Shown: in pieces, positions 1 through 64,000 of the stretch
How positions within the stretch are numbered: the stretch's first letter is position 1
How the letters are laid out: each line of letters starts with the position of its first letter
NCBI RefSeq assembly: GCF_036711975.1
Contig: NC_091976.1
Location: 12,648,001 to 12,712,000, forward strand
Length of the DNA stretch: 64,000 bases
Source of the DNA: Onthophagus taurus
Taxonomy: Eukaryota; Arthropoda; Insecta; Coleoptera; Scarabaeidae
Reading direction: 5' to 3'
The notes under the pieces: model-generated
What the model was told of the DNA's origin: nothing
The model's input: the letters and a program-made list of their open reading frames with translations, nothing else
Databases searched by the model: none
Made by a program: the position numbers and the translations under genes

Positions 1-28
1 GTGCTGCTGTCTTTTTGCCTGATGAGCG

Positions 29-200
29 ATAGATGGCGCACCAACCGCTAGGTGGCGCAGGTAAGCTACGCCATCTATCGCTCATCAGCTAATCCGCCCC
101 TTTTTTAATTTCACTACACACCACCAGATGGCACCGTTCCCAGCGTCCCACCATCAGATGACGCCTTTTTTAGTTCCGCCACAAACCACCAGATGGCGCC
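29..200. promoter_or_regulatory. Cluster of CTCF-like binding motifs
   Basis: Within 170 bases there are six matches or near matches to the CTCF core (consensus CCASYAGRKGGCRS). CCACCAGATGGCAC at 121-134 and CCACCAGATGGCGC at 186-199 fit every position. CCGCTAGGTGGCGC at 45-58 misses one, and AGATGGCGC at 31-39 keeps the core. 69-76 holds the core on the other strand, and 151-164 is a decayed copy. Positions 19-38 and 69-88 also form a perfect 20-bp inverted repeat. The motif matches are seen directly; insulator or chromatin-loop function is inference. A degenerate tandem repeat is the alternative. Confidence 0.5.
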
Positions 201-407
201 ACAAGCATTTTGAATTTAAAATTTCTCTCACTTAGGAGGGGGATTAGGGATTCACTTCCGGTCCAGAACTCTCATTAATACACTACTCAAGTTATTAACG
301 TGTACCGAATAATATTCAGTATACGCATGCTATACGTGACCTCATAGCTGTGATGACGTTTCGCGTGTATATAATTTTTTAATTTGCGTACACGTTAACG
401 TGTACCT

Positions 408-768
408 ATAGTCGAGCCGTCGAATTTGTGCAGTGGTAAATCACCGTGACAGGTACTTACAAAAAAAGGGGTAGTCGGTTCCTTCGTTATGTAACCGCCT
501 ACTCCCACCAGGGTCTTTAAGGCGCAGCTACACTATACGAGAATAAACCTTCCTTTACAGTCAGATAAGAAGTTATGAATACCGTTCACAGTGCGTCAGC
601 GGCTTTTCTTATTTTTTTGTCTCCAGTAACGCGCTCAGTGCGCACCCCCAGAAGGGGTGTGGTCACTTACTTTGACGAATCCGGACAGGGCGACCGACGA
701 TGTGAGAAATTTACCTACCTGTCACGGTGATTTATCACTGCACAAATTCGACGGCTCGACTATAGACA
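408..768. mobile_element. MITE with about 49-bp terminal inverted repeats
   Basis: The sequence from about 409 (TATAGTCGAGCCGTCG...) is repeated in reverse complement ending at about 767 with only one or two mismatches over 49 bases. The element is about 360 bp and has no coding capacity. It sits right at the 3' end of the old Gypsy RNase H region and truncates it. TA is the likely target duplication because both outer ends read TATA, but the exact boundary is ambiguous. No superfamily can be assigned with confidence. Positions 210-407 hold no recognisable feature apart from short palindromes around ACGTTAACGT. Confidence 0.65.
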
Positions 769-2563
769 CAGCGTTTTTTTAATCATGTTGGCCAGGTCCG
801 CCACAGCGATGGTGGCGACGAAAAGCTGTTTTTCTTGCGTAGCTGGTGTGGTTTTGTTTCCAGGTGGTAACATTCTGTTTATGTCAGCCTTGTCGTTGTC
901 AGTCAGTGTTTGTTGTGCCGGTTCTCTTGACAAGAAATCTGGTAATTCGTTCTTCTCGCCCGATACATGTTCTATTCTGAACTTGAATTCTTGCAATAAT
1001 AGGGACCATCGTGTGAGTTTGGCATTTTGGTTACAAAGAGTTTTCAGCCATAGCAAACTACCGCTGCCGGTTCGTAGTGTGAAAGACCAATCTTCTAGAT
1101 AGGGTCGGAAATGTTTCATGCCCTAGACTACAGCCAGGCACTCCAATTCATTTGCATGGTACTTCTCTTGCGTTGGATTAAGTCGAGCGCTCGCAAACCG
1201 ATGATCTCTCTGTGATTCTCCTCTTCCTGGTATAAGACCGCTGCGATCCCTTTAGCGCTGGCGTCTGTTTGTAAGACGAATCGTTTTTTGAAGTTCAGAC
1301 GATGGAGGTGGAGGGGTCTTTCCAAGTTCCTCTTAATGTTTTGGAATCCTTCTTCGGCTTCGGAGGTCCATTTGAAAGGCTTATTGCCGCGGAGTAAATC
1401 TGTCAGGGGTTGAAGAATTTCGGCACATCGGGGTATGAATTCTCGTAACCAACCGCACAGACCCAAGAAGCTCTAAGGCTTCCAAGGCTCCTCAGTTGTT
1501 TTTTTGTTTTGGGTTGTGTGACATTTTTGATTCCTTCCACGTGACAAGTCAAGGGCTGGATACCACCAGGGACGATGCGGTGGCCGAGATATTTTATCGC
1601 CGTCTTCCCAAGTTAGCACTTTTCTGGCGAGAGATGCAAATTGTAGATTAGCAATCTTTCAAAAACTAGATGTATGTGTTCTTCCCAGCTGTTGCTGTAT
1701 GTGATGACATCGTCGAAGTAGACGAATGCAAACTTCCTGAGATACCCTGGTAGCACTTCCCTCGTCATTATATTCTGGTGTGGTGAACGCTGTTAGGTGC
1801 TTGGATCCTTTTGCCATCGGGATCTGCCAATATACGGATTTCAAATCCAACACGGAGAACACTGTCGCTCTGCTGAGGTCTCGCAGTGCTTCAGATATGA
1901 TAGAAAGGGCCGATGATTCATCTTTAGTTTGCGAATTTATTTTCGATAAACCACGCAAAATCTCGCGGTTCCGTCTTTTTTCTTTACTATTACCACCGGT
2001 GATGAATAATTCGACTGGCTGGGTTCGATGATGCCTTCCCTCAGCATCTTTTCCACCTCCCGGGCAATGATTTTCTTGGTCTGTGTAGGATAGCGGTACG
2101 GGGGTGATTGGAAAGGTTTGGAGTGGGATATCAGTTTTAATTTGTGTTTTGGACGACTACAGCGTCCCGATGTTGTTGGAAAAGATGTTTCCGAATCTCT
2201 TTATTGTGTTTTCTAACTGTTGTTTGTATTTTTCTGGAAATCTGCTTCTGATATTGATTCGGTTGGTGGGAATCTTGTTGGTGATAGCTTGGAAAGTTGT
2301 CCAGAAAAATGTTTGTCTTTACTTCCTTCCAACGTAAAGACATCTTCGCTGGAAATCCAACAGCACTCCCTCACGAAGAAGCCAGGGTGCGTCTAGAATG
2401 ATGGGGTGTGATAGTCGCGGGAGCACCAGAAATTCTTCAGTAAATTCAACGTTGTCGATTGAAAATCTGACGGTTGTCGAGCCCAGGATTTCGAGTTTGC
2501 TGTTGGGGTCTGCTAGTTTTGCTTGATAATTCTCTTTTAGGTAGCGGCATATATTAAGATTAG
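760..2563 (-). pseudogene. pol: Decayed Ty3/Gypsy pol: protease end, RT, RNase H
   Basis: This is the minus-strand remnant of an old Gypsy element. From 2560 to 2345 the frame reads the C-terminal half of a retropepsin (matching the younger element's LDFQRGC region). 2330-1660 is reverse transcriptase with many frameshifts (LSRATVFSVLDLKSVYWQIP is visible). 1466-1128 is the RT/RNase H connection with QTDASAKGIAAVLYQEE, and 1119-760 is the RNase H C-terminus with NAKLTRWSLLLQEF. The integrase is absent: a MITE abuts the end. The protease active site is missing at the junction with the foldback element at 2564. It is dead, but clearly related to the element at 7735-12057. Its gag lies at 7224-7734 and 12062-12330. 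Confidence 0.85.
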
Positions 2564-3399
2564 CTGTCCCTCTTAAAAATCGATGAATTTTTTTTTAATC
2601 GGTAGGAAATGACTCAAAAGATGTGTTAATGATAAAAAAAAAAGTGCGGAAAAGTGTAGTACTTACCGAAAAATCACTTTAAAGTTGCGATTTGACGTTT
2701 CTTTTTGGAAGTTAAAAGCAATCTTAAAATTGCATTTTCGTATTAAATTCTAACCTGAAATTGTTTAATTTATACCCACGCACAAAATAAAAAGTTATTT
2801 TCACTAAACTTGTTGAGATTACAACATATTTTCGGATGAAAACCTTGTTTCTTAGGCTATCGATGCAGAACGACAATTAAATGGCGTTAGATAGAATTGT
2901 TTCTATCAAATGTGTATTAATAGACTTTGTGTTAATGGATTGTGTATCAATTGATCTGTCAATGACTGAAAGCTCTTTGCAATCTTTATGTTGTAAATAT
3001 AAATGATAAATAAGTATAGTAGCTTATTTAATAGTAGTTTAGTTAAATTAAAATAGTTATTAAAAAAGACATGGTTAAAAAAATAATTAAAAATAAAAAT
3101 AAATAAATAGCCCGTGTGACGATAGTAACAAACTGTGTATTTAACCAAATGACAATTACAACTAACAACACAAGCAATGTTAACCATGTATTTTCTCGTA
3201 TTAAATCCTAACCTCAAATTGATTAATTTATACCCACGCACAAAATAAAAAGTTATTTTCACTAAACTTGTTGAGATTACAACATAATTATTCATAATGA
3301 CACCTATGTGAAGTTAGCCCCCAATTAAACAGAATTTTACATGTATAGTATTTTAATTTTATAACATGAGAACCAGTGAACCGATTTCGATAAAAAATG

Positions 3400-4520
3400 C
3401 CCGATTGACGATGTGACGATAGCAACGATAGCAACAAACCTTCCAACAACAAATTTTTATCCGCAATTTCCTATCTATTTTATTAGCTGATATCTTTGTT
3501 ATTATTAGATATAGCAGAACACTAAATGCACCATATGAAAGCTTAATTCTTTCTTTATGAAATCGTCGGTCCTCGTTTGCCGATATGTTAATATTAAAAT
3601 CAATAAAAGATGAAGAACACCGCTCTGTACGTAAAATAGCTTAATATTACCAAACTTCAAGCCCTTGTGCAATTGTTATCAACCGAATTTTAAAAAACTG
3701 TGTTCACAATCAGAAAGAACGCTCCTTCAAATATCTTAATCCGGATTTTTGTTGGTCAATATCAATTAGCATCATGGTTAAATCACCTTTAATATACATC
3801 TCTATATACAGAAACGTTTAATTGCTCTACTTCTAAACAACTTTCTTACATATTTGATATAAGGAAAACTATAGAAGTATATCATGAAGTTATAGACTTA
3901 CACAAGGACGTTTTTGGTCAAAAAAATACCAAATTCACACGTTTTAGCTACTTTTAAACATTGTTGGGATCAATAACTTTCTTATATCACCAGGAAAAAA
4001 CTCTGTAACCAAGCAGCGATAGCCGCGTGTTATACACCATTAGAAAGAGCAGCAAATTGTATATACGATAGATCTATACTTTTATAGTTTTCCCCCTATC
4101 AAATAAGAAAGTTGTTTAAAGGAATAGTAATTAAGCGTTTTTGCGTGTAGGGATGTATATTAAGGGCGATTTAAGCATGACGCCGATATACCCATTTACC
4201 AACGAAAACCCGGGTTAAGATATAATAAATTTAAAGAGCGCTCTTTCCGAGTGTGATAATAGTTTTTTAAAATTCGGTTTGATAACAATTGCACAAAGGC
4301 TTGAAGTTTGGTAATTTTAAGCTATTTAATCTAAGTACAGAGCCACCGCTTTGTAGTGTAAGTACAGATTGATCTTAGTATTAACTTATCGACAGACAAA
4401 GACCGGTTTTAGATAGAGAAAGAATCTCTAATTATTATCTCGAATTATCTCTAATAATAAGAAAGATATCAGCTAAGAAAGTAGATAAAAAATTACGGAT
4501 ACAAGTTTGTTGCTGGAAAG
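3400..4520. repeat. Inner 1.1-kb palindrome inside the foldback element
   Basis: Sequence around 3440-3800 (for example CCAACAACAAATTTTTATCC and the stretch around 3600-3760) returns in reverse complement at about 4150-4510. The inner stretch around 3835-3880 matches 4080-4130. The centre is near 3970. There is no coding content. It is either a separate foldback MITE that inserted in the larger element or a secondary inversion duplication. The arms differ at many positions, so it is old. Confidence 0.6.
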
Positions 4521-6120
4521 TAATATCGATGTAATATCGCCCAAATAAGAATTTTGTGTAGAAATTAGATTTTGAGTTAGGTTAATTTACGTTTAAACTA
4601 GCGAAAATTTCCCAAATGTCGGATTAGATACGGAGAAGGGTGTGGGTCAAATATAAACACCAGCTATAAAAATAAGAATAACTATTTATAGGAACTCAAT
4701 CTGTTTTTACAATTGATGACTATTGTTTATTCTGTTCTTAAGGTGGTCCCACACGACTGGTGTAATTGGCAAGTACGCAAGTAGGCAAATATTTGTGTAA
4801 ACATTGGCCTTACATTGTTAATTCACGTGTAACATAAAAAATACCTATAACGATATGAGCTCCCAGACGCTACGCAAGTGTATCCGAGTAGACGAATATA
4901 AATAGACGGTCGTTATTGGATGGATACTCATTTGCGATTTCCGCCAGGTCCCGTTCCTCCGCTGGCTTCCTAGGGTCGTATTTACATAATCGCAGCTATT
5001 CGATAAAATTCCGCCGCCTTATCAAGCTTCTTCGCTGTGCACGATTTGTGGAAAATATATCTGGCAAGATTCCCTGGGAGATGACTTTTAGTACGGCCAG
5101 ATGTTGACATACTACTCTTCGCATGACGCCAGGTGGATTCGATGGATTTGTAACTTAAAATATGCAAAAAAGTTGCCTTTTCGAAACGATACAACCTTAC
5201 CGCACCTTCCATCTTTTTTCTTTCCGAGTGGAAACGTGCCCATTGCACACCCACAAGTACCCAATCAATTGCATTTCTACCTGAATCTTTTGAATTTCTC
5301 CAAAATAAGGTTTATTATTCTTCTCTTTCAGATTTTACCAAAAGATTTGACGAATATTATTTCACCCTTCGTTATAAATTTTTGATGTTAAAACTTTGTA
5401 ACTACGAAAGGGAATCTCATCAATAATATGTGTTATTAAGTTCCAAAATAACGTTAAACTAAACAATAAGTATCCTAATTATAATATTTAAGTGGTTTGA
5501 AGTCTTTTAATAACAAATTTAAAAAATAAATTAATATTATGTCAAATTTAAAAAGTGTGAATCTCAATTCTAAACTTTTTTAACTCTCATGCTCTCTATT
5601 TAAATGCGATAACAGATTATAAACATTTCAAATAGATTTTTAGAATCTATTTGTATCTCATATTCTATTCAATTTTTTTTTCGAATCTATCTTTGTTCCT
5701 ATCTGGCAACGCTCTTGTACATAGTTAATAGACACACAGTCTATGTAACGACAGGCACTTAGTTTACAAGTTATCATCACTTAAAGAAGGTCAATTTTGT
5801 GTTATTTTCGTGTATCTTCGCATTATTTTGCCGTTTTAGCGAAATTCGAAAGAGTTTTCGAATCGAGCATTTGCACTTTCGTATTGGCCAAGGATTAAGC
5901 TTTCGAATGAGACATTGTTTATCGAAATCGGTTGACTGGTTCTCATATCATAATCAAAATACTATACATGTAAAATGCTATTTAATTGGGGGCTAACTTC
6001 ACATAGGTGTCATTATGAATAATTATGTTGTAATCTCAACAAGTTTAGTGGAAATAACTTTTTATTTTGTGCGTGGGTATAAATTAAACAATTTGAGGTT
6101 AGGATTTAATACGAAAATAC

Positions 6121-6594
6121 CACGAAGTAGTATAAGGAGATAAAACGGCAATAGGCGATTGTGTTCCAGAATAGGGCGAATCTAATTCAGAGTTTTACAT
6201 TGTGGCTCTGACGACAGCGCCCCGGTGGCAAAACTGTAAACTAACAAAAATTAATCTGTTTAGTTAGGATAGGTCGGTTATTTTTTCCTTTGTAGTCCAT
6301 TATATTTTATTAAAAATGATGTGTAATACATTTTTACAACTCAATATTAGACAATAAGTAATTATAATAATATTAATCAATATTATTATAATTTTTATTC
6401 TTCAGAACATCTGTTAGAACAAATTGCAAGCAACTATAACTTAAAAACTATATTTAATTTTAGTTTGCAGTTTTAACACAAGGAGCGCTGTCGTCAGAGC
6501 CACAATGTATAACTCAGAATTAAGTTCGCCCTATTTTGGAGCAAATCCCCCACCACTTTTGTATGCTCGTTTTATCTCCTTATACTACTTCGTG
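6121..6594. mobile_element. MITE with 8-bp target duplication (hAT- or P-like)
   Basis: Termini CACGAAGTAGTATAAGGAGA (6121) and its exact reverse complement (to 6594) share a perfect 27-bp inverted repeat, and weaker matching extends to about 105 bp. The target sequence GAAAATAC is duplicated at 6113-6120 and 6595-6602. Removing the element and one copy restores the uninterrupted arm of the surrounding foldback element. An 8-bp duplication is typical of hAT and P superfamilies. The short ORF 6505-6741 runs across the element boundary and is not a gene. No transposase is present. Confidence 0.8.
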
Positions 6595-7223
6595 GAAAAT
6601 ACATGGTTAACATTGCTTGTGTTGTCAGTGGTAATTGTCATTTGGTTAAATGCACAGTTTGTTGCCATCGTCACACGGGTTTTTTTTAATTATTATTTTG
6701 TAACCATGTACACATCTTGTTTAATATTAATTTTTAATTAATTAACTATTTTAACTTAAGTAAGGTACTATTAAATAAGCTATTATACTTATTTATATTT
6801 ACAATATAAAGATATTTCAGTCGTTTGACATATCAATTCTATTTAATAATATAATGCATAACAAGTCTATTAACACACATTTGGTAGAAACAATTCTATC
6901 TAACGACAGGTAATTGTCGTTATGCATTGATAGCCTAAGAAATAAGGTTTTCATCCGTAAATATGTTGTAATCTCAACAAGTTTAGTGAAAATAACTTTT
7001 TATTTTGTGCGTGGGTATAAATTAAACAATTTCAGGTTAGAATTTAATACGAAAATGTAATTTTAACATTGCTTTTAACTTCCAAAAAGAAACGTCAAAT
7101 CGCAACTTTAAAGTGATTTTTCGGTAAGTACTACACTTTTCCGTACTTTTTTTTATCATTAACGCATCTTTTGAGTCATTTCCTACTGATTAAAAAAAAA
7201 TCATCGATTTTTAAGAGGGACAG

Positions 7224-7734
7224 GTATTCTTTAATTATTCCGTTGTTGATGTGTACGCATAGGGTTGCTTTCAGGTGACTGCAGCGAATGTATAGTGGGT
7301 TGGCTGCGATCGCTCTGTCCTTCCTGCCCGACGGGTGGCGACCGCTTACTGTTTCCCTGATTGCTAACGTGGAGTCACCCCGCTTGCCTGTTCGGAACGT
7401 TTACAACACTACAGAGCAGGTAAAACCTGGATTGAATGCCTCGTGAACGTAGGTCGTTTCTAGTACAATTTTATGCCTCTACGAGCGGCTTTTTTCGCAT
7501 TATATGCATCTGAACAGAACTGTACATCGGAATATCTTCTACGGTGTTTCGTGTCAATCGGGCGGCTTGTCGTGACTTTAATTTAAGAAAAGCCTCCGCA
7601 TCCTCTCCTTGCTGTTGTTGTTTGGCAAAGTACTGTCCATTTATTGAGGCGAGTACGCGGGCATGGTTGAATGAGCGACGATTTCAGATTTGAATTCATT
7701 GAACGTTAAATTAAGGTCATTGAATTTAGTGTAC
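7224..7734 (-). pseudogene. gag: Old Gypsy gag, C-terminal part (nucleocapsid)
   Basis: On the minus strand, the codons just left of the younger element continue the Gag reading frame that is broken off at 12062. NSAKWY on the far side joins TKFNDLNLTFNEF here when the 7735-12057 insertion and one GTAC copy are removed. The rest (7224-7600) is frame-broken and includes a decayed zinc-knuckle region around 7376-7410. A closely related copy of that region lies at 43241-43400. The foldback element begins directly at its protease-side end. Confidence 0.7.
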
Positions 7735-8082
7735 TGTTACGGGGGATGGATTGCGCCGAAGAAGAAACAACAGTTGTTGAATAAAACGAAATAATTTATT
7801 TACAAATATGTACAAAAAAAAACCCTCAAAGGTTTTTTTAAGACGAAAGGGGTCGTCTTCGAATTGGCGGTTGAAGTGCTGGCTTGTTGTCGCTGTTGTT
7901 GTCGCTTCGGAGTTCGGTTGGAATTGCCCGCTGATGGAAACCCGGCCGCCTTAAATAGGCGCCCTTGGGTAAAACCCTATCAACCGGGCGTTGTGGTTGG
8001 TTGGCGACCGTCCGATCCGTAGGTAGGGTTGACGACCAATGGCCAAGCAGATCGAACGGCGCTCAATTCGTACTTGGTGACA
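7735..8082 (-). repeat. 3' LTR of the younger Gypsy element
   Basis: 348 bp, matching 11667-12057 almost base for base except that this copy lacks a roughly 43-bp block of GTTATCGTTGTCGCT-type short repeats present in the other LTR. It contains AATAAA (reverse-complement context) near its start. The repeat-length change probably arose by slippage. Confidence 0.92.
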
Positions 8083-8092
8083 CCCCCTCCCT
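8083..8092 (-). other. Polypurine tract of the younger Gypsy element
   Basis: Directly next to the 3' LTR the minus strand reads AGGGAGGGGG, the expected plus-strand DNA primer for an LTR retrotransposon. Confidence 0.75.
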
Positions 8093-10709
8093 CAAGGCGC
8101 TGGTTCGGGCTGCGCAGGTGGGTGTCGATATGGTGGAGGAGCCAGACGTAGGTCGTTGATGTGGACTTTGCTGGGCTCTGCAGTCTGGTGTCTGCGGATC
8201 CAGTACGTTGTAGGTCCGGCCTCCTCTATAACCATGTGGGGTCCTATCCAACGAGGACCAAACGGCGTCGCTACATGAGCCCGCTCCATTACGAGCTGCC
8301 TTGGCAGGAACCGCCTGGGTGGTGGTACAGCCCCAGCGTATCGCTGGCGGTATCAGTGCTCGTTCCTGTGCGCTCGTCTTCTTCTCTCGGCCCGTCCTGC
8401 CGCTGGCTGTTGACCATCTTGGGGGCCCTCAAGAAACCATTCCCCAGGTCGCGGTAACTCGTATCCCAACAGCAGGGCGGCGGGGGTTTCTCTTGTCGCC
8501 GCGTTGCGCCGTGACCGAACGTTGAATAGAGCCCGATTGATGTGTCGATCCCAGGTCGTTGGATTTATGCCCTGGAGTTGGATCCGTATACATTTCTTTA
8601 TTTCTTGAATCCTCCTCTCCGCAGGATTGGCCTGAGGGTGGTATATCGGCGTCGTCCAGTGGTGGCACCCCCAACGTCTCAGCGCGGAGTCCCAGTTGGC
8701 GCTGGTAAACTGAGGCCCGTTGTCGGATAAAATGGCCCTTGGATAACCATACCGGGGAAACACCTCACTCTCCAGGATATTTATGATTTTCGGAGCGCTG
8801 CTGGTAGCGGCCGGAAGCGCCTCCACCCATCGACTGAACAGGTCGGTGACAACGAACACAAACCTGTTGTTATCTCGTGTTTTCACGTATGGGCCCATGA
8901 GGTCTACTGCCAAAACTTCCCATGGTTGTGTGGGCGCTCGTGGTCGTAATGGAGCCCGTTCCTGTAGGGGTCCCCGCTTGATCGATGAGCAGGCCCAGCA
9001 ATCCCGGACAAATTTATATTCCTGAAGAAGGAGCGCCCACCGGGTTAACTTGGCGTTCCGGTCCTTCATGGTGTCAAGCCATAACAATGCTCTACTGTCG
9101 GTGCGCAGGGTGAATCTTCTGTCCTCCAGGTACGGTCGGAAAAATCGCATCGCCCAGACGACTGCCAAGCACTCCTGTTCGTTAGCATGGTAGGCGCTGC
9201 TCAGTGGGAGACAACTTGGCGCTGGCAAATGCGATGATCTTCCTTCCCGGTTCTTGGTAGAGGACCGCGGCAATTCCCTTCCCGCTGGCATCGGTCTGTA
9301 GCACGAAAGGTTGAGTGAAGTCCGGGCGTCTAAGTTGCAGTGGGCGGCTCAGTAGCTGTTTAATCTCGAGAAAGGCGTTCTCGGCTTCAGCTGTCCACTT
9401 AAACTGTTTCTGGCCCCGCAAGAGATCTGTCAGCGGGGTTAACACTTCGGCGCAGCGTGGAATAAACCCGCGTAGCCAGTTACACAGTCCCAAGAAGGAT
9501 CGCAGCTGCTTCTTGTTGGACGGTCTCGATGCGTCGCAGAGGGAGTTGACGTGGTTCGGTAAGGGCTCCACTCCTCCTGGTGTAATCCGGTGACCCAGGT
9601 AGTCGATGGTTGTTGCCCCCAAGTGGCATTTTTCCGGTGATAACCGGAGGTTGTGTAACCGGAGTCGTTCAAACACCAGGTGTAAGTGTCTAAGGTGTTC
9701 TTCCCAGGAGTTGCTGTAGACGATGACATCATCCAGGTACACCAGGGCGAATTTCCGGAGGTATCCAGGGAGCACTTCTTGCGTCATCAACTTCTGGAAC
9801 GTCGCCGGGGCATTCTTCAATCCGAAAGGCATGACGCGAAACTGGTAGGTGGCACCGTCGGGAGTTGTGAAGGCGGTTAAGGGTCGAGACCCCTTCTCCA
9901 TTGGGATTTGCCAATATCCGAACCGCAGGTCGAGGCTCGAAAAAACGGTAGCCTGGCTGAGGTCCCGCAGCGTCTCGTGGATGATTGGCAACGCTGAGGA
10001 CTCGTCCACCGTTTGCTGGTTTAATCGACGGTAGTCGACGATCGGAGATGAATACGGGGAACGACTGGCTTCAATGACACCTTCCGCCAACATCTTCTCT
10101 ACTTCACGGGCGATAAATTCCTTTTTGGTATAGGAGTAGCGGTATGGCGGTAGTCGAAACGGCCTTGCTCCTTCGGTGAGCTCCAGTTTGTGCTGAGTTG
10201 CCCCTGTGGTACTCTTATGGGAGTCGGTAAACACGTCGGGGAAGGCACGAAGCGTCGTTAGAAAGGCCTCTTTGTGTTTGTCCGGAAATTGGTGACGGAT
10301 AGTACTGACGTCCAGAGCGGGCAGTGGCGCTGCCCCGTCGGAAGTACATCGTGGTCCTCTTCTCTTTCCCGAAGTGAAAACAGCCTCGTTGGAAATCGAG
10401 GATCACCCCTTGGTCGCGGAACCAGGGATCCCCAAAAACAAACGGGGTGCTGAGTCGGGGAACCACCAAAAACTGCTGGGTGCACTGGAGTCCACCGATG
10501 GTGAACTGGATTTCGGCCTTCCCGAGGATGGGCAGCTGGGCATTCAGGTCCGCTTGGGTGGCGTAGGTGTCTCCCAGCGGTTTATAAGACGCGACGGCTC
10601 TTGAGCTGACGAAGTTGCTTGTCGAGCCGGAATCCAGGAGAGCTAGGCTGCGCCTTCCTGCTACCTCGATTATTACAGTCGAGCGGCTAGAGCAACCAGG
10701 TTCCTCCAA
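8092..10709 (-). pseudogene. pol: Gypsy pol (PR-RT-RNase H-IN), frameshifted and deleted
   Basis: Minus-strand order: protease 10709-10215 with the active site LLDSGS; reverse transcriptase 10234-9182 with YLDDVIVYS; then, after a frameshift near 9210, RNase H and integrase 9291-8353 (DLMGP and LSDNGPQF supply the two integrase aspartates; the usual NG..E reads NPAERR). A C-terminal GPRWIGP module is in 8289-8092. Between RNase H (ALLLQEYKF) and the integrase core most of the connection and part of the HHCC zinc domain are gone. At least three frame changes and this deletion make it inactive. The family normally encodes one Gag-Pol polyprotein. Confidence 0.9.
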
Positions 10710-10717
10710 TGTGGAGA

Positions 10718-11640
10718 TTACTGCGGCCGTCCGGGTTGTCCTGGGCGAACGGCCGCCGTTTCGTTTCCCGAACCTGTGCTGCGTTGTAGGGGACAGTCAC
10801 GGTTCCAATGGTACCCGGGGCAGTACCAGCATCGGGACACCTTCTTCTTGGGGTCCTCGTTGTCCCCTTCAGGAGTCTTCTTACCCTTTGGAGATGGTGT
10901 TGTGGGTTGTTTGAGGAGGCCCGACTTCTTCAGAAGCGCCTCCGTGCGAATTGCTTTGTGTCGCAACTCGTGTATGTTGGCCGGCGTGGGGGACAGGTGC
11001 AACTGTAGCTGAGGTAGCAGCAGGGCAACCATCATTCCAATGTCGTCGTCCGGTTTTCGGTGCAGACGCCGGGCTTGCAGGTGTTTGCGTTTCAAAAACG
11101 CCTGCACCGATTCATCAGTCTGCTGATGGCGGCTGAAATATTGGCCGTTGACTTGTGCCAATATTTGCGGACTGTTGAACCTTTCCAACAGCGCTTGGTG
11201 AAATTCCGCGAAGGACATCTCCAAATCATCGAATGCACTCCACCACACAGCGGCATCTTCTCGAAGAAAACTGGTCGCTTTCTTTGTTTGTTCCGCTGAT
11301 GGAATGCCGGTGTCAGTGAAATATGTCTTATTACCTTGATGAATTCTGCAGGATCCTCCAAGGAATCGCCGGTGAAGCACGGGGGCTCGGCTTTTGGGAT
11401 GCAGACATGTTCGGCCAATAACTTTGACAGGGCGCAAACCTGTGTCTGAACGGCCGCACTGTCTTGTTTCCGTTCTTCGGCGGTCTTCCCCATCTTCTGC
11501 GTTTGGGATTCTTTTCCTTTCTTCTCTTCTTTAATCGGTTGGGTGGGCCCCTCTTCTTCTGAAGAGCTTGCCAAATCTTCCTTCGTCGGATATGGCCGTG
11601 TCGACAATGAACGGCTTCTCGTTGTTGGTCCTTTTGGCAT
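10718..11640 (-). pseudogene. gag: Gypsy gag with one zinc knuckle, frameshifted
   Basis: The ATG at 11640 opens a frame that begins MPKGPTTRSRSLSTRP. A frameshift near 11330 moves the reading to the frame 11437-10718, which carries the capsid-like segment (FLREDAAVWWSAFDDLEMSF) and a CCHC knuckle CWYCPGYHWNRDC near the end. Protease follows at once. Only the frameshift seems to disable it. It is the same Gag family as the older copy at 12062-12330 and 7224-7734. Confidence 0.85.
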
Positions 11641-11666
11641 TATCGGGCCATACGTTGGGCGCCAAT

Positions 11667-12057
11667 TGTTACGGGGGATGGATTGCGCCGAAGAAGAAAC
11701 AACAGTTGTTGAATAAAACGAAATAATTTATTTACAAATATGTACAAAAAAACCCTCAAAGGTTTTTTTAAGACGAAAGGGGTCGTCTTCGAATTGGCGG
11801 TTGAAGTGCTGGCTTGTTGTCGCTGTTATCGTTGTCACTGTTATCGTTGTCGCTGTTATCGTTGTCGCTGTTGTTGTCGCTTCGGAGTTCGGTTAGAATT
11901 GCCCGCTGATAGAAACCCGGCCGCCTTAAATAGGCGCCCTTGCGTAAAACCCTATCAACCGGGCGTTGTGGTTGGTTGGCGACCGTCCGATCCGTAGGTA
12001 GGGTTGACGACCAATGGCCAAGCAGATCGAACGGCGCTCAATTCGTACTTGGTGACA
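11667..12057 (-). repeat. 5' LTR of the younger Gypsy element with adjacent primer site
   Basis: 391 bp, with an expanded short-repeat block around 11825-11870 (TTATCGTTGTC units). Just inside it, at about 11653-11664, the minus strand reads TGGCGCCCAACG, which fits the 3' end of tRNA-Lys and serves as primer binding site. The right flank begins with GTAC, the target duplication. Confidence 0.9.
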
Positions 12058-12061
12058 GTAC

Positions 12062-12330
12062 CACTTAGCGGAGTTCCCCGACAAACAAGCGGTGGCGATT
12101 TTCATATTCTTTGCCTCAGGAATATCCAGTTTGATGAAGTGGTCCTCTAGGTCTGCCACAAATTTTTCTGGGGCCTCGATGGGGTAACCGTTAAATGTTG
12201 GGGTATCATTATCGTCGAGTTGTAGTTGTTTTGCCAGCTCTATCAATGGGTTGATGATGTTTGTCAAGTCCATCTTGTTGACGACTGGCTTGACGACAGG
12301 TTCCGCTGTTTGCATCTCCGGGTTCATCGT
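12062..12330 (-). pseudogene. gag: Old Gypsy gag, N-terminal part
   Basis: The ATG at 12327 opens MNPEMQTAEPVVKPVVNKMD. The frame runs through FNGYPIEAPEKFVADLEDHF and NSAKWY, and is then cut by the younger Gypsy insertion; it resumes at 7734. It is part of the oldest LTR element in the window. Between this ORF and the LTR, at 12331-12460, lies its leader. Confidence 0.75.
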
Positions 12331-12460
12331 AGGGGTAGGTTCCTCTTCTTCGGAAGAGCTGCTTGGTGCTTCTCGGTACGTTATTCAGCGGGATTGATCC
12401 GCAATACGTAAACTTCTTCTTAGTTGTGAGGTAGAAATTTTCGGCATCAGTGCAGAGAAA

Positions 12461-12709
12461 CGTTGGGCGCCAATTGTTACCAGAGATGAGGGGGAGAGGA
12501 AACACGTGATGGAGTCAAACTCTCAAAAACACCTTAACTTGGTTTTTTATTTACAATATTTTCTTACACAAGATTAATATAGCAATGATATTGTAATCTA
12601 ATGTCCTCTGTGTCGAACGACCTTCCTTTTTATCTCACCTCCATGAATGCCCACCAATGGGGTGCGTCCGACCATTCGGCGCTGTCTTCCCAGTGTTGGA
12701 ATTTATATA
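12461..12709 (-). repeat. Old Gypsy 5' LTR (truncated) and tRNA-Lys primer site
   Basis: The primer site TGGCGCCCAACG (minus strand, about 12461-12472) is the same as in the younger element. The LTR starts at 12475 with TGTTACCAGAGATG and runs at least to 12709, where a mariner element has inserted. The matching 3' LTR was not found at the left side of the window, so the old element has lost its other end or it lies outside. Confidence 0.7.
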
Positions 12710-14897
12710 CAGTGCTAGCGTAAAGTAACCCCCCCCCTGTTTAACTTCTGAACAGATTGAGATATCAATATGAACAAAAAAACGTCAGTTTCTATATTTT
12801 ATCAGCACAAATATTTTCTTATGGAAAATTTTGGTATCACTTTTAGTTTTTCCGGAAAATGGAACAGCTTTGTTTTTTTAAGTGGAACACCCAGTATATT
12901 ATGGTATCTTTCGAAAGAATAAAACAATACGAATTCAACGATACCTCACAATCAAATATCGGTTTATTAGTTTTTTACATAAAAATTAAACAAAATGCGG
13001 AATTTCGCCGGAAAAACCAACGTATCTTCGTTGACTACCTGTCGAGATACAATGGGCCAGATAAATGGTGGACGGTCAGTTAAAGGTCGGTCTACGCTCG
13101 GATTAAGCAGGGTTAAAATCAGCAATTCTTTTAGAATGTTTTTATGAAACAATCAATACAAGAAAAGGATAAAAAGAAAGTTCTTTTTAAAACTTCTAAG
13201 AAAAAATTGTCATAACAACAATTTTAAAGTTTGTAGGTACTTTGAAATTTTGTATTTAAGGCAGCATGCAAATATTTTCCTTCATTTCTACCTTTGAATT
13301 CTACCCGACCAAGTATAACCAAAGAAAGGCGAGATCAAAATGGCTAGAAGGAGTTTAGAGCACAATATCGAAGCAATTTTAATATTCGCTCGTGCTGACA
13401 GAAATCTACATGAAACAGGGCGACAATTTAAGGAACGATTTCCTGAACATTCAATTAGTCGAAAATATTTAAGAGAGCTTGTGAATAAGTTTTTGGAAAC
13501 TGGAAGCGTCGAAGACCGCAAAAGAACTGGTCGTCAGATATTAACAGAAGTATTTAATGTGCCCATGATGTCGTCTGCTGCTATCGCATCAACGTGTGAT
13601 GTGTTAAATATTTCCGCGTCGTTGTTTGAAGACGTAGAAATACTTAAAGAAGAATAAATATCATCCATTTTAAATAAAAATGCTTCATGAATTAACAGAA
13701 GATGACCCTGATATAGAAGAACAGAATTTTGTGAGCTAATGACAAATATGGTTGAACGAAATTGATTATACTTGAAACATATTTGTTTCAGTGATGAATG
13801 TACTTTCTTTTTGGGTGGAAAATTGCATCGGCGTGATGTTAATCCACATGAATATCGTGACGTTATCACTCAATTTCATTAGAAAGTAAATGTTTTTTTT
13901 TCAAGACTTTTGCAAATTGTACAACAGAATTCTGACGATTTTAAAATGGAACTAGTGTTTCATCAAGACGGAGCACCTCCACATTATGCGCCAATGGTAC
14001 GAAATTATCTTGATAAAAATTTTAATGGACAACAAGATCACCAGATCTGACACCTTTAGATTTCTTTTTATGGGGTTATTTAAAATCCAAGGTATATGAA
14101 ATTCCGTTGGGTAGTATTGAGGATTTAAAACAAAAAATTATTGACGTCTGCCAAAATATTGATCACATGTTAAGCCGTGTGAGAGAGGAAACACTACAAA
14201 GATGGTACCACTGCCTAGAAGTTCAAGGTAATCATATCGAACAATTTACTTAATATTTGATTCTTAATAAATAAAAAATTCTTTTATTATTCAATAACAA
14301 CACTAAGCAAATTTTTCAACCGTTACCTATACTAGCAAAATCTTTAATAAGAAAATTTCATTTCTTATATTGACTTTTTTTCTTTATAAATATTTTTTGA
14401 TAAAATATGATTAATTCATAAATTTAATATACTTCCAAACAACTTTTATTTCATTTCTAAAAAAAATAAGTAATTGTACTTGCAATTTTAAATCCGTCTT
14501 AGCTCGAGCGTATACCGACCGTTAACCTACCGTCCACCATTTACCTGGCCGATTGCATTTCGACAGGTAGTCGACGAAGATACGTTGGTTTTTCCGGCAA
14601 AATTCCGCATTTTGTTTAATTTTTATGCGAAAAACTAATAAACCGATATTTGATTGTGAGGTACCGTTGGATTCGTATTGTTTTCATCTTTCGGAAGATA
14701 CCATAATATACTGGGTGTTCCATTTAAAAAAACAAAGTTGATCTATTTTCCGGAAAAACTAAAAGTGGTGGCAAAATTTTCCATAAGAAAATATTTGTGC
14801 TGATAAAATATAGAAACTGACGTTTTTTTGTTCATAGTGATATCTCAATTTGTTCGGAAGTTAAACAGGGGGGGGGGGTTACTTTACGCTAGCACTG
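12710..14897 (+). mobile_element. Tc1/mariner-type transposon, copy 1
   Basis: Both ends read CAGTGCTAGCGTAAAGTAAC followed inward by a run of C (left) or G (right), and TA lies immediately outside each end, the standard Tc1/mariner target duplication. The outer 380 bp form long inverted repeats. The element is 2188 bp with a broken transposase on the plus strand. A second copy in the opposite transposase orientation is at 45978-48040. It inserted into the LTR of the old Gypsy element. Confidence 0.9.
13340..14256 (+). pseudogene. Mariner-like transposase, broken
   Basis: The ATG at 13340 begins MARRSLEHNIEAILIFARAD, a helix-turn-helix N-terminal domain of the type common in insect mariner-like genes. 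The frame shifts after about 75 residues. Further on are the DDE-core traces HQDGAPPHYAPMVRNYL (near 13960) and SPDLTPLDFFLWGYLKSK (near 14045), and the C-terminal NHIEQFT* (near 14245). Compared with the copy at 46590-47410, a stretch after NFNG (RPIGRRGPIEW in the other copy) is deleted. It cannot make active transposase. Confidence 0.85.
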
Positions 14898-14899
14898 TA

Positions 14900-15605
14900 T
14901 GGTAACCATGGTAACAGTATACGTTATGAGTGTATCAACAGTATTAATTGGTAGCAAATTGGAAACTCAATTGAGGCATTTCAAAGAGTAGATTAAGGGT
15001 GATGGTAACCTAAATTGTGACAGATTTTTTAACCTTTTTGGCGGATTTAATACATTATTATTTCATTTAATGTGGAATTTAATTCTAAAACTTTTCTTAC
15101 TCTTATTATTTTTTAAAAAACTGTCGTTTTCATAAAAAACTTAAATACTAAAGACACGTATTTCGTAATGTTACTTAAAATAAGCGAAAATTCAGTAGTC
15201 GGCTATGAAATTGTACATCAATCTTGACAAATAGATTATAAATTTATTTGACGACAAGGTTTTATAACCTACTTGTCAAGTTTGACGTACAATTTCACAG
15301 CCGACTACTGAATTTTCTACTGAATCTGTCAAAATTTATTCGACCATCACCCTTAATCAACCTTTTGAAATGCCTCAATTGGTCTCAACTTGCTACCAAT
15401 TATTACCCTCGGTACACTCATAACGTATACCAAAGTTGTTTTTTCTAGCTTCATGTATTCCGAAGATATTCAATGTTTTAAATATTTAAGACCCAACTTT
15501 GAAGGCCTATAACTCTAAGTATAGAGATAAGTTGCGTTAAATCATCTTAATTTATTGTCCTCTACATGTCCCTGCTCTGTGTCGGTTCTTATGTGAATCA
15601 TCCTG
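14900..15605. mobile_element. Foldback MITE family C, left end lost
   Basis: This matches the intact element at 28576-29481: the same inner palindrome (CAGTAGTCGGCT... and reverse) and the same right end CTGTGTCGGTTCTTATGTGA...CCTG followed by TA. Its left terminal repeat is missing where the mariner copy abuts. It is noncoding; the ORF 15248-15448 is a reading of the palindrome. 15606-15941 holds no feature I can name. Confidence 0.75.
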
Positions 15606-17475
15606 TATAGCGTTAGCTAGTCAGAGTCTCGAGATCGATATTGTTGACAGGTTGTAAACCTGTTATTTGTAGGCGTTCCGGATATTTTAATTTGTTCTTA
15701 ATGTCGGGACTTCTTAGTGGTCCGGGACTACATTTCTTTCATGAAATCCCGAGCCGGACCCGGGACCAAATACCTAGACTGGACACTCTATGAACAGCCA
15801 ATGCGTTCTCAGAATTTACTTCTCTAATTTTATCTTTTAATATGTTATTTATTCTTTTACAAAAGTTAAATAAAATTAATTTTACCAACATATTTATAAT
15901 AAAGTTTATGGTGCGTTCTTTAGGACACTGACGTCGATGTACAGGGTGCCCATTATGTATGGAATATAGTGTATATCTTGGTAGGTATCAACTTTGTAAA
16001 AAAACATTTTATACAAAAGTTGTTTAATATTTTATTTACCATAATAAGACAGCATTCAATTGTTTTTATTTCAGAAAACAAATGAGCTACGAATAACACT
16101 TGAATTTTTTTAAATGGCAATGTACCCTGTCGTTAGGCTCATTTAATAGAGATTTTTTTCTCTTTACGATGCCGTAAAATTTTAGTACCCTTACATCAGA
16201 AAATTTTTGAAAAAAATGTAAAAATTGTTTATTAAGAAAATTTAACTTAATAACATTAATCTAGATATCCGAGATCATCAAGTACCTCGCAGTACCTCGA
16301 ATTATTGGAGATGTACAGGGTGGGCAAATTTGGGTGTTATTATAGGCTATCTCAGAAACTATAAGAGATACGAACAAAAGTAGGTGCCATGTCCCGGTCT
16401 CTTTTTTCGAGACTAACCCAATCCCGCAAACACCAAACCTCTATCTTCTTTTGTTTTTTAGTTATAGCCAAAAAGTCAAATTTTCGTGATTTCAAAAAAT
16501 GCTCATATTTCGTTTATTTTTGAAATTAGAGGAATGAGGTTGATACGTTCTTAAGACACTTTTTTAAGTAGAATATACTGCTGTAGAAAAATTTTAAAAA
16601 TATTTGATGATTTTTGAGATACAACACAAAGTTGTATTTTTTTAAATACAAACTATAGTCGATTATGATGTTACTGAAAAGAGCATATTTTTAGCTTTCC
16701 AATGATGTATTGCACGCATGGTGTATTTGGAGAAAATAAGCGTTATTTTTTAATTCTAAAATATTAAAGATTAATATTCAAAATTTTAATTATAGTAGGC
16801 AAGGAAAACATTAAATGCCACTTAGTTACTATAGTAACGTGAGTTTACTGATCATTTTCATTCATGAATTTTTCGAAACGAGTTTCCCGCTTAAAAATTC
16901 CTCATTATTTTTAAATACATAAAGCGATAAAATTAAAAAATGATTCTTTGAAAATGATAGATAAGGCTCCATACCCCATATAAACATCGTTTCAATGGAA
17001 AGTCCGCTGCTCAGTTTATGATCCCTAATCTTCCTCTATACTACCGAAGATTACATTCATTGATACCCAACTGTTCTAACCTTACAACCAGTAAGTTTAG
17101 TTAGTAAATTTAGATGACACAGTCTGTGACTGTTTAGTTCCTGGAGTTGTAGTTCATATTTAATTCATTTATTAATACGTTTCTTGTATTTTTAATAAAC
17201 AAACATTATCTACTAAATCATTTTTATTGGTGAACAAAGTCAGGGATAAGACACTGAGAAATTTAAATCAACTATTCAAAGTTTTTATTCGTTGGTACAA
17301 AACCAACTTTATCCTGCATAAAGCTAGGTGTCCACTTGAGAGAAACTTCTGAGAGTAACTCTCGATATCTACTCTCAACTCTGTGCCCACTTGAGACTGT
17401 TTTAGCTTTCCGAGAGCTTCTATAAAACTTCTGAGAGCTTTCTCTCAGACAGTTCTCTCAGGACCGTGTCCACTA

Positions 17476-17796
17476 GTGAAATGTGTCCGTGCTATGGAAA
17501 GTAAAATTTATTTTCTTTCATTGGTGTTTGTAAACTTGGATGTAAAGAAAATTGCAAGTGCAATAGCGTTGTATAAAATTAAAAAAAAAAAACAAACTGA
17601 AAAAATAAAAAGAAGCTGTTGGGTGCCAAATCATGGATTTGGCGTAGATTATAGCTGGGTGTCAACAAATATCAACATTCGTTGTCAAATTGTTAGTTAT
17701 TTGGCATACTGGATTCACAAAAAAGTGAACTCGATTGCTTTAATGGCACTTATAAATGCAAACTATAAGTTTATTGTTGTACACGTGATAGCTTAA
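17476..17796 (+). pseudogene. Possible N-terminal remnant of a Harbinger-type transposase
   Basis: A 106-residue frame contains a basic stretch KIKKKKQTEKIKRSCWV. It resembles the Lys/Arg-rich segment followed by WVHP near the start of Harbinger nucleases. The rest (VPNHGFGVDYSWVSTNINI) is not recognisable. The terminal repeats and TAA duplication around it support this reading, but the match is short and the DDE core is absent. It could be a chance frame. Confidence 0.3.
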
Positions 17797-17859
17797 TAGT
17801 GGCTTGGCAGTATTTTGGAAAATTATTAGAAAATATAAACTTAAACGCCTCAATTGCTG

Positions 17860-18130
17860 AAAGAGACTAGATATTGCTGGCAGAAGACTAAGTACTACTA
17901 ATGAAAGACTAGATGTTGCAAATGAAGCAGATTCTTCTTACAGAAGACTGCACCCTACTACCAGAAGACGAAATACTGTTGGTAGAAGACTAGATATTGC
18001 TGCAAAAGACTAGATATTGCTGGCAAAAGACTAAGTATTGCTAGTGAAAAACTAGATATTGCAAATGAAGCACATCCTTCTTACAGAAGACTACACACTA
18101 CTACTAAAAATCAAATACTTTTAGCAAAAG
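17860..18130. repeat. Degenerate tandem repeat of AGACTAGATATTGCT type
   Basis: About a dozen imperfect units of 20-30 bases recur, most containing AGAAGACTA or AAGACTAGATATTGCT. A higher-order unit of roughly 150 bases (from GACTAGATATTGCTGG to TTCTTACAGAAGACT) appears twice. Only the stem is repeated, and the unit length is irregular, so it is not a CRISPR array. It lies inside the Harbinger-type element. Confidence 0.6.
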
Positions 18131-19804
18131 ACTTAATTTTACTGTCAGAACACCAAATTATGTTGTCAGAAGTTACTATTACTAATGGTACAAATCCCGT
18201 TTAAATTTCTGTCCAATACTTGTTAAAATTGCATCCTTTGCTTCCCGATTTCTATGTTCATTAGATGTGATATTCCAAAGAATTGAATTTTCTTCATACA
18301 CTTCAATTAATTGAAATATTTCTTCTTGGTACTATTTTCTTTTAGGTGTTATCTTTAAACGTGTTATATTGAAAAAAACTAGCAGCTACTCGCAGCAAAA
18401 TTCGAACCGTGTTCGGTTTTTGACAGTTACTCTCACGATAGATAAATTGTGCGTGTCCATTTGAGTACAAATCTCAACGTGTTTACACTCCGAAAGTTTG
18501 TGGGGACTCTCTGATAGTTACTCTCAGATGCGTGTACCAGAAAATATACTCTCGATAGCTTCTCTCGAGAGCATTTCTCGCAAGTGGACACTTAGCTTAA
18601 TGGTACAAGACCAAGTTTCTGTCATATTCGTGCAAAACCATACAGCAATTAGGTAGTAATTACTGTCCGAACCCGCCTACTATAATCAAAATTTTGAACA
18701 TCAGCGCTTACTATTTTGGAATATAAAATTAACGCTTATTTTCCGCAAATGCACCATACATGCGATACATCATTGGAAAGCTAAAAATATGCTCTTTTCG
18801 TTAACATCATAATCAAGTATAGTTTGTATTTAAAAAAATACAACTTTGTGTTGTATGTATCTCAAAAATCATCAAATATTTTTAAAATTTTTCAACAGCA
18901 GTATATTCTACTTAAAAAAGTGTCTTAAAAACGTATCAACCTCATTTCTCTAATTTCAAAAATAAACGAAATATGAGCATTTTTTGAAATCACGAAAATT
19001 TGACTTTTTGGCTATAACTTAAAAACAAAAGAAGATAGAGGTTTGGTGTTTGCGGGATTGGGTTAGTCTCGAAAAAAGAAATCGGGACATGGCACCTACT
19101 TTTTTCGTATCTCTTATAGTTTCTGAGATAGCCTATAATAACACCCAAATTTGCCCACCCTGTACACTAATTTTTCGTTTATTTGTTTTATTTTGTATGT
19201 AAATTTAATTTACAGTAATAATTCGAGGTACTTGACGATCTCGGATATCTAGATTCTGTTATAGATATCGAGATTCTATTAATCTAGAAGATTAATGTTA
19301 TTGATTAATTTTTATTAATAAACAATTTTTCCATTTTTCTCAAAAATTTTCTGATGTAAGGATACAAAAATTTTACGCCATCGTAAACAGAAAAGTAATC
19401 TCTATCAAATGAGCCTAAAGAAAGAATACATTGCCATTAAAAAAAATTTAAGTATAATTCGTTACTCATTTGTTTTCTGAATTAAAAACAATTGAATGCA
19501 GTCTTATTATGGCAAATAAAATATTAAACAAGTTTTGTATAAAATATTTTTTTATAAAGTTGATACCTACAAAGATATATACTATATTCCATACATAATG
19601 GGCACCCTGTATATATTTTTTAATATTGTATTTAACTTGTATGTCTTATTTTAACTCTAATGCGTATTTTAACTCTACGCATTAATGAAAAATCATAGTT
19701 TCTTCACTTGTACTGTAATATACTATTTCTGGTTCACGAACTATTTCAAACTTGTGTTTTGGTTGCAAATTGTGTATGTGTTGTCAACGTGATGTTAATG
19801 CCAA

Positions 19805-19985
19805 GGTAGATGAATATTAGGTATGCTCACATGGTAAACGAATTGGTTCTCGCATGTCAAAACCGCGTCATAGCAATTGTAAATAAACTTATATTTACAA
19901 CAGTAGACAATAGTCTTTGCTGTGGTATGACGCGGTGATGCTGCACGAGAGCCAATTCGTTCACCGTGTGAGCATTCATCTACAT
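19805..19985. repeat. Short palindromic MITE-like sequence
   Basis: ATGCTCACATGGTAAACGAA (from about 19831) is answered by the reverse complement near 19945-19972 (TTCGTTCACCGTGTGAGCAT), and the inner GACCGCGTCATA/TATGACGCGGT arms pair as well. The remainder of 19610-20321, upstream of the receptor gene, shows no gene. Confidence 0.55.
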
Positions 19986-20321
19986 ATCATGGTTAATGCC
20001 ATTCTCCAAAAGTGTTAATCGAGCTCCAACATACCAAACATAATTCTTTCGTTCCTGTAAATGTCGGTGATACGATTTCTTTAATTCAACTCTATGGATG
20101 TTAGCGTTAAATTGATAAAAATCCAATTTAAAATGTTGTCATTTTTCAATTTATTTCAATTATTTAACATTGCATAATATCTTTCTAATTATATCGCCGC
20201 TTTAAATTTAAGCAAGACCGGATACAAATATTTTATTTATTCAAATTGGCCAATTACGCAATAAAACTTTTAGTCTCACATTGAATATTATACATTCAAA
20301 CATCTTCTCCGCTTCGTCAAA

Positions 20322-21952
20322 ATGGTGAAAATGAATTCGTCCCGAACCGCTCTCTTTTTAATAATATTCGGTTTATTTCAATTGGCTTTTAGTGTTTTGT
20401 CAGCTTTTCCGCCTTCACGTAAAAGTAAGTTGTTTAAATATTTTTTAGATTAAAAATTGAAATAGGTTTGAATTTTTTTTGTGATTTAAGGAATTGGAAG
20501 AGTTCCTTTATGGAATGCGACTTTAGTGGATAAGCTAAAACAAGATTTATTATTAAATTACGATAAGTTTGCTCGACCAACTCAACACACAAATGTTACA
20601 ACTGTTAGATTTGGTATGGAGATTAAACATGTTGAGGTTAACGAGTTTAAATCAACTGTAACTATCGTTGGATGGACTAGATTGGTAAAATAAATATGTA
20701 GTGACACATTTATTTGACTAAAAGTTTTTATTTTATTAGGTTTGGAGTGATGATAAACTAAAATGGGAAACTGAGAATTATGGTGGGGTTGGGATGTTTC
20801 ATGTTGCACCACATGAAATTTGGCAACCAGATCTTGTTTTACAAAACAGGTTAATTGTTTCTATTTTTAACGAACAATATAAAAAAATTATTATTTAGTG
20901 CTACTACAACAGGAGTAGCTCAAGACAGCGTGTATCTACTAGTTTATAACGCTGGAGAAATTCTTTGGGTACCAACATCTACGTTTCCAATACTTTGCGA
21001 GTTTAATTTTGAAATGTGGCCGTTCGACCAACACCGTTGCAAGTTGATAATTGGATCTTGGACTTATCACAGTGATCATATTCACTTGGAATACGATGGA
21101 AATGAGCTTAAAAAGATTGTTGTTAGTTACAAAAATTACAACGTTATTTTGTTAAATTTATAGAATTGCTAAAGTTTGATTTGTTGTTTAAGAATGTTCG
21201 CAATTCCGATGGAGTTTTAGACTGGAATATAACCGATTTTGAGTATTTGACAAACTCAAGAGATTTTTGCTGTGGAAATTTTTATCCGACACTTGTAATT
21301 AAATTTACGTTACAAAGAATAACAAATTCTTATAAAAGCTTGATTTTGACTCCACTGATTGGTATATTTTTATTAATACCAATATTTAGTTTTGATACTT
21401 TTATTATTTTTAGTTGTTATCGTCTTAACTTTACTTTCATTTTGGTTACCACCTAAATCAGAAGAAAAAATCCTTTTAAACTTAATAACAATCAGCGTAA
21501 TAGTTGCTTTAATGTTGTATTTTGCACAAAAATTACCGGCTTTGGGTAATAATACACCTTTAATTGGTAAATAAATTATAAGATTATAATTATGTTAATA
21601 ATTATTTAATTTTTTAGTTAAATTTTACGCTTCTGCTTTGATTATAACAACATTATCAATAATTAATGCGGTGTTAATAATTTATTTATCAAAAACTCCA
21701 CGAAAATATCCAATCCCTTGGATATTAAGAAATGTATTAATTGGTCGCTTAGGAATTTACCTTGGATTATCAAATTATATAACGCAAGCTAATTTGGGGA
21801 ATCAAAGAAATAAACCTTTAGAAAATCAAGACAGCTTTCATTCAGGAAAATATCAAGAAGATTGGATTTTATTAGCTGCAGCAATTGATCGAATATCATT
21901 TTTAATTTATACAATCATTTTTATCATTTTAATATCGAAACATACCGTTTAA
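20322..21952 (+). CDS. Divergent nicotinic acetylcholine receptor subunit (7 exons)
   Basis: Exons 20322-20424, 20491-20684, 20740-20849, 20899-21125, 21164-21361, 21414-21566 and 21618-21952 join in frame to 439 residues; all introns are GT-AG and 38-66 bases. The protein forms a ligand-gated cation channel in the plasma membrane. It has a signal peptide (LFLIIFGLFQLAFSVLSA), the loop motif IWQPDLVL, the 13-residue Cys-loop between C(PILC) and C(HRC), and adjacent cysteines in loop C (DFCCGNFYP), which define alpha-type subunits. M1 runs to FWLPP, M2 follows SEEK, then M3, a short cytoplasmic loop and M4 near the end. Compared with usual insect subunits (about 500 or more residues) the M3-M4 loop is short, and M2 is divergent. 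It fits the divergent insect-specific subunits. The exon 4/5 border (38-base intron) is the least certain. Confidence 0.88.
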
Positions 21953-22487
21953 TGTTAAATTTGATGTAACGTTGAAAATTTCTGCAAAATTGCAAATATA
22001 TCACATACACATATATTTAAAAGCATGGTGAAATTTATCAAACAAAAACTTAGAATCAAAATAACTCGAAAACGAAAAATGCTAGGTACCAGTAACATTT
22101 ATCAAAGTCAACAAATTTTTTTCGCATACAAATAAAAGGTGCAATAAAAACTATAGCATTCCATTTAAAATAACGAAGTTGAGGTCTACTTTCGGGGGAC
22201 CGGAAGTGGCCACCATCTTGAAAATACTTTAAGCGATATGAGCCTCCCATATAAGCTAAATTTCAGGATGGTTGATGCAATGGAACAGAAATAAAGCGGG
22301 TGTTGCTGACTTTTTGGCGGACACTTTATCTACTGGAAATAGTTATAGCAGCTCCAGTCATCTGTTTTAGTTGCCGAAATCATCTATTACTTTATCTATT
22401 TTTTTTTTTCATTATGAAAATTATAATTTTATAATTATTATAATTTATATTACAAATTTTTATAATATTAAAATTTTTTTACATATA
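21953..22487. other. Intergenic; probable decayed MITE at 22060-22330
   Basis: This stretch follows the receptor stop codon and shows no gene. Around 22140-22220 the phrase CATTCCATTTAAAATAACGA followed by GACCGGAAGTGGCCACCATC resembles interiors of widespread insect MITEs, but no terminal repeats are visible. The ORF 22056-22250 is a chance frame. Confidence 0.35.
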
Positions 22488-23051
22488 CACGGTGATTCAA
22501 AAAACCACCGACAGACTTCCAGGGCAGGTAATACATCAAAAATTACATGGGGTCGCAAATACCTCCTTAACAAGATATAGCGGGTCAAAGTTTCTTTAAA
22601 ATTAAACATTATCTGCAATAAAAAGCCCTTTTTTCAAAATATTTTCAATTGCACTGCTAATTTTGTCAAACGGGCAGTATTTTCGTGTGAAGTGATCAAT
22701 TATCTATCAATTGGTCTCTTACAAAACTTTGATTAAAGCAACAGTTTTTGATTGAATTATAAAATTTTCTACAAACGTGTTTTTCTTAAAAACTATTGCT
22801 TTGATCAAAGTTTTGTAACAGACCAATTGATAGATAATTGATCACTTTACACGCGTAGAGAGCAATGGCGTAGACAATATTTTTAAAAAAGTGCTTTTTA
22901 TTGCAGATAATGTTTAATTTTAAAGAAACCTTGATCCGCTATATCTTGCCAACGAGGCATTTGCGACCCCATGTATATTAAGACTATTCATCTTAATTTT
23001 TCATGTAATATCTACTCTAGAAGTCTGTCAGCGGTTTTTTGAATCTAACAA
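22488..23051. mobile_element. Foldback MITE
   Basis: The left end CACGGTGATTCAAAAAACCA, with TA just outside, pairs with the right end near 23020-23050 (CGGTTTTTTGAATC). Arms of roughly 130 bp (22488-22630 and 22885-23050) and an inner palindrome around ATCAAAGTTTTGT (22690-22860) fold the whole element into a hairpin. The right terminus has decayed. It is noncoding. Confidence 0.7.
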
Positions 23052-23149
23052 TTAAATCTTAAATTCTATAATCTATTATAATTAAATTTACATAACACTA
23101 CCCGTGACAGTCTCTTTTTTATGCACTGTATTTTTTCACTCTGTTTTTA

Positions 23150-26100
23150 TGCACAGTTACTAATTTATTGTTAATTTTTATAATTATGTTAGGAGATTCA
23201 TCTTTAATTGCTTTGTATGGACCCTTATAGATAGTTTCTAATTTATTATTAGTTTCGCTTTTTAATAATACTTCATCATTAAATTTAAAGTTAATTTTCT
23301 AATACAAATTTCAATCTAAATCTCAATTCATGGTTATAATCGTCAAAATTATATACTGGCTGATTATTACATATTAAGCAAACTAGTTGGCGATTTACAT
23401 GTTTTTCCAAATACTAATTCAAACGGTGTGTATTTTGTTTCTGAATGCACGGTGTTATTAAAAGCAAATGCCCAAATTAGGATGTTTGTATTCGCAAATA
23501 TGCGTCTAAGCTTTTATGCGTGTTTTCCAAAGATCCCAAAGTTTCATGATAATAAGCACATGAATGTAATTGTTTTATACCTAAAATCTTTGCTGATTCT
23601 TTAAAAACACTTGCCAAGAACTCACTACCTTGATCCGTAACGATTTCCTGTGGAATACCGTACTGTAATATGAAATTTTGAACAAAATGCTCCTACGAAT
23701 TTAGTAAGTTCACATTGAACGGTTAAAATGTACCTGTTATCTGCATTATCTTGATTCAAAGGACCTACTAAATCTAAGAAAAATTTCAAAGGCTGATAAT
23801 GTGGTAGTGGTGAGTGTTAACGGTTGTGTATGAGATCTCGAGTGTTTGTACCGTTGACACTCATCACATTTATTTACGAATCCCGTTACATCATGTTTTA
23901 ATTTATTCCAACAGTAGTATCGCTTAATATTGTTAAACATACGATTGATACCAGCGTGACCTCCCGTAGGTAAATTATGAAATTCATTTAAAATTAATTG
24001 ACGTATTTCTTTACGGTCAATATATGTTCCTTTATTTATTATGTTAAATTTTACGCGTAACTCTGATTATTTATGAATATTTCGCTAAATTGGCAATTAA
24101 ATTATTTACATTTTCTTTACATTTAAATATACACAGCTGTTAAATATCATTATTAATGCATATAGCTTCTAAGTGTCTCAACTTTGTGTCTAGGGCTGAA
24201 ATTGATCGACAACTTAAATTTATATAAATTATTTGATGTCTTTTATCATATAAAATTTCACTGTAATTAATTATATCCACATTCACATTATTGTTCAAAT
24301 TTCTTAATTCGTCTGAACCTATTGGACGCTTTAGCAATTCAACAATTCCTGGATGGCCGGTCCATTTATCAGTATCATTGCCAGAGCATTCTACAGATTC
24401 ACAGTTTTTTAATTTTTGCTGTGCACGTGTCGTCACAAAAACATCGTGTGACATATTTTTTAGATCTGTAGAGTCAAGAGTAATTCTTGATAACGCGTCC
24501 GCTACCGAATTCTCTTTTCCCTTTATATAGTGCACAGAAAAATCAAATTCCTCTAATACTAACCTAAATTTAGTCAATCTCGAAGAAGGATTCGTCATGC
24601 TGAACAAATATATCAATGGTTTATGATCCGTGAATATTTCAAATTTTCTGCCGTACAAATTGGTCTAAAGTGCTTTATGGACCACAAAATTGCCAAAAAA
24701 AAAAGTTCTTTCTCAATGACTGGATAATTAATTTCTTCTTTGTTCAATGACCTACTAGCATATGCAACAGGCTTATCATCAGAATTTGAGAGTACTGCGC
24801 CAATTGCATAACCAGAAGCATCAGTTCTAAGAATAAATTTATTAGTTTCTGAAAAATTAGAATATTGTAAAACCGGTGGGTTTATTACAGAATTTTTTAG
24901 AATTTCAAACGATTTTTGACAACACTCATCCCATCGAAATTGTATAGACTTCCGGCATACTTTATTCAACGGATATGCGATTTCAGCCAAATTTTCAATA
25001 AACCTACGATAATAGTTTACGAATGCTACAAAACGCTTACATTCGTCGGCATTTTTCGGTGTTGGGTAATTTTTTATTGCATTTATTTTAGCAGGGTCTG
25101 GTGAAATTCCGTCTACGGAAATAATATGACCTAAATATAACTTTTTTTTTCTAAAAATTTACATTTGACTGGATTTAATTTGCAATTTCCTGTTCTAAGC
25201 CTATTGAGTACTTTTATTAAATTTTTGTTATGATTTTGTAAATTATTTCCGAACACTATAAGATCATCCATATAAACAAAACATGAATCATAGTTCAAAC
25301 CTGACATCGCAATTGTCATGACCCGTGAAAATGAACTAGGGCTACTTTTTAATCCCATTGGTAGCCTAGTCATTTGAAATTGGCCTTTGTTAGTAGTGAA
25401 AGTTGTACAACTTCGACTGGATGGTTTCAATTCTAGTTGGTAATATCTTTGAGAAAGATCCAACTGGGTAAAATATAACGCGCCTGATAATGAGTCAAAA
25501 ATTTCAGTAATACTAGGTAACGGAAATCTGTCATCCTCAATATTTTTATTTAACAACCTATAGTCGATAACAATTTGCCATTGTTTGTTTCCCTGACTAT
25601 CATTTTTCTTAGGAACTATTAGCAATGATGAGGACCTACTTGACTTTGTTTCTTCAATTATTCCATCATTTAATAATTTATTTATTTGAGAGTGAATTTC
25701 GGTTTTTTGCGCTTGAGGTAACTTTACCGATAAGGTTTGACATAAACTGGATGTGCGTCTTTTTTTAATTTAATAGTTTCTTTAATAATATTCGTAACAC
25801 TCAAAGAATCATCCTTTAATAAGAAAAAATCTGCATACTTAGCACAGATTTTATGAATTGCGTCTATCTCTTCTTTGTCTAAATGTTTTACATCAAGTAA
25901 ATCTATAAGTTTATTTACTCTATTTAAATTTATATTAGTGTTTTCAAAATTTAACAATTCGAATTTTGATAAACATACATTTGATGGTCTAAAATTTTTA
26001 ATTTTAACTTCCCTATCGTTAGTATTTAAAATTCTAACTGGGACCTTATTCAAATCTGGTCGAACAATGATTCCTGCAGACACCTTCAGATATCTCACTT

Positions 26101-26960
26101 GGCAAAATCACACAGTCTCCAGAAGAATCTGTCGAGAAATACTTTATAACTTCGCAACGTGGTGGTATAGTTACAAAACTATCTATTTAAGATTCTAAGT
26201 TGATCGTAATTTTACAAGAATTAATCCAAAATGAAAATGTTTCGTAATCTATGGTTGCAAGATGTTTTTCAAAAAAATCTGATCCTATGATGCCATTCAC
26301 ATCACAATCAACATCATTCATAACAATAAATTCATGAGTAATATTGTAATTGTAAATGTTTAAAGGAATGTTTACTAAACCCATTGACTTTACTGAACCT
26401 GTAATTCCTCTTATATCTATTTGTTTAGTGGTATCAATTATTTCAAGTCTTTGTAAAATTTTGAAAAAATTTCACTTAATGTTGCACCCGTATCCAAAAG
26501 AAATAATAGATCATCCGTACCGTATCTCATTCGCACATAATTCATACCATTCATACTACATATTACTTTATCTGTAGAGTTATTCATGAAAAAAACGTTG
26601 TTCGTTTATGTCATTAGCTGTATTTTTATTGGTAATCTCAGGAATTCCCATCGCGTCAGATTCTGCTAAATAGGCATGATTTCCACGAAAAGAACCTGAG
26701 ATTCCTCTACGACCTCGAAAGTTGCTGCGACTGTGATATGGCCCGCTCTAACTACCACGATCGTTATTTCTAAATTCAGCATAATTACCTCGGTTGTTAT
26801 TGTGGCTATTGAAATTATTATATCCGCGATTATTGTTATGAGGAACGAAGTTATTATTGCCCGTTTGTTTCGGTTATATCCAAAAATAAAATGGTGTAGA
26901 ATTCCGAAAATTTGTTCTTCTGATTTGATTACCTCTACCATTCATTTGAAAAACAGTAGA
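23150..26960 (-). pseudogene. pol: Decayed errantivirus-like Gypsy element: gag tail and pol
   Basis: Minus-strand order: an Asn/Gly/Arg-rich Gag tail (about 26890-26600, with NNNRGY repeats), a protease with LLDTGATLSE (near 26510) and GIIGSDFFEKH (26384-26187), an RT N-terminal linker (26098-25724), reverse transcriptase 25625-25131 with CFVYMDDLIVFG, RNase H 24990-24613 (LRTDASGYAIGAVLS) and 24658-24140 ([18 protein letters not shown]), an integrase zinc domain 23940-23746 (CDECQRYKHS), and a C-terminal GPYKAI near 23210. Several stop codons and frame changes interrupt it. No LTRs are visible; a MITE lies at its 3' side. The Gag tail abuts an opposite-strand gag fragment at 26961. Confidence 0.88.
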
Positions 26961-28387
26961 TGAAGGGCTAAAGTAGGATCCAGTAAACGCGAGTGATTAT
27001 ATCTTGTATCGTGCCTAAAATCGGTCCGACTTACGGAACACTTGTGTTGAACTTTCAAGTTCTTTGTTACTGGATACGAGAAGAAAGAAGTACCTGCCGA
27101 GGAATTTGAATCTTCAAAAATTAGCGATCGATTCCCAGGACTACCAAAAAGAAGAATCAATGCTAGTAATCGTATTAATCTTCGTACAACTGTAAGTAGA
27201 ATTATTTTCTGCACACCTTCTTTACACTTTCCAATCACTGTGGACAACTTAAACGATTTGTTGGAAGCCATCAACGAGATCACAATGGCTCGAGAAATAT
27301 CTAAAGTGGACCAAGACTTAATCCCGGTCTTCAATTGAGACCGCGTAACACTAAAAAGCTACACAAACGCCTGCGAATTTCTGATCGAAGAATATCTACC
27401 AACAGCCCCAGTAGTCCCGCATGAAATTCGAATTGCTAAACGTCTTTTGATGATTTTTATGGGAAGATTACACGACAAAGCACGTGGGGCGGTGGATGCT
27501 AACAAGCTACCCACAACCTGGCCCGAGTTGAAACAAATCTTAATCCATTCGTTTGGCGACAAGCGATCAGAAGAAGTTCTGGTGTACCATCTAAACAGTT
27601 TGGTTCCGCAGAAGGATGATACCACAGCAAGTTATGTAAACAAAATAAAATCAACGCTTTATACTCTCCTATCAAAAATAAATTTAGAAGAAAACGACAT
27701 CGCCATACGCGACCTCAAACAAGGACAGTATAATCAAATACCGTTAAGAACGTATTATTCGGATTGGTCTTACTCAATCCCAACATCGATCTAGAGGTTG
27801 AGTTAAGACAACCAGCCGACATAGAGACAGCAAAAGGGTATGCGTTAGAGATTACCAACTACAATACCCAAAAACAACACTTCCTCTACCACACAAAACA
27901 ACCAAACACATCTCCCATGAGAAGTATTATTAGACCATCTCCTATAATTGCAAATTGACCAAGTCAAATGCAAAGAATGCCACCGATACAAACACAACCG
28001 TATGTCCAACAGAATAAATATATTCCACCTGCTATAATGCCACCACACCCAATGTTCTATCCACAGCAATCAAGTAGTCAATCGTTTGCTAGATCACCTG
28101 GACGAATGCAACAGAGGCTAACCAGACCAACACCGATGGAAATAGACAACAGTAATAAATGTCCAGCCTCATCTATCAACCGACCAGCCCCAAAGAGACA
28201 ATGGATGTCAAATAATATTCAGCTTCCATCAGAAACAACCGAAGCTAATGTTTATGTCCAATATCCTAATGATGGCCAAACAGACGATAACTATAGTGAA
28301 CGACATATCGACGAAAACATCGAATACACAGAACACGTTGAGACGCAGGATTTTCCCCAGGACACGTCTCAAGAGCAATTAACGTGA
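26961..28387 (+). pseudogene. gag: Errantivirus-like gag fragment
   Basis: The plus-strand frame reads ISKVDQDLIPVF near 27295, then (after a stop) ACEFLIEEYLPTAPVV and RIAKRLLMIFMGRLHDKARG (27358-27480), a capsid-like domain of errantivirus Gag. A frameshift near 27745 leads to LNPNIDLEVELRQPADIETA, and a stop at 27957 to the Pro/Gln-rich tail in 27968-28387. It ends with TGA at 28385. 26961-27290 is leader-like but unassigned. No pol of this copy follows; a MITE starts 190 bases downstream. Similar Gag-tail sequence occurs at 34087-34530. Confidence 0.75.
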
Positions 28388-28575
28388 AGTCCTACACCAC
28401 AAAGTACTCCAATCGTCGACGCGATGTTCGAGTTACGCTTCCGTATTCATAAAGTCTTATGTAATACATTGTAATTTTAAATAAAAGTTATATAATTAAA
28501 ACGTTCTTTCAATAAAAAAAACACTAAATAACGGTTAAATAATATAAATATAGGAGTACTGTTTATTATAATATA

Positions 28576-29481
28576 CAGGATGATTCACATAAGAACCGAC
28601 ACAGAGCAGGGACATGTAGAGGACAATAAATTAAGATGATTTAACTCAACTTATCTTTATACTAAGTTGTACCCCTAAGGAGTTATAGGCTTTCAAAGTT
28701 GGGCCTTAAATTTTTAAAACATTCAATATCTTCGTAATACATTAAGCTAGAAACCAACTTTGATATACGTTATGAGTGTACCGAGGGTATTAATTGGTAA
28801 CAAGTTGAGACCAATTAAGGCATTTCAAAGTGTTGATAAGGAGGATGGTCCCCTAAATTTTGACAGATTTTTTTAACCTTTTGGTGGATTTAATACACTA
28901 ATAAAATCATCGAAAATTCAGTAGTCGGCTGTGAAATTGTACGTCAAACCTGACAAATAGGTTATAAAACCTTGTCGTCAAATAACTTTATAAGCTATTT
29001 GTCAAGTTTGACGCACAGTTTCATAGCCGACTACTAAATTTTTTTTTAATTTTAAGTAACATTACGAAATACGTGTCTTTAGTTATTTAAATTTTTTTAA
29101 AAATAATAAGTGTAAGAAAAGTTTTAGAATTAAATTCCACATGAAATGAAGTAGTAATGTATTAAATCCGCCAAAAGGTTTAAAAGGCTGTCAAAATTTA
29201 AGGTAACATCACCCTTAATAAACCCTTTGAAATGCCTCAATTGAGTTCAATTTGCTACCAATGAATACCCTTGCTACACTCATAACATATACCAAATTTG
29301 GTTTTTCTAGCTTAATGTATTACGAAGATAATGAACTTTTTAAAAATTTAACAGCCAACTTTGAAGGCCTATAACTACTCAGGTGTACAACTTAGTATAG
29401 AGGTAAGTTACGTTAAATCATCTTAATTTATTGTCCTCTACATATCCCTGCTCTGTGTCGGTTCTTATGTGAATCACCCTG
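28576..29481. mobile_element. Foldback MITE family C, complete copy
   Basis: The ends CAGGATGATTCACATAAGAA (28576) and its imperfect reverse complement (to 29481, CCTG) are flanked by TA. The element folds almost entirely on itself; the core near 28960-29035 pairs CAGTAGTCGGCTGTGAAATT with its complement. It is noncoding. The truncated relative is at 14900-15605, and a fragment of the inner palindrome seems to recur at 42858-42925. Confidence 0.85.
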
Positions 29482-31262
29482 TATTTAATTTATATTCTGG
29501 ATTTTATTAATTTTTAGTTCTACTAATGAATTTACTTAAAATTTTTGTCATTTTTATTAAACTTTCATATCTTAATTAAATTACTAAAACTAAACGTAAG
29601 AATTTGGATCGATATACCTACTTTAAAAAATGGTAAGTTATATTTCATTTCATATTATGTATTTTGTGCTTTTACGGCTAATTCCTAAAGAATGAATTTG
29701 TATTTCTACAAAGTCGTAAAGATTCAATGGTAGATAGAGTGCGCACGATCTCGCTAAAACTGGTACGCCACACCACCGAATCCTTTCAGGGCGCGGCTAA
29801 TACAAAAATTAGGAAATTATTACAATATTTCGGCGTGGAAATTTCTAATTTTCCTCCTTTATTTTATGAAATATCAAAAAATGTTATTTAGAAAAAGTGT
29901 TCGTTTAATAATTATCTACGCTTCTTCTAGGCCCTTTTAAAATGCTTCTTAACAATCTCAGTAATTAATAATGATTAATCAAATATCTCGCAGAAGAAGC
30001 ATAGATTTTCCATTTTGAAACAACTTTTGTTTGAAACTTTTTTTGATATTTCGAACGGTTACCCGTATTATTGGAAATACGTTTGTCGTAGCGGTCGAAC
30101 AGCCTTAAAATCTTTCGCATCAATTTAGATACACCTGTATATTTAAATTCTTAACAAAAACTTAAATATTATACATATATTTAAGTTTTTTTTAAGAACT
30201 TAAATATATGTATAATATTTAATATTCAAGATTTTTGTGTATGAGTAAGAAAATTATTAGCGCAAATATATTTTCTACACCAAACTGCTAACCCTTATAA
30301 GTTCTCTTTAAAGTACTACTTAACGTATAAAGAAATCATCGTGCTAAATTGCACCAAAATCGATAAACAATACTCGCAAAAAAAAATAATATTTTTTTTT
30401 AGGGCTGGTGGTTAACCCCAGCCCTAAATGTCGTATATATCCGTATCGGCTTATTTTACAGTGTAAACCTTAATTTGCAACTAATTTACGGTTTTCTTCA
30501 AAATATTGTTCAAAAATATAACAGTTTAATCACATTATTCTTAAGAAAAGGGGTTATCTATTACACCCCGTAAACGTACGGGGTGTAAACGTGTACGTAA
30601 ACGTTTTAATCGTACTATAAGGGTAGTTAATGGTGCCAAAACCGGCAGGATAATTTTTAAATTATTCCAAAAAAAGTAAGGGTAGTTTACCCCCTGAAGT
30701 CCTCAGATATATCTAGGATATATAAATGAAAAACTCTTTAAAAATGAATATCAGTTCACATTTACCACATTTCGATAGCTGCTTTCGTCTTCAAGCTATA
30801 CGCGAATACACACGTGTCTCAGCGAGACCAGTCATTAGACGTTTCTGGGGTTCTGGCCAAAATAAAAATTTGAGGTTTCCGACTGAAGTATTATCAATTG
30901 CGTTCTATTGGACTAAAATATTTTTTGTTAAAAAGATGTGGATGCATAATTTATTGTGACAAAGTTTTTAAACACCCTATAATTTTCGAAATTAGAGTTT
31001 ATTTCACAAATAGCTGTAGTCTATTGATACAAACGCATGACCAAAAAATGAATAAGATCCACCGAGGATTTTTCGACCTATTTAAAAAAAATTGAAACAA
31101 ATTATTGTTTTTAAAGCCCTCAGCGGATAAACTAAGCAATTTTGTATATAGATAAGTTGAGTTAAATCATCATATTTTTGGTCAAGGGTCTTGCGTTGTA
31201 CACGTCATTTCCGGACACCTGTATACAAACCTTGAGCACGATGCACTCTAGAGTTTATTTAT
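29482..31262. other. Gene-poor AT-rich stretch with hairpins
   Basis: No supportable gene. There is a perfect hairpin near 30165-30220 (CTTAAATATTATACATATAT and complement), a short stem at 30402-30425 (AGGGCTGG...CCAGCCCT) and a CCCCGTAAACGTACGGGGTG palindrome near 30567. ORFs 30726-30959 and 30898-31095 overlap in different frames and resemble nothing known to me. Confidence 0.4.
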
Positions 31263-31682
31263 ATAGTAGACGCCACGAGAGCTGGCAGTAAATCATCGTT
31301 TTCCGCTCTTACAAATGCCATACGTAGTTCACAAACCGCTAGAGAGTAATGTGTGTTAGAAAGAGATAGCATTAGTTTAATATGTCTGCTGTACAATTCA
31401 AATGGCCACGTCGAAAAAGTACGTCTGTTCTTCTAAGGGATGTAACTCTATAATTATAACCTCAAATCGAAACGTCTTGTGAGCGTTGTCATGAATATGT
31501 TAGTGTTTTCACAAGCCGAAAATCATTAAATATCTTTGACAATGTTTGACATATAACCTCCATTACTAACATAACCTACATTTAAATGTACGTGGTGAAA
31601 TAATCTAAGTCGTACGTCCATATCTTGATTCATACCCTTTTTAAGCGTTCTGTCACTGCCAGCTCTCGTGGTTTCTACTATA
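31263..31682. mobile_element. MITE just upstream of the SLC17 gene
   Basis: TAGTAGACGCCACGAGAGCT at 31264 is matched by the reverse complement ending at 31682 (AGCTCTCGTGGTTTCTACTA), about 28 bp with two mismatches; TA is the likely target. It is about 420 bp and noncoding. It ends 74 bases before the ATG of the transporter gene, so it must overlap that gene's promoter or 5' leader region. Confidence 0.7.
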
Positions 31683-31755
31683 CAACACAAACCATAATTA
31701 CATATGTCAAAACTGTCATTAACCAATCAATCTGAATAATCAACCACATTTTGCG

Positions 31756-33240
31756 ATGGGATTTATGAATAAACTCTGTAGAAAATGTAAACGAAGTAAG
31801 TTATGAAAAAATCTCCATCATTTTTAATGTGATATACAAAAACATAAAAATATTCCTGTGTTTTAGTTCGTTATACTACGGCAAAAAATATTTTAATAAT
31901 CTTTTTAAGCATATGTGTAATGTTTCAATACAACATGCGCTTATATATAAATAGACACATACATTATTTTATATCTAAACAAGAAATTCTTAGTTCATCC
32001 GATTCTGGTGTTTTTTCGTCATTATCAAATCAAGTAAAAATGGTAACATTTAGTTTAACAATATCACAAATACTGATACATCCAATAGCCGGAGTATTAT
32101 CCGATAAATATGGTGGATCACTCCTTTTAAAAATCGGATTATTCATCGACACATTACTTTGTATTAGTTTTGGTCATATTGTATGGTTATTTCCATGGTG
32201 GGGATTTCCTGTGATTAACTTCATTTTTGGAAGCGCTCAAAGTTTTGTTTTAACATCCGTTTATAGCCTTTTAGCGCATTGGATCAACAAACCCGAATTA
32301 ACATTTATATCAACAGCCATAAATGTAACGTGTTTTTGTTGGCACAGCCTTTTTATCACGATTATCGGTTATGTTGATGTGAAATCGGTTTCGTGGTCGA
32401 TGGAAATGGTCGGTTTTGGAGGTTTTACAATTTTAATTTTATTGTTTTTTACCGTTTTTTCCGCACCTTGGACTCATCCGTATTTAAAAAAAGGACGAAA
32501 AACTAATTTGGAATACAACACAACGAATGCCTTTCCACAACGCATTCCATTTAAAAATATAATTAAAAGTCAATCTGTTCGTTCAGTTTGGTTTGGTTAT
32601 GTTGCCCATAAATGGTTGTTAATTCAATTAATTTTTGGTTATCATACTTCATGGTTGTACATTTTTGGGGATTCTAAATGGATGGTTAAAGTTTTACCAT
32701 TGTTTGGATTTTTTGGTGGATTAATCTCTGGGTATATTTTTCAAAATATTATTAACAAAAACAAAATGCCGATTATTTATGTAAGGATTGTTGCGAATTT
32801 GGCTGGAATTCTTTTAGCAAGTTTGTTGATTACATTTGGCGCGCATCGTCACAACATTTATTTTTCCTTTATCTTATATTGTTTGGGTTTTGGTGTTCTT
32901 GGAGTTGGTTTCACTGGAAGTTCAGTTAACGTACATGATATAACACGACATTATAGTGGTACAATTATTGGTATTGGAAATGGTCTCGTTAATTGTATTA
33001 CACTTTTTTACGATACAACTCATCCAGCTAGTTATTGTATTGTAAAGTTTTTAAAAAAATATTTCAAAAAACAGAAATAATTAAAATTTGTTTTAGGACC
33101 CAAAAGATAAAGACATAAAATTATTATGGTTAACATTTTTTTTATCATTAGCGAGTACTGTGTTGTCGATTATTTGGATAAGTGCTGAGCAAACACCATG
33201 GGATATTGTTATTGAAGAAGAGGAAGAAGAAGATGATTAA
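31756..33240 (+). CDS. SLC17-family anion/phosphate transporter (3 exons)
   Basis: Exons 31756-31795, 31867-33041 and 33097-33240 join in frame to 452 residues, with GT-AG introns of 71 and 55 bases. This is a major facilitator protein: about 12 membrane segments, MFQYNMRLYINRHIHY at helix 1, the loop GVLSDKYGG between helices 2 and 3, IPFKNIIKSQSVRSVWFGY before helix 7, and VNVHDITRHYSGTIIGIGNG, which matches the DI...YAG..MGI signature of SLC17 (sialin, Na-phosphate cotransporters, vesicular glutamate transporters). Exon 3 gives the last helix and an acidic tail (EEEEEEDD). Family members move organic anions or phosphate across plasma or vesicle membranes; the substrate cannot be told. The sequence is divergent but open. 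A MITE sits directly upstream. Confidence 0.85.
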
Positions 33241-33905
33241 TTTAAATTAGTTTATAAAAATTAAAAATATATTTGTTTTAAATACTAAAAGTAGATATAT
33301 ACTTTTGACCCAAGTGTAAATCTACATGCTCTCCAACAGGCTTGGCGGTTATTCTGCCAGTAGATTTGGAGTCTAGTTAAGAAGAAATAAACGTTTAATT
33401 CAAAAGATATAGGAGGAATACACCGGATGAATAAAGACTTTTACTATATAATGTCATTTAAGTTGTTTAATCTTAACGCAGCCCATATACCACCACGGTA
33501 TTTACGGAAAATATCTTTACAAAAGCCGCAAAGCAGATCTTCTTATTCTTTTATTGGTGCTACAATGCCAGGCCACTGAATAACCAGAAAGGACACTGGG
33601 GGTATCCCGTCAAAACTCTGTCTGTGCGGCGACGCCATGTTTTAAAAGAGGGCTTGTCTTTGGGACAGAATAACCAGAAATGACATCGATTCGTTTGATG
33701 TTGTCGGCATCTCGTTTTATGACCTCAATTGGAAATTCGCCATCTTATCGCGAGGAACCATAATTGTACGATAAACGAACAATGAATGAGAGTGTTGCGA
33801 GGTGTTGATAATTAAACTAAACCTTTAAAAAAAAAGTAAAAAGTAAAAACTTTTTATACTTTATTTCAAATTATAGTTGTTACAAAGGTGTTGACATTTC
33901 GGTGG
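33241..33905. other. Intergenic, no gene seen
   Basis: 3' flank of the transporter gene. Direct short repeats of GAATAACCAGAAA(T/G)GACA occur near 33576-33600 and 33668-33685. No ORF worth naming. Confidence 0.4.
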
Positions 33906-34934
33906 TAACTTAGATCATAAGTAACTTATGATCTAATCTTTTTATCGTTGATTCCCAGCTCATCGGAGTGCCCACTTCTATCGTACGACTTTCTTGACCA
34001 ATCAAATTTAAAAGAAAAAAACTACGTAACAAGTGGATTGAACGTGTGTTTACTGATTTTACAAAAAACCGCATTTTGGTGAATATTTGTATCACAAAAC
34101 ACCTGATAACTTAGAAAACGCTATGAAATTCGTATTAGAAAAACAAAAATTGCTATACCTTTGTGGAAAACCAACCACAAGACCACTAAATTTGAATAAT
34201 TCCCCAAAAGTACCAGTTTTACCACCAGGTCAGAATTTACATCGACTGATATTTTCAAACAATCAAAATCCATTTAATTTAGCAGTAAGACCTATATCTG
34301 CACGAGCTCTAGATAGATACCCACAATTTAAACCTTTTCAATTTAGGCCATTACAATATCAGCCACCCCATCCCGTTTTAATAAAAATAATTCAAGATTT
34401 AATTTTCCTAAGCCAACACAAAATCAACCACTTACGAGACCACAAAATTTCAATTATAATCCAACATATCCATACCCAAAATTTATATCAAAACAGAATA
34501 AATCAATATCACCGAAATTTTAGACAAGTTAGGTAGAGCTAAATACTTTTCTAGTTTAGATTTGGCATCAGGTTATCACCAGATTGAAGTAGAAGAGAAA
34601 AATAAACAAAAAACTGCTTTTATCACTCACGAAGGTTTATTCGAATTCAACCGAATGCCTTTCGGATTGTGTAATGCACCCTCAACTTTTCAGAGATGCA
34701 TGAACAATATGCTTAGAGGTTTAACCGATGAAATATGTCAAGTGTGACGATATAATTATACTTTCAAGCTCAATTAAACAACATAAAGAACATCTAAAAC
34801 AAGTATTTGATAGATTACCAAAACACGGAGTAAAAATTTCTTTAAACAAATGGGAATTTCTCAAAAAATCATTAAATTATTTAGGTCATCTTATCACTGA
34901 TAAAGGTATCAAACCAAATCCTGAAAAAGATTAA
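33906..34934 (+). pseudogene. Errantivirus-like Gypsy fragment, gag tail joined to RT
   Basis: 34087-34530 reads a Gag C-terminal region (HKTPDNLENAMKFVLEKQK, then Pro/Phe/Gln-rich sequence). At about 34517 it passes, after a deletion of protease and the RT N-terminus, into reverse transcriptase: LGRAKYFSSLDLASGYHQIE, FNRMPFGLCNAPSTFQRCMN, then a frame break exactly at the catalytic YxDD motif (34738-34750), and LNYLGHLITDKGIKPNPEK to 34934. It is a dead internal-deletion copy. No LTRs are visible. Confidence 0.8.
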
Positions 34935-36775
34935 TGTATTAAAAAATTTCTAATACTAACAACTACAAGATAGACAATAGTTATTTATGTACCAAGTCAG
35001 CAAAGTGATGCTTTACTGAACAAGTCGAGCGAGCGAGGCGAGTTCTACAACAATTAGCGGCAGGTAAAATACTTTTTTCGAAAACTATTATTAAAAGTTG
35101 ACTTTTGCACAGGGCATATATCAAGATTAGGAGTCTCTCTTAAAAATCGATGATGGATAAGTCAACGCATTTTTAGCCTAATCAGAACAGACTTAATTTA
35201 TTGAAACGAGCAACAATACAAAAGAAAAAGTGCTATCTACTTACAGAGAAACAATACTATTTATTATAAACATTAATTGTTATGTTTTTACATTTCAAAA
35301 CACTGATTCCAGATGAGTAAACATGTTGTTGAAACTGACAATTCAAAATTGTTAACAATCATTTCAAAATATTTTTATAAATGTCAAATAGACTTTTCTA
35401 AAGTGTTCTTTTCTAGAGTGTTTAATTGTCTGATTAGTATTACCTTATTTATGTTAGAAAATTACTGAATGTGAAAGGATAAAAGATACCCTGTGATCAA
35501 CGAATTTCTTTCAAGAAAATTATGATAAGAAGAACTTATCAACTACCTTATCATACTTACAATTTTTACAACTTGTCACATTATAGGTATAATCGGGGAC
35601 AGAAGTTTTCATTTTCATAGCTTCCCTTGATAGAAACTATTAGCGTACGGTGTTTATAACTACCGTCATGCAGTGACATTAAATATCGTGATTAGCTAAG
35701 TGAAGGTACATAGTGTTAATTAAGAGTTAGCATTAAAGCAACAAATAATTTCATTGTCATATAATGTTCATGTACTTGATGAACAATATTTATTGGATAA
35801 AGGAATATTTTATGAAGTAGCTTCATTAGCAGGATTAATACGTACATTATAAGAACGTATGATGTTATTGGCTCAATGAACAACTTTAATTCATACTGTG
35901 AACTAGCTATTTAGAAAGATAAACCTGTACATGATTACATTGTATGGTATTATTGCAGCAATGAACATTTTTAATCGATACTATAAAGTAGTATCATTGG
36001 CAGGATAATCCTGCACATAATTATAATGTTCGACTTTGTTGGCTCAATAAAATGTGATTTGAAAAAACCAATGTACGCTATTCATTCATGCAATAAATTT
36101 ACATTAATCAATGAACGAGTTCATCCTTTTGTGCAAAATGTTCATTGTGTCAACGTACTTTTTCATCGGACTGATTTATCGTTATTTTCATTGTTACAAC
36201 GAATAAATTCGTTGTATATACGTCACTTTTTCTCTCAGTGCCTGCTACCCAAAAATGTAGTAACTTAAGAACATTAGTTTGCATCATAGTGTGGTTATCA
36301 CCATAACAACATTAACTTTTAGATACACACAATTGCTTTAGAAAGAACAAAAAGCAATGTAAATTATTCAAGAACTATAAGAAATATACCTAACAAACTA
36401 TACAGCCTGTTTCAGAGTAACCGCCTTATTTTTTTTTAGCCACACTATCGGTACTACTTTCAAAATATTTGGCAGTAATATGTTTTAGAACATTCTCTAC
36501 ACGATGGTGATACCAGATTTTCAATTGGACGAATTAATTCAAAATGGTGACTTTCCACTTTTTTTTTTAATCGGGAAATTCGAAATTTTTATACATATAT
36601 ACTTATGCAAGAATTTACATTATTACAAACTGGAAAGACAGAAAATAATAACTAAAACAAAACACATTAATTTTTTATTGATAAATAATTATTGATTATA
36701 TAATATTTTAAAAGACTATAATAATTTTTAATAATAACCCTTATAATTAACATAAACTAAGGAGAAAATATAAGT
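34935..36775. other. AT-rich stretch with foldback end and diverged duplication
   Basis: At 35109-35147 the sequence GGCATATATCAAGATTAG plus CTCTTAAAAATCGATGA matches the left end and flank of the foldback element at 2546-2584. At 35047-35063 CAATTAGCGGCAGGTAA matches, in reverse complement, 51977-51993. About 35815-36060 contains two diverged copies of a 190-base unit (GAAGTAGCTTCATTAGCAGG and AAAGTAGTATCATTGGCAGG). No gene is supported; ORFs 36026-36268 and 36504-36695 are unremarkable. Confidence 0.4.
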
Positions 36776-36967
36776 ACGAAGGCTTTCACGGCCGGTGTGA
36801 ATTAAACTAAAACTAGAACTAACACTAGAAACTTTCGGGTTTTGCCGTGCGTCTTTTAAAAAAAGTTGCAACCTTCTTCAGAAACTGGTTCGAAGTGACG
36901 AGATCAAAAATCGGTAACTATATAAGTCGGAAAAACTAATTAATAATCAATTAACGCTAATTACAAC

Positions 36968-37534
36968 CTAATTAGTAACTAATTGCGTCGCGTCCGGTGT
37001 GAGGCGGGAAGAGGTCTTCGTGTTCACCACCATCTTCCATGTTCTGCTAAGCTCCCATCCATCCTCTCTATTGACGTTATTTTTATATCGGTGGATCTCT
37101 ATGGCTTCTCTTGTCAGTCTTTGGTAATATCTGTTGTCCCTAGCCAGCACCTTCGTTTGTTCGAAGTCTATTCGGTGCCCCTCTGCATGGCAATGTTCCC
37201 TTTCATGCTCCTTGATGCGGCACTCGACGTTGCGTCCAGTTTGGCCAACATAAACCTTCCCACAACTACACGATAGTCGGTAGACTCCCGCTCCTTTTAA
37301 TGGAGTTAGTTTGTCCTTGGCTATCGGGCGTGTGTTCCGAATTTTGCTGACCGTGCCGTACCGCACTCCGATGTCGTTCTTCTTGAGGTGCCTAGCAATT
37401 CGTTCCGTTGCACCTGAAACATAGGGAAGACAGATAAATCCAAGTGGTTTTGTACTTACCGTGTCCTCTTTCTGCTTTCGCTGCTTAATGGCCTGGTTGA
37501 TGTCCCTCGAAGTGTATCCATTCTTCTGCAGCAC
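36968..37534 (-). pseudogene. Penelope-like element C-terminus with GIY-YIG endonuclease
   Basis: The 188-residue frame reads the linker QKNGYTSRDINQAIKQRKQK, a segment FICLPYVSGATERIARHLKK typical of the region after the RT thumb, and then the nuclease: GVYRLSCSCGKVYVGQTGR (the GIY and YIG equivalents are GVY and YVG), the Arg of RNVECRIKEHERE, GHRIDFEQTKVLARD, and EAIEIHRYKNNVNREDGWEL with the catalytic Glu region. Penelope elements use this domain to nick target DNA. The domain itself looks whole, but no RT is attached. Confidence 0.88.
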
Positions 37535-37646
37535 GCCTGGTAGAAAGCCTTTCTACGACCCGCCTCACACCGGACGCGACGCAATTAGTTACTAATTAGC
37601 TTGTAATTAGCGTTAACTGATTATTAATTCGTTTTTCAGACTTATA

Positions 37647-38735
37647 CAGTGTGTATCTGAATGACTGCAACAAACTTCAAGGGGTGATTCTTTAGTGAAT
37701 TTTAAGGGTACTTTGATATATGAACCATGGGCGACTTCGGCTCCCCTAAGGAGCTACACCCCTCCAAAAATAGCGGAAAATTTTGGTTTAATTTCTTTTT
37801 CTCAAAAACCATAAACGCTAGGAAAATGAAATTTGGGGAATATGTTTAACTCATAATAGGGCACGTTTTGACCCTATTTGTACTTTCAATCTACTTTTCT
37901 AAACTACTAAACGTAACCACCCCCGTTCAATTTATGCCTAGATTTTTTTTATGAAAATGATAAATACATTGGAAAAGTTTCAGTTAGATAGATAAAACTA
38001 TTCTAAAACTTTTTTGTCTCTCTGATGTTCTTCTAAAAATTAATAATTTCTGAGAAAAAAAATAATTAAGCAAACACTAACTGTTAAGCTGTAATCGAAT
38101 GTTGGAATAAATTTTTAATGAAAAAATCTTAGTAGGCTTTGCAGTCTTTGTCAGAAATATTTTTGACGTTTAAATATCAGTGGTTTTCTTACTTTATTAT
38201 TGTTTTATTTAAAATTTTGAAACGTCGAGTGAACGAGCGTAAATGCAATAGAACTTTATTCAAAAATTTATTTGAAAAACAATAATAACAGTAAGAAAAA
38301 CTGACATTTAAACGTCAAAAATATTTCTGACAAAGATTGCAAAGCCTACTAAGATTTTTTCATTCAAAATTCATTCCAAGTTTTGATCGACATACCCGTT
38401 GTTTAACGGGCAGTGTCATTTATCATCTGCATAAAAAAATTTTAGCAAAAATGCAAAGGGGGTGGTTACGTTTAGTAGTTTAGAAGGGTAGGTTGAAAGT
38501 ACAAATAGGGTCAAAACGTGCCCTATTATGAGTTAAACATATTCCCCAAATTTCATTTTCCTAGCGTTTATGGTTTTTGAGAAAAAGAAATTAAACCAAA
38601 ATTTTCCGCCATTTTTGAAGGGGTGTAGCTCTTTAGGGGAGCCGAAGTCGCCCATGGTTCATATATCAAAGTACCCTTAAAGTTCACTAAAGAATCACCC
38701 CTTGAAGTTTGTTGCAGTCATTCAGATACACCCTG
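37647..38735. mobile_element. Foldback MITE inserted in the Penelope-like element
   Basis: The ends CAGTGTGTATCTGAATGACT (37647) and reverse complement (to 38735, CACCCTG) are flanked by TA. The arms match for about 370 bp, including GGGCGACTTCGGCTCCCCTA. Joining the flanks restores the Penelope end repeat (GACTTATA to CAGTTACCG). It is noncoding. Confidence 0.85.
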
Positions 38736-38882
38736 TATACAGTTACCGATTTTTGATCTCGTCACTTCGAATCAGTTTCTGAAGAAGGTGCAACATGGCA
38801 TCCGACACATCAAACCTTTTATTAAAAGACGCACGGCAAAACCCGAAAGTTTGTAGTGTTAGTTCTAGTTTTAGTTTAAGAA

Positions 38883-39729
38883 GAAAATATTTAAAACAAT
38901 TCTCATTGGTCACGTTAACCTTTTGCTTATAAATAATTGTTAATTTATTTTAAAAGAACTGAACATTCTTTAATAATAAACTTTTTCGAGCACTCACTGG
39001 AAATGGCCTAATTATAAACCGTAAAGAAAAGTACCTCATTTCTTTCTAGTAACCATTTCTTTATAGCAACCAAATAAACAATTAATTATTTATTAGAATA
39101 AATATTAAACGTACAATTATTAAGGTTAGAGAAGCTTATACTTGATGTACACTGTTGTAACTGTAAATCACCACATGTTAGTGACGATTTTGATAACACC
39201 TTCTGATGAATCACTACTTTATTTTTTTTGTTTGGTTGCTGTAGTGAGGGAAACGGCAGAAACGACAATTTGATTCTCGAGCTCGTCGTGTATTTTTTAA
39301 ATAATTTCTTATAAAATGTAGGTAATTCATTTAAATTGAGTGTCCGAAAAAACTTCATGTATTATTCTTAAAGAAAAGTAACTTCTTCTTTACTTATAAT
39401 ACAAATAACTATTACTTGAACGTTAATTGTTAATTTCAAATCAAGTAACCAGAAACATTTTATAGACTGTTGTAAATAATCTTCCAACCTACCAAATTAT
39501 AAAAATATATGTGAAACTAGAAGAATTCGAAAACCTTCAACAAAAATCAAATTTTAATAAAAATAACGATAATTGTGAAGTTATAATTTATTCTAGGGAC
39601 AATAGAGACTTAACTACTTAAACTATAGCTAAGTTCAGGTCGGTACATCCAACATGTCTGACTTTCTGATTGCCCCATCACCACCACATACGCACTCTAG
39701 GTTATACATATATGTTTAATTGTGCTATA
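38883..39729. other. Intergenic, no gene seen
   Basis: AT-rich. The 90-residue frame 39086-39358 (minus) has no recognisable motif. Confidence 0.35.
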
Positions 39730-40150
39730 CAGCGTGTCCCGTATCTTCCGCATCAGAGCATTATACGATTGTACGATACATTATTCTGAAGCGATCTTTC
39801 TAATAAAATTTTTTCGAAATGTTTATAATAACCGCACGGGAACTGTTTAAACGAACTGTTTTTCGTCCAATCAGCAGATCGCAAATCAGCCTCAGGTAGT
39901 CGGTGCCTCCTTCGGCCGGTCCGCTACGCCGATGATAACTCGTTTCCCACGTGTACTCACCAATAGATTCGTCACGGAAAGAGAAATAAACTTTTTCGGT
40001 GAATCAAAGTCGTCCGTTATTGGTCGTTGTTAAACAGTTCCCGTGCGGTTATTATAAACATTTCGAAAAAAATTTATTAGAAAGATCGCTTCAGAATAAT
40101 GTATTCTACAACCGTACAATGCTCTGATGCGGAAGATACGGGACACGCTG
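39730..40150. mobile_element. MITE family B, copy 1
   Basis: The ends CAGCGTGTCCCGTATCTTCC and the exact reverse complement (to 40150) are flanked by TA. The arms of about 130 bp include GAAGCGATCTTTCTAATAAA. The interior keeps CGCCGATGATAACTCGTTTC. A second copy in inverted orientation starts 38 bases downstream. Confidence 0.85.
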
Positions 40151-40154
40151 TATA

Positions 40155-41051
40155 TGCTAGGTGCCCATTATATATGGAATATAGTATACAGGTGTCCGGT
40201 ATCTTCCGCATCAGAGCATTATACGGTTGTAATATACATTATTCTGAAGCGATCTTTCTAATAAAATTTTTTCAAAATGTTTATAATAACCGCACAGGAA
40301 CTGTTTAACGACGACCAATAACGGACGACTTTGATTCATCGAAAAAATTTATTTCTCTTTCCATGACGAATCTATTGGTGAGTGCACGTGGGAAACGAGT
40401 TATCATCGGTGTAGCGGACCGGTCGAGGGTGGCACCGATTACCTGAGTCTGATTTGCGATCTGCTGATTGGACGAAAAACAGTTCGTTTAAACAGTTCCC
40501 GTGCGGTTATTATAAACATTTCGAAAAAATTTTATTAGAAAGATCGCTTGAGAATAATGTATCTTACAACCGTATAATGCTCTGATGCGGAAGATAGCGG
40601 ACACCTGGTATCTTGGTACGTATCAACTATATAAAAAAACATTTTATACAAAAGTTGTTTAATATTTTATTTGCCACAATAAGACAGCATTCAATTGTTT
40701 TTATTGTAGAAAACGAATAACACTTGAAGTTTTTTAAATGGCAATGTTATTAATAAACAATTTTAACAGTTTTTTAAAAAATTTCTAATGTAAGGGTACA
40801 AAAATTTTATGTCATCGTATAGAAAAAACTAATCTCTATCAAATGAGACTAACGAAAGGGTACATTGCCATTTAAAAAAATTCAAGTGTTATTCACTTGA
40901 ATCAACTCATTTGTTTTCTGAATTAAAAACAATTGAATGCAGTGTTATTTTGGCAAATAAAATATTCAACAACTTTTATATAAAATGTTTTTTTATAAAG
41001 TCTACATTTACCGAGATATATGTATAGTATATTTCATACATAATGGACACC
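40155..41051. mobile_element. Foldback family A, copy 2, interrupted by family B
   Basis: It starts at the TAGGTGCCCATTAT end and closes near 41051 with the reverse complement (CATAATGGACACCTA). It shares with 15942-19609 the blocks AAACATTTTATACAAAAGTT and GACAGCATTCAATTGTTTTT in both orientations. Family B copy 2 lies 35 bases inside the left end. It is noncoding. Confidence 0.75.
40189..40607. mobile_element. MITE family B, copy 2 (inverted)
   Basis: The ends CAGGTGTCCGGTATCTTCCG and its near complement (GCGGAAGATAGCGGACACCTG, to 40607) enclose an interior that is the reverse complement of copy 1, about 90 percent alike by eye. TA is outside on the left; the right side has one extra G before TA. 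Confidence 0.8.
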
Positions 41052-41059
41052 TATATAAG

Positions 41060-41640
41060 AACTCAATGTCATTTACCAATTTGGATCGTTTTTGAAGTTC
41101 CGCCAAATACTCTTTGAATTGGACCATCTTCCCCAAAAATGTTGCTATACTTAATGCATATGTTGAAAATGAGGCAAACGTTTAATATTCATGTCTCAAA
41201 TCTGGATCAGCCGGCAATGTTTTTCCAATTAAAAAATGTGCTGGTGTTAAAGGATTTAAATCGGCGGAACGTGTGAAAAAAGTGTTAGAGGACGGGAATT
41301 AATAATCGCTTCGATCTCAACAAGTTAAAATGTTGAATGTTAAAAAATCTTCAACAATAAATGAAACGCTGCCAGTTACGCGTGTAAGATGAAATTTAAC
41401 AGATTTAACACCCGCTTCCCATAGTCCACCAAACTGAGAGGTCAACTAGGAGGGACAAAAGTCTAATTAATGAATGCGTCATTGATCAAATGAGTTAATT
41501 TATTACAATTTTTTATTAAGAAATTAAAACTCTTTCGAGATTTGCATCCACAAAGTTTGTGCCATTATCAGAAAACATTTGTTGGGACATACCTCTCCAT
41601 CCCACATAGCGTGTACTCTATTAAAAATACGGACCTAACT
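41060..41640 (-). pseudogene. BEL/Pao integrase fragment
   Basis: Minus-strand readings include SQFGGLWEAGVKSVKFHL (near 41420), SADLNPLTPAHFLIGKTLP (near 41240) and a further stretch to about 41090, all hallmarks of the integrase C-terminal part of BEL/Pao elements. Stop codons and frame shifts are frequent. The same region of a better preserved relative is at 63283-63963 (PHFGGKWEASVKSVKTHF, ILTPAHFLIGSSL). 41640-41935 has no recognisable feature. Confidence 0.75.
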
Positions 41641-41939
41641 TTAACTCTTTTTCAACTAAATCTGGAAGTTCGCTCGCGACCATCCGTTTCGGAAACAAAT
41701 TTTTCGGAGTTATAGATTTAATAAATATAAATTGCCAAGTGTAGTTAAATTCCTCCAAAAAAGTAGTTATAGGTTATAGATAAGGTGGAGGAAAGTAACT
41801 AAAGATAATTGTTAATTAAAATCAAACAGTACTGCTATGAAAATGAAGATATAAGAACAATTGAAGGTGTAACAAGGATAAACATAATGAGAAACAACGC
41901 AATAAGAGTAACAGTTAACGTGAGTAATCAATAATAATA

Positions 41940-42860
41940 TACAGGGTATCACACAAAAAACGCCCCAAGCTGTAACTCTGTCATTTATATTCCGATTTTC
42001 ATGACCAAGGCATCAAATGAAATGGTTTGATGAATACTATGATTCATGCTATAAATAAACTTTTTCCAACGCCATCTTCAATTTCAAGCTTTCAATTTCA
42101 CTACTTTATAGAAACTATAGCCCCGAATGGTTTAGAAATGCAAAATCTTCAAAATAGCACCTAGCAAATCCATCTTGGGCGGTCAGTTGCGCTGTAGAAG
42201 GAGTGCAGTAAATCCTTGAAGTGAGATAGGTGAAATTGTGACATCAAATACCGTAGGTAATAATAATAAGCGTTTTATTGTTTTTTTTTACATTTACAAT
42301 TTTCCCTTTCCTAATATAATACATTCTAATATACATGGTGTCACACAAAAAACGCCCCAACCTGTAACTCTGTTATTTACATTTTTTTTTTTTTCATGAC
42401 CCAGGTATCAAATAAAATGGTTTTATAAATACTATGATTCGTGCTATAAATAAATTTTTTCCAACGCCATCTTCAATTTCAAACAATTATTAACTTTTGC
42501 TTTTCAAATTGCTGCGAATATTTTTCTTCACATTATTGGATAGAGATTGTTTTTCTGAATCCATTGATGTACAATACATCCATTTTATATGTAATTTTAG
42601 CAGAAAAAAGACACCTGTATACAAGTTGTCACACAAGAATGCCGCAAGCTGTAACTCTGTCATTTACATTCCAATTTTCATGAGCGAAATATCAAATGAA
42701 AAGGTTTATGAATACTATGATTCATGCTACAAATAAACTTTTTCCAACGCCATCTTCAATTTCAAACAATTATCAACTTTTGATTTTCAAATTTTGTGTT
42801 TTTCTTCACGCTATTGGATAGAGATTCTTTTTCTGAACCTTAAAGCCTTCGTACTTATAG
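41940..42860 (+). repeat. Three diverged direct copies of a repeat unit
   Basis: The block CACACAAAAAACGCCCCAAG...TGTAACTCTGTCATTTA...ATACTATGATTCATGCTATA...CTTTTTCCAACGCCATCTTC begins near 41950, 42340 and 42625. Copies 2 and 3 also share the following TTTTCTTCACRYTATTGGATAGAGAT. Each begins with a CA(G/T)GGT-like MITE end but no closing inverted end is visible, so these may be half-elements. No coding content. Confidence 0.65.
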
Positions 42861-43240
42861 GTTATAAAACCTTGCCGTCAATTAACTTGATAACCTATAT
42901 GGCAAGATTGACGTACAATTTCATACGACGTATAATGGACCATATAAAATTCTCCACAATTAGATTATTATAATATTTATTATATTTTATATGTATAATA
43001 ATATATTATATTTTTTAATGGTTTACGATATATTTCAATATATAGTTTATATATAACTTACTATCAATATAGATACATATATTTCTTATGAGGTTCGAGT
43101 TATCGTTCCACTGTATTACCAAAGTAATACAGTAATTTAGTAATTATTTTCATTTACTACAGGAATTGTGTAAAGTAAATGGATTGCTTATACTTATTTA
43201 TTTTCTTAATTTTTCTTTGGGATTCTTGGCCATAAATCAC

Positions 43241-43410
43241 ATCACCCCGCTTGCCTGTTCGGAACATTTGCAACACTACAGAGCAGGTAAAACCTGGATT
43301 GAATGCCTCGTGAACGTAGGTCGTTTCTAGTACAATTTTATGCCTTTACGAGCAGCTCTTTTCGCATTATATCTGAACAGAACTGTACAAGGGGTCCGTT
43401 GGGGCCTAGG
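43241..43410 (-). pseudogene. Relic of the old Gypsy gag (nucleocapsid region)
   Basis: About 150 bases (for example CCTGGATTGAATGCCTCGTG) match 7376-7510 closely. That is the old Gypsy gag C-terminus, so this is a detached fragment. 42861-43240 before it is AT-rich without a gene. Confidence 0.65.
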
Positions 43411-43661
43411 TGCCGCGTATAGAATACACACTCCCCGTACCTTACACGTTCTCGCCTACTGTTAAAAAAGTGAGCGCAGGAGGTTTCTGAGGACATAATG
43501 TATAAATAATATCTATATTCAATTAATAATTTATAGTTATTATTAATAAGTAACAAAATACATTTTGAAAATTTAACAGTAAAATGTCAATTTCAATGCG
43601 TTGACGATTACCTCTACTAAATAAACTTTATTTATTAAAATTTTGTAATATTTTACAAAAA

Positions 43662-45601
43662 TTAAGATTCTCTCAAACGTCTCCGAATAATCTCTTCCGT
43701 ACTTTTCGCTATCTCATTGTCTATGTGTACGGGGGATATGGGTATCCTGAACTTTTTACATTTTTCGCATTTTGTGGTAATAACGCATGTATCATTATAA
43801 AGAGTCATATAAACATGTTTTCTATTATCATATTGTTGTATGTCATTGGAGTAAGAAAAGAGATACAGTCGTTTATTATCGTCATAAAAGTCGTCGTACT
43901 CCGATGTTGGTCCACAATTTTTACAAGAGATTGTTGTTATCATGTCAGGTAAGTATGCCTTGAATATTTTTGATAAAATTGTATTACCATAAACCACTTT
44001 TTCAATATATTCTATGTGCTTAGTTCGTTCCTGTAAGGTTACAACTTTTGCTTTCTTTTTTATCGTTTGAATATCGCTTATTCCCAAACCATTTATAACA
44101 TTAGAAAGTATAATTGAAATAAAAAAAAATAAACATGGAATAAGTATTTCGTTTAAAATCGTTAAAATTGGACGGTTAAACAAATTGGTTATTTCATTAT
44201 TATTATAGTAATCAATATTTTTTTTATCATTTTTTGCTGTTATGTATCCTACATAGTATAATACAATGAAGATAAATAAAAGTGACAACCAAAGTATAAA
44301 TTTAAAGGAATTCCATAAAACTGCCTTAAGAACCGAAACATTAATGGAAAAACTTAGACATCGAGCTTTCAATAACGTCACTTTTATATAAACCAGGATG
44401 CCACATCCGATCAATACATAATAGTACGGTAAATCAGATTCATTATTCCCGCAAAACAGATCCTTAAACACCATGTAACTTGTTGCTGTTAATATAAATA
44501 TATCTAAATAACTTTCCGGGTCTCTAAAGTAGATTTTTGCTGCTAAGACAATGTGAATAAACTCTTTTAAAGAATATATGATCAATACAACACATACTAG
44601 GCAACTAAAAATGAAACGTATAGAGGGAAAGTTTGCAATAAAAATGTATAACCCCAAAATGATTTCAAAAATTACGTAAAAAAGAAAATTAATCACGAAA
44701 AAATTTACCATTTTGTAACACTTTAAATCCAAAATTGTCGAAATAACTGGGTGTTTTAATAAATGTCTTAATTCCGGTTTTTACCAATTCGCATAATCAC
44801 ATCTGTTTCTGACATTTCTTTAGAAAACAGTGTGGTATAATCAAATGTAATATATTTATTTTTCGGATTGAATTGAGTTTCCGTCTGATTACGTGTTTGT
44901 AATTGTATACAAGCATCTAAAAGTTTTTCTAAATCCTCGGCGTAAATATTATCAACAGGCATAATCCCTTTTTTATTTGTTGTATCTAAAAACGCACCCA
45001 GTTGCGATAAATCAATAATCGTCTCGAAATCTGTGTATTTTACGGCGTAATGTAGTGGTGTGTTTCCGTAATCGTCAACTTCATTAAACGCAATTTTTAA
45101 GTTATTTTGATTCAAAATACACTTTACACAAGCTTTGTAATTACAAACATCGTCGGGTTTGTACACACTGCAATTTTGTAATAACGTTATCAAGATGCGG
45201 TTCAGAAATTTTCCATTAAAATTAGTTGGTTTTCGAAATATTTCTTCGAATATAGCAGGAAAACCAATTTCAGAAAATATTTCCAGATTTTGTTCATTAC
45301 TTGCATTGTCATCTTCAGGCATCATAATCGGTATCAAAAATTTTAGTATGTTTATTAAATATCTTTTACAAACCAAATGAAGAATTATTAAAACATCGCC
45401 CAATGGTGATCTAAAAATTCCGCGACAAACGGTTTCGTTAGATATAAAATAATTTATAAAGTCTTCTTCTGAATTTTGGATTACAAAAGTTTTCAGGGCT
45501 GTGGTGAAATGATTATTTACGTCCACAGAATTTATCTCAGTGTTGGAAACATTATGTTCCTCAATATTAGTGCCTGAGTTTAATCTATTATAAGTAGTCA
45601 T
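43662..45601 (-). pseudogene. TRPA (painless/pyrexia-like) channel gene with a one-base frameshift
   Basis: Frame 1 (45601-44768, 277 residues) has ankyrin-type sequence NEVDDYGNTPLHYAVKYTDF and ends with FDYTTLFSKEMSETDVIMRI. Frame 2 (from about 44784 to 43662) continues with PELRHLLKHPVIS, the conserved LLKHP block before S1, then S1-S5 (IYFRDPESYLDIF within S2-S3), S6 and the TRP-like NVINGLGISDIQ...RTKHIEYIEK. The shift falls in a run of five A at about 44781-44785, where one more A would keep the frame. The pore loop expected between S5 and S6 (with its GE/GD filter) is not there: NLFNRPILTILNE leads straight into S6. At about 650 residues with few ankyrin repeats it is short for the family (usually over 900). 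Such channels sense heat or irritants in sensory neurons. It is a pseudogene, or a very divergent paralogue with a base error. Confidence 0.8.
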
Positions 45602-45977
45602 TTTTATCTAGAAAAAAAAAGTTATTGATTTTATCTCGATGCAATTTCGATAAACAGATAACGAAAACGATAAAAATTTAAACTATATAACAACGGTAGC
45701 CAAACTGCGGCTCTTTGAATGATTATTTGTGGCTCTCGATAAATGTACTCGGGGTCCTTTTTTTTTAGTAAATTGTTTTTAATACCTTTTTTGCATACCT
45801 TTTTAATATATACGTATTTAATTGCTGCTCGCGAAAAATTTCGAATTTTGAAAAATGGCTCGGACTATCAAGGAGCTTGGCCACCCCTGCTATATAATTT
45901 CAATGAAACAAAATTTTGAAGACTAAAAATTTTATATAAGTTTAATTAATCCTCCGCGTACGAGGTGGGGTATTATA
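45602..45977. other. Upstream flank of the TRPA-like gene, no gene seen
   Basis: AT-rich. The segment GCGGCTCTTTGAATGATTAT to GGCCACCCCTGC (45705-45890) has the look of a zinc-finger-linked SINE or hAT relic, but nothing definite. Confidence 0.3.
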
Positions 45978-48040
45978 CAGTGCTAGCGTAAAGTACCCCC
46001 CCCCCCCTTTTTTAACTTCCGAACAGATTGAGATATCAATATGAGCAAAAAAACGTCAGGTTCTATATTTTATCAGCACAAATATTTTCTTATGGAAAAT
46101 TTTGCTATCACTTTTAGTTTTTCCAGAAAATGGATCCACTTTGTTTTTTTAAATGGAACACCTAGTATATTATGGTATTTTCCGAAAGATGAAACCAATA
46201 CGAATCCAACGGTACCTCACAATCAAATATCGGTTTATTAGTTTTTCGCATAAAAATTAAACAAAATGCGGAATTTCGCCGGAAAAACCAAAGTATCTTC
46301 GTCGACTACCTGTCGAAATGCAATCGGCCAGTTAAATGGTGGTCGGTAGGTTAACGGTAGGTATACGCTCGAGCTAAGACGGATTTAAAATTGATAGTTC
46401 CCTTACTTATTTTTGAAGTATATTAAATTTATGAATTAATCATATTTTATCAAAAAATATTTATAAAGAAAAAAATCAAAGTCAATATAAGAAATGAAAT
46501 TTTTTTTATTAAAGATTTTGCCGTATTGGTTGAAAAATTGGCTTAGTGTTGTTATTGAATAATAAAAGAATTTTTTATTTATTAGGAACAAACATTTTTG
46601 TAGTGTTTCCTCTCACACGGCTTAACATGTGATGATCAATATTTTGGCAGACGTCAATAATTTCGTCAATAACACCATAAAAAGAAATCTAAAGGTGTCA
46701 GATCTGGTGATCTTGTTGGCCATTCAATCGGCCCACGTCGACCGATTGGACGGTGGCCATTAAAATTTGTATCAAGATAATTTCGTACCATTGCCACATA
46801 ATGTGGAGGAGCCATTTCAAAATCGTCAGGATTCTGGTGTACAATTTGCAAAAGACTTGGATTAATATCTTCTTCTAATAATCTTAAATACAATTCCGGT
46901 CTAATTTTCGGTTAGGAATATTGGTCTCACGATGTGATTTCCCAATATGCCTGTCCAAACATTTATTTTCTTGGGAAATTGAGTGTTAACTTCACGATAT
47001 TCATGTGGACTAAAATCACTCTAGTAACGTACATTTTGCCGATGCAATTTTCCATCCAAAAAGAAAGTACATTCATCACTGAAACAAATCTAAAAATATT
47101 TCCCCGCCGTTGTTGGACCCACATCACACGTTGATGCGATAGCAGCAGACGACATCATGCACGCATTAACTACTTCTGTTAACATCTGCACTTGTGTGTC
47201 TTCAGAAATCGAACGACGACCAGTTCTTTTGCGGTCCTCGACGCTTCCAGTTTCCAAAAACTTATTTACAAGTTCTCTTAAATATTTTCGACTAATTGGA
47301 TGTTCAGGAAATCGTTCATTAAATTGTCGCTCTGTTTCATGTACATTTCTGTCAGCACGAGGGAATATTAAAATTCCTCCGATTTTGTGCTCTAAACTCC
47401 TTCTAGCCATTTTGATCTCGCTTTTCTTTGGTTATACTTGGTCGGGTAGAATTCCAAGATAGAAATGAAGGACAATATTTGCATGCTGCCTTAAATAGAA
47501 AATTTCAAGGTACCTACAAACTTTAAAATTGTTGTTATGACAATTTTTTCTTAGAAGTTTTAAGAAGAACTTTCTTTTTATCCTTTTCTTGCATTGATTG
47601 TTTCATAAAAACATTCTAAAAGAATTGCCGATTTTAACCCTGCTTAACCCGAGCGTAGACCGACCTTTAACTGACCGTCCACCATTTATCTGGCCCATTG
47701 TATCTCGACAGGTAGTCAACGAAGATGCGTTGGTTTTTCCGGCGAAATTTCGCATTTTGTTTAATATTTATGTAAAAAACTAATAAACCGATATTTGATT
47801 GTGCGGTATCGTTGGATTCGTATTGTTTTATTCTTTCGAAAGATACCATAATATACTGGGTGTTCCATTTAAAAAAACAAAGTTGATCCATTTTCCTTAA
47901 AAACTAAAAGTGATAGCAAAATTTTCCATAAGACAATATTTGTGCTGATAAAATATAGAAACTGACGTTTTTTTGCTCATATTGATATCTCAATCTGTTC
48001 AGAAGTTAAACAGGGGGGGGGTTACTTTACGCTAGCACTG
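45978..48040 (-). mobile_element. Tc1/mariner-type transposon, copy 2
   Basis: It has the same CAGTGCTAGCGTAAAGTA ends as 12710-14897, with TA outside both. It is 2063 bp with the transposase on the minus strand. The C/G homopolymer runs inside the ends have different lengths from copy 1. The two copies are similar over their whole length, so the family is not ancient here. Confidence 0.9.
46590..47410 (-). pseudogene. Mariner-like transposase, broken, copy 2
   Basis: The ATG at 47410 begins MARRSLEHKIGGILIFPRAD. The frame stays open through the helix-turn-helix region and RKRTGRRSISEDTQVQMLTE (missing in copy 1) to about 47090. After frame breaks, 46893-46666 gives LLQIVHQNPDDFEMAPPHYV (the catalytic DGAPPHY motif reads here as FEMAPPHY) and SPDLTPLDFFLWCY. 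It is more complete than copy 1 but still inactive. Confidence 0.85.
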
Positions 48041-48042
48041 TA

Positions 48043-49436
48043 TATCTCATCTTTAAAAAAAAAACAAAAAAATCAAAAACAAAAACGCGCGAATGAGTGT
48101 TCTATGTAAAATTTTATAGAAATATTATTTTATTTGCGGGTCAAGCCCCACCTAGTATGGCATGTGAGATTAATTCACCTAGTGTGCGGAGGGTTAATTA
48201 ATTTCATTAATTGTTCTTAAGTTCATTAATAAGTTCTTAAAAAAATCAAGTTGACAAAATTCCACTTTCAAAAATATCAAAACTATAAATAATAGTACTT
48301 ACTCAATAAAAATTTCGAATAATTTTCTTTCAAAACTTTAAGAGATTGAACAGTAATCATTAAACTAACTTTTCTTAAACTACCAGAAAATGCAATATTT
48401 GTTTGCTATTTCGGACTGTGAGAACAAATTAGTTATAGATAATACACGTAGATAACACGATATTATCAAACTACTTTAAACAATACACCGATACACAGTT
48501 TTTATGTACAATTTTTTTTAAAGAATTTTATCAAAATATGTTTTTCATCAGTCACTGAATCATCGAATATATTTTTAAATTGTCACACCTATAATTAAAT
48601 AAAAAATATTTATTTTAATACAAAACAGTTTTCAAACAGTATCGATATTTGAGTACAACTTGAAATAGACACTTGAACTACAACGTATAAATTTATTTAA
48701 GTTTAATATTTTTATTAAAAAAAATAGTTTGTTTATTTCATTCATATTTCATCGTTCAAATTTAATTTTCTGTATTGTTATCGTTCGTTCAAGTTTCGGA
48801 AAACTCAGTTTCTGTTTAACAGTCGTACAAGTATTGTTAAACTCTCATTTTCTCTATATACAGTGTGCTTGTAAAGTAGCGCATATAGGCGATAAAATCA
48901 TTATAAACGGTTTATAGAAAAATCCCTGAAACGGATCTAAAGATTTAAATTTTTTACAATTTTTTGGTGTAGATTTTAAATTTTTTTCGCCATGTTTAAA
49001 TGAGTTATGACGTCAGCGATATTTTTTTTTCACATGGTAATCCCCCATTTTTATTACGGAATAACTTGTAAAAAATTTAAAATTTGGTTAAATCTTAGTA
49101 AATCTTGATAATAATCATCCGTTTCAATCCGTTTTATTGATTTTATGTCTCATATTTTTCGTGCTACGTGTGTGCAATTTCTTAAGAGTTTTCAATTTTC
49201 TTTAAATCGTTCAATAGTGTAAAAATAAAAATTAATATAAATATTAAAATTAAATATTTTATTAGACAATGTTTTGATAAAAGCTTTCGAATTATGTCAA
49301 TTTTAACTAGTGATCAAAAAACTAGTGGTTTAAAAAAAATTAAGTTGGAAATTTTGTTAGTCAAATTCATATTTCAAATGTCATGTTGATCCGACAAGTA
49401 CTTTTAGAGATATTAGGCCGGTTCCATACTTAATGA
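48043..49436. other. AT-rich intergenic stretch
   Basis: No supportable gene. Near 48860 a MITE-like opening (TACAGTGTGCTTGTAAAGTA) appears without a visible partner end. Confidence 0.35.
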
Positions 49437-49865
49437 ATCTGTTAATACCTTGTATGTTTTAAATGGAATGATATAGTTTTTATTGGGTGTTCTGATTCTA
49501 CATATAAAAATATGTTGATTTTGATAAGACATGTTGATGGGTGTTATTGTTATCATAAATTGGAAAATGTTATTCTTATTGTGTAATCTACTAACACAAA
49601 AAAAAACTATAAATAACTTTAAACCTCCTGTAAATCTTCTGTACATGTCCCTATACCTATCAGTTGCAGGTTTTGAGATATTACGGAATTAATCAAAATC
49701 ATGCAAAGAATGGCAGATTTTGTTTATTTTTTTCATTAGTAGGATATGAAATAAGAATAACATTTTCCAAATTATAACAACCATAACACCCATCAACAAG
49801 TCTTATCAAAGTCAACATATTTTTGTATGTAGAATCAGAACACGCAATAAAAACTACTTCAAGAG
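49437..49865. mobile_element. Palindromic MITE-like sequence
   Basis: 49470-49585 (for example GTTGATGGGTGTTATTGTTA) is repeated in reverse complement at 49745-49860. The middle 49590-49740 does not pair. Ends are not sharply defined and no target duplication is obvious. Noncoding. Confidence 0.6.
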
Positions 49866-50199
49866 TCAGGCAGCGATTTCAGAATCAGCAATTTAGGAAT
49901 AAAAACACTTCTAAATCCAACGGTATCAGAATACCGTTACAATTTATAAAGAATTTAACAAACTTCTTGGAATTAAAAGAAATAATAAAAAATTATATTA
50001 AAATAAAAATGGTGCTTTACAACATCCCTCCCTCCTTAACTTCGAAAATTGTACCTTGGATTGGTGCAATTTTCGCCAGTACTTGAACTACGAAAATTAC
50101 TCATTTCTAAACACTAGTGTCGGGCGGATTCACAGTTTTGGTTAACAATTTAGGATTATATTATAGCAATAATATGTAGTTGTCGTAGGTATTTATATT

Positions 50200-50520
50200 A
50201 CTGGATAATATTAAAATACTTTTTTTTCAAGGACAGGTACGTTAACAGCAATTTTAAATTTAACGGAGGAATATAGTTAACAGAAATGGTGCTGCTATAT
50301 GTATTATCAGAGTTTAATATCATAGAAGTCGTGTAAACTGAACAATTTGGTTGAATTTGTAAGATGCCTGCGCCATTTAAGAGGGTTGAAAATCGTTTAT
50401 TGAATAGTGTACAATAGATATCTATATTATCAGAAAATGCTATAACATATAACCATGAATTTAGTAAAGCCAATTGTAAAAACATAGATTTCTTAAATTC
50501 AACAATGACAGATGAGCCGT
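50200..50520 (-). pseudogene. Insect env-like fragment (errantivirus type)
   Basis: The frame 50605-50198 contains LNSWLYVIAFSDNIDIYCTL, then LLNGAGILQIQPNCSVYTTS, a pattern (C, G-GIL-L-P-C) seen near the end of the ectodomain in errantivirus envelope proteins related to baculovirus F. Its first 40 residues are actually read from the hairpin repeat at 50510-50600 and do not belong to it. No membrane anchor follows. The assignment rests on a short pattern and is tentative. Confidence 0.4.
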
Positions 50521-51995
50521 TAAAATTGTGGCATGTCCGCAGTGACGGACCAGCCACAAACGAAACTGCTTCTCTTCCGAATAACACATAGTATTTTTTC
50601 TTCAAACATTTTTTTTAAATTTTTTTATGTTATGGCGCTAAAGTGAAATTTACTTTAGCGCCATAACGCTGAAGTACTTTTTTGCTATGTTGATCTTACC
50701 AACCGTCGTTATGGTTGGCGATAATAGTATATTGTTTTATATGGAAGAGAAGCAGTGCTTTTTATGGCGTGGTCTGTCGCTTAGCGACGAACGCAGTGAG
50801 TCGCTAATGACAGATGAGCCGTTAAAATTGTGGCGTGTCCGACAGTTTGCCGGACGAACGAAGTGAGTCCGGCAATGACGGACCAGCCACAAACGAATCT
50901 GCTTCTCTTCCGAATAAAACATAGTATTTTTTCTTCAAACGTTGCAAATAATTGCAATATAAATTTTAATAAATTTAATAAAATGACAATTAACTTATTT
51001 TCCAATACGGCGCTAAAGTGACATGTGCTTCAGCGCTATGGCGCTAAAGTGAAATTTACTTTAGCGCCATAACGCTGAAGTACTTTTTTGCTATGTTGAT
51101 CTTACCAACCGTCGTTATGCAACAATGACTTACTTCTACCGCGAGTAAACACGACAACAAAGTTGTCATTTAATGACGTTTGAAGAAAATAGTATATTGT
51201 TTTATATGGAAGAGAAGCAGTGCTTTTTATGGCGTGGTCTGTCGCTTAGCGACGAACGCAGTGAGTCGCTAATGACAGATGAGCCGTTAAAATTGTGGCG
51301 TGTCCGACAGTTTGCCGGACGAACGAAGTGAGTCCGGCAATGACGGACCAGCCACAAACGAATCTGCTTCTCTTCCGAATAAAACATAGTATTTTTTCTT
51401 CAAACGTTGCAAATAATACGGCGCTAAAGTGAAATGTTCTTCAGCGCTATGGCGCTAAAGTGAAATTTACTTTAGCGCCATAACGCTGAAGTACTTTTTT
51501 GCTATGTTGATCTTACCAACCGTCGTTATGCAACAATGACTTACTTCTACCGCGAGTAAACACGACAACAAAGTTGTCATTTAATGACGTTTGAAGAAAA
51601 AGTACTTTATGTACTTTAAGTACTTTATGGCGTTAAAGTAAATTTCACTTTAGCGCCATAGCGCTGAAGCACATGTCACTTTAGCGCCGTATTGGAAAAT
51701 AAGTTAATTGTCATTTTATTAAATTTATTAAAATTTATGTATATTGCAATTATTTGCAACGTTTGAAGAAAAAATACTATGTTTTATTCGGAAGAGAAGC
51801 AGATTCGTTTGTGGCTGGTCCGTCATTGCCGGACTCACTTCGTTCGTCCGGCAAACTGTCGGACACGCCACAATTTTAACGGCTCATCTGTCATTAGCGA
51901 CTCACTGCGTTCGTCGCTAAGCGACAGACCACGCCATAAAAAGCACTGCTTCTCTTCCATATAAAACAATATACTATTACCTGCCGCTAATTGCT
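50520..51995. repeat. Cluster of paired hairpins in direct and inverted copies
   Basis: A unit of about 215 bases, running from ATAGTATATTGTTTTATATG to AAAACATAGTATTTTTTCTT, occurs at about 50725-50940 and 51189-51405 (same direction) and at 51770-51978 (inverted), with a partial copy at 50515-50605. Each unit has two hairpins with different stems but nearly the same loop (GAACGCAGTGA and GAACGAAGTGA). Between units lie copies of a perfect palindrome TATGGCGCTAAAGTG/CACTTTAGCGCCATA and of AACAATGACTTACTTCTACC. The 61-residue ORFs seen in each unit are by-products of the hairpins. The element type is unknown to me. Confidence 0.75.
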
Positions 51996-52011
51996 GTCAA
52001 TTAGAAAAAAT

Positions 52012-52088
52012 GCGGTTGAACAGCTGGATTTGAACCCGGTACCTTCTGTATGAAAGCGCACTTCCCTCTCCACTATACTACCGACCTT
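52012..52088 (-). ncRNA. tRNA-like module with pol III A and B boxes (SINE head or decayed tRNA)
   Basis: On the minus strand TAGTATAGTGG fits the A box (TRGYNNARNNG) and GGTTCAAATCC fits the B box (GWTCRANNC) at tRNA-like spacing. The D-arm region resembles tRNA-Asp (TAGTATAGTGG), but the T stem pairs poorly and no clean acceptor stem closes. It is therefore a tRNA pseudogene or a tRNA-derived SINE head rather than a working tRNA. It lies directly beside the hairpin cluster. Confidence 0.45.
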
Positions 52089-52426
52089 TGATACATAGTG
52101 CAACTTTACCGAGCTATATTAACAAAACAAATCGTTTGTCACATGTCATAATATTGGTTAAATATTATAATATCTTCATATCGTTAAATTTTGCGGTTGG
52201 CGATAAAATGTTGTATGCAACACTGTTAAGAAAATACACACAAAAAAATGTTAAGAAAATATTAGAAATGCAAACGGGAAAATTTGAAACACTTATAAAT
52301 GTCAATTAAAGTTCGGGTGAAAAACTGTCAAATAAAGAAAATGAAATATAAACGTCTTACAGTTCTTGTAGAATCTTTTAGTGGTTGTTCAAACAGAAAA
52401 TAAAAGTCGAAACACTTTTAACGAAC

Positions 52427-52964
52427 TGTTACCACCCCCGAGCGTGAGGTGGTAAGAGGCCCCCGAGTATATTCTCGGAGAAGGGTATTCTCCTCGGGTC
52501 CACTCTTTATAGGAGCCTCGTAACGTGGTTAAGTGTGTCAAAAGACAATGGGGAAAGGATCAAGCGGCGGATGTCAATAAACAAAATACAAAAGATCAAT
52601 AAAAACTTTGAATTAATTAATGAGATACTTTAATTTAATTTCTTTTAAACGCAAATAAAATAAACAAAAAAAAAAAAAACAGTAATTATTTCTATCTCGT
52701 ACTCACATAATGGTTTTTGGGTTGATTGACACCTTTTTCTTCTCTACTTTCTTCTCTTATTTTTCTCTTTTAATTTCTTTTAGTCTTTTTCCACTTTTCA
52801 TTCCCACACTTTACCCATGCCTCTACTCTAACTCTCGACCACACTCTCTCTAACTTCTTCTGTCTGCCTGCTCTTTTCGCGAGTCCCTCATCCGTTGTCC
52901 CCACTCCCAAAATATTTCTGTACTTCCCCGAATTAAATATAGATATCTTTTCTGACTTGTTACA
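52427..52964 (-). repeat. 3' LTR of the retrovirus-like element
   Basis: Begins TGTTACCACCCCCGAGCGTG and ends TTGTTACA in plus-strand reading. It is identical to 62412-62949 except one base. Flanked on the left by the target copy GAAC. Confidence 0.95.
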
Positions 52965-52966
52965 TT

Positions 52967-52980
52967 ACTCCCCCCTTTAA
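52967..52980 (-). other. Polypurine tract
   Basis: The minus strand reads AAAGGGGGGAG immediately upstream of the 3' LTR, the expected primer for plus-strand DNA synthesis. Confidence 0.8.
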
Positions 52981-53899
52981 TTAAGATGTTGGTTACGCAT
53001 TACCAACAACTTATTTAAAAAGAAAACAGAAATATTTTGTATAATCCAAGTGTCAATCAACAATTTTATCAAAAATCCAATACATAATTAAACATCAAAA
53101 TAAACTTAACTCTATTACAAAAAGAAATTGAAATATTTTTTTTTTTCTTATAAAGTACATATATGTTTATAAAACTAATGCCTTAAATACTCATCAACAT
53201 GGTCATCAACATGTTATCAATACTCGTTTACGTTTTTACCCAAACAATATATCTATTCAAGATTTTTTTTTTTTCTTCATTGTAGAGCATCATCGTTACT
53301 ATTAGTGTTAACTGGCTGTGTCAACTACAGTTGTAACTTAATTTTCGCTTTTCTTCATAACATATACATATATATTGTTTTGTTTGTTTTTTCTTTCTTT
53401 TCTTTACTTTTTAATATATATGTATTTTTTTCTTTCTTTCGAAGTTTTGTGGTAATTTTTTTTTTTCTTTTCCTGTCTTTACTTTTTCTGTATCGTTTTC
53501 CATACGACATGCCCGATAACTAACAGCTTCATCCTTCGTAGTTGTTTTTTTTTTAATCCATTCTAAGGAAAGGAAGGCGTTTCCTTTTCATTTCCCAGCA
53601 TTTTTTTTTCTTTTTCGGAGAATTATTTTGATAAGATATATTGCGTTATTCAATATGCAAACCTTTGTTTAAATCAAAACTTTTCATTCATAAATTTAAA
53701 AAATTTTTAACAACTCAAAAAAAAAACTATTCGAAACTTATTACCTCCACATGGTGATGAGTATCAAACTTTCTTAACTTTCTCTTAATGAATTATTATT
53801 TTTTTTTTCCTTTTTCATAACAATAACTTCTTAACCTAATTACAGACAATAAGAGTGTCTTTGTGTTACAAACACGTAACGACATATTTAATCGAAAAT
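52981..53899 (-). other. Noncoding 3' region between env and the 3' LTR
   Basis: About 900 bases, very rich in T and C on the plus strand (A and G on the RNA strand), with many T runs. The ORF 53305-53523 (plus) is low-complexity and not a gene. It may hold packaging, splicing or transport signals, but none can be named from sequence. Confidence 0.5.
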
Positions 53900-55879
53900 T
53901 CATGGCGTCTCTTGTACAATATGGATTTCCGGATACATCACTTTACTGCTATGGGGTGCTGTAGGTTGAACAGAATGACCATCTTGTACTCGTGCAAAAT
54001 CTTCCTGGTTCTCTGGATCTGATACTTTGTGATTATAACTTCGATGTAAAAACCATGAAGTTAAAGTCGTCCAAAAACTGGCAATAATCGAAAATCCGCA
54101 TCCCAGAGCCTGGTATAAAACAAAACCATTTAAAATTACTGAACAAATATATTTTAGGATGATAAATGCTATGTATATTCCCATAAATCCTGACATAAAA
54201 ATCCCAATATCGGTAAACCAACCCCAAGCATAACTTAGTGTCGACTTAGCGATTCGTTTAATTTCTTTTGAACTAAATAATTTTGTTGTGTCGTACTGGT
54301 TTGAATCATCAGTTCTACCTGCAACCCGATTGACTAAAAATGAGGTAATTGCATCACGCTCGGATCCAAACAGAAAATTATGTTGAATCTTATCAATTTC
54401 ATTTTGAGTATACAATCCTCCACTTCCCAAATTTCGAATAGGACTAAATTTTATATTATTTTCATCGTTAATTTCTAAAGAAGCTGGAGAATTATACACT
54501 GTGGGATATGGACTAAATCCTACCCATCGGTTCTCTATGTAAAATAGTGAAGGAGCTACCGGAGAGCACATTATCTCTTCGGCATGCTCTTGCACTACAT
54601 GTGTGATTGGAGCCATAAATAATGACTCATTGTTATTAACCAGTATCGGCAATTCATTATAGCATTTATCAACCCTTCGCACTTCTGCGATTTTTGGTTC
54701 ACATTTAATGATGTATAAAACTTCCCCTAAAACCCTTCCCATATACCCCAGAGAAGTCTTGAAAATACTGGCAATAGCATTTGTATTTAAAGGTGCCATC
54801 AACAATCTATTTCTCAATACTTCTCTCTTTATTAAACATCTTCGATATACTGCTTGAACATGTAACTCTCTAAACAATAATTTTGACGAAATTTCAATAT
54901 ACATAAATTTTGAATTAACATATGTCAACAGATTTATATTATTGACGTCATGAGTTTTAGAATTTAAATGATAAAAAGCATTTTTAGATTTTGTTACTAG
55001 TAATCGAGGATGTTCGGTAACCCAAACCTCATAGTTACATACAATACCCTTCCTTAGTAGATTCAATGCAAAGATGTATTCGTCTTGCTCAACAACCAAA
55101 TAATTTTCAACTGTATCCTGACTACTTACTGAAACTTCTGTTCCAATACCTTCATAAATAATTGAATATTGCCGTTTCTTACAAGCTCCTTGTTCTATTT
55201 CATCCCAAATAGTTTCAACTGCTTCAACATCCATACAGTATCCATCTACAAATGGACATGTAACTCCTCCCATCAATGATATTTCATTAGAATCCAAAGC
55301 GATAGTGGCATAATATTCTTTTAACATAAATGTAACAGCTGCAGTAACAACTACCCTAGACCATGTCTGACCATTTTCTGTATAAACTGTTCCTTCACAA
55401 TCTCCGTTCATAGATAACTTCCCAGCAACGGTAATTGATGCAGATGTTGTGGCATTTACTTTTATATTAGAAATAACATTCCCTGAATATCCTATATAAG
55501 TACCAGTATTATGAAGTTTTCGACACTCATCTCGTCCAATTGGCCTGATGGTTTTCATCAACCCTTGGTGGACATCACTAACATGACTATTCATACCACA
55601 ATATCTTATCAACCGTGTTACTTCTATAAGACAAGTTTTTACTTTTATTTTGGAATAGTCATTTTTCTGAATCACTCGGACATTTATTTTCTTCTCGGTG
55701 TAGTTTGTTTGCGGAGATGGACAGGGTGCCACATCGTGAAGCGACACTGCTGTAATGTTGGTAGATGGTCCCCGACAATCGTATACAATTAAACCCTTTA
55801 TATACATCCCCGTAAAAATCAGTAGCCAACTAGTTAAATAGAACCTGAAAATATATATTTTATTAATGTATTCAAACAA
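53900..55879 (-). CDS. env: Envelope glycoprotein resembling chuvirus-group G proteins
   Basis: 659 residues, intact. An N-terminal hydrophobic signal (about residues 11-33, FYLTSWLLIFTGMYIKGLIV) leads to an ectodomain opening with YDCRGPSTNITAVSLHDVAP, followed by CGMNSHVS (about 94-101) and SITVAGKLSMNGDC. Two adjacent hydrophobic segments (about 558-584 and 585-612) anchor it, with a 47-residue tail. The ordered cysteines and these motifs resemble the surface glycoproteins of the chuvirus group of negative-strand RNA viruses, which insect LTR elements are known to have captured. It does not look like the baculovirus-F-type errantivirus envelope. Its role would be attachment and membrane fusion. 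It starts 151 bases after pol and would need a spliced RNA. Family assignment is from remembered patterns, not a search. Confidence 0.75.
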   Translation of the reverse strand: MFEYINKIYIFRFYLTSWLLIFTGMYIKGLIVYDCRGPSTNITAVSLHDVAPCPSPQTNYTEKKINVRVIQKNDYSKIKVKTCLIEVTRLIRYCGMNSHVSDVHQGLMKTIRPIGRDECRKLHNTGTYIGYSGNVISNIKVNATTSASITVAGKLSMNGDCEGTVYTENGQTWSRVVVTAAVTFMLKEYYATIALDSNEISLMGGVTCPFVDGYCMDVEAVETIWDEIEQGACKKRQYSIIYEGIGTEVSVSSQDTVENYLVVEQDEYIFALNLLRKGIVCNYEVWVTEHPRLLVTKSKNAFYHLNSKTHDVNNINLLTYVNSKFMYIEISSKLLFRELHVQAVYRRCLIKREVLRNRLLMAPLNTNAIASIFKTSLGYMGRVLGEVLYIIKCEPKIAEVRRVDKCYNELPILVNNNESLFMAPITHVVQEHAEEIMCSPVAPSLFYIENRWVGFSPYPTVYNSPASLEINDENNIKFSPIRNLGSGGLYTQNEIDKIQHNFLFGSERDAITSFLVNRVAGRTDDSNQYDTTKLFSSKEIKRIAKSTLSYAWGWFTDIGIFMSGFMGIYIAFIILKYICSVILNGFVLYQALGCGFSIIASFWTTLTSWFLHRSYNHKVSDPENQEDFARVQDGHSVQPTAPHSSKVMYPEIHIVQETP

Positions 55880-56030
55880 TTATACTCCTATAAATCTATA
55901 AATCCCAAGAAAACGTATTATATCTATGTATTAATATTCGAAGCCTTAACAATATACTATGTCTAGATAGATAAAACCTTATTAATAATAATCAATGAAA
56001 ACAACCAACAAAATGTATACATAAAAATTA

Positions 56031-59000
56031 TTAAATTCTTTTCGGTAATACCCATGGCAATTCTGGTACATCACCTCTACTTCTGGTAAGATATGAATGC
56101 CCAGTGTTTTCTTCTCTTTGAACCGTTGTATCATTCCCTGGTTCAGTTGTTTCGAGGTTAGTATCTTCTATATTTTCTTCTGGAACGTATTCCACTATAC
56201 TCTGAGCTGTCTGTTCTTCTAACAGATCTTCCCCTCCGTCTTCGTTATTTTGGTCCGGAAATACTTTCCAATCATACCACATAGGTTCTTCTATATCAAA
56301 ACTCAATTTGTTGTTCTCTAGGTCTTTAGTATCTGACTCTTTCTTTCTCTTTTCTTCAACATCTCCCTTATAGAGTTTTATACGATTCGAATGTACTAAT
56401 TCGACTTTTGAACCATTAATTTCCTTTATTTTAAAGTTTACTGGACCTGTTTGTCCTATTATTCGGTATGGTCCTACCCATGGTTTACTTAACTTTAAAT
56501 TTACTCCAGTTTTGATCCCTGGATTATATAATAATACTTTGTCACCTAGTTCCAGATTTTTCTCTTTAGCCCTTTTATTAAATTGAACTAATTGTTTATT
56601 TTTAGCTTTGACCTCATGACTTCTCACAAACTGATACGATTGATGTAATCGTTCCAGCAGTTCGGATACGTAATTGTCGTCATAATCATATCGATAACGA
56701 TCTGGTTTGGTATAAAGTTCGTAGGGTAGATTCATATCCCTTCCGTGAAGTAAAAAGTATGGAGACTCTCCGGTAGTAGAATGTACGTTGTTTCGGTAAG
56801 CCATCATTACATATGGCAACCAATCGTCCCAATCTTTTTGTTTATCATCTACCACATGAGATAGTAAGTCCTTTAAAACTCGATGCATTCTCTCAATCAT
56901 GCCATTCGTTTGTGGATGATATGGAGTAGTGCGAATCTTTTTGATTTGTAGTAATTTACATACTTCGTCCATTAATTTCGACATGAAATTTGTGCCTTGA
57001 TCGGTAAGTAATACCTTTGGAGTCCCATGCCGCGTAATCACATGCACCACAAAAGCTTTCGCCACTGTCTCAGCCTTCTGATTTTGCAATGGGATCGCTT
57101 CGGTGTATCTCGTAAAATAATCTTGAACCGTGAGTATATATTTATTTCCATTGTAGGTGATCGGCAATGGTCCTACGATATCCATTGATACCCTTTCAAA
57201 TGGTTCCTGTGCTGGCGTAAATAATTGTAATGGAGCTGGTTTTAAATGTGACGAACTTTTCCGTTTGTTACAGGCTAAACATTTGTCACAGTAGCTTTTT
57301 ATATCGTCGCCCATATTTTTCCAATAGTACTTTTGCTTCACCTGAGACTTGGTTTTATCGACTCCAAAATGTCCAGCATACGGCAAGTCATGACATTGAT
57401 ACATAATTTCTTTTCTTAATTCCGTTGGTACTACTAATCTATGGTATCTTTCATTCTGTTGTTTTGTTTTATATAGTATCCCCTCTTCGTCAATAAAGAA
57501 ATCTAAATACTTTGGATCGTTTTCAATTCTTGCAATAATAGTTTTAGCAAAACAATCCTCCTTCTGTTTATCTGCTATTGTTTTTATCTCTTCGGTGGTT
57601 AAAGAATTTACTCCTGCCTCTATTTGCACTCTGGATAACGCATCAGCGTTTCCGTGTAATCGTCCTGGTCGATGTGTTATTTCAAAGTCGTATTCTGCTA
57701 GCGTTAATGCCCATCGGGCTAAACGTGAGCTTGGATCTTTGATTGACAATAACCATTTTAATGGTCGATGATCTGTTATGATTTTAAAATGTTTTCCAAA
57801 CAAATATACCCGATAATGTTTAACGCCCCATATCACCGCCAAGCATTCTCTTTCTGTAGTGGAGTAATTCATTTCTGCTTTTTGTAGTTGCCTACTGGCA
57901 TATGCCACAGGTTTTTCATGTCCTCCAACTTTTTGACTTAGTATAGCTCCTATTGCTATTCCCGAAGCATCCGTGGTTAGATAAAAAGGTTGTGTGAAAT
58001 CAGGATAGTGTAAAACAGGTTTATCACACAAAGATTTCCGAAGTAAAGTAAATGATTTTTCCTGTTCTTCTCCCCAAATAAAAGGTTGATCCTTTTTTGT
58101 TAATGCCGTTAAAGGTTTAGCAATTGCTGAATAACTTTCAATAAACCGCCTATAAAATCCTGCTAATCCTAAAAATGCCCGAATATCTTTTACAGTTTTT
58201 GGTTTAGGATAATTAAGTACAGCTTGAACTTTTTCTGCATCTGGTTTGATTCCTTCGTTTGAAATAACGTGACCCAAATATTTGGTTTCGGATAGTAAAA
58301 ACTTGCATTTACTTGGTTTTAATCTCAAATTTGCCCTTCTAATTCTTTCAAACACTTCTTTCAGTCTGTTTAGATGTTCAATTATTTCGTTCCCACTGAA
58401 TACTATAACGTCGTCTAAATAAACTAAACACTTACTCCCCGTTAATCCCGATAAATTGGTATTCATTAACCGTTGAAAGGTACTGGGCGCATTGACCAGA
58501 CCAAATGGCATCTTTTTACAATGATAGTGCCCTTCTGGCGTACTAAATCCGGTTTTTTCTTGATCTTCTTCTTCTATTTCCACTTGCCAATACCCAGAAG
58601 CAAGGTCTAGTGTTGTAAATATGGTAGAACTTCCCAATCTATCTATTGTTTCGTTCAGGTTAGGTAACGGATAGAAATCCCTCTTAGTGACTGAATTTAA
58701 CCCTCGGTAGTCAATACATACTCGAACTTCTTGTTTTCCATTATCAGACTTTTTCGGTACCATAACAACAGGTGCTGACCAAGGTGATTGCGACTCTTCA
58801 ATCACTCCTTCGTCAAGCATTTTGCTTATTTCTTTATTTAAAATTTCCCTTTGACTATGTGGTACTCGGTATGGTGGTTTTGCAATTGGATGACAAGCCT
58901 CTGTAACAATTCTATGTTTCACGCCATTAGCAGTTCCCAATTTATTATTTCCAAATAAAAAGATATCTTTGTACTCAATTAACAATTTTAATAATAACCG

Positions 59001-60794
59001 TTTATCTTCACCTTTCAAATGATTTAAATCAAATAACTTTTGTATGTCATCCTCCGCGTTTTCAATTCCAGTATCTATTACACGAACTGAATAAGGGTTC
59101 ACATCCCTATCCAATCCATTAAGATGATAAATTCTCACCCAAATATTTGATCCTTTAAATATCCATCTGATCATATTGATAACTCTGTCCCACTTTAACC
59201 CATCTAACCCACAAGCAATCTTTGGTAGGGCTAATTTATGAATATTATTTTTCTCACAAAATTCCCTTAATTTTCCCAAGGTATAAAACAAATCTTCGTA
59301 AGTTGGTTTATAAAAATATTTTCTTTTAGTAATAAGGTACAAAATATACCTTCCATCTCGTCTTAAATACAAAACATCTCTCACTTTTGGATTCTGTTTA
59401 TTTAATTCTTTTATTCCCATAAATTTCTCTTTGACTTCAGCAGCGATTCCTGCTCCCATTTTCAAATCTTCACTCACACAATGTGCCAAGCTATAATCCC
59501 TCGGCGCATCAAATAAATTACCCTTATCTTCAAGAATATCCCAATTTTCTACAATATTTTTCGATATTTTCTCTTCGTATTCCCTGTAATTTCCATACAT
59601 TTTCTCCCTTTTATGAGTAGTGCTATTTACACCATTTACATTTTCAAGTTGAGGTACCTCTTCCCAAATCCCAGCTGATGAATTCTCATCTCCTTTGTGT
59701 TCAATATCAATTTTATTTACGCGCGTAATAATTCCAACACTTGTTCCCTTATTCAACATTAATGGTTTCTCGGTGACGTTGATCAGGCGCACCGGAACCC
59801 GTTGATTTTTATTTACCCTTGTTACAACTCTTGCTGACATTGACCCATAAACACCCGTATCAATTGGTTCAATGATAACTTCTTCATCTTTTTCCCATTG
59901 GTTTTGTAAAGCTTCACAAACAACCTCACATCGTCCCGGAATTTCTAAAGCCTCCATCAACAGAGCCGAACAGGGACCAACTGTTCGTTCTGTATCACCA
60001 ATCATCTTTGGTCCAGATGACGATGATCTCTCCGTGTCCTTTTCTTTCTCTCGATGATCCTTCGTTTGTGTTTGCATTACTCCAACCTTTTCCATATTTT
60101 CTTTATTCGCTATCTTTTGTTTATCGCCCCCATTTGACAAACCAAAACCCAATTCCGAAGATTTATCGGAAAATAATAGTTCTTCATTTTTCGATGTTAA
60201 CACCTTAAATGGGAAACTTTTAGTTAAAACTGGAGAGGGAGTTTTCATAATTTGTGTTTGGCAGTTGCTTTTCTCGCTCATATTCATGTCATTTTGTAAA
60301 CAGTTCCCATGCGCAGTAGAAGATTTTTGTCTTTTTGATGATGTCATGATCAATTTCAAGTGAATATGTCCTAACTTCAAAATTCCCTGATTATAATCAA
60401 GAATAGCTTGATTGCTAATTAGGAAGTCGCATCCGATTATCCCATCGGTTTCAATGGCAATATTTTTACAAATCACACAATTAATATTAAATTTCTTGTT
60501 TTTCACCCTAAAATCTAACAAAGAAAATCCTACTCCTTCTACTTCATTTCCCGTGATACCTTTTAAAGTTATATGTTGTTGCAAATCTAATTGGTAATTA
60601 ATTTTTGTCCGGAGTAAACTCTCCTCCTTCAATAACGATACTGCTGAACCCGAATCAATCAAAAATGATAATTTTGTACACCCCATTGTTAAAAAAATTA
60701 TGGATTTGTCTGCCTCTGAATTTATAGCACTGCTAACTGATTTTACTATTGCGTTTTTATTTGTAATCTGATCATTAACCCCTGGATTTAACAT
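56031..60794 (-). CDS. pol: Pol polyprotein: protease, macro domain, RT, RNase H, integrase
   Basis: 1587 residues in one open frame. Protease active site DSGS at 47-50 and GCDFL at 121-125. A Gypsy-typical linker is at 270-360. A macro domain of OARD1/TARG1 type is at about 425-560 (separate entry). RT at about 640-890 has YLDD at 792-795. RNase H at about 935-1060 has TDASG (941-945) and TDHRPL. Integrase zinc site H1135, H1142, C1169, C1172; catalytic triad D1205, D1265, E1301 with 35 residues between the last two. A GPY/F module (KPWVGPYRII) is near 1430. Every catalytic residue looked for is present. The start ATG overlaps the gag stop; expression may be by frameshift at GGGAAAA or by reinitiation. 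The unusual part is the macro domain, otherwise this is a normal Ty3/Gypsy Pol. Confidence 0.95.
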   Translation of the reverse strand: MLNPGVNDQITNKNAIVKSVSSAINSEADKSIIFLTMGCTKLSFLIDSGSAVSLLKEESLLRTKINYQLDLQQHITLKGITGNEVEGVGFSLLDFRVKNKKFNINCVICKNIAIETDGIIGCDFLISNQAILDYNQGILKLGHIHLKLIMTSSKRQKSSTAHGNCLQNDMNMSEKSNCQTQIMKTPSPVLTKSFPFKVLTSKNEELLFSDKSSELGFGLSNGGDKQKIANKENMEKVGVMQTQTKDHREKEKDTERSSSSGPKMIGDTERTVGPCSALLMEALEIPGRCEVVCEALQNQWEKDEEVIIEPIDTGVYGSMSARVVTRVNKNQRVPVRLINVTEKPLMLNKGTSVGIITRVNKIDIEHKGDENSSAGIWEEVPQLENVNGVNSTTHKREKMYGNYREYEEKISKNIVENWDILEDKGNLFDAPRDYSLAHCVSEDLKMGAGIAAEVKEKFMGIKELNKQNPKVRDVLYLRRDGRYILYLITKRKYFYKPTYEDLFYTLGKLREFCEKNNIHKLALPKIACGLDGLKWDRVINMIRWIFKGSNIWVRIYHLNGLDRDVNPYSVRVIDTGIENAEDDIQKLFDLNHLKGEDKRLLLKLLIEYKDIFLFGNNKLGTANGVKHRIVTEACHPIAKPPYRVPHSQREILNKEISKMLDEGVIEESQSPWSAPVVMVPKKSDNGKQEVRVCIDYRGLNSVTKRDFYPLPNLNETIDRLGSSTIFTTLDLASGYWQVEIEEEDQEKTGFSTPEGHYHCKKMPFGLVNAPSTFQRLMNTNLSGLTGSKCLVYLDDVIVFSGNEIIEHLNRLKEVFERIRRANLRLKPSKCKFLLSETKYLGHVISNEGIKPDAEKVQAVLNYPKPKTVKDIRAFLGLAGFYRRFIESYSAIAKPLTALTKKDQPFIWGEEQEKSFTLLRKSLCDKPVLHYPDFTQPFYLTTDASGIAIGAILSQKVGGHEKPVAYASRQLQKAEMNYSTTERECLAVIWGVKHYRVYLFGKHFKIITDHRPLKWLLSIKDPSSRLARWALTLAEYDFEITHRPGRLHGNADALSRVQIEAGVNSLTTEEIKTIADKQKEDCFAKTIIARIENDPKYLDFFIDEEGILYKTKQQNERYHRLVVPTELRKEIMYQCHDLPYAGHFGVDKTKSQVKQKYYWKNMGDDIKSYCDKCLACNKRKSSSHLKPAPLQLFTPAQEPFERVSMDIVGPLPITYNGNKYILTVQDYFTRYTEAIPLQNQKAETVAKAFVVHVITRHGTPKVLLTDQGTNFMSKLMDEVCKLLQIKKIRTTPYHPQTNGMIERMHRVLKDLLSHVVDDKQKDWDDWLPYVMMAYRNNVHSTTGESPYFLLHGRDMNLPYELYTKPDRYRYDYDDNYVSELLERLHQSYQFVRSHEVKAKNKQLVQFNKRAKEKNLELGDKVLLYNPGIKTGVNLKLSKPWVGPYRIIGQTGPVNFKIKEINGSKVELVHSNRIKLYKGDVEEKRKKESDTKDLENNKLSFDIEEPMWYDWKVFPDQNNEDGGEDLLEEQTAQSIVEYVPEENIEDTNLETTEPGNDTTVQREENTGHSYLTRSRGDVPELPWVLPKRI
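59115..59525 (-). other. Macro domain (OARD1/TARG1-like ADP-ribose hydrolase) within Pol
   Basis: Pol residues about 424-560. Motifs in order: KGNLFDAP (ligand-binding strand), SLAHCVSEDLKMGAGIA, the RRDGRYILYLITK strand, YKPTYEDL, LPKIACGLDGLKW, and RIYHL. Human TARG1 uses Lys84 (in LITK) and Asp125 (in GCGLD) to remove ADP-ribose from glutamate or aspartate; here these are Lys490 and Asp531, both kept, while the loop glycine before CGLD is Ala. The domain is in frame with protease and RT, so retroviral-type protease probably releases it. It likely reverses ADP-ribosylation of proteins or nucleic acid ends, perhaps to counter host PARP-type defence; the purpose is inference. Confidence 0.9.
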
Positions 60795-60800
60795 TTTCCC
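60788..60800 (-). promoter_or_regulatory. Gag-pol junction: slippery heptamer and overlapping stop-start
   Basis: The minus strand reads G GGA AAA TGT TAA in gag phase. GGGAAAA fits the X XXY YYZ pattern for -1 frameshifting, and a -1 slip enters the pol frame at once. The same bases hold ATGTTAA, where the pol ATG (60794-60792) overlaps the gag stop (60790-60788), so termination-reinitiation is also possible. Confidence 0.65.
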
Positions 60801-61954
60801 TCGGATTGGGGTACATACGAGGTGGCATTTAGGTTTAAATGACTGGTTCCCGTTCTTATAAAATTTTGTGTTTCATTTGGGTTGCGTGATTCATTTCTTA
60901 TATTTCCATTTTGATGGTTAAACTGAGTATGGGATCGAGTAGTATGGTTACTCGTACCGGCTTGTCCCCTTGATTGGTTATTCTTTTTCCAACACTTAAC
61001 TTCTACGTGACCCGTTTTTTTACAAAATCTACAAACAACCTCATTCCGACAATTCCCAGAAAAATGTCCCGGTTGATAACATTTGTAACACACATTATTT
61101 GATTTTTGATTATATTTAAAATCAGGTTTTGTTGAGTTAGATTCGAAAGGTTTAGAAAATGATGAATGATATGAAATGGATGGGCGATTCTTTTTATTGA
61201 ATTGCTGTGGTTTAAAATTTGGTTTATTAAAACTAACCCGTGGTGCAGTTGAATGAGGCTGAGATTTAGAAACACCTTCTTGAGAGAAATTACAAGCATA
61301 TTCAGAATAATAACTATGTGAACAGTAGTTAATTGTATTTTCCGTCATCATCTGGTTCAATTCTTCTTGACTCGCTATTTCTGCGGCTTTATCGAGTGTT
61401 AAATCACTCTCTCGCATCAGCAAAACTCCAATAATCTTAGAAATTTCCCGTTTTATTCCCATTCTAAATTGCGTCAATAGAATATTGTTATGTTTTTTAA
61501 TTATACCCTCCCGTTCCGCCTGTGAAGCGTCAATTAAATCCTCTTCTAATACCTCCTGTCCAATTAATTTTAGTCGCGTGAGAAATTGACTGATAGTTTC
61601 GTTACGGCCCTGTATACATCTTGACAAAATTAGTTGAGCCTGACCTGGTATTTTCAATTTCGAAAATTTTGTAATAAATTTTTGTTTGAATTGCTTATAT
61701 GTTATTTCATTTGTTGATAAATTTGATTCGCTTTTATAGTAACTGAATGCGTCTCCCGTTAGTCTACATCGCACGATTTTAATTAAGTCTTCGTCTCCAA
61801 TGTTATCTAAACTTGCTCTCTGTTCTACTCGTTCAAAAAAATGTTTAACGTTCTCTTTACCAGTAAAATTTTCAATTGAATTTAAAATAGATGCTAATGA
61901 TGGTTTAGGCATTTCAACTTTTACGATAGGTTTTTCATCTGTATTTGTAGCCAT
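60788..61954 (-). CDS. gag: Gag polyprotein with two CCHC zinc knuckles
   Basis: 388 residues from the ATG at 61954. An N-terminal capsid-like domain (residues about 15-215, with SILNSIENFTGKENVKHFFE and ISQFLTRLKLIGQEVLEED) resembles Gypsy Gag. The C-terminal part is basic and rich in Asn, Ser and Gln, with two knuckles: CYKCYQPGHFSGNC (289-302) and CRFCKKTGHVEVKC (308-321). Gag builds the particle and packages RNA. It ends GKC* at the slippery site that opens pol. No damage is seen. Confidence 0.93.
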   Translation of the reverse strand: MATNTDEKPIVKVEMPKPSLASILNSIENFTGKENVKHFFERVEQRASLDNIGDEDLIKIVRCRLTGDAFSYYKSESNLSTNEITYKQFKQKFITKFSKLKIPGQAQLILSRCIQGRNETISQFLTRLKLIGQEVLEEDLIDASQAEREGIIKKHNNILLTQFRMGIKREISKIIGVLLMRESDLTLDKAAEIASQEELNQMMTENTINYCSHSYYSEYACNFSQEGVSKSQPHSTAPRVSFNKPNFKPQQFNKKNRPSISYHSSFSKPFESNSTKPDFKYNQKSNNVCYKCYQPGHFSGNCRNEVVCRFCKKTGHVEVKCWKKNNQSRGQAGTSNHTTRSHTQFNHQNGNIRNESRNPNETQNFIRTGTSHLNLNATSYVPQSEGKC

Positions 61955-62390
61955 TATTTTGGTTTTTAGTTCGAATAAAACTTAAATAAAATGTAAGTAT
62001 ATGGTATTTGCAAAATAAAAATTTTATAAAGGGGTCCGTTATCAAGAGTAATTCGCAACTTGATGATTTCGCGATTTCTAAAGTGCGATACGCTGGAACA
62101 GCTCAGACCGTCTGGATCTCAGTTTATAATATGATAAATTTGTTTTAGCAAAAATACTACCTTTCTCTCTCTATCTCATTAAAAAAAAGATTTGAAGCTC
62201 TATTTTAACTCAAATGACCGACACAAAATAACAATGAAAATAATTTCGATTTTTACATAACCAAATCTATGTTGTTGGGATTAATTTTAATTTGAATAAA
62301 GGGGAATTTCTCATATTTTTACATACATCTCACCGTTAACACGTCTCCACCCGTCTTCAACACACATCCCACACCGCTTCAACACACATC
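61955..62390 (-). other. Leader between primer site and gag
   Basis: About 440 bases of 5' untranslated RNA. Near 62350-62395 CTTCAACACACATCCCACAC and CTTCAACACACATCCCACCC form a short direct repeat next to the primer site. A splice donor for env RNA should lie here, but I cannot single one out. Confidence 0.5.
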
Positions 62391-62407
62391 CCACCCCGCT
62401 GCCACCA
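62391..62407 (-). other. tRNA primer binding site (probably tRNA-Leu)
   Basis: Four bases inside the 5' LTR the minus strand reads TGGTGGCAGCGGGGTGG. The first 12 bases complement the CGCTGCCACCA end known from tRNA-Leu species. The other Gypsy elements in this window use a tRNA-Lys-type site instead. Confidence 0.6.
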
Positions 62408-62411
62408 AATA

Positions 62412-62949
62412 TGTTACCACCCCCGAGCGTGAGGTGGTAAGAGGCCCCCGAGTATATTCTCGGAGAAGGGTATTCTCCTCGGGTCCACTCTTTATAGGAG
62501 CCTCGTAACGTGGTTAAGTGTGTCAAAAGACAATGGGGAAAGGATCAAGCGGCGGATGTCAATAAACAAAATACAAAAGATTAATAAAAACTTTGAATTA
62601 ATTAATGAGATACTTTAATTTAATTTCTTTTAAACGCAAATAAAATAAACAAAAAAAAAAAAAACAGTAATTATTTCTATCTCGTACTCACATAATGGTT
62701 TTTGGGTTGATTGACACCTTTTTCTTCTCTACTTTCTTCTCTTATTTTTCTCTTTTAATTTCTTTTAGTCTTTTTCCACTTTTCATTCCCACACTTTACC
62801 CATGCCTCTACTCTAACTCTCGACCACACTCTCTCTAACTTCTTCTGTCTGCCTGCTCTTTTCGCGAGTCCCTCATCCGTTGTCCCCACTCCCAAAATAT
62901 TTCTGTACTTCCCCGAATTAAATATAGATATCTTTTCTGACTTGTTACA
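62412..62949 (-). repeat. 5' LTR of the retrovirus-like element
   Basis: 538 bp, identical to 52427-52964 except one base. Followed on the right by the target copy GAAC (62950-62953). The ORFs 62311-62526 and 62755-62955 are chance frames. Confidence 0.95.
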
Positions 62950-63282
62950 GAACATCTATTCGAAATAACACTTTAAGCACAGAAAATTGACGCGTGGTCT
63001 CTTGCACGTGAACGAACTCTTATAGAAAAAACAACTGAATAACAAAACTTAAAAAATACGGAACGGCCGACTAATTAAATTATAATTAACAAAAATAACA
63101 GAAACTATTAACTTTTAAACATTACCGCCCGCCTTGCCGAACGGACGGCAACCGAAATAACAATAAAACATGTGAAAAGAAAGCATAACCTAATATTGAA
63201 ACATAATCAAACACAACAAAATAAAAGAACGACGGACAACGTTAAAAAAATCCGAAACAATTAATGAAAACGAAATTAACAT
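62950..63282 (-). other. 3' noncoding region next to BEL/Pao pol
   Basis: AT-rich with a GC-rich patch (ACCGCCCGCCTTGCCGAACG, 63123). It is probably the 3' UTR or LTR start of the BEL/Pao element whose pol ends at 63283, cut by the retrovirus-like insertion. No second LTR copy is available to test this. Confidence 0.4.
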
Positions 63283-64000
63283 TCAATTATCGGCACTCGG
63301 TAAGACACAAAGTTTAGTGACGGGTCGCGTTAAAGTCGTTGTTGGTGTCTTCACCGTTGCCACTCGCGCAAATCCGTCCGGTCCGGGGTGGAGATGCGTA
63401 ATTCGACCAAGTGCCCACTTGGACGGAGGGAAACGTTCGTCCTTTATAAGAACCAACCTTCCTACTTGAGGTAAGTTACGTTGCTGATACCATTTATTGG
63501 AATTTTGAATAAACTGGAGATAAAATCTCTCCCATTTTAGCCAGAAGTCGTCTATCATTCGTCGCAAATGTTGCCATCGTGAAAGACGTGAAATGTTAAC
63601 GTCGAGCAAGGAAGGCTCAGGAACTACAGTGAGGGAACTGCCGATGAGGAAATGGGCGGGCGTTAAAATTTCGTAAGAATTAGGGTCATCGGAGATTGAA
63701 CAAAGAGGTCGTGAGTTCAATACGGCCTCAATTTGAACGAGGACCGTCGAAAATTCTTCATAAGTAAGTGTTGTTGCTCCGACGACCTTCTTAAAGTGAG
63801 TTTTAACTGATTTTACGCTCGCCTCCCATTTTCCTCCGAAGTGGGGCGCTGCTGGCGGATTAAATTTCCATTCGATCCCGTCACAACTGAGCAGATGTGC
63901 AAGATGTCTCCACTGCGACGAGGCTGCTGAGAACATTGCTCGAAGTTCCTTATCAGCTCCCACCAGATTTGTTCCACAATCGCTATAGATGCAGCTTGGG
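63283..64000 (-). CDS. pol: BEL/Pao Pol, integrase C-terminal part (runs off the window)
   Basis: 226 or more residues, open: FSAASSQWRHLAHLLSCDGI, PPAAPHFGGKWEASVKSVKT (integrase catalytic Glu at KWE), LTPAHFLIGSSL, then the C-terminal domain RWQHLRRMIDDFWLKWERFY and GRLVLIKDERFPPSKWALGR, typical of BEL/Pao (DUF5641 type). It ends ...LPSADN*. Upstream pol domains lie beyond 64000, so completeness is unknown. A decayed relative is at 41060-41640. Confidence 0.88.
   Translation of the reverse strand, partial: PSCIYSDCGTNLVGADKELRAMFSAASSQWRHLAHLLSCDGIEWKFNPPAAPHFGGKWEASVKSVKTHFKKVVGATTLTYEEFSTVLVQIEAVLNSRPLCSISDDPNSYEILTPAHFLIGSSLTVVPEPSLLDVNISRLSRWQHLRRMIDDFWLKWERFYLQFIQNSNKWYQQRNLPQVGRLVLIKDERFPPSKWALGRITHLHPGPDGFARVATVKTPTTTLTRPVTKLCVLPSADN

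What the first reader, a model, noticed from the sequence alone, without database searches (positions are those of the whole stretch)
59115..59525. Retroelement Pol with an embedded ADP-ribose hydrolase (macro domain)
A complete OARD1/TARG1-like macro domain lies between protease and RT in an open frame, with Lys490 and Asp531 at the positions of the known catalytic Lys84 and Asp125. Macro domains in RNA viruses counter ADP-ribosylation-based immunity; an equivalent in an LTR retroelement would imply PARP-type defence against retrotransposition or DNA ADP-ribosylation at integration. I do not recall this arrangement being described, but I could not search.
Basis: partly seen in the sequence, partly recalled or inferred. 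Interest (0 to 1): 0.92.

Follow-up and report, generated by a model that had tools for sequence, protein, structure and literature searches.

The report
Retroelement polyprotein carrying ADP-ribose eraser
An intact, recently copied retrovirus-like element in this animal genome carries, inside its replication polyprotein, a complete domain of the kind cells use to remove ADP-ribose tags, and related elements carry the same domain at other places, which suggests that such elements repeatedly take up this eraser.

Summary

It is not unique. The 41 closest of 55 RT relatives checked carry the domain: 11 upstream of RT, 30 downstream. Public proteins show it between RNase H and integrase, after integrase (some vertebrate-retrovirus-like), or in gag-like protease proteins. 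Trees speak against one clade of all these. Several lineages keep a decayed version. A review cites macro domains in fish retroviruses; I found no report for insect Gypsy Pol.

Most likely the element uses it to erase ADP-ribose placed by host PARP-type enzymes. Activity and benefit are inferred, not shown. New variant of a known kind.

The parts
52427..62949 (-). whole element, LTR to LTR
   Evidence: LTR pair; GAAC at 52423-52426 and 62950-62953 as 4-bp target duplication, read
62412..62949 (-). 5' LTR in the element's own sense
   Evidence: 538 bp, 1 mismatch to the other LTR
52427..52964 (-). 3' LTR in the element's own sense
60788..61954 (-). gag, 388 aa
   Evidence: Pfam Retrotrans_gag 2.1e-06
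56031..60794 (-). pol, 1,587 aa open frame
60420..60674 (-). aspartic protease domain
   Evidence: Pfam gag-asp_proteas 3e-4, 21.8 bits, below its cut-off 28.2; DSG motif read in the sequence
59601..60287 (-). protease-to-macro linker, evolving close to neutrally; internal control
   Evidence: no Pfam match up to E 0.01; 4 syn / 15 nonsyn differences
59121..59546 (-). TARG1/OARD1-type macro domain
59325..59327 (-). codon of Lys490 (TARG1 K84)
59202..59204 (-). codon of Asp531 (TARG1 D125)
58263..58760 (-). reverse transcriptase
   Evidence: Pfam RVT_1 2.4e-35; best solved relatives are Ty3 RT, E 8e-70
57690..57998 (-). RNase H
   Evidence: Pfam RT_RNaseH 2.3e-41
56913..57431 (-). integrase zinc-binding and core domains
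   Evidence: Pfam Integrase_H2C2 3.7e-23, rve 2.5e-15; RNase H to zinc finger spacing only 64 aa, too short for a second macro
53900..55879 (-). env, 659 aa, chuvirus-type fusion glycoprotein
   Evidence: Pfam Monjiviricetes_fusion 4.2e-181

Best explanation
SHOWN: the element encodes a Pol with a complete TARG1/OARD1-type macro domain that has the key ADP-ribose-loop and catalytic residues, in a young multi-copy family. INFERRED: the domain is a working mono-ADP-ribosyl (Glu/Asp-linked) hydrolase, carried in the particle or pre-integration complex within Pol or as a cleaved product. It removes ADP-ribose that host PARP-type enzymes put on Gag, Pol, the cDNA or chromatin around the new insertion, and so relieves a block to replication or silencing. 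Retroelements have probably taken the domain up more than once. In this family it sits before RT, while the family's nearest RT relatives carry it after RNase H, so it was moved or replaced from another source here.
Against: No activity, expression or phenotype is shown. Related families keep a macro without the catalytic set (D, E, H55/56), so the fold can serve without catalysis; in one D pair it looks constrained (8 nonsynonymous of 18 changes, p 0.0017). Close copies of families C and F show no constraint on the macro (C pairs 1/3, 1/3, 0.5/2.5 and 1/0 syn/nonsyn; F pairs 2/6, 5.5/13.5, 6/11). The macro-against-linker difference alone is borderline (Fisher p 0.051). [quoted passage not shown]
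Confidence: 0.6

Rival explanations
1. Structural or binding module: the macro fold is kept as a spacer, dimer contact or ADP-ribose reader in Pol, and hydrolysis is not what selection keeps.
For: Families D, E and H55/56 carry macro segments in open frames without the full catalytic set (D and H55/56 lack K84 and the loop; E48 lacks K84 and D125, E50 keeps a Lys but not the Asp). Insert scores of six decayed loci are reached by 0 of 1000 shuffles each. One D pair looks constrained.
Against: In the window family and in 39 of 46 retroelement rows the catalytic residues are kept, also where identity to the window macro has fallen to about 40-49%. In family E the decayed macro diverges faster than RT: 0.32 against 0.72 amino-acid identity between two copies.
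Confidence: 0.2
2. Integration-step enzyme: the hydrolase clears ADP-ribose, including on DNA ends, that PARP-type enzymes add at the nicked integration intermediate, helping gap repair rather than countering a defence.
For: In many families the domain lies just before integrase; in some proteins it follows integrase. TARG1 and its structural neighbour DarG act on ADP-ribosylated DNA (recalled).
Against: In the window family it lies before RT, and in others in protease proteins without RT, so nearness to integrase is not required.
Confidence: 0.15
3. Assembly artefact, processed host OARD1 inserted into one copy, or a broken passenger.
For: The host has its own OARD1-like gene with a short intron (L051).
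Against: Ten stop-free full copies on seven contigs, related families at other Pol positions in this genome and in other species, purifying pattern.
Confidence: 0.01

Closest known systems
Human TARG1/OARD1 (C6orf130)
   Same: Fold, 141-residue match, K84 and D125, ADP-ribose loop
   Different: Stand-alone cell enzyme; here embedded in a retroelement Pol at 48% identity
Fish epsilon-like endogenous retroviruses with macro domain proteins (Basta 2009, known to me only through PMC4977317)
   Same: A retroelement carrying a captured macro domain
   Different: Vertebrate retroviruses, additional open frames.
dUTPase in lentivirus and betaretrovirus polyproteins (recalled)
   Same: Cell-derived enzyme placed in alternative slots of a retroviral polyprotein
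   Different: Different enzyme, fold and substrate
Macro domains of alphaviruses and rubella virus
   Different: Another macro subfamily, 10-14% identity, in RNA viruses
Anakin: BEL-Pao elements with a chuvirus glycoprotein (PMC7642597)
   Same: LTR element with a chuvirus-type env
   Different: BEL-Pao; the words 'macro domain' and 'ADP-rib' do not occur in its text

Membership tests
TARG1/OARD1-type macro domain | Sequence and fold closest to TARG1 rather than other macro classes | tested here: met
TARG1/OARD1-type macro domain | Catalytic Lys84 and Asp125 and the Gly-rich loop | tested here: met
   LITK, GLD and MGAGIA motifs
TARG1/OARD1-type macro domain | Hydrolysis of Glu/Asp-linked ADP-ribose | not testable with these tools
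   needs enzyme assay
Ty3/Gypsy LTR retrotransposon (Metaviridae) | Order PR-RT-RNase H-integrase flanked by LTRs | tested here: met
   with an extra domain between PR and RT
Ty3/Gypsy LTR retrotransposon (Metaviridae) | RT closest to Ty3/Gypsy rather than retroviral RTs | tested here: met
   Ty3 chains E 8e-70 and 8e-69, best retroviral chains about 1e-30; apart from the four retrovirus-like rows at 100/100
Macro-bearing vertebrate-type retroviruses (P0025, P0027, P0028, P0030, P0034 as stand-ins) | Retroviral RT/RNase H and a macro that groups with vertebrate OARD1 | tested here: not met
   RT tree; the window macro does not group with OARD1 plus P0025/28/30
Errantivirus | Baculovirus-type envelope gene | tested here: not met
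   Monjiviricetes_fusion is the only Pfam match of env up to E 0.01; the defining feature as worded in PMC12440569

The most novel reading that the evidence does not exclude
Probability: 0.4. Interest if true: 0.85.

Novelty: new variant of a known kind. Interest (0 to 1): 0.74.

Why it matters
If the domain is active, a mobile element brings its own ADP-ribose eraser, which would make ADP-ribosylation a host weapon or control point against retroelements outside the interferon-bearing vertebrates. Capture at several polyprotein positions, in retrovirus-like elements, Gypsy elements and viruses from arthropods, points to a common pressure and gives a testable set: active, decayed and lost versions in one genome.

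Tried and rejected
Assembly artefact or single chimera: rejected. One origin for all insect Gypsy macros: weakly rejected, p-AU 0.035. The window macro descending with those of its RT sisters (B, C, G, F33-35): p-AU 0.0215 with F33-35 held in, 0.055 without them; groups were named after seeing a tree. Direct capture from the host's own OARD1-like gene: not rejected, p-AU 0.33; the donor is unresolved. A and E as one RT clade (one move to the protease-RT slot): not rejected, p-AU 0.12. Macro remnants in the five macro-less inserts by sequence: none; one insert has a below-cut-off Pfam match to another family, PWP3A-B_C, E 5.5e-4, and the best PDB match is E 0.018 to a glycanase. Viral contig scan with the macro piece: no relative; with alignment A1 it could not start. 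L013 was dropped from the selection reading because its match seems to run past a break. For the second macro tree I kept 39 of 69 rows, leaving out decayed, long-branched and redundant ones; in the 69-row tree the supports differ (OARD1 with retrovirus-like rows 86/89, B-C-G 95/54). Rejection of one retroelement clade is not proof of many captures, since some stand-alone rows may themselves come from elements. In the RT tree 12 of 18 loci were labelled macro-less, though L058 later showed a faint macro. The RT search scored 114 of 2010 candidates and listed 115 matches; I cross-matched the first 55 of these with 78 of 83 macro rows. E-values are for 33 inserts only, and its profile contains rows that it then scores; the decayed ones were not in it. 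No species name was obtained; 'insect' rests on named relatives and was not tested. Expression and particle data: none.

Full report
The observation. Minus-strand frame 56031-60794 is an intact Pol of 1,587 residues with RT, RNase H and integrase over Pfam cut-offs and a protease just below. Gag (60788-61954) and a 659-residue env (53900-55879) flank it, between two 538-bp LTRs with one mismatch and a GAAC repeat on either side. The RT is closest to Ty3 among solved structures, E 8e-70 against about 1e-30 for retroviral chains. Between protease and RT, piece window:59067-59600 matches human OARD1 at E 2.3e-39 without a gap. A profile of 17 relatives gives 4.5e-59 for TARG1 and 1.1e-12 for the next class, DarG.

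Copies. The own genome (290.8 Mb, 33 contigs) has 83 listed matches to the piece, a lower bound. Ten are full, stop-free and 98-100% identical, seven of them 100%, on seven contigs. Distinct differences across these copies against the window copy: macro 6 synonymous / 4 nonsynonymous (p 0.005), linker 4/15 (p 0.60), RT 9/12 (p 0.02); macro against linker Fisher p 0.051. So the macro looks constrained much as RT does, while the linker beside it drifts. Counts are small. Close copies of families C and F show no such constraint.

Relatives in the genome. Seventeen of the 83 rows lie in 1,692-residue frames of another family (B) at about 44% identity. In 20 loci fetched, pieces of the window Pol show the macro after RNase H, mostly with integrase following, in families B, C, D, F and others, and before RT in the broken copy L031 and family E. 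Of the first 55 of 115 listed RT matches, the top 41 all have a macro within 3 kb: 11 upstream of RT (window family) and 30 downstream. Spacing agrees: RNase H to zinc finger is 64 aa in the window family and 225-239 aa in B, C and F34.

Relatives elsewhere. Three searches gave 4, 34 and 13 proteins. By piece matches, of these 51: 10 have RNase H-macro-integrase, and P0020 (Athalia rosae) has RNase H-macro without a matched integrase; P0023 has macro-integrase; 6 have the macro after integrase, five of them with the RNase H family PF00075, and one of these, P0028, matches gammaretroviral RT best; 9 are protease-macro proteins without RT whose first half looks like gag by eye; P0006 has a Pfam gag domain and three macros. 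None of the 51 has the window's protease-macro-RT order. Named holders include Athalia rosae and the aphid Uroleucon formosanum.

Trees. RT: the window family is sister to F33, B, C and K70; the clade has 97/93. Macro (39 of 69 rows): it groups instead with P0039, P0012, the aphid-type rows, P0004/P0044 and others, at 86/88, while B, C and G form their own clade (100/96) and three retrovirus-like macros join human OARD1 (98/92). Holding the window macro with those of its RT sisters costs 20 log units, p-AU 0.0215; holding all 28 retroelement-type rows together is rejected at 8e-07. Most simply there were at least two captures, and within this clade a move or replacement. The alignment is short (146 columns), roots are midpoints, and the donor is unresolved.

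Mechanism. Shown: a complete, catalytically equipped and probably constrained TARG1-type domain in a young, multi-copy element. Inferred: it hydrolyses ADP-ribose during replication. Support from outside: host PARP-domain matches at 5 places; TARG1-like domains in Kadipiro virus VP8, thrips RNA viruses and an iridovirus; in PARP-1-null flies 5 of 8 significantly changed mobile elements rose and 3 fell, with an indirect route not excluded by the authors (PMC7712786, passages).

What is known. PMC4977317 (passages) says some epsilon-like sequences of ray-finned fish include open frames for macro domain proteins, citing Basta 2009, whose text I have not seen. I found no account of a macro domain in insect or Gypsy Pol in the listings of searches, nor in term searches of PMC12440569, PMC7642597, PMC10084718, PMC12992720, PMC9289625 and PMC6338049 (of PMC6338049 I also read part 1 of 4). 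The library lacks most subscription journals and states that it holds no bioRxiv preprints. Hence: new variant of a known kind.

Noticed in passing
window 53900-55879: Intact chuvirus-type (Monjiviricetes) fusion glycoprotein as env of a Gypsy element; PMC10084718 (passages) reported no clear capture of such a glycoprotein by Gypsy. Env pieces also occur downstream of Pol in L036-L041.
   Followed up: partly
L060, L061, L063, L065, L067 (RNase H to integrase insert): Confidently modelled 105-residue domain (pLDDT 90.4) with no match over a Pfam cut-off and no PDB sequence match under E 0.018, whose best structural re-alignment is TARG1.
   Followed up: partly
P0006: Gag-type protein with three tandem macro domains, two of nearly full length in the profile and one partial.
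   Followed up: no
P0005, P0007, P0008, P0009 and L051: Thrips proteins of 699-803 aa carry an OARD1-type macro within a longer protein; the gene of this genome (L051) also seems to continue upstream, by eye.
   Followed up: no
P0036: Planococcus citri protein with an RT domain (LINE-like by eye) and a C-terminal macro identical to that of P0035; may be a gene-model fusion.
   Followed up: no
window 63283-63999: Frame open at the window edge with Pfam DUF5641 (1.2e-32); looks like the integrase end of another LTR element (recalled).
   Followed up: no
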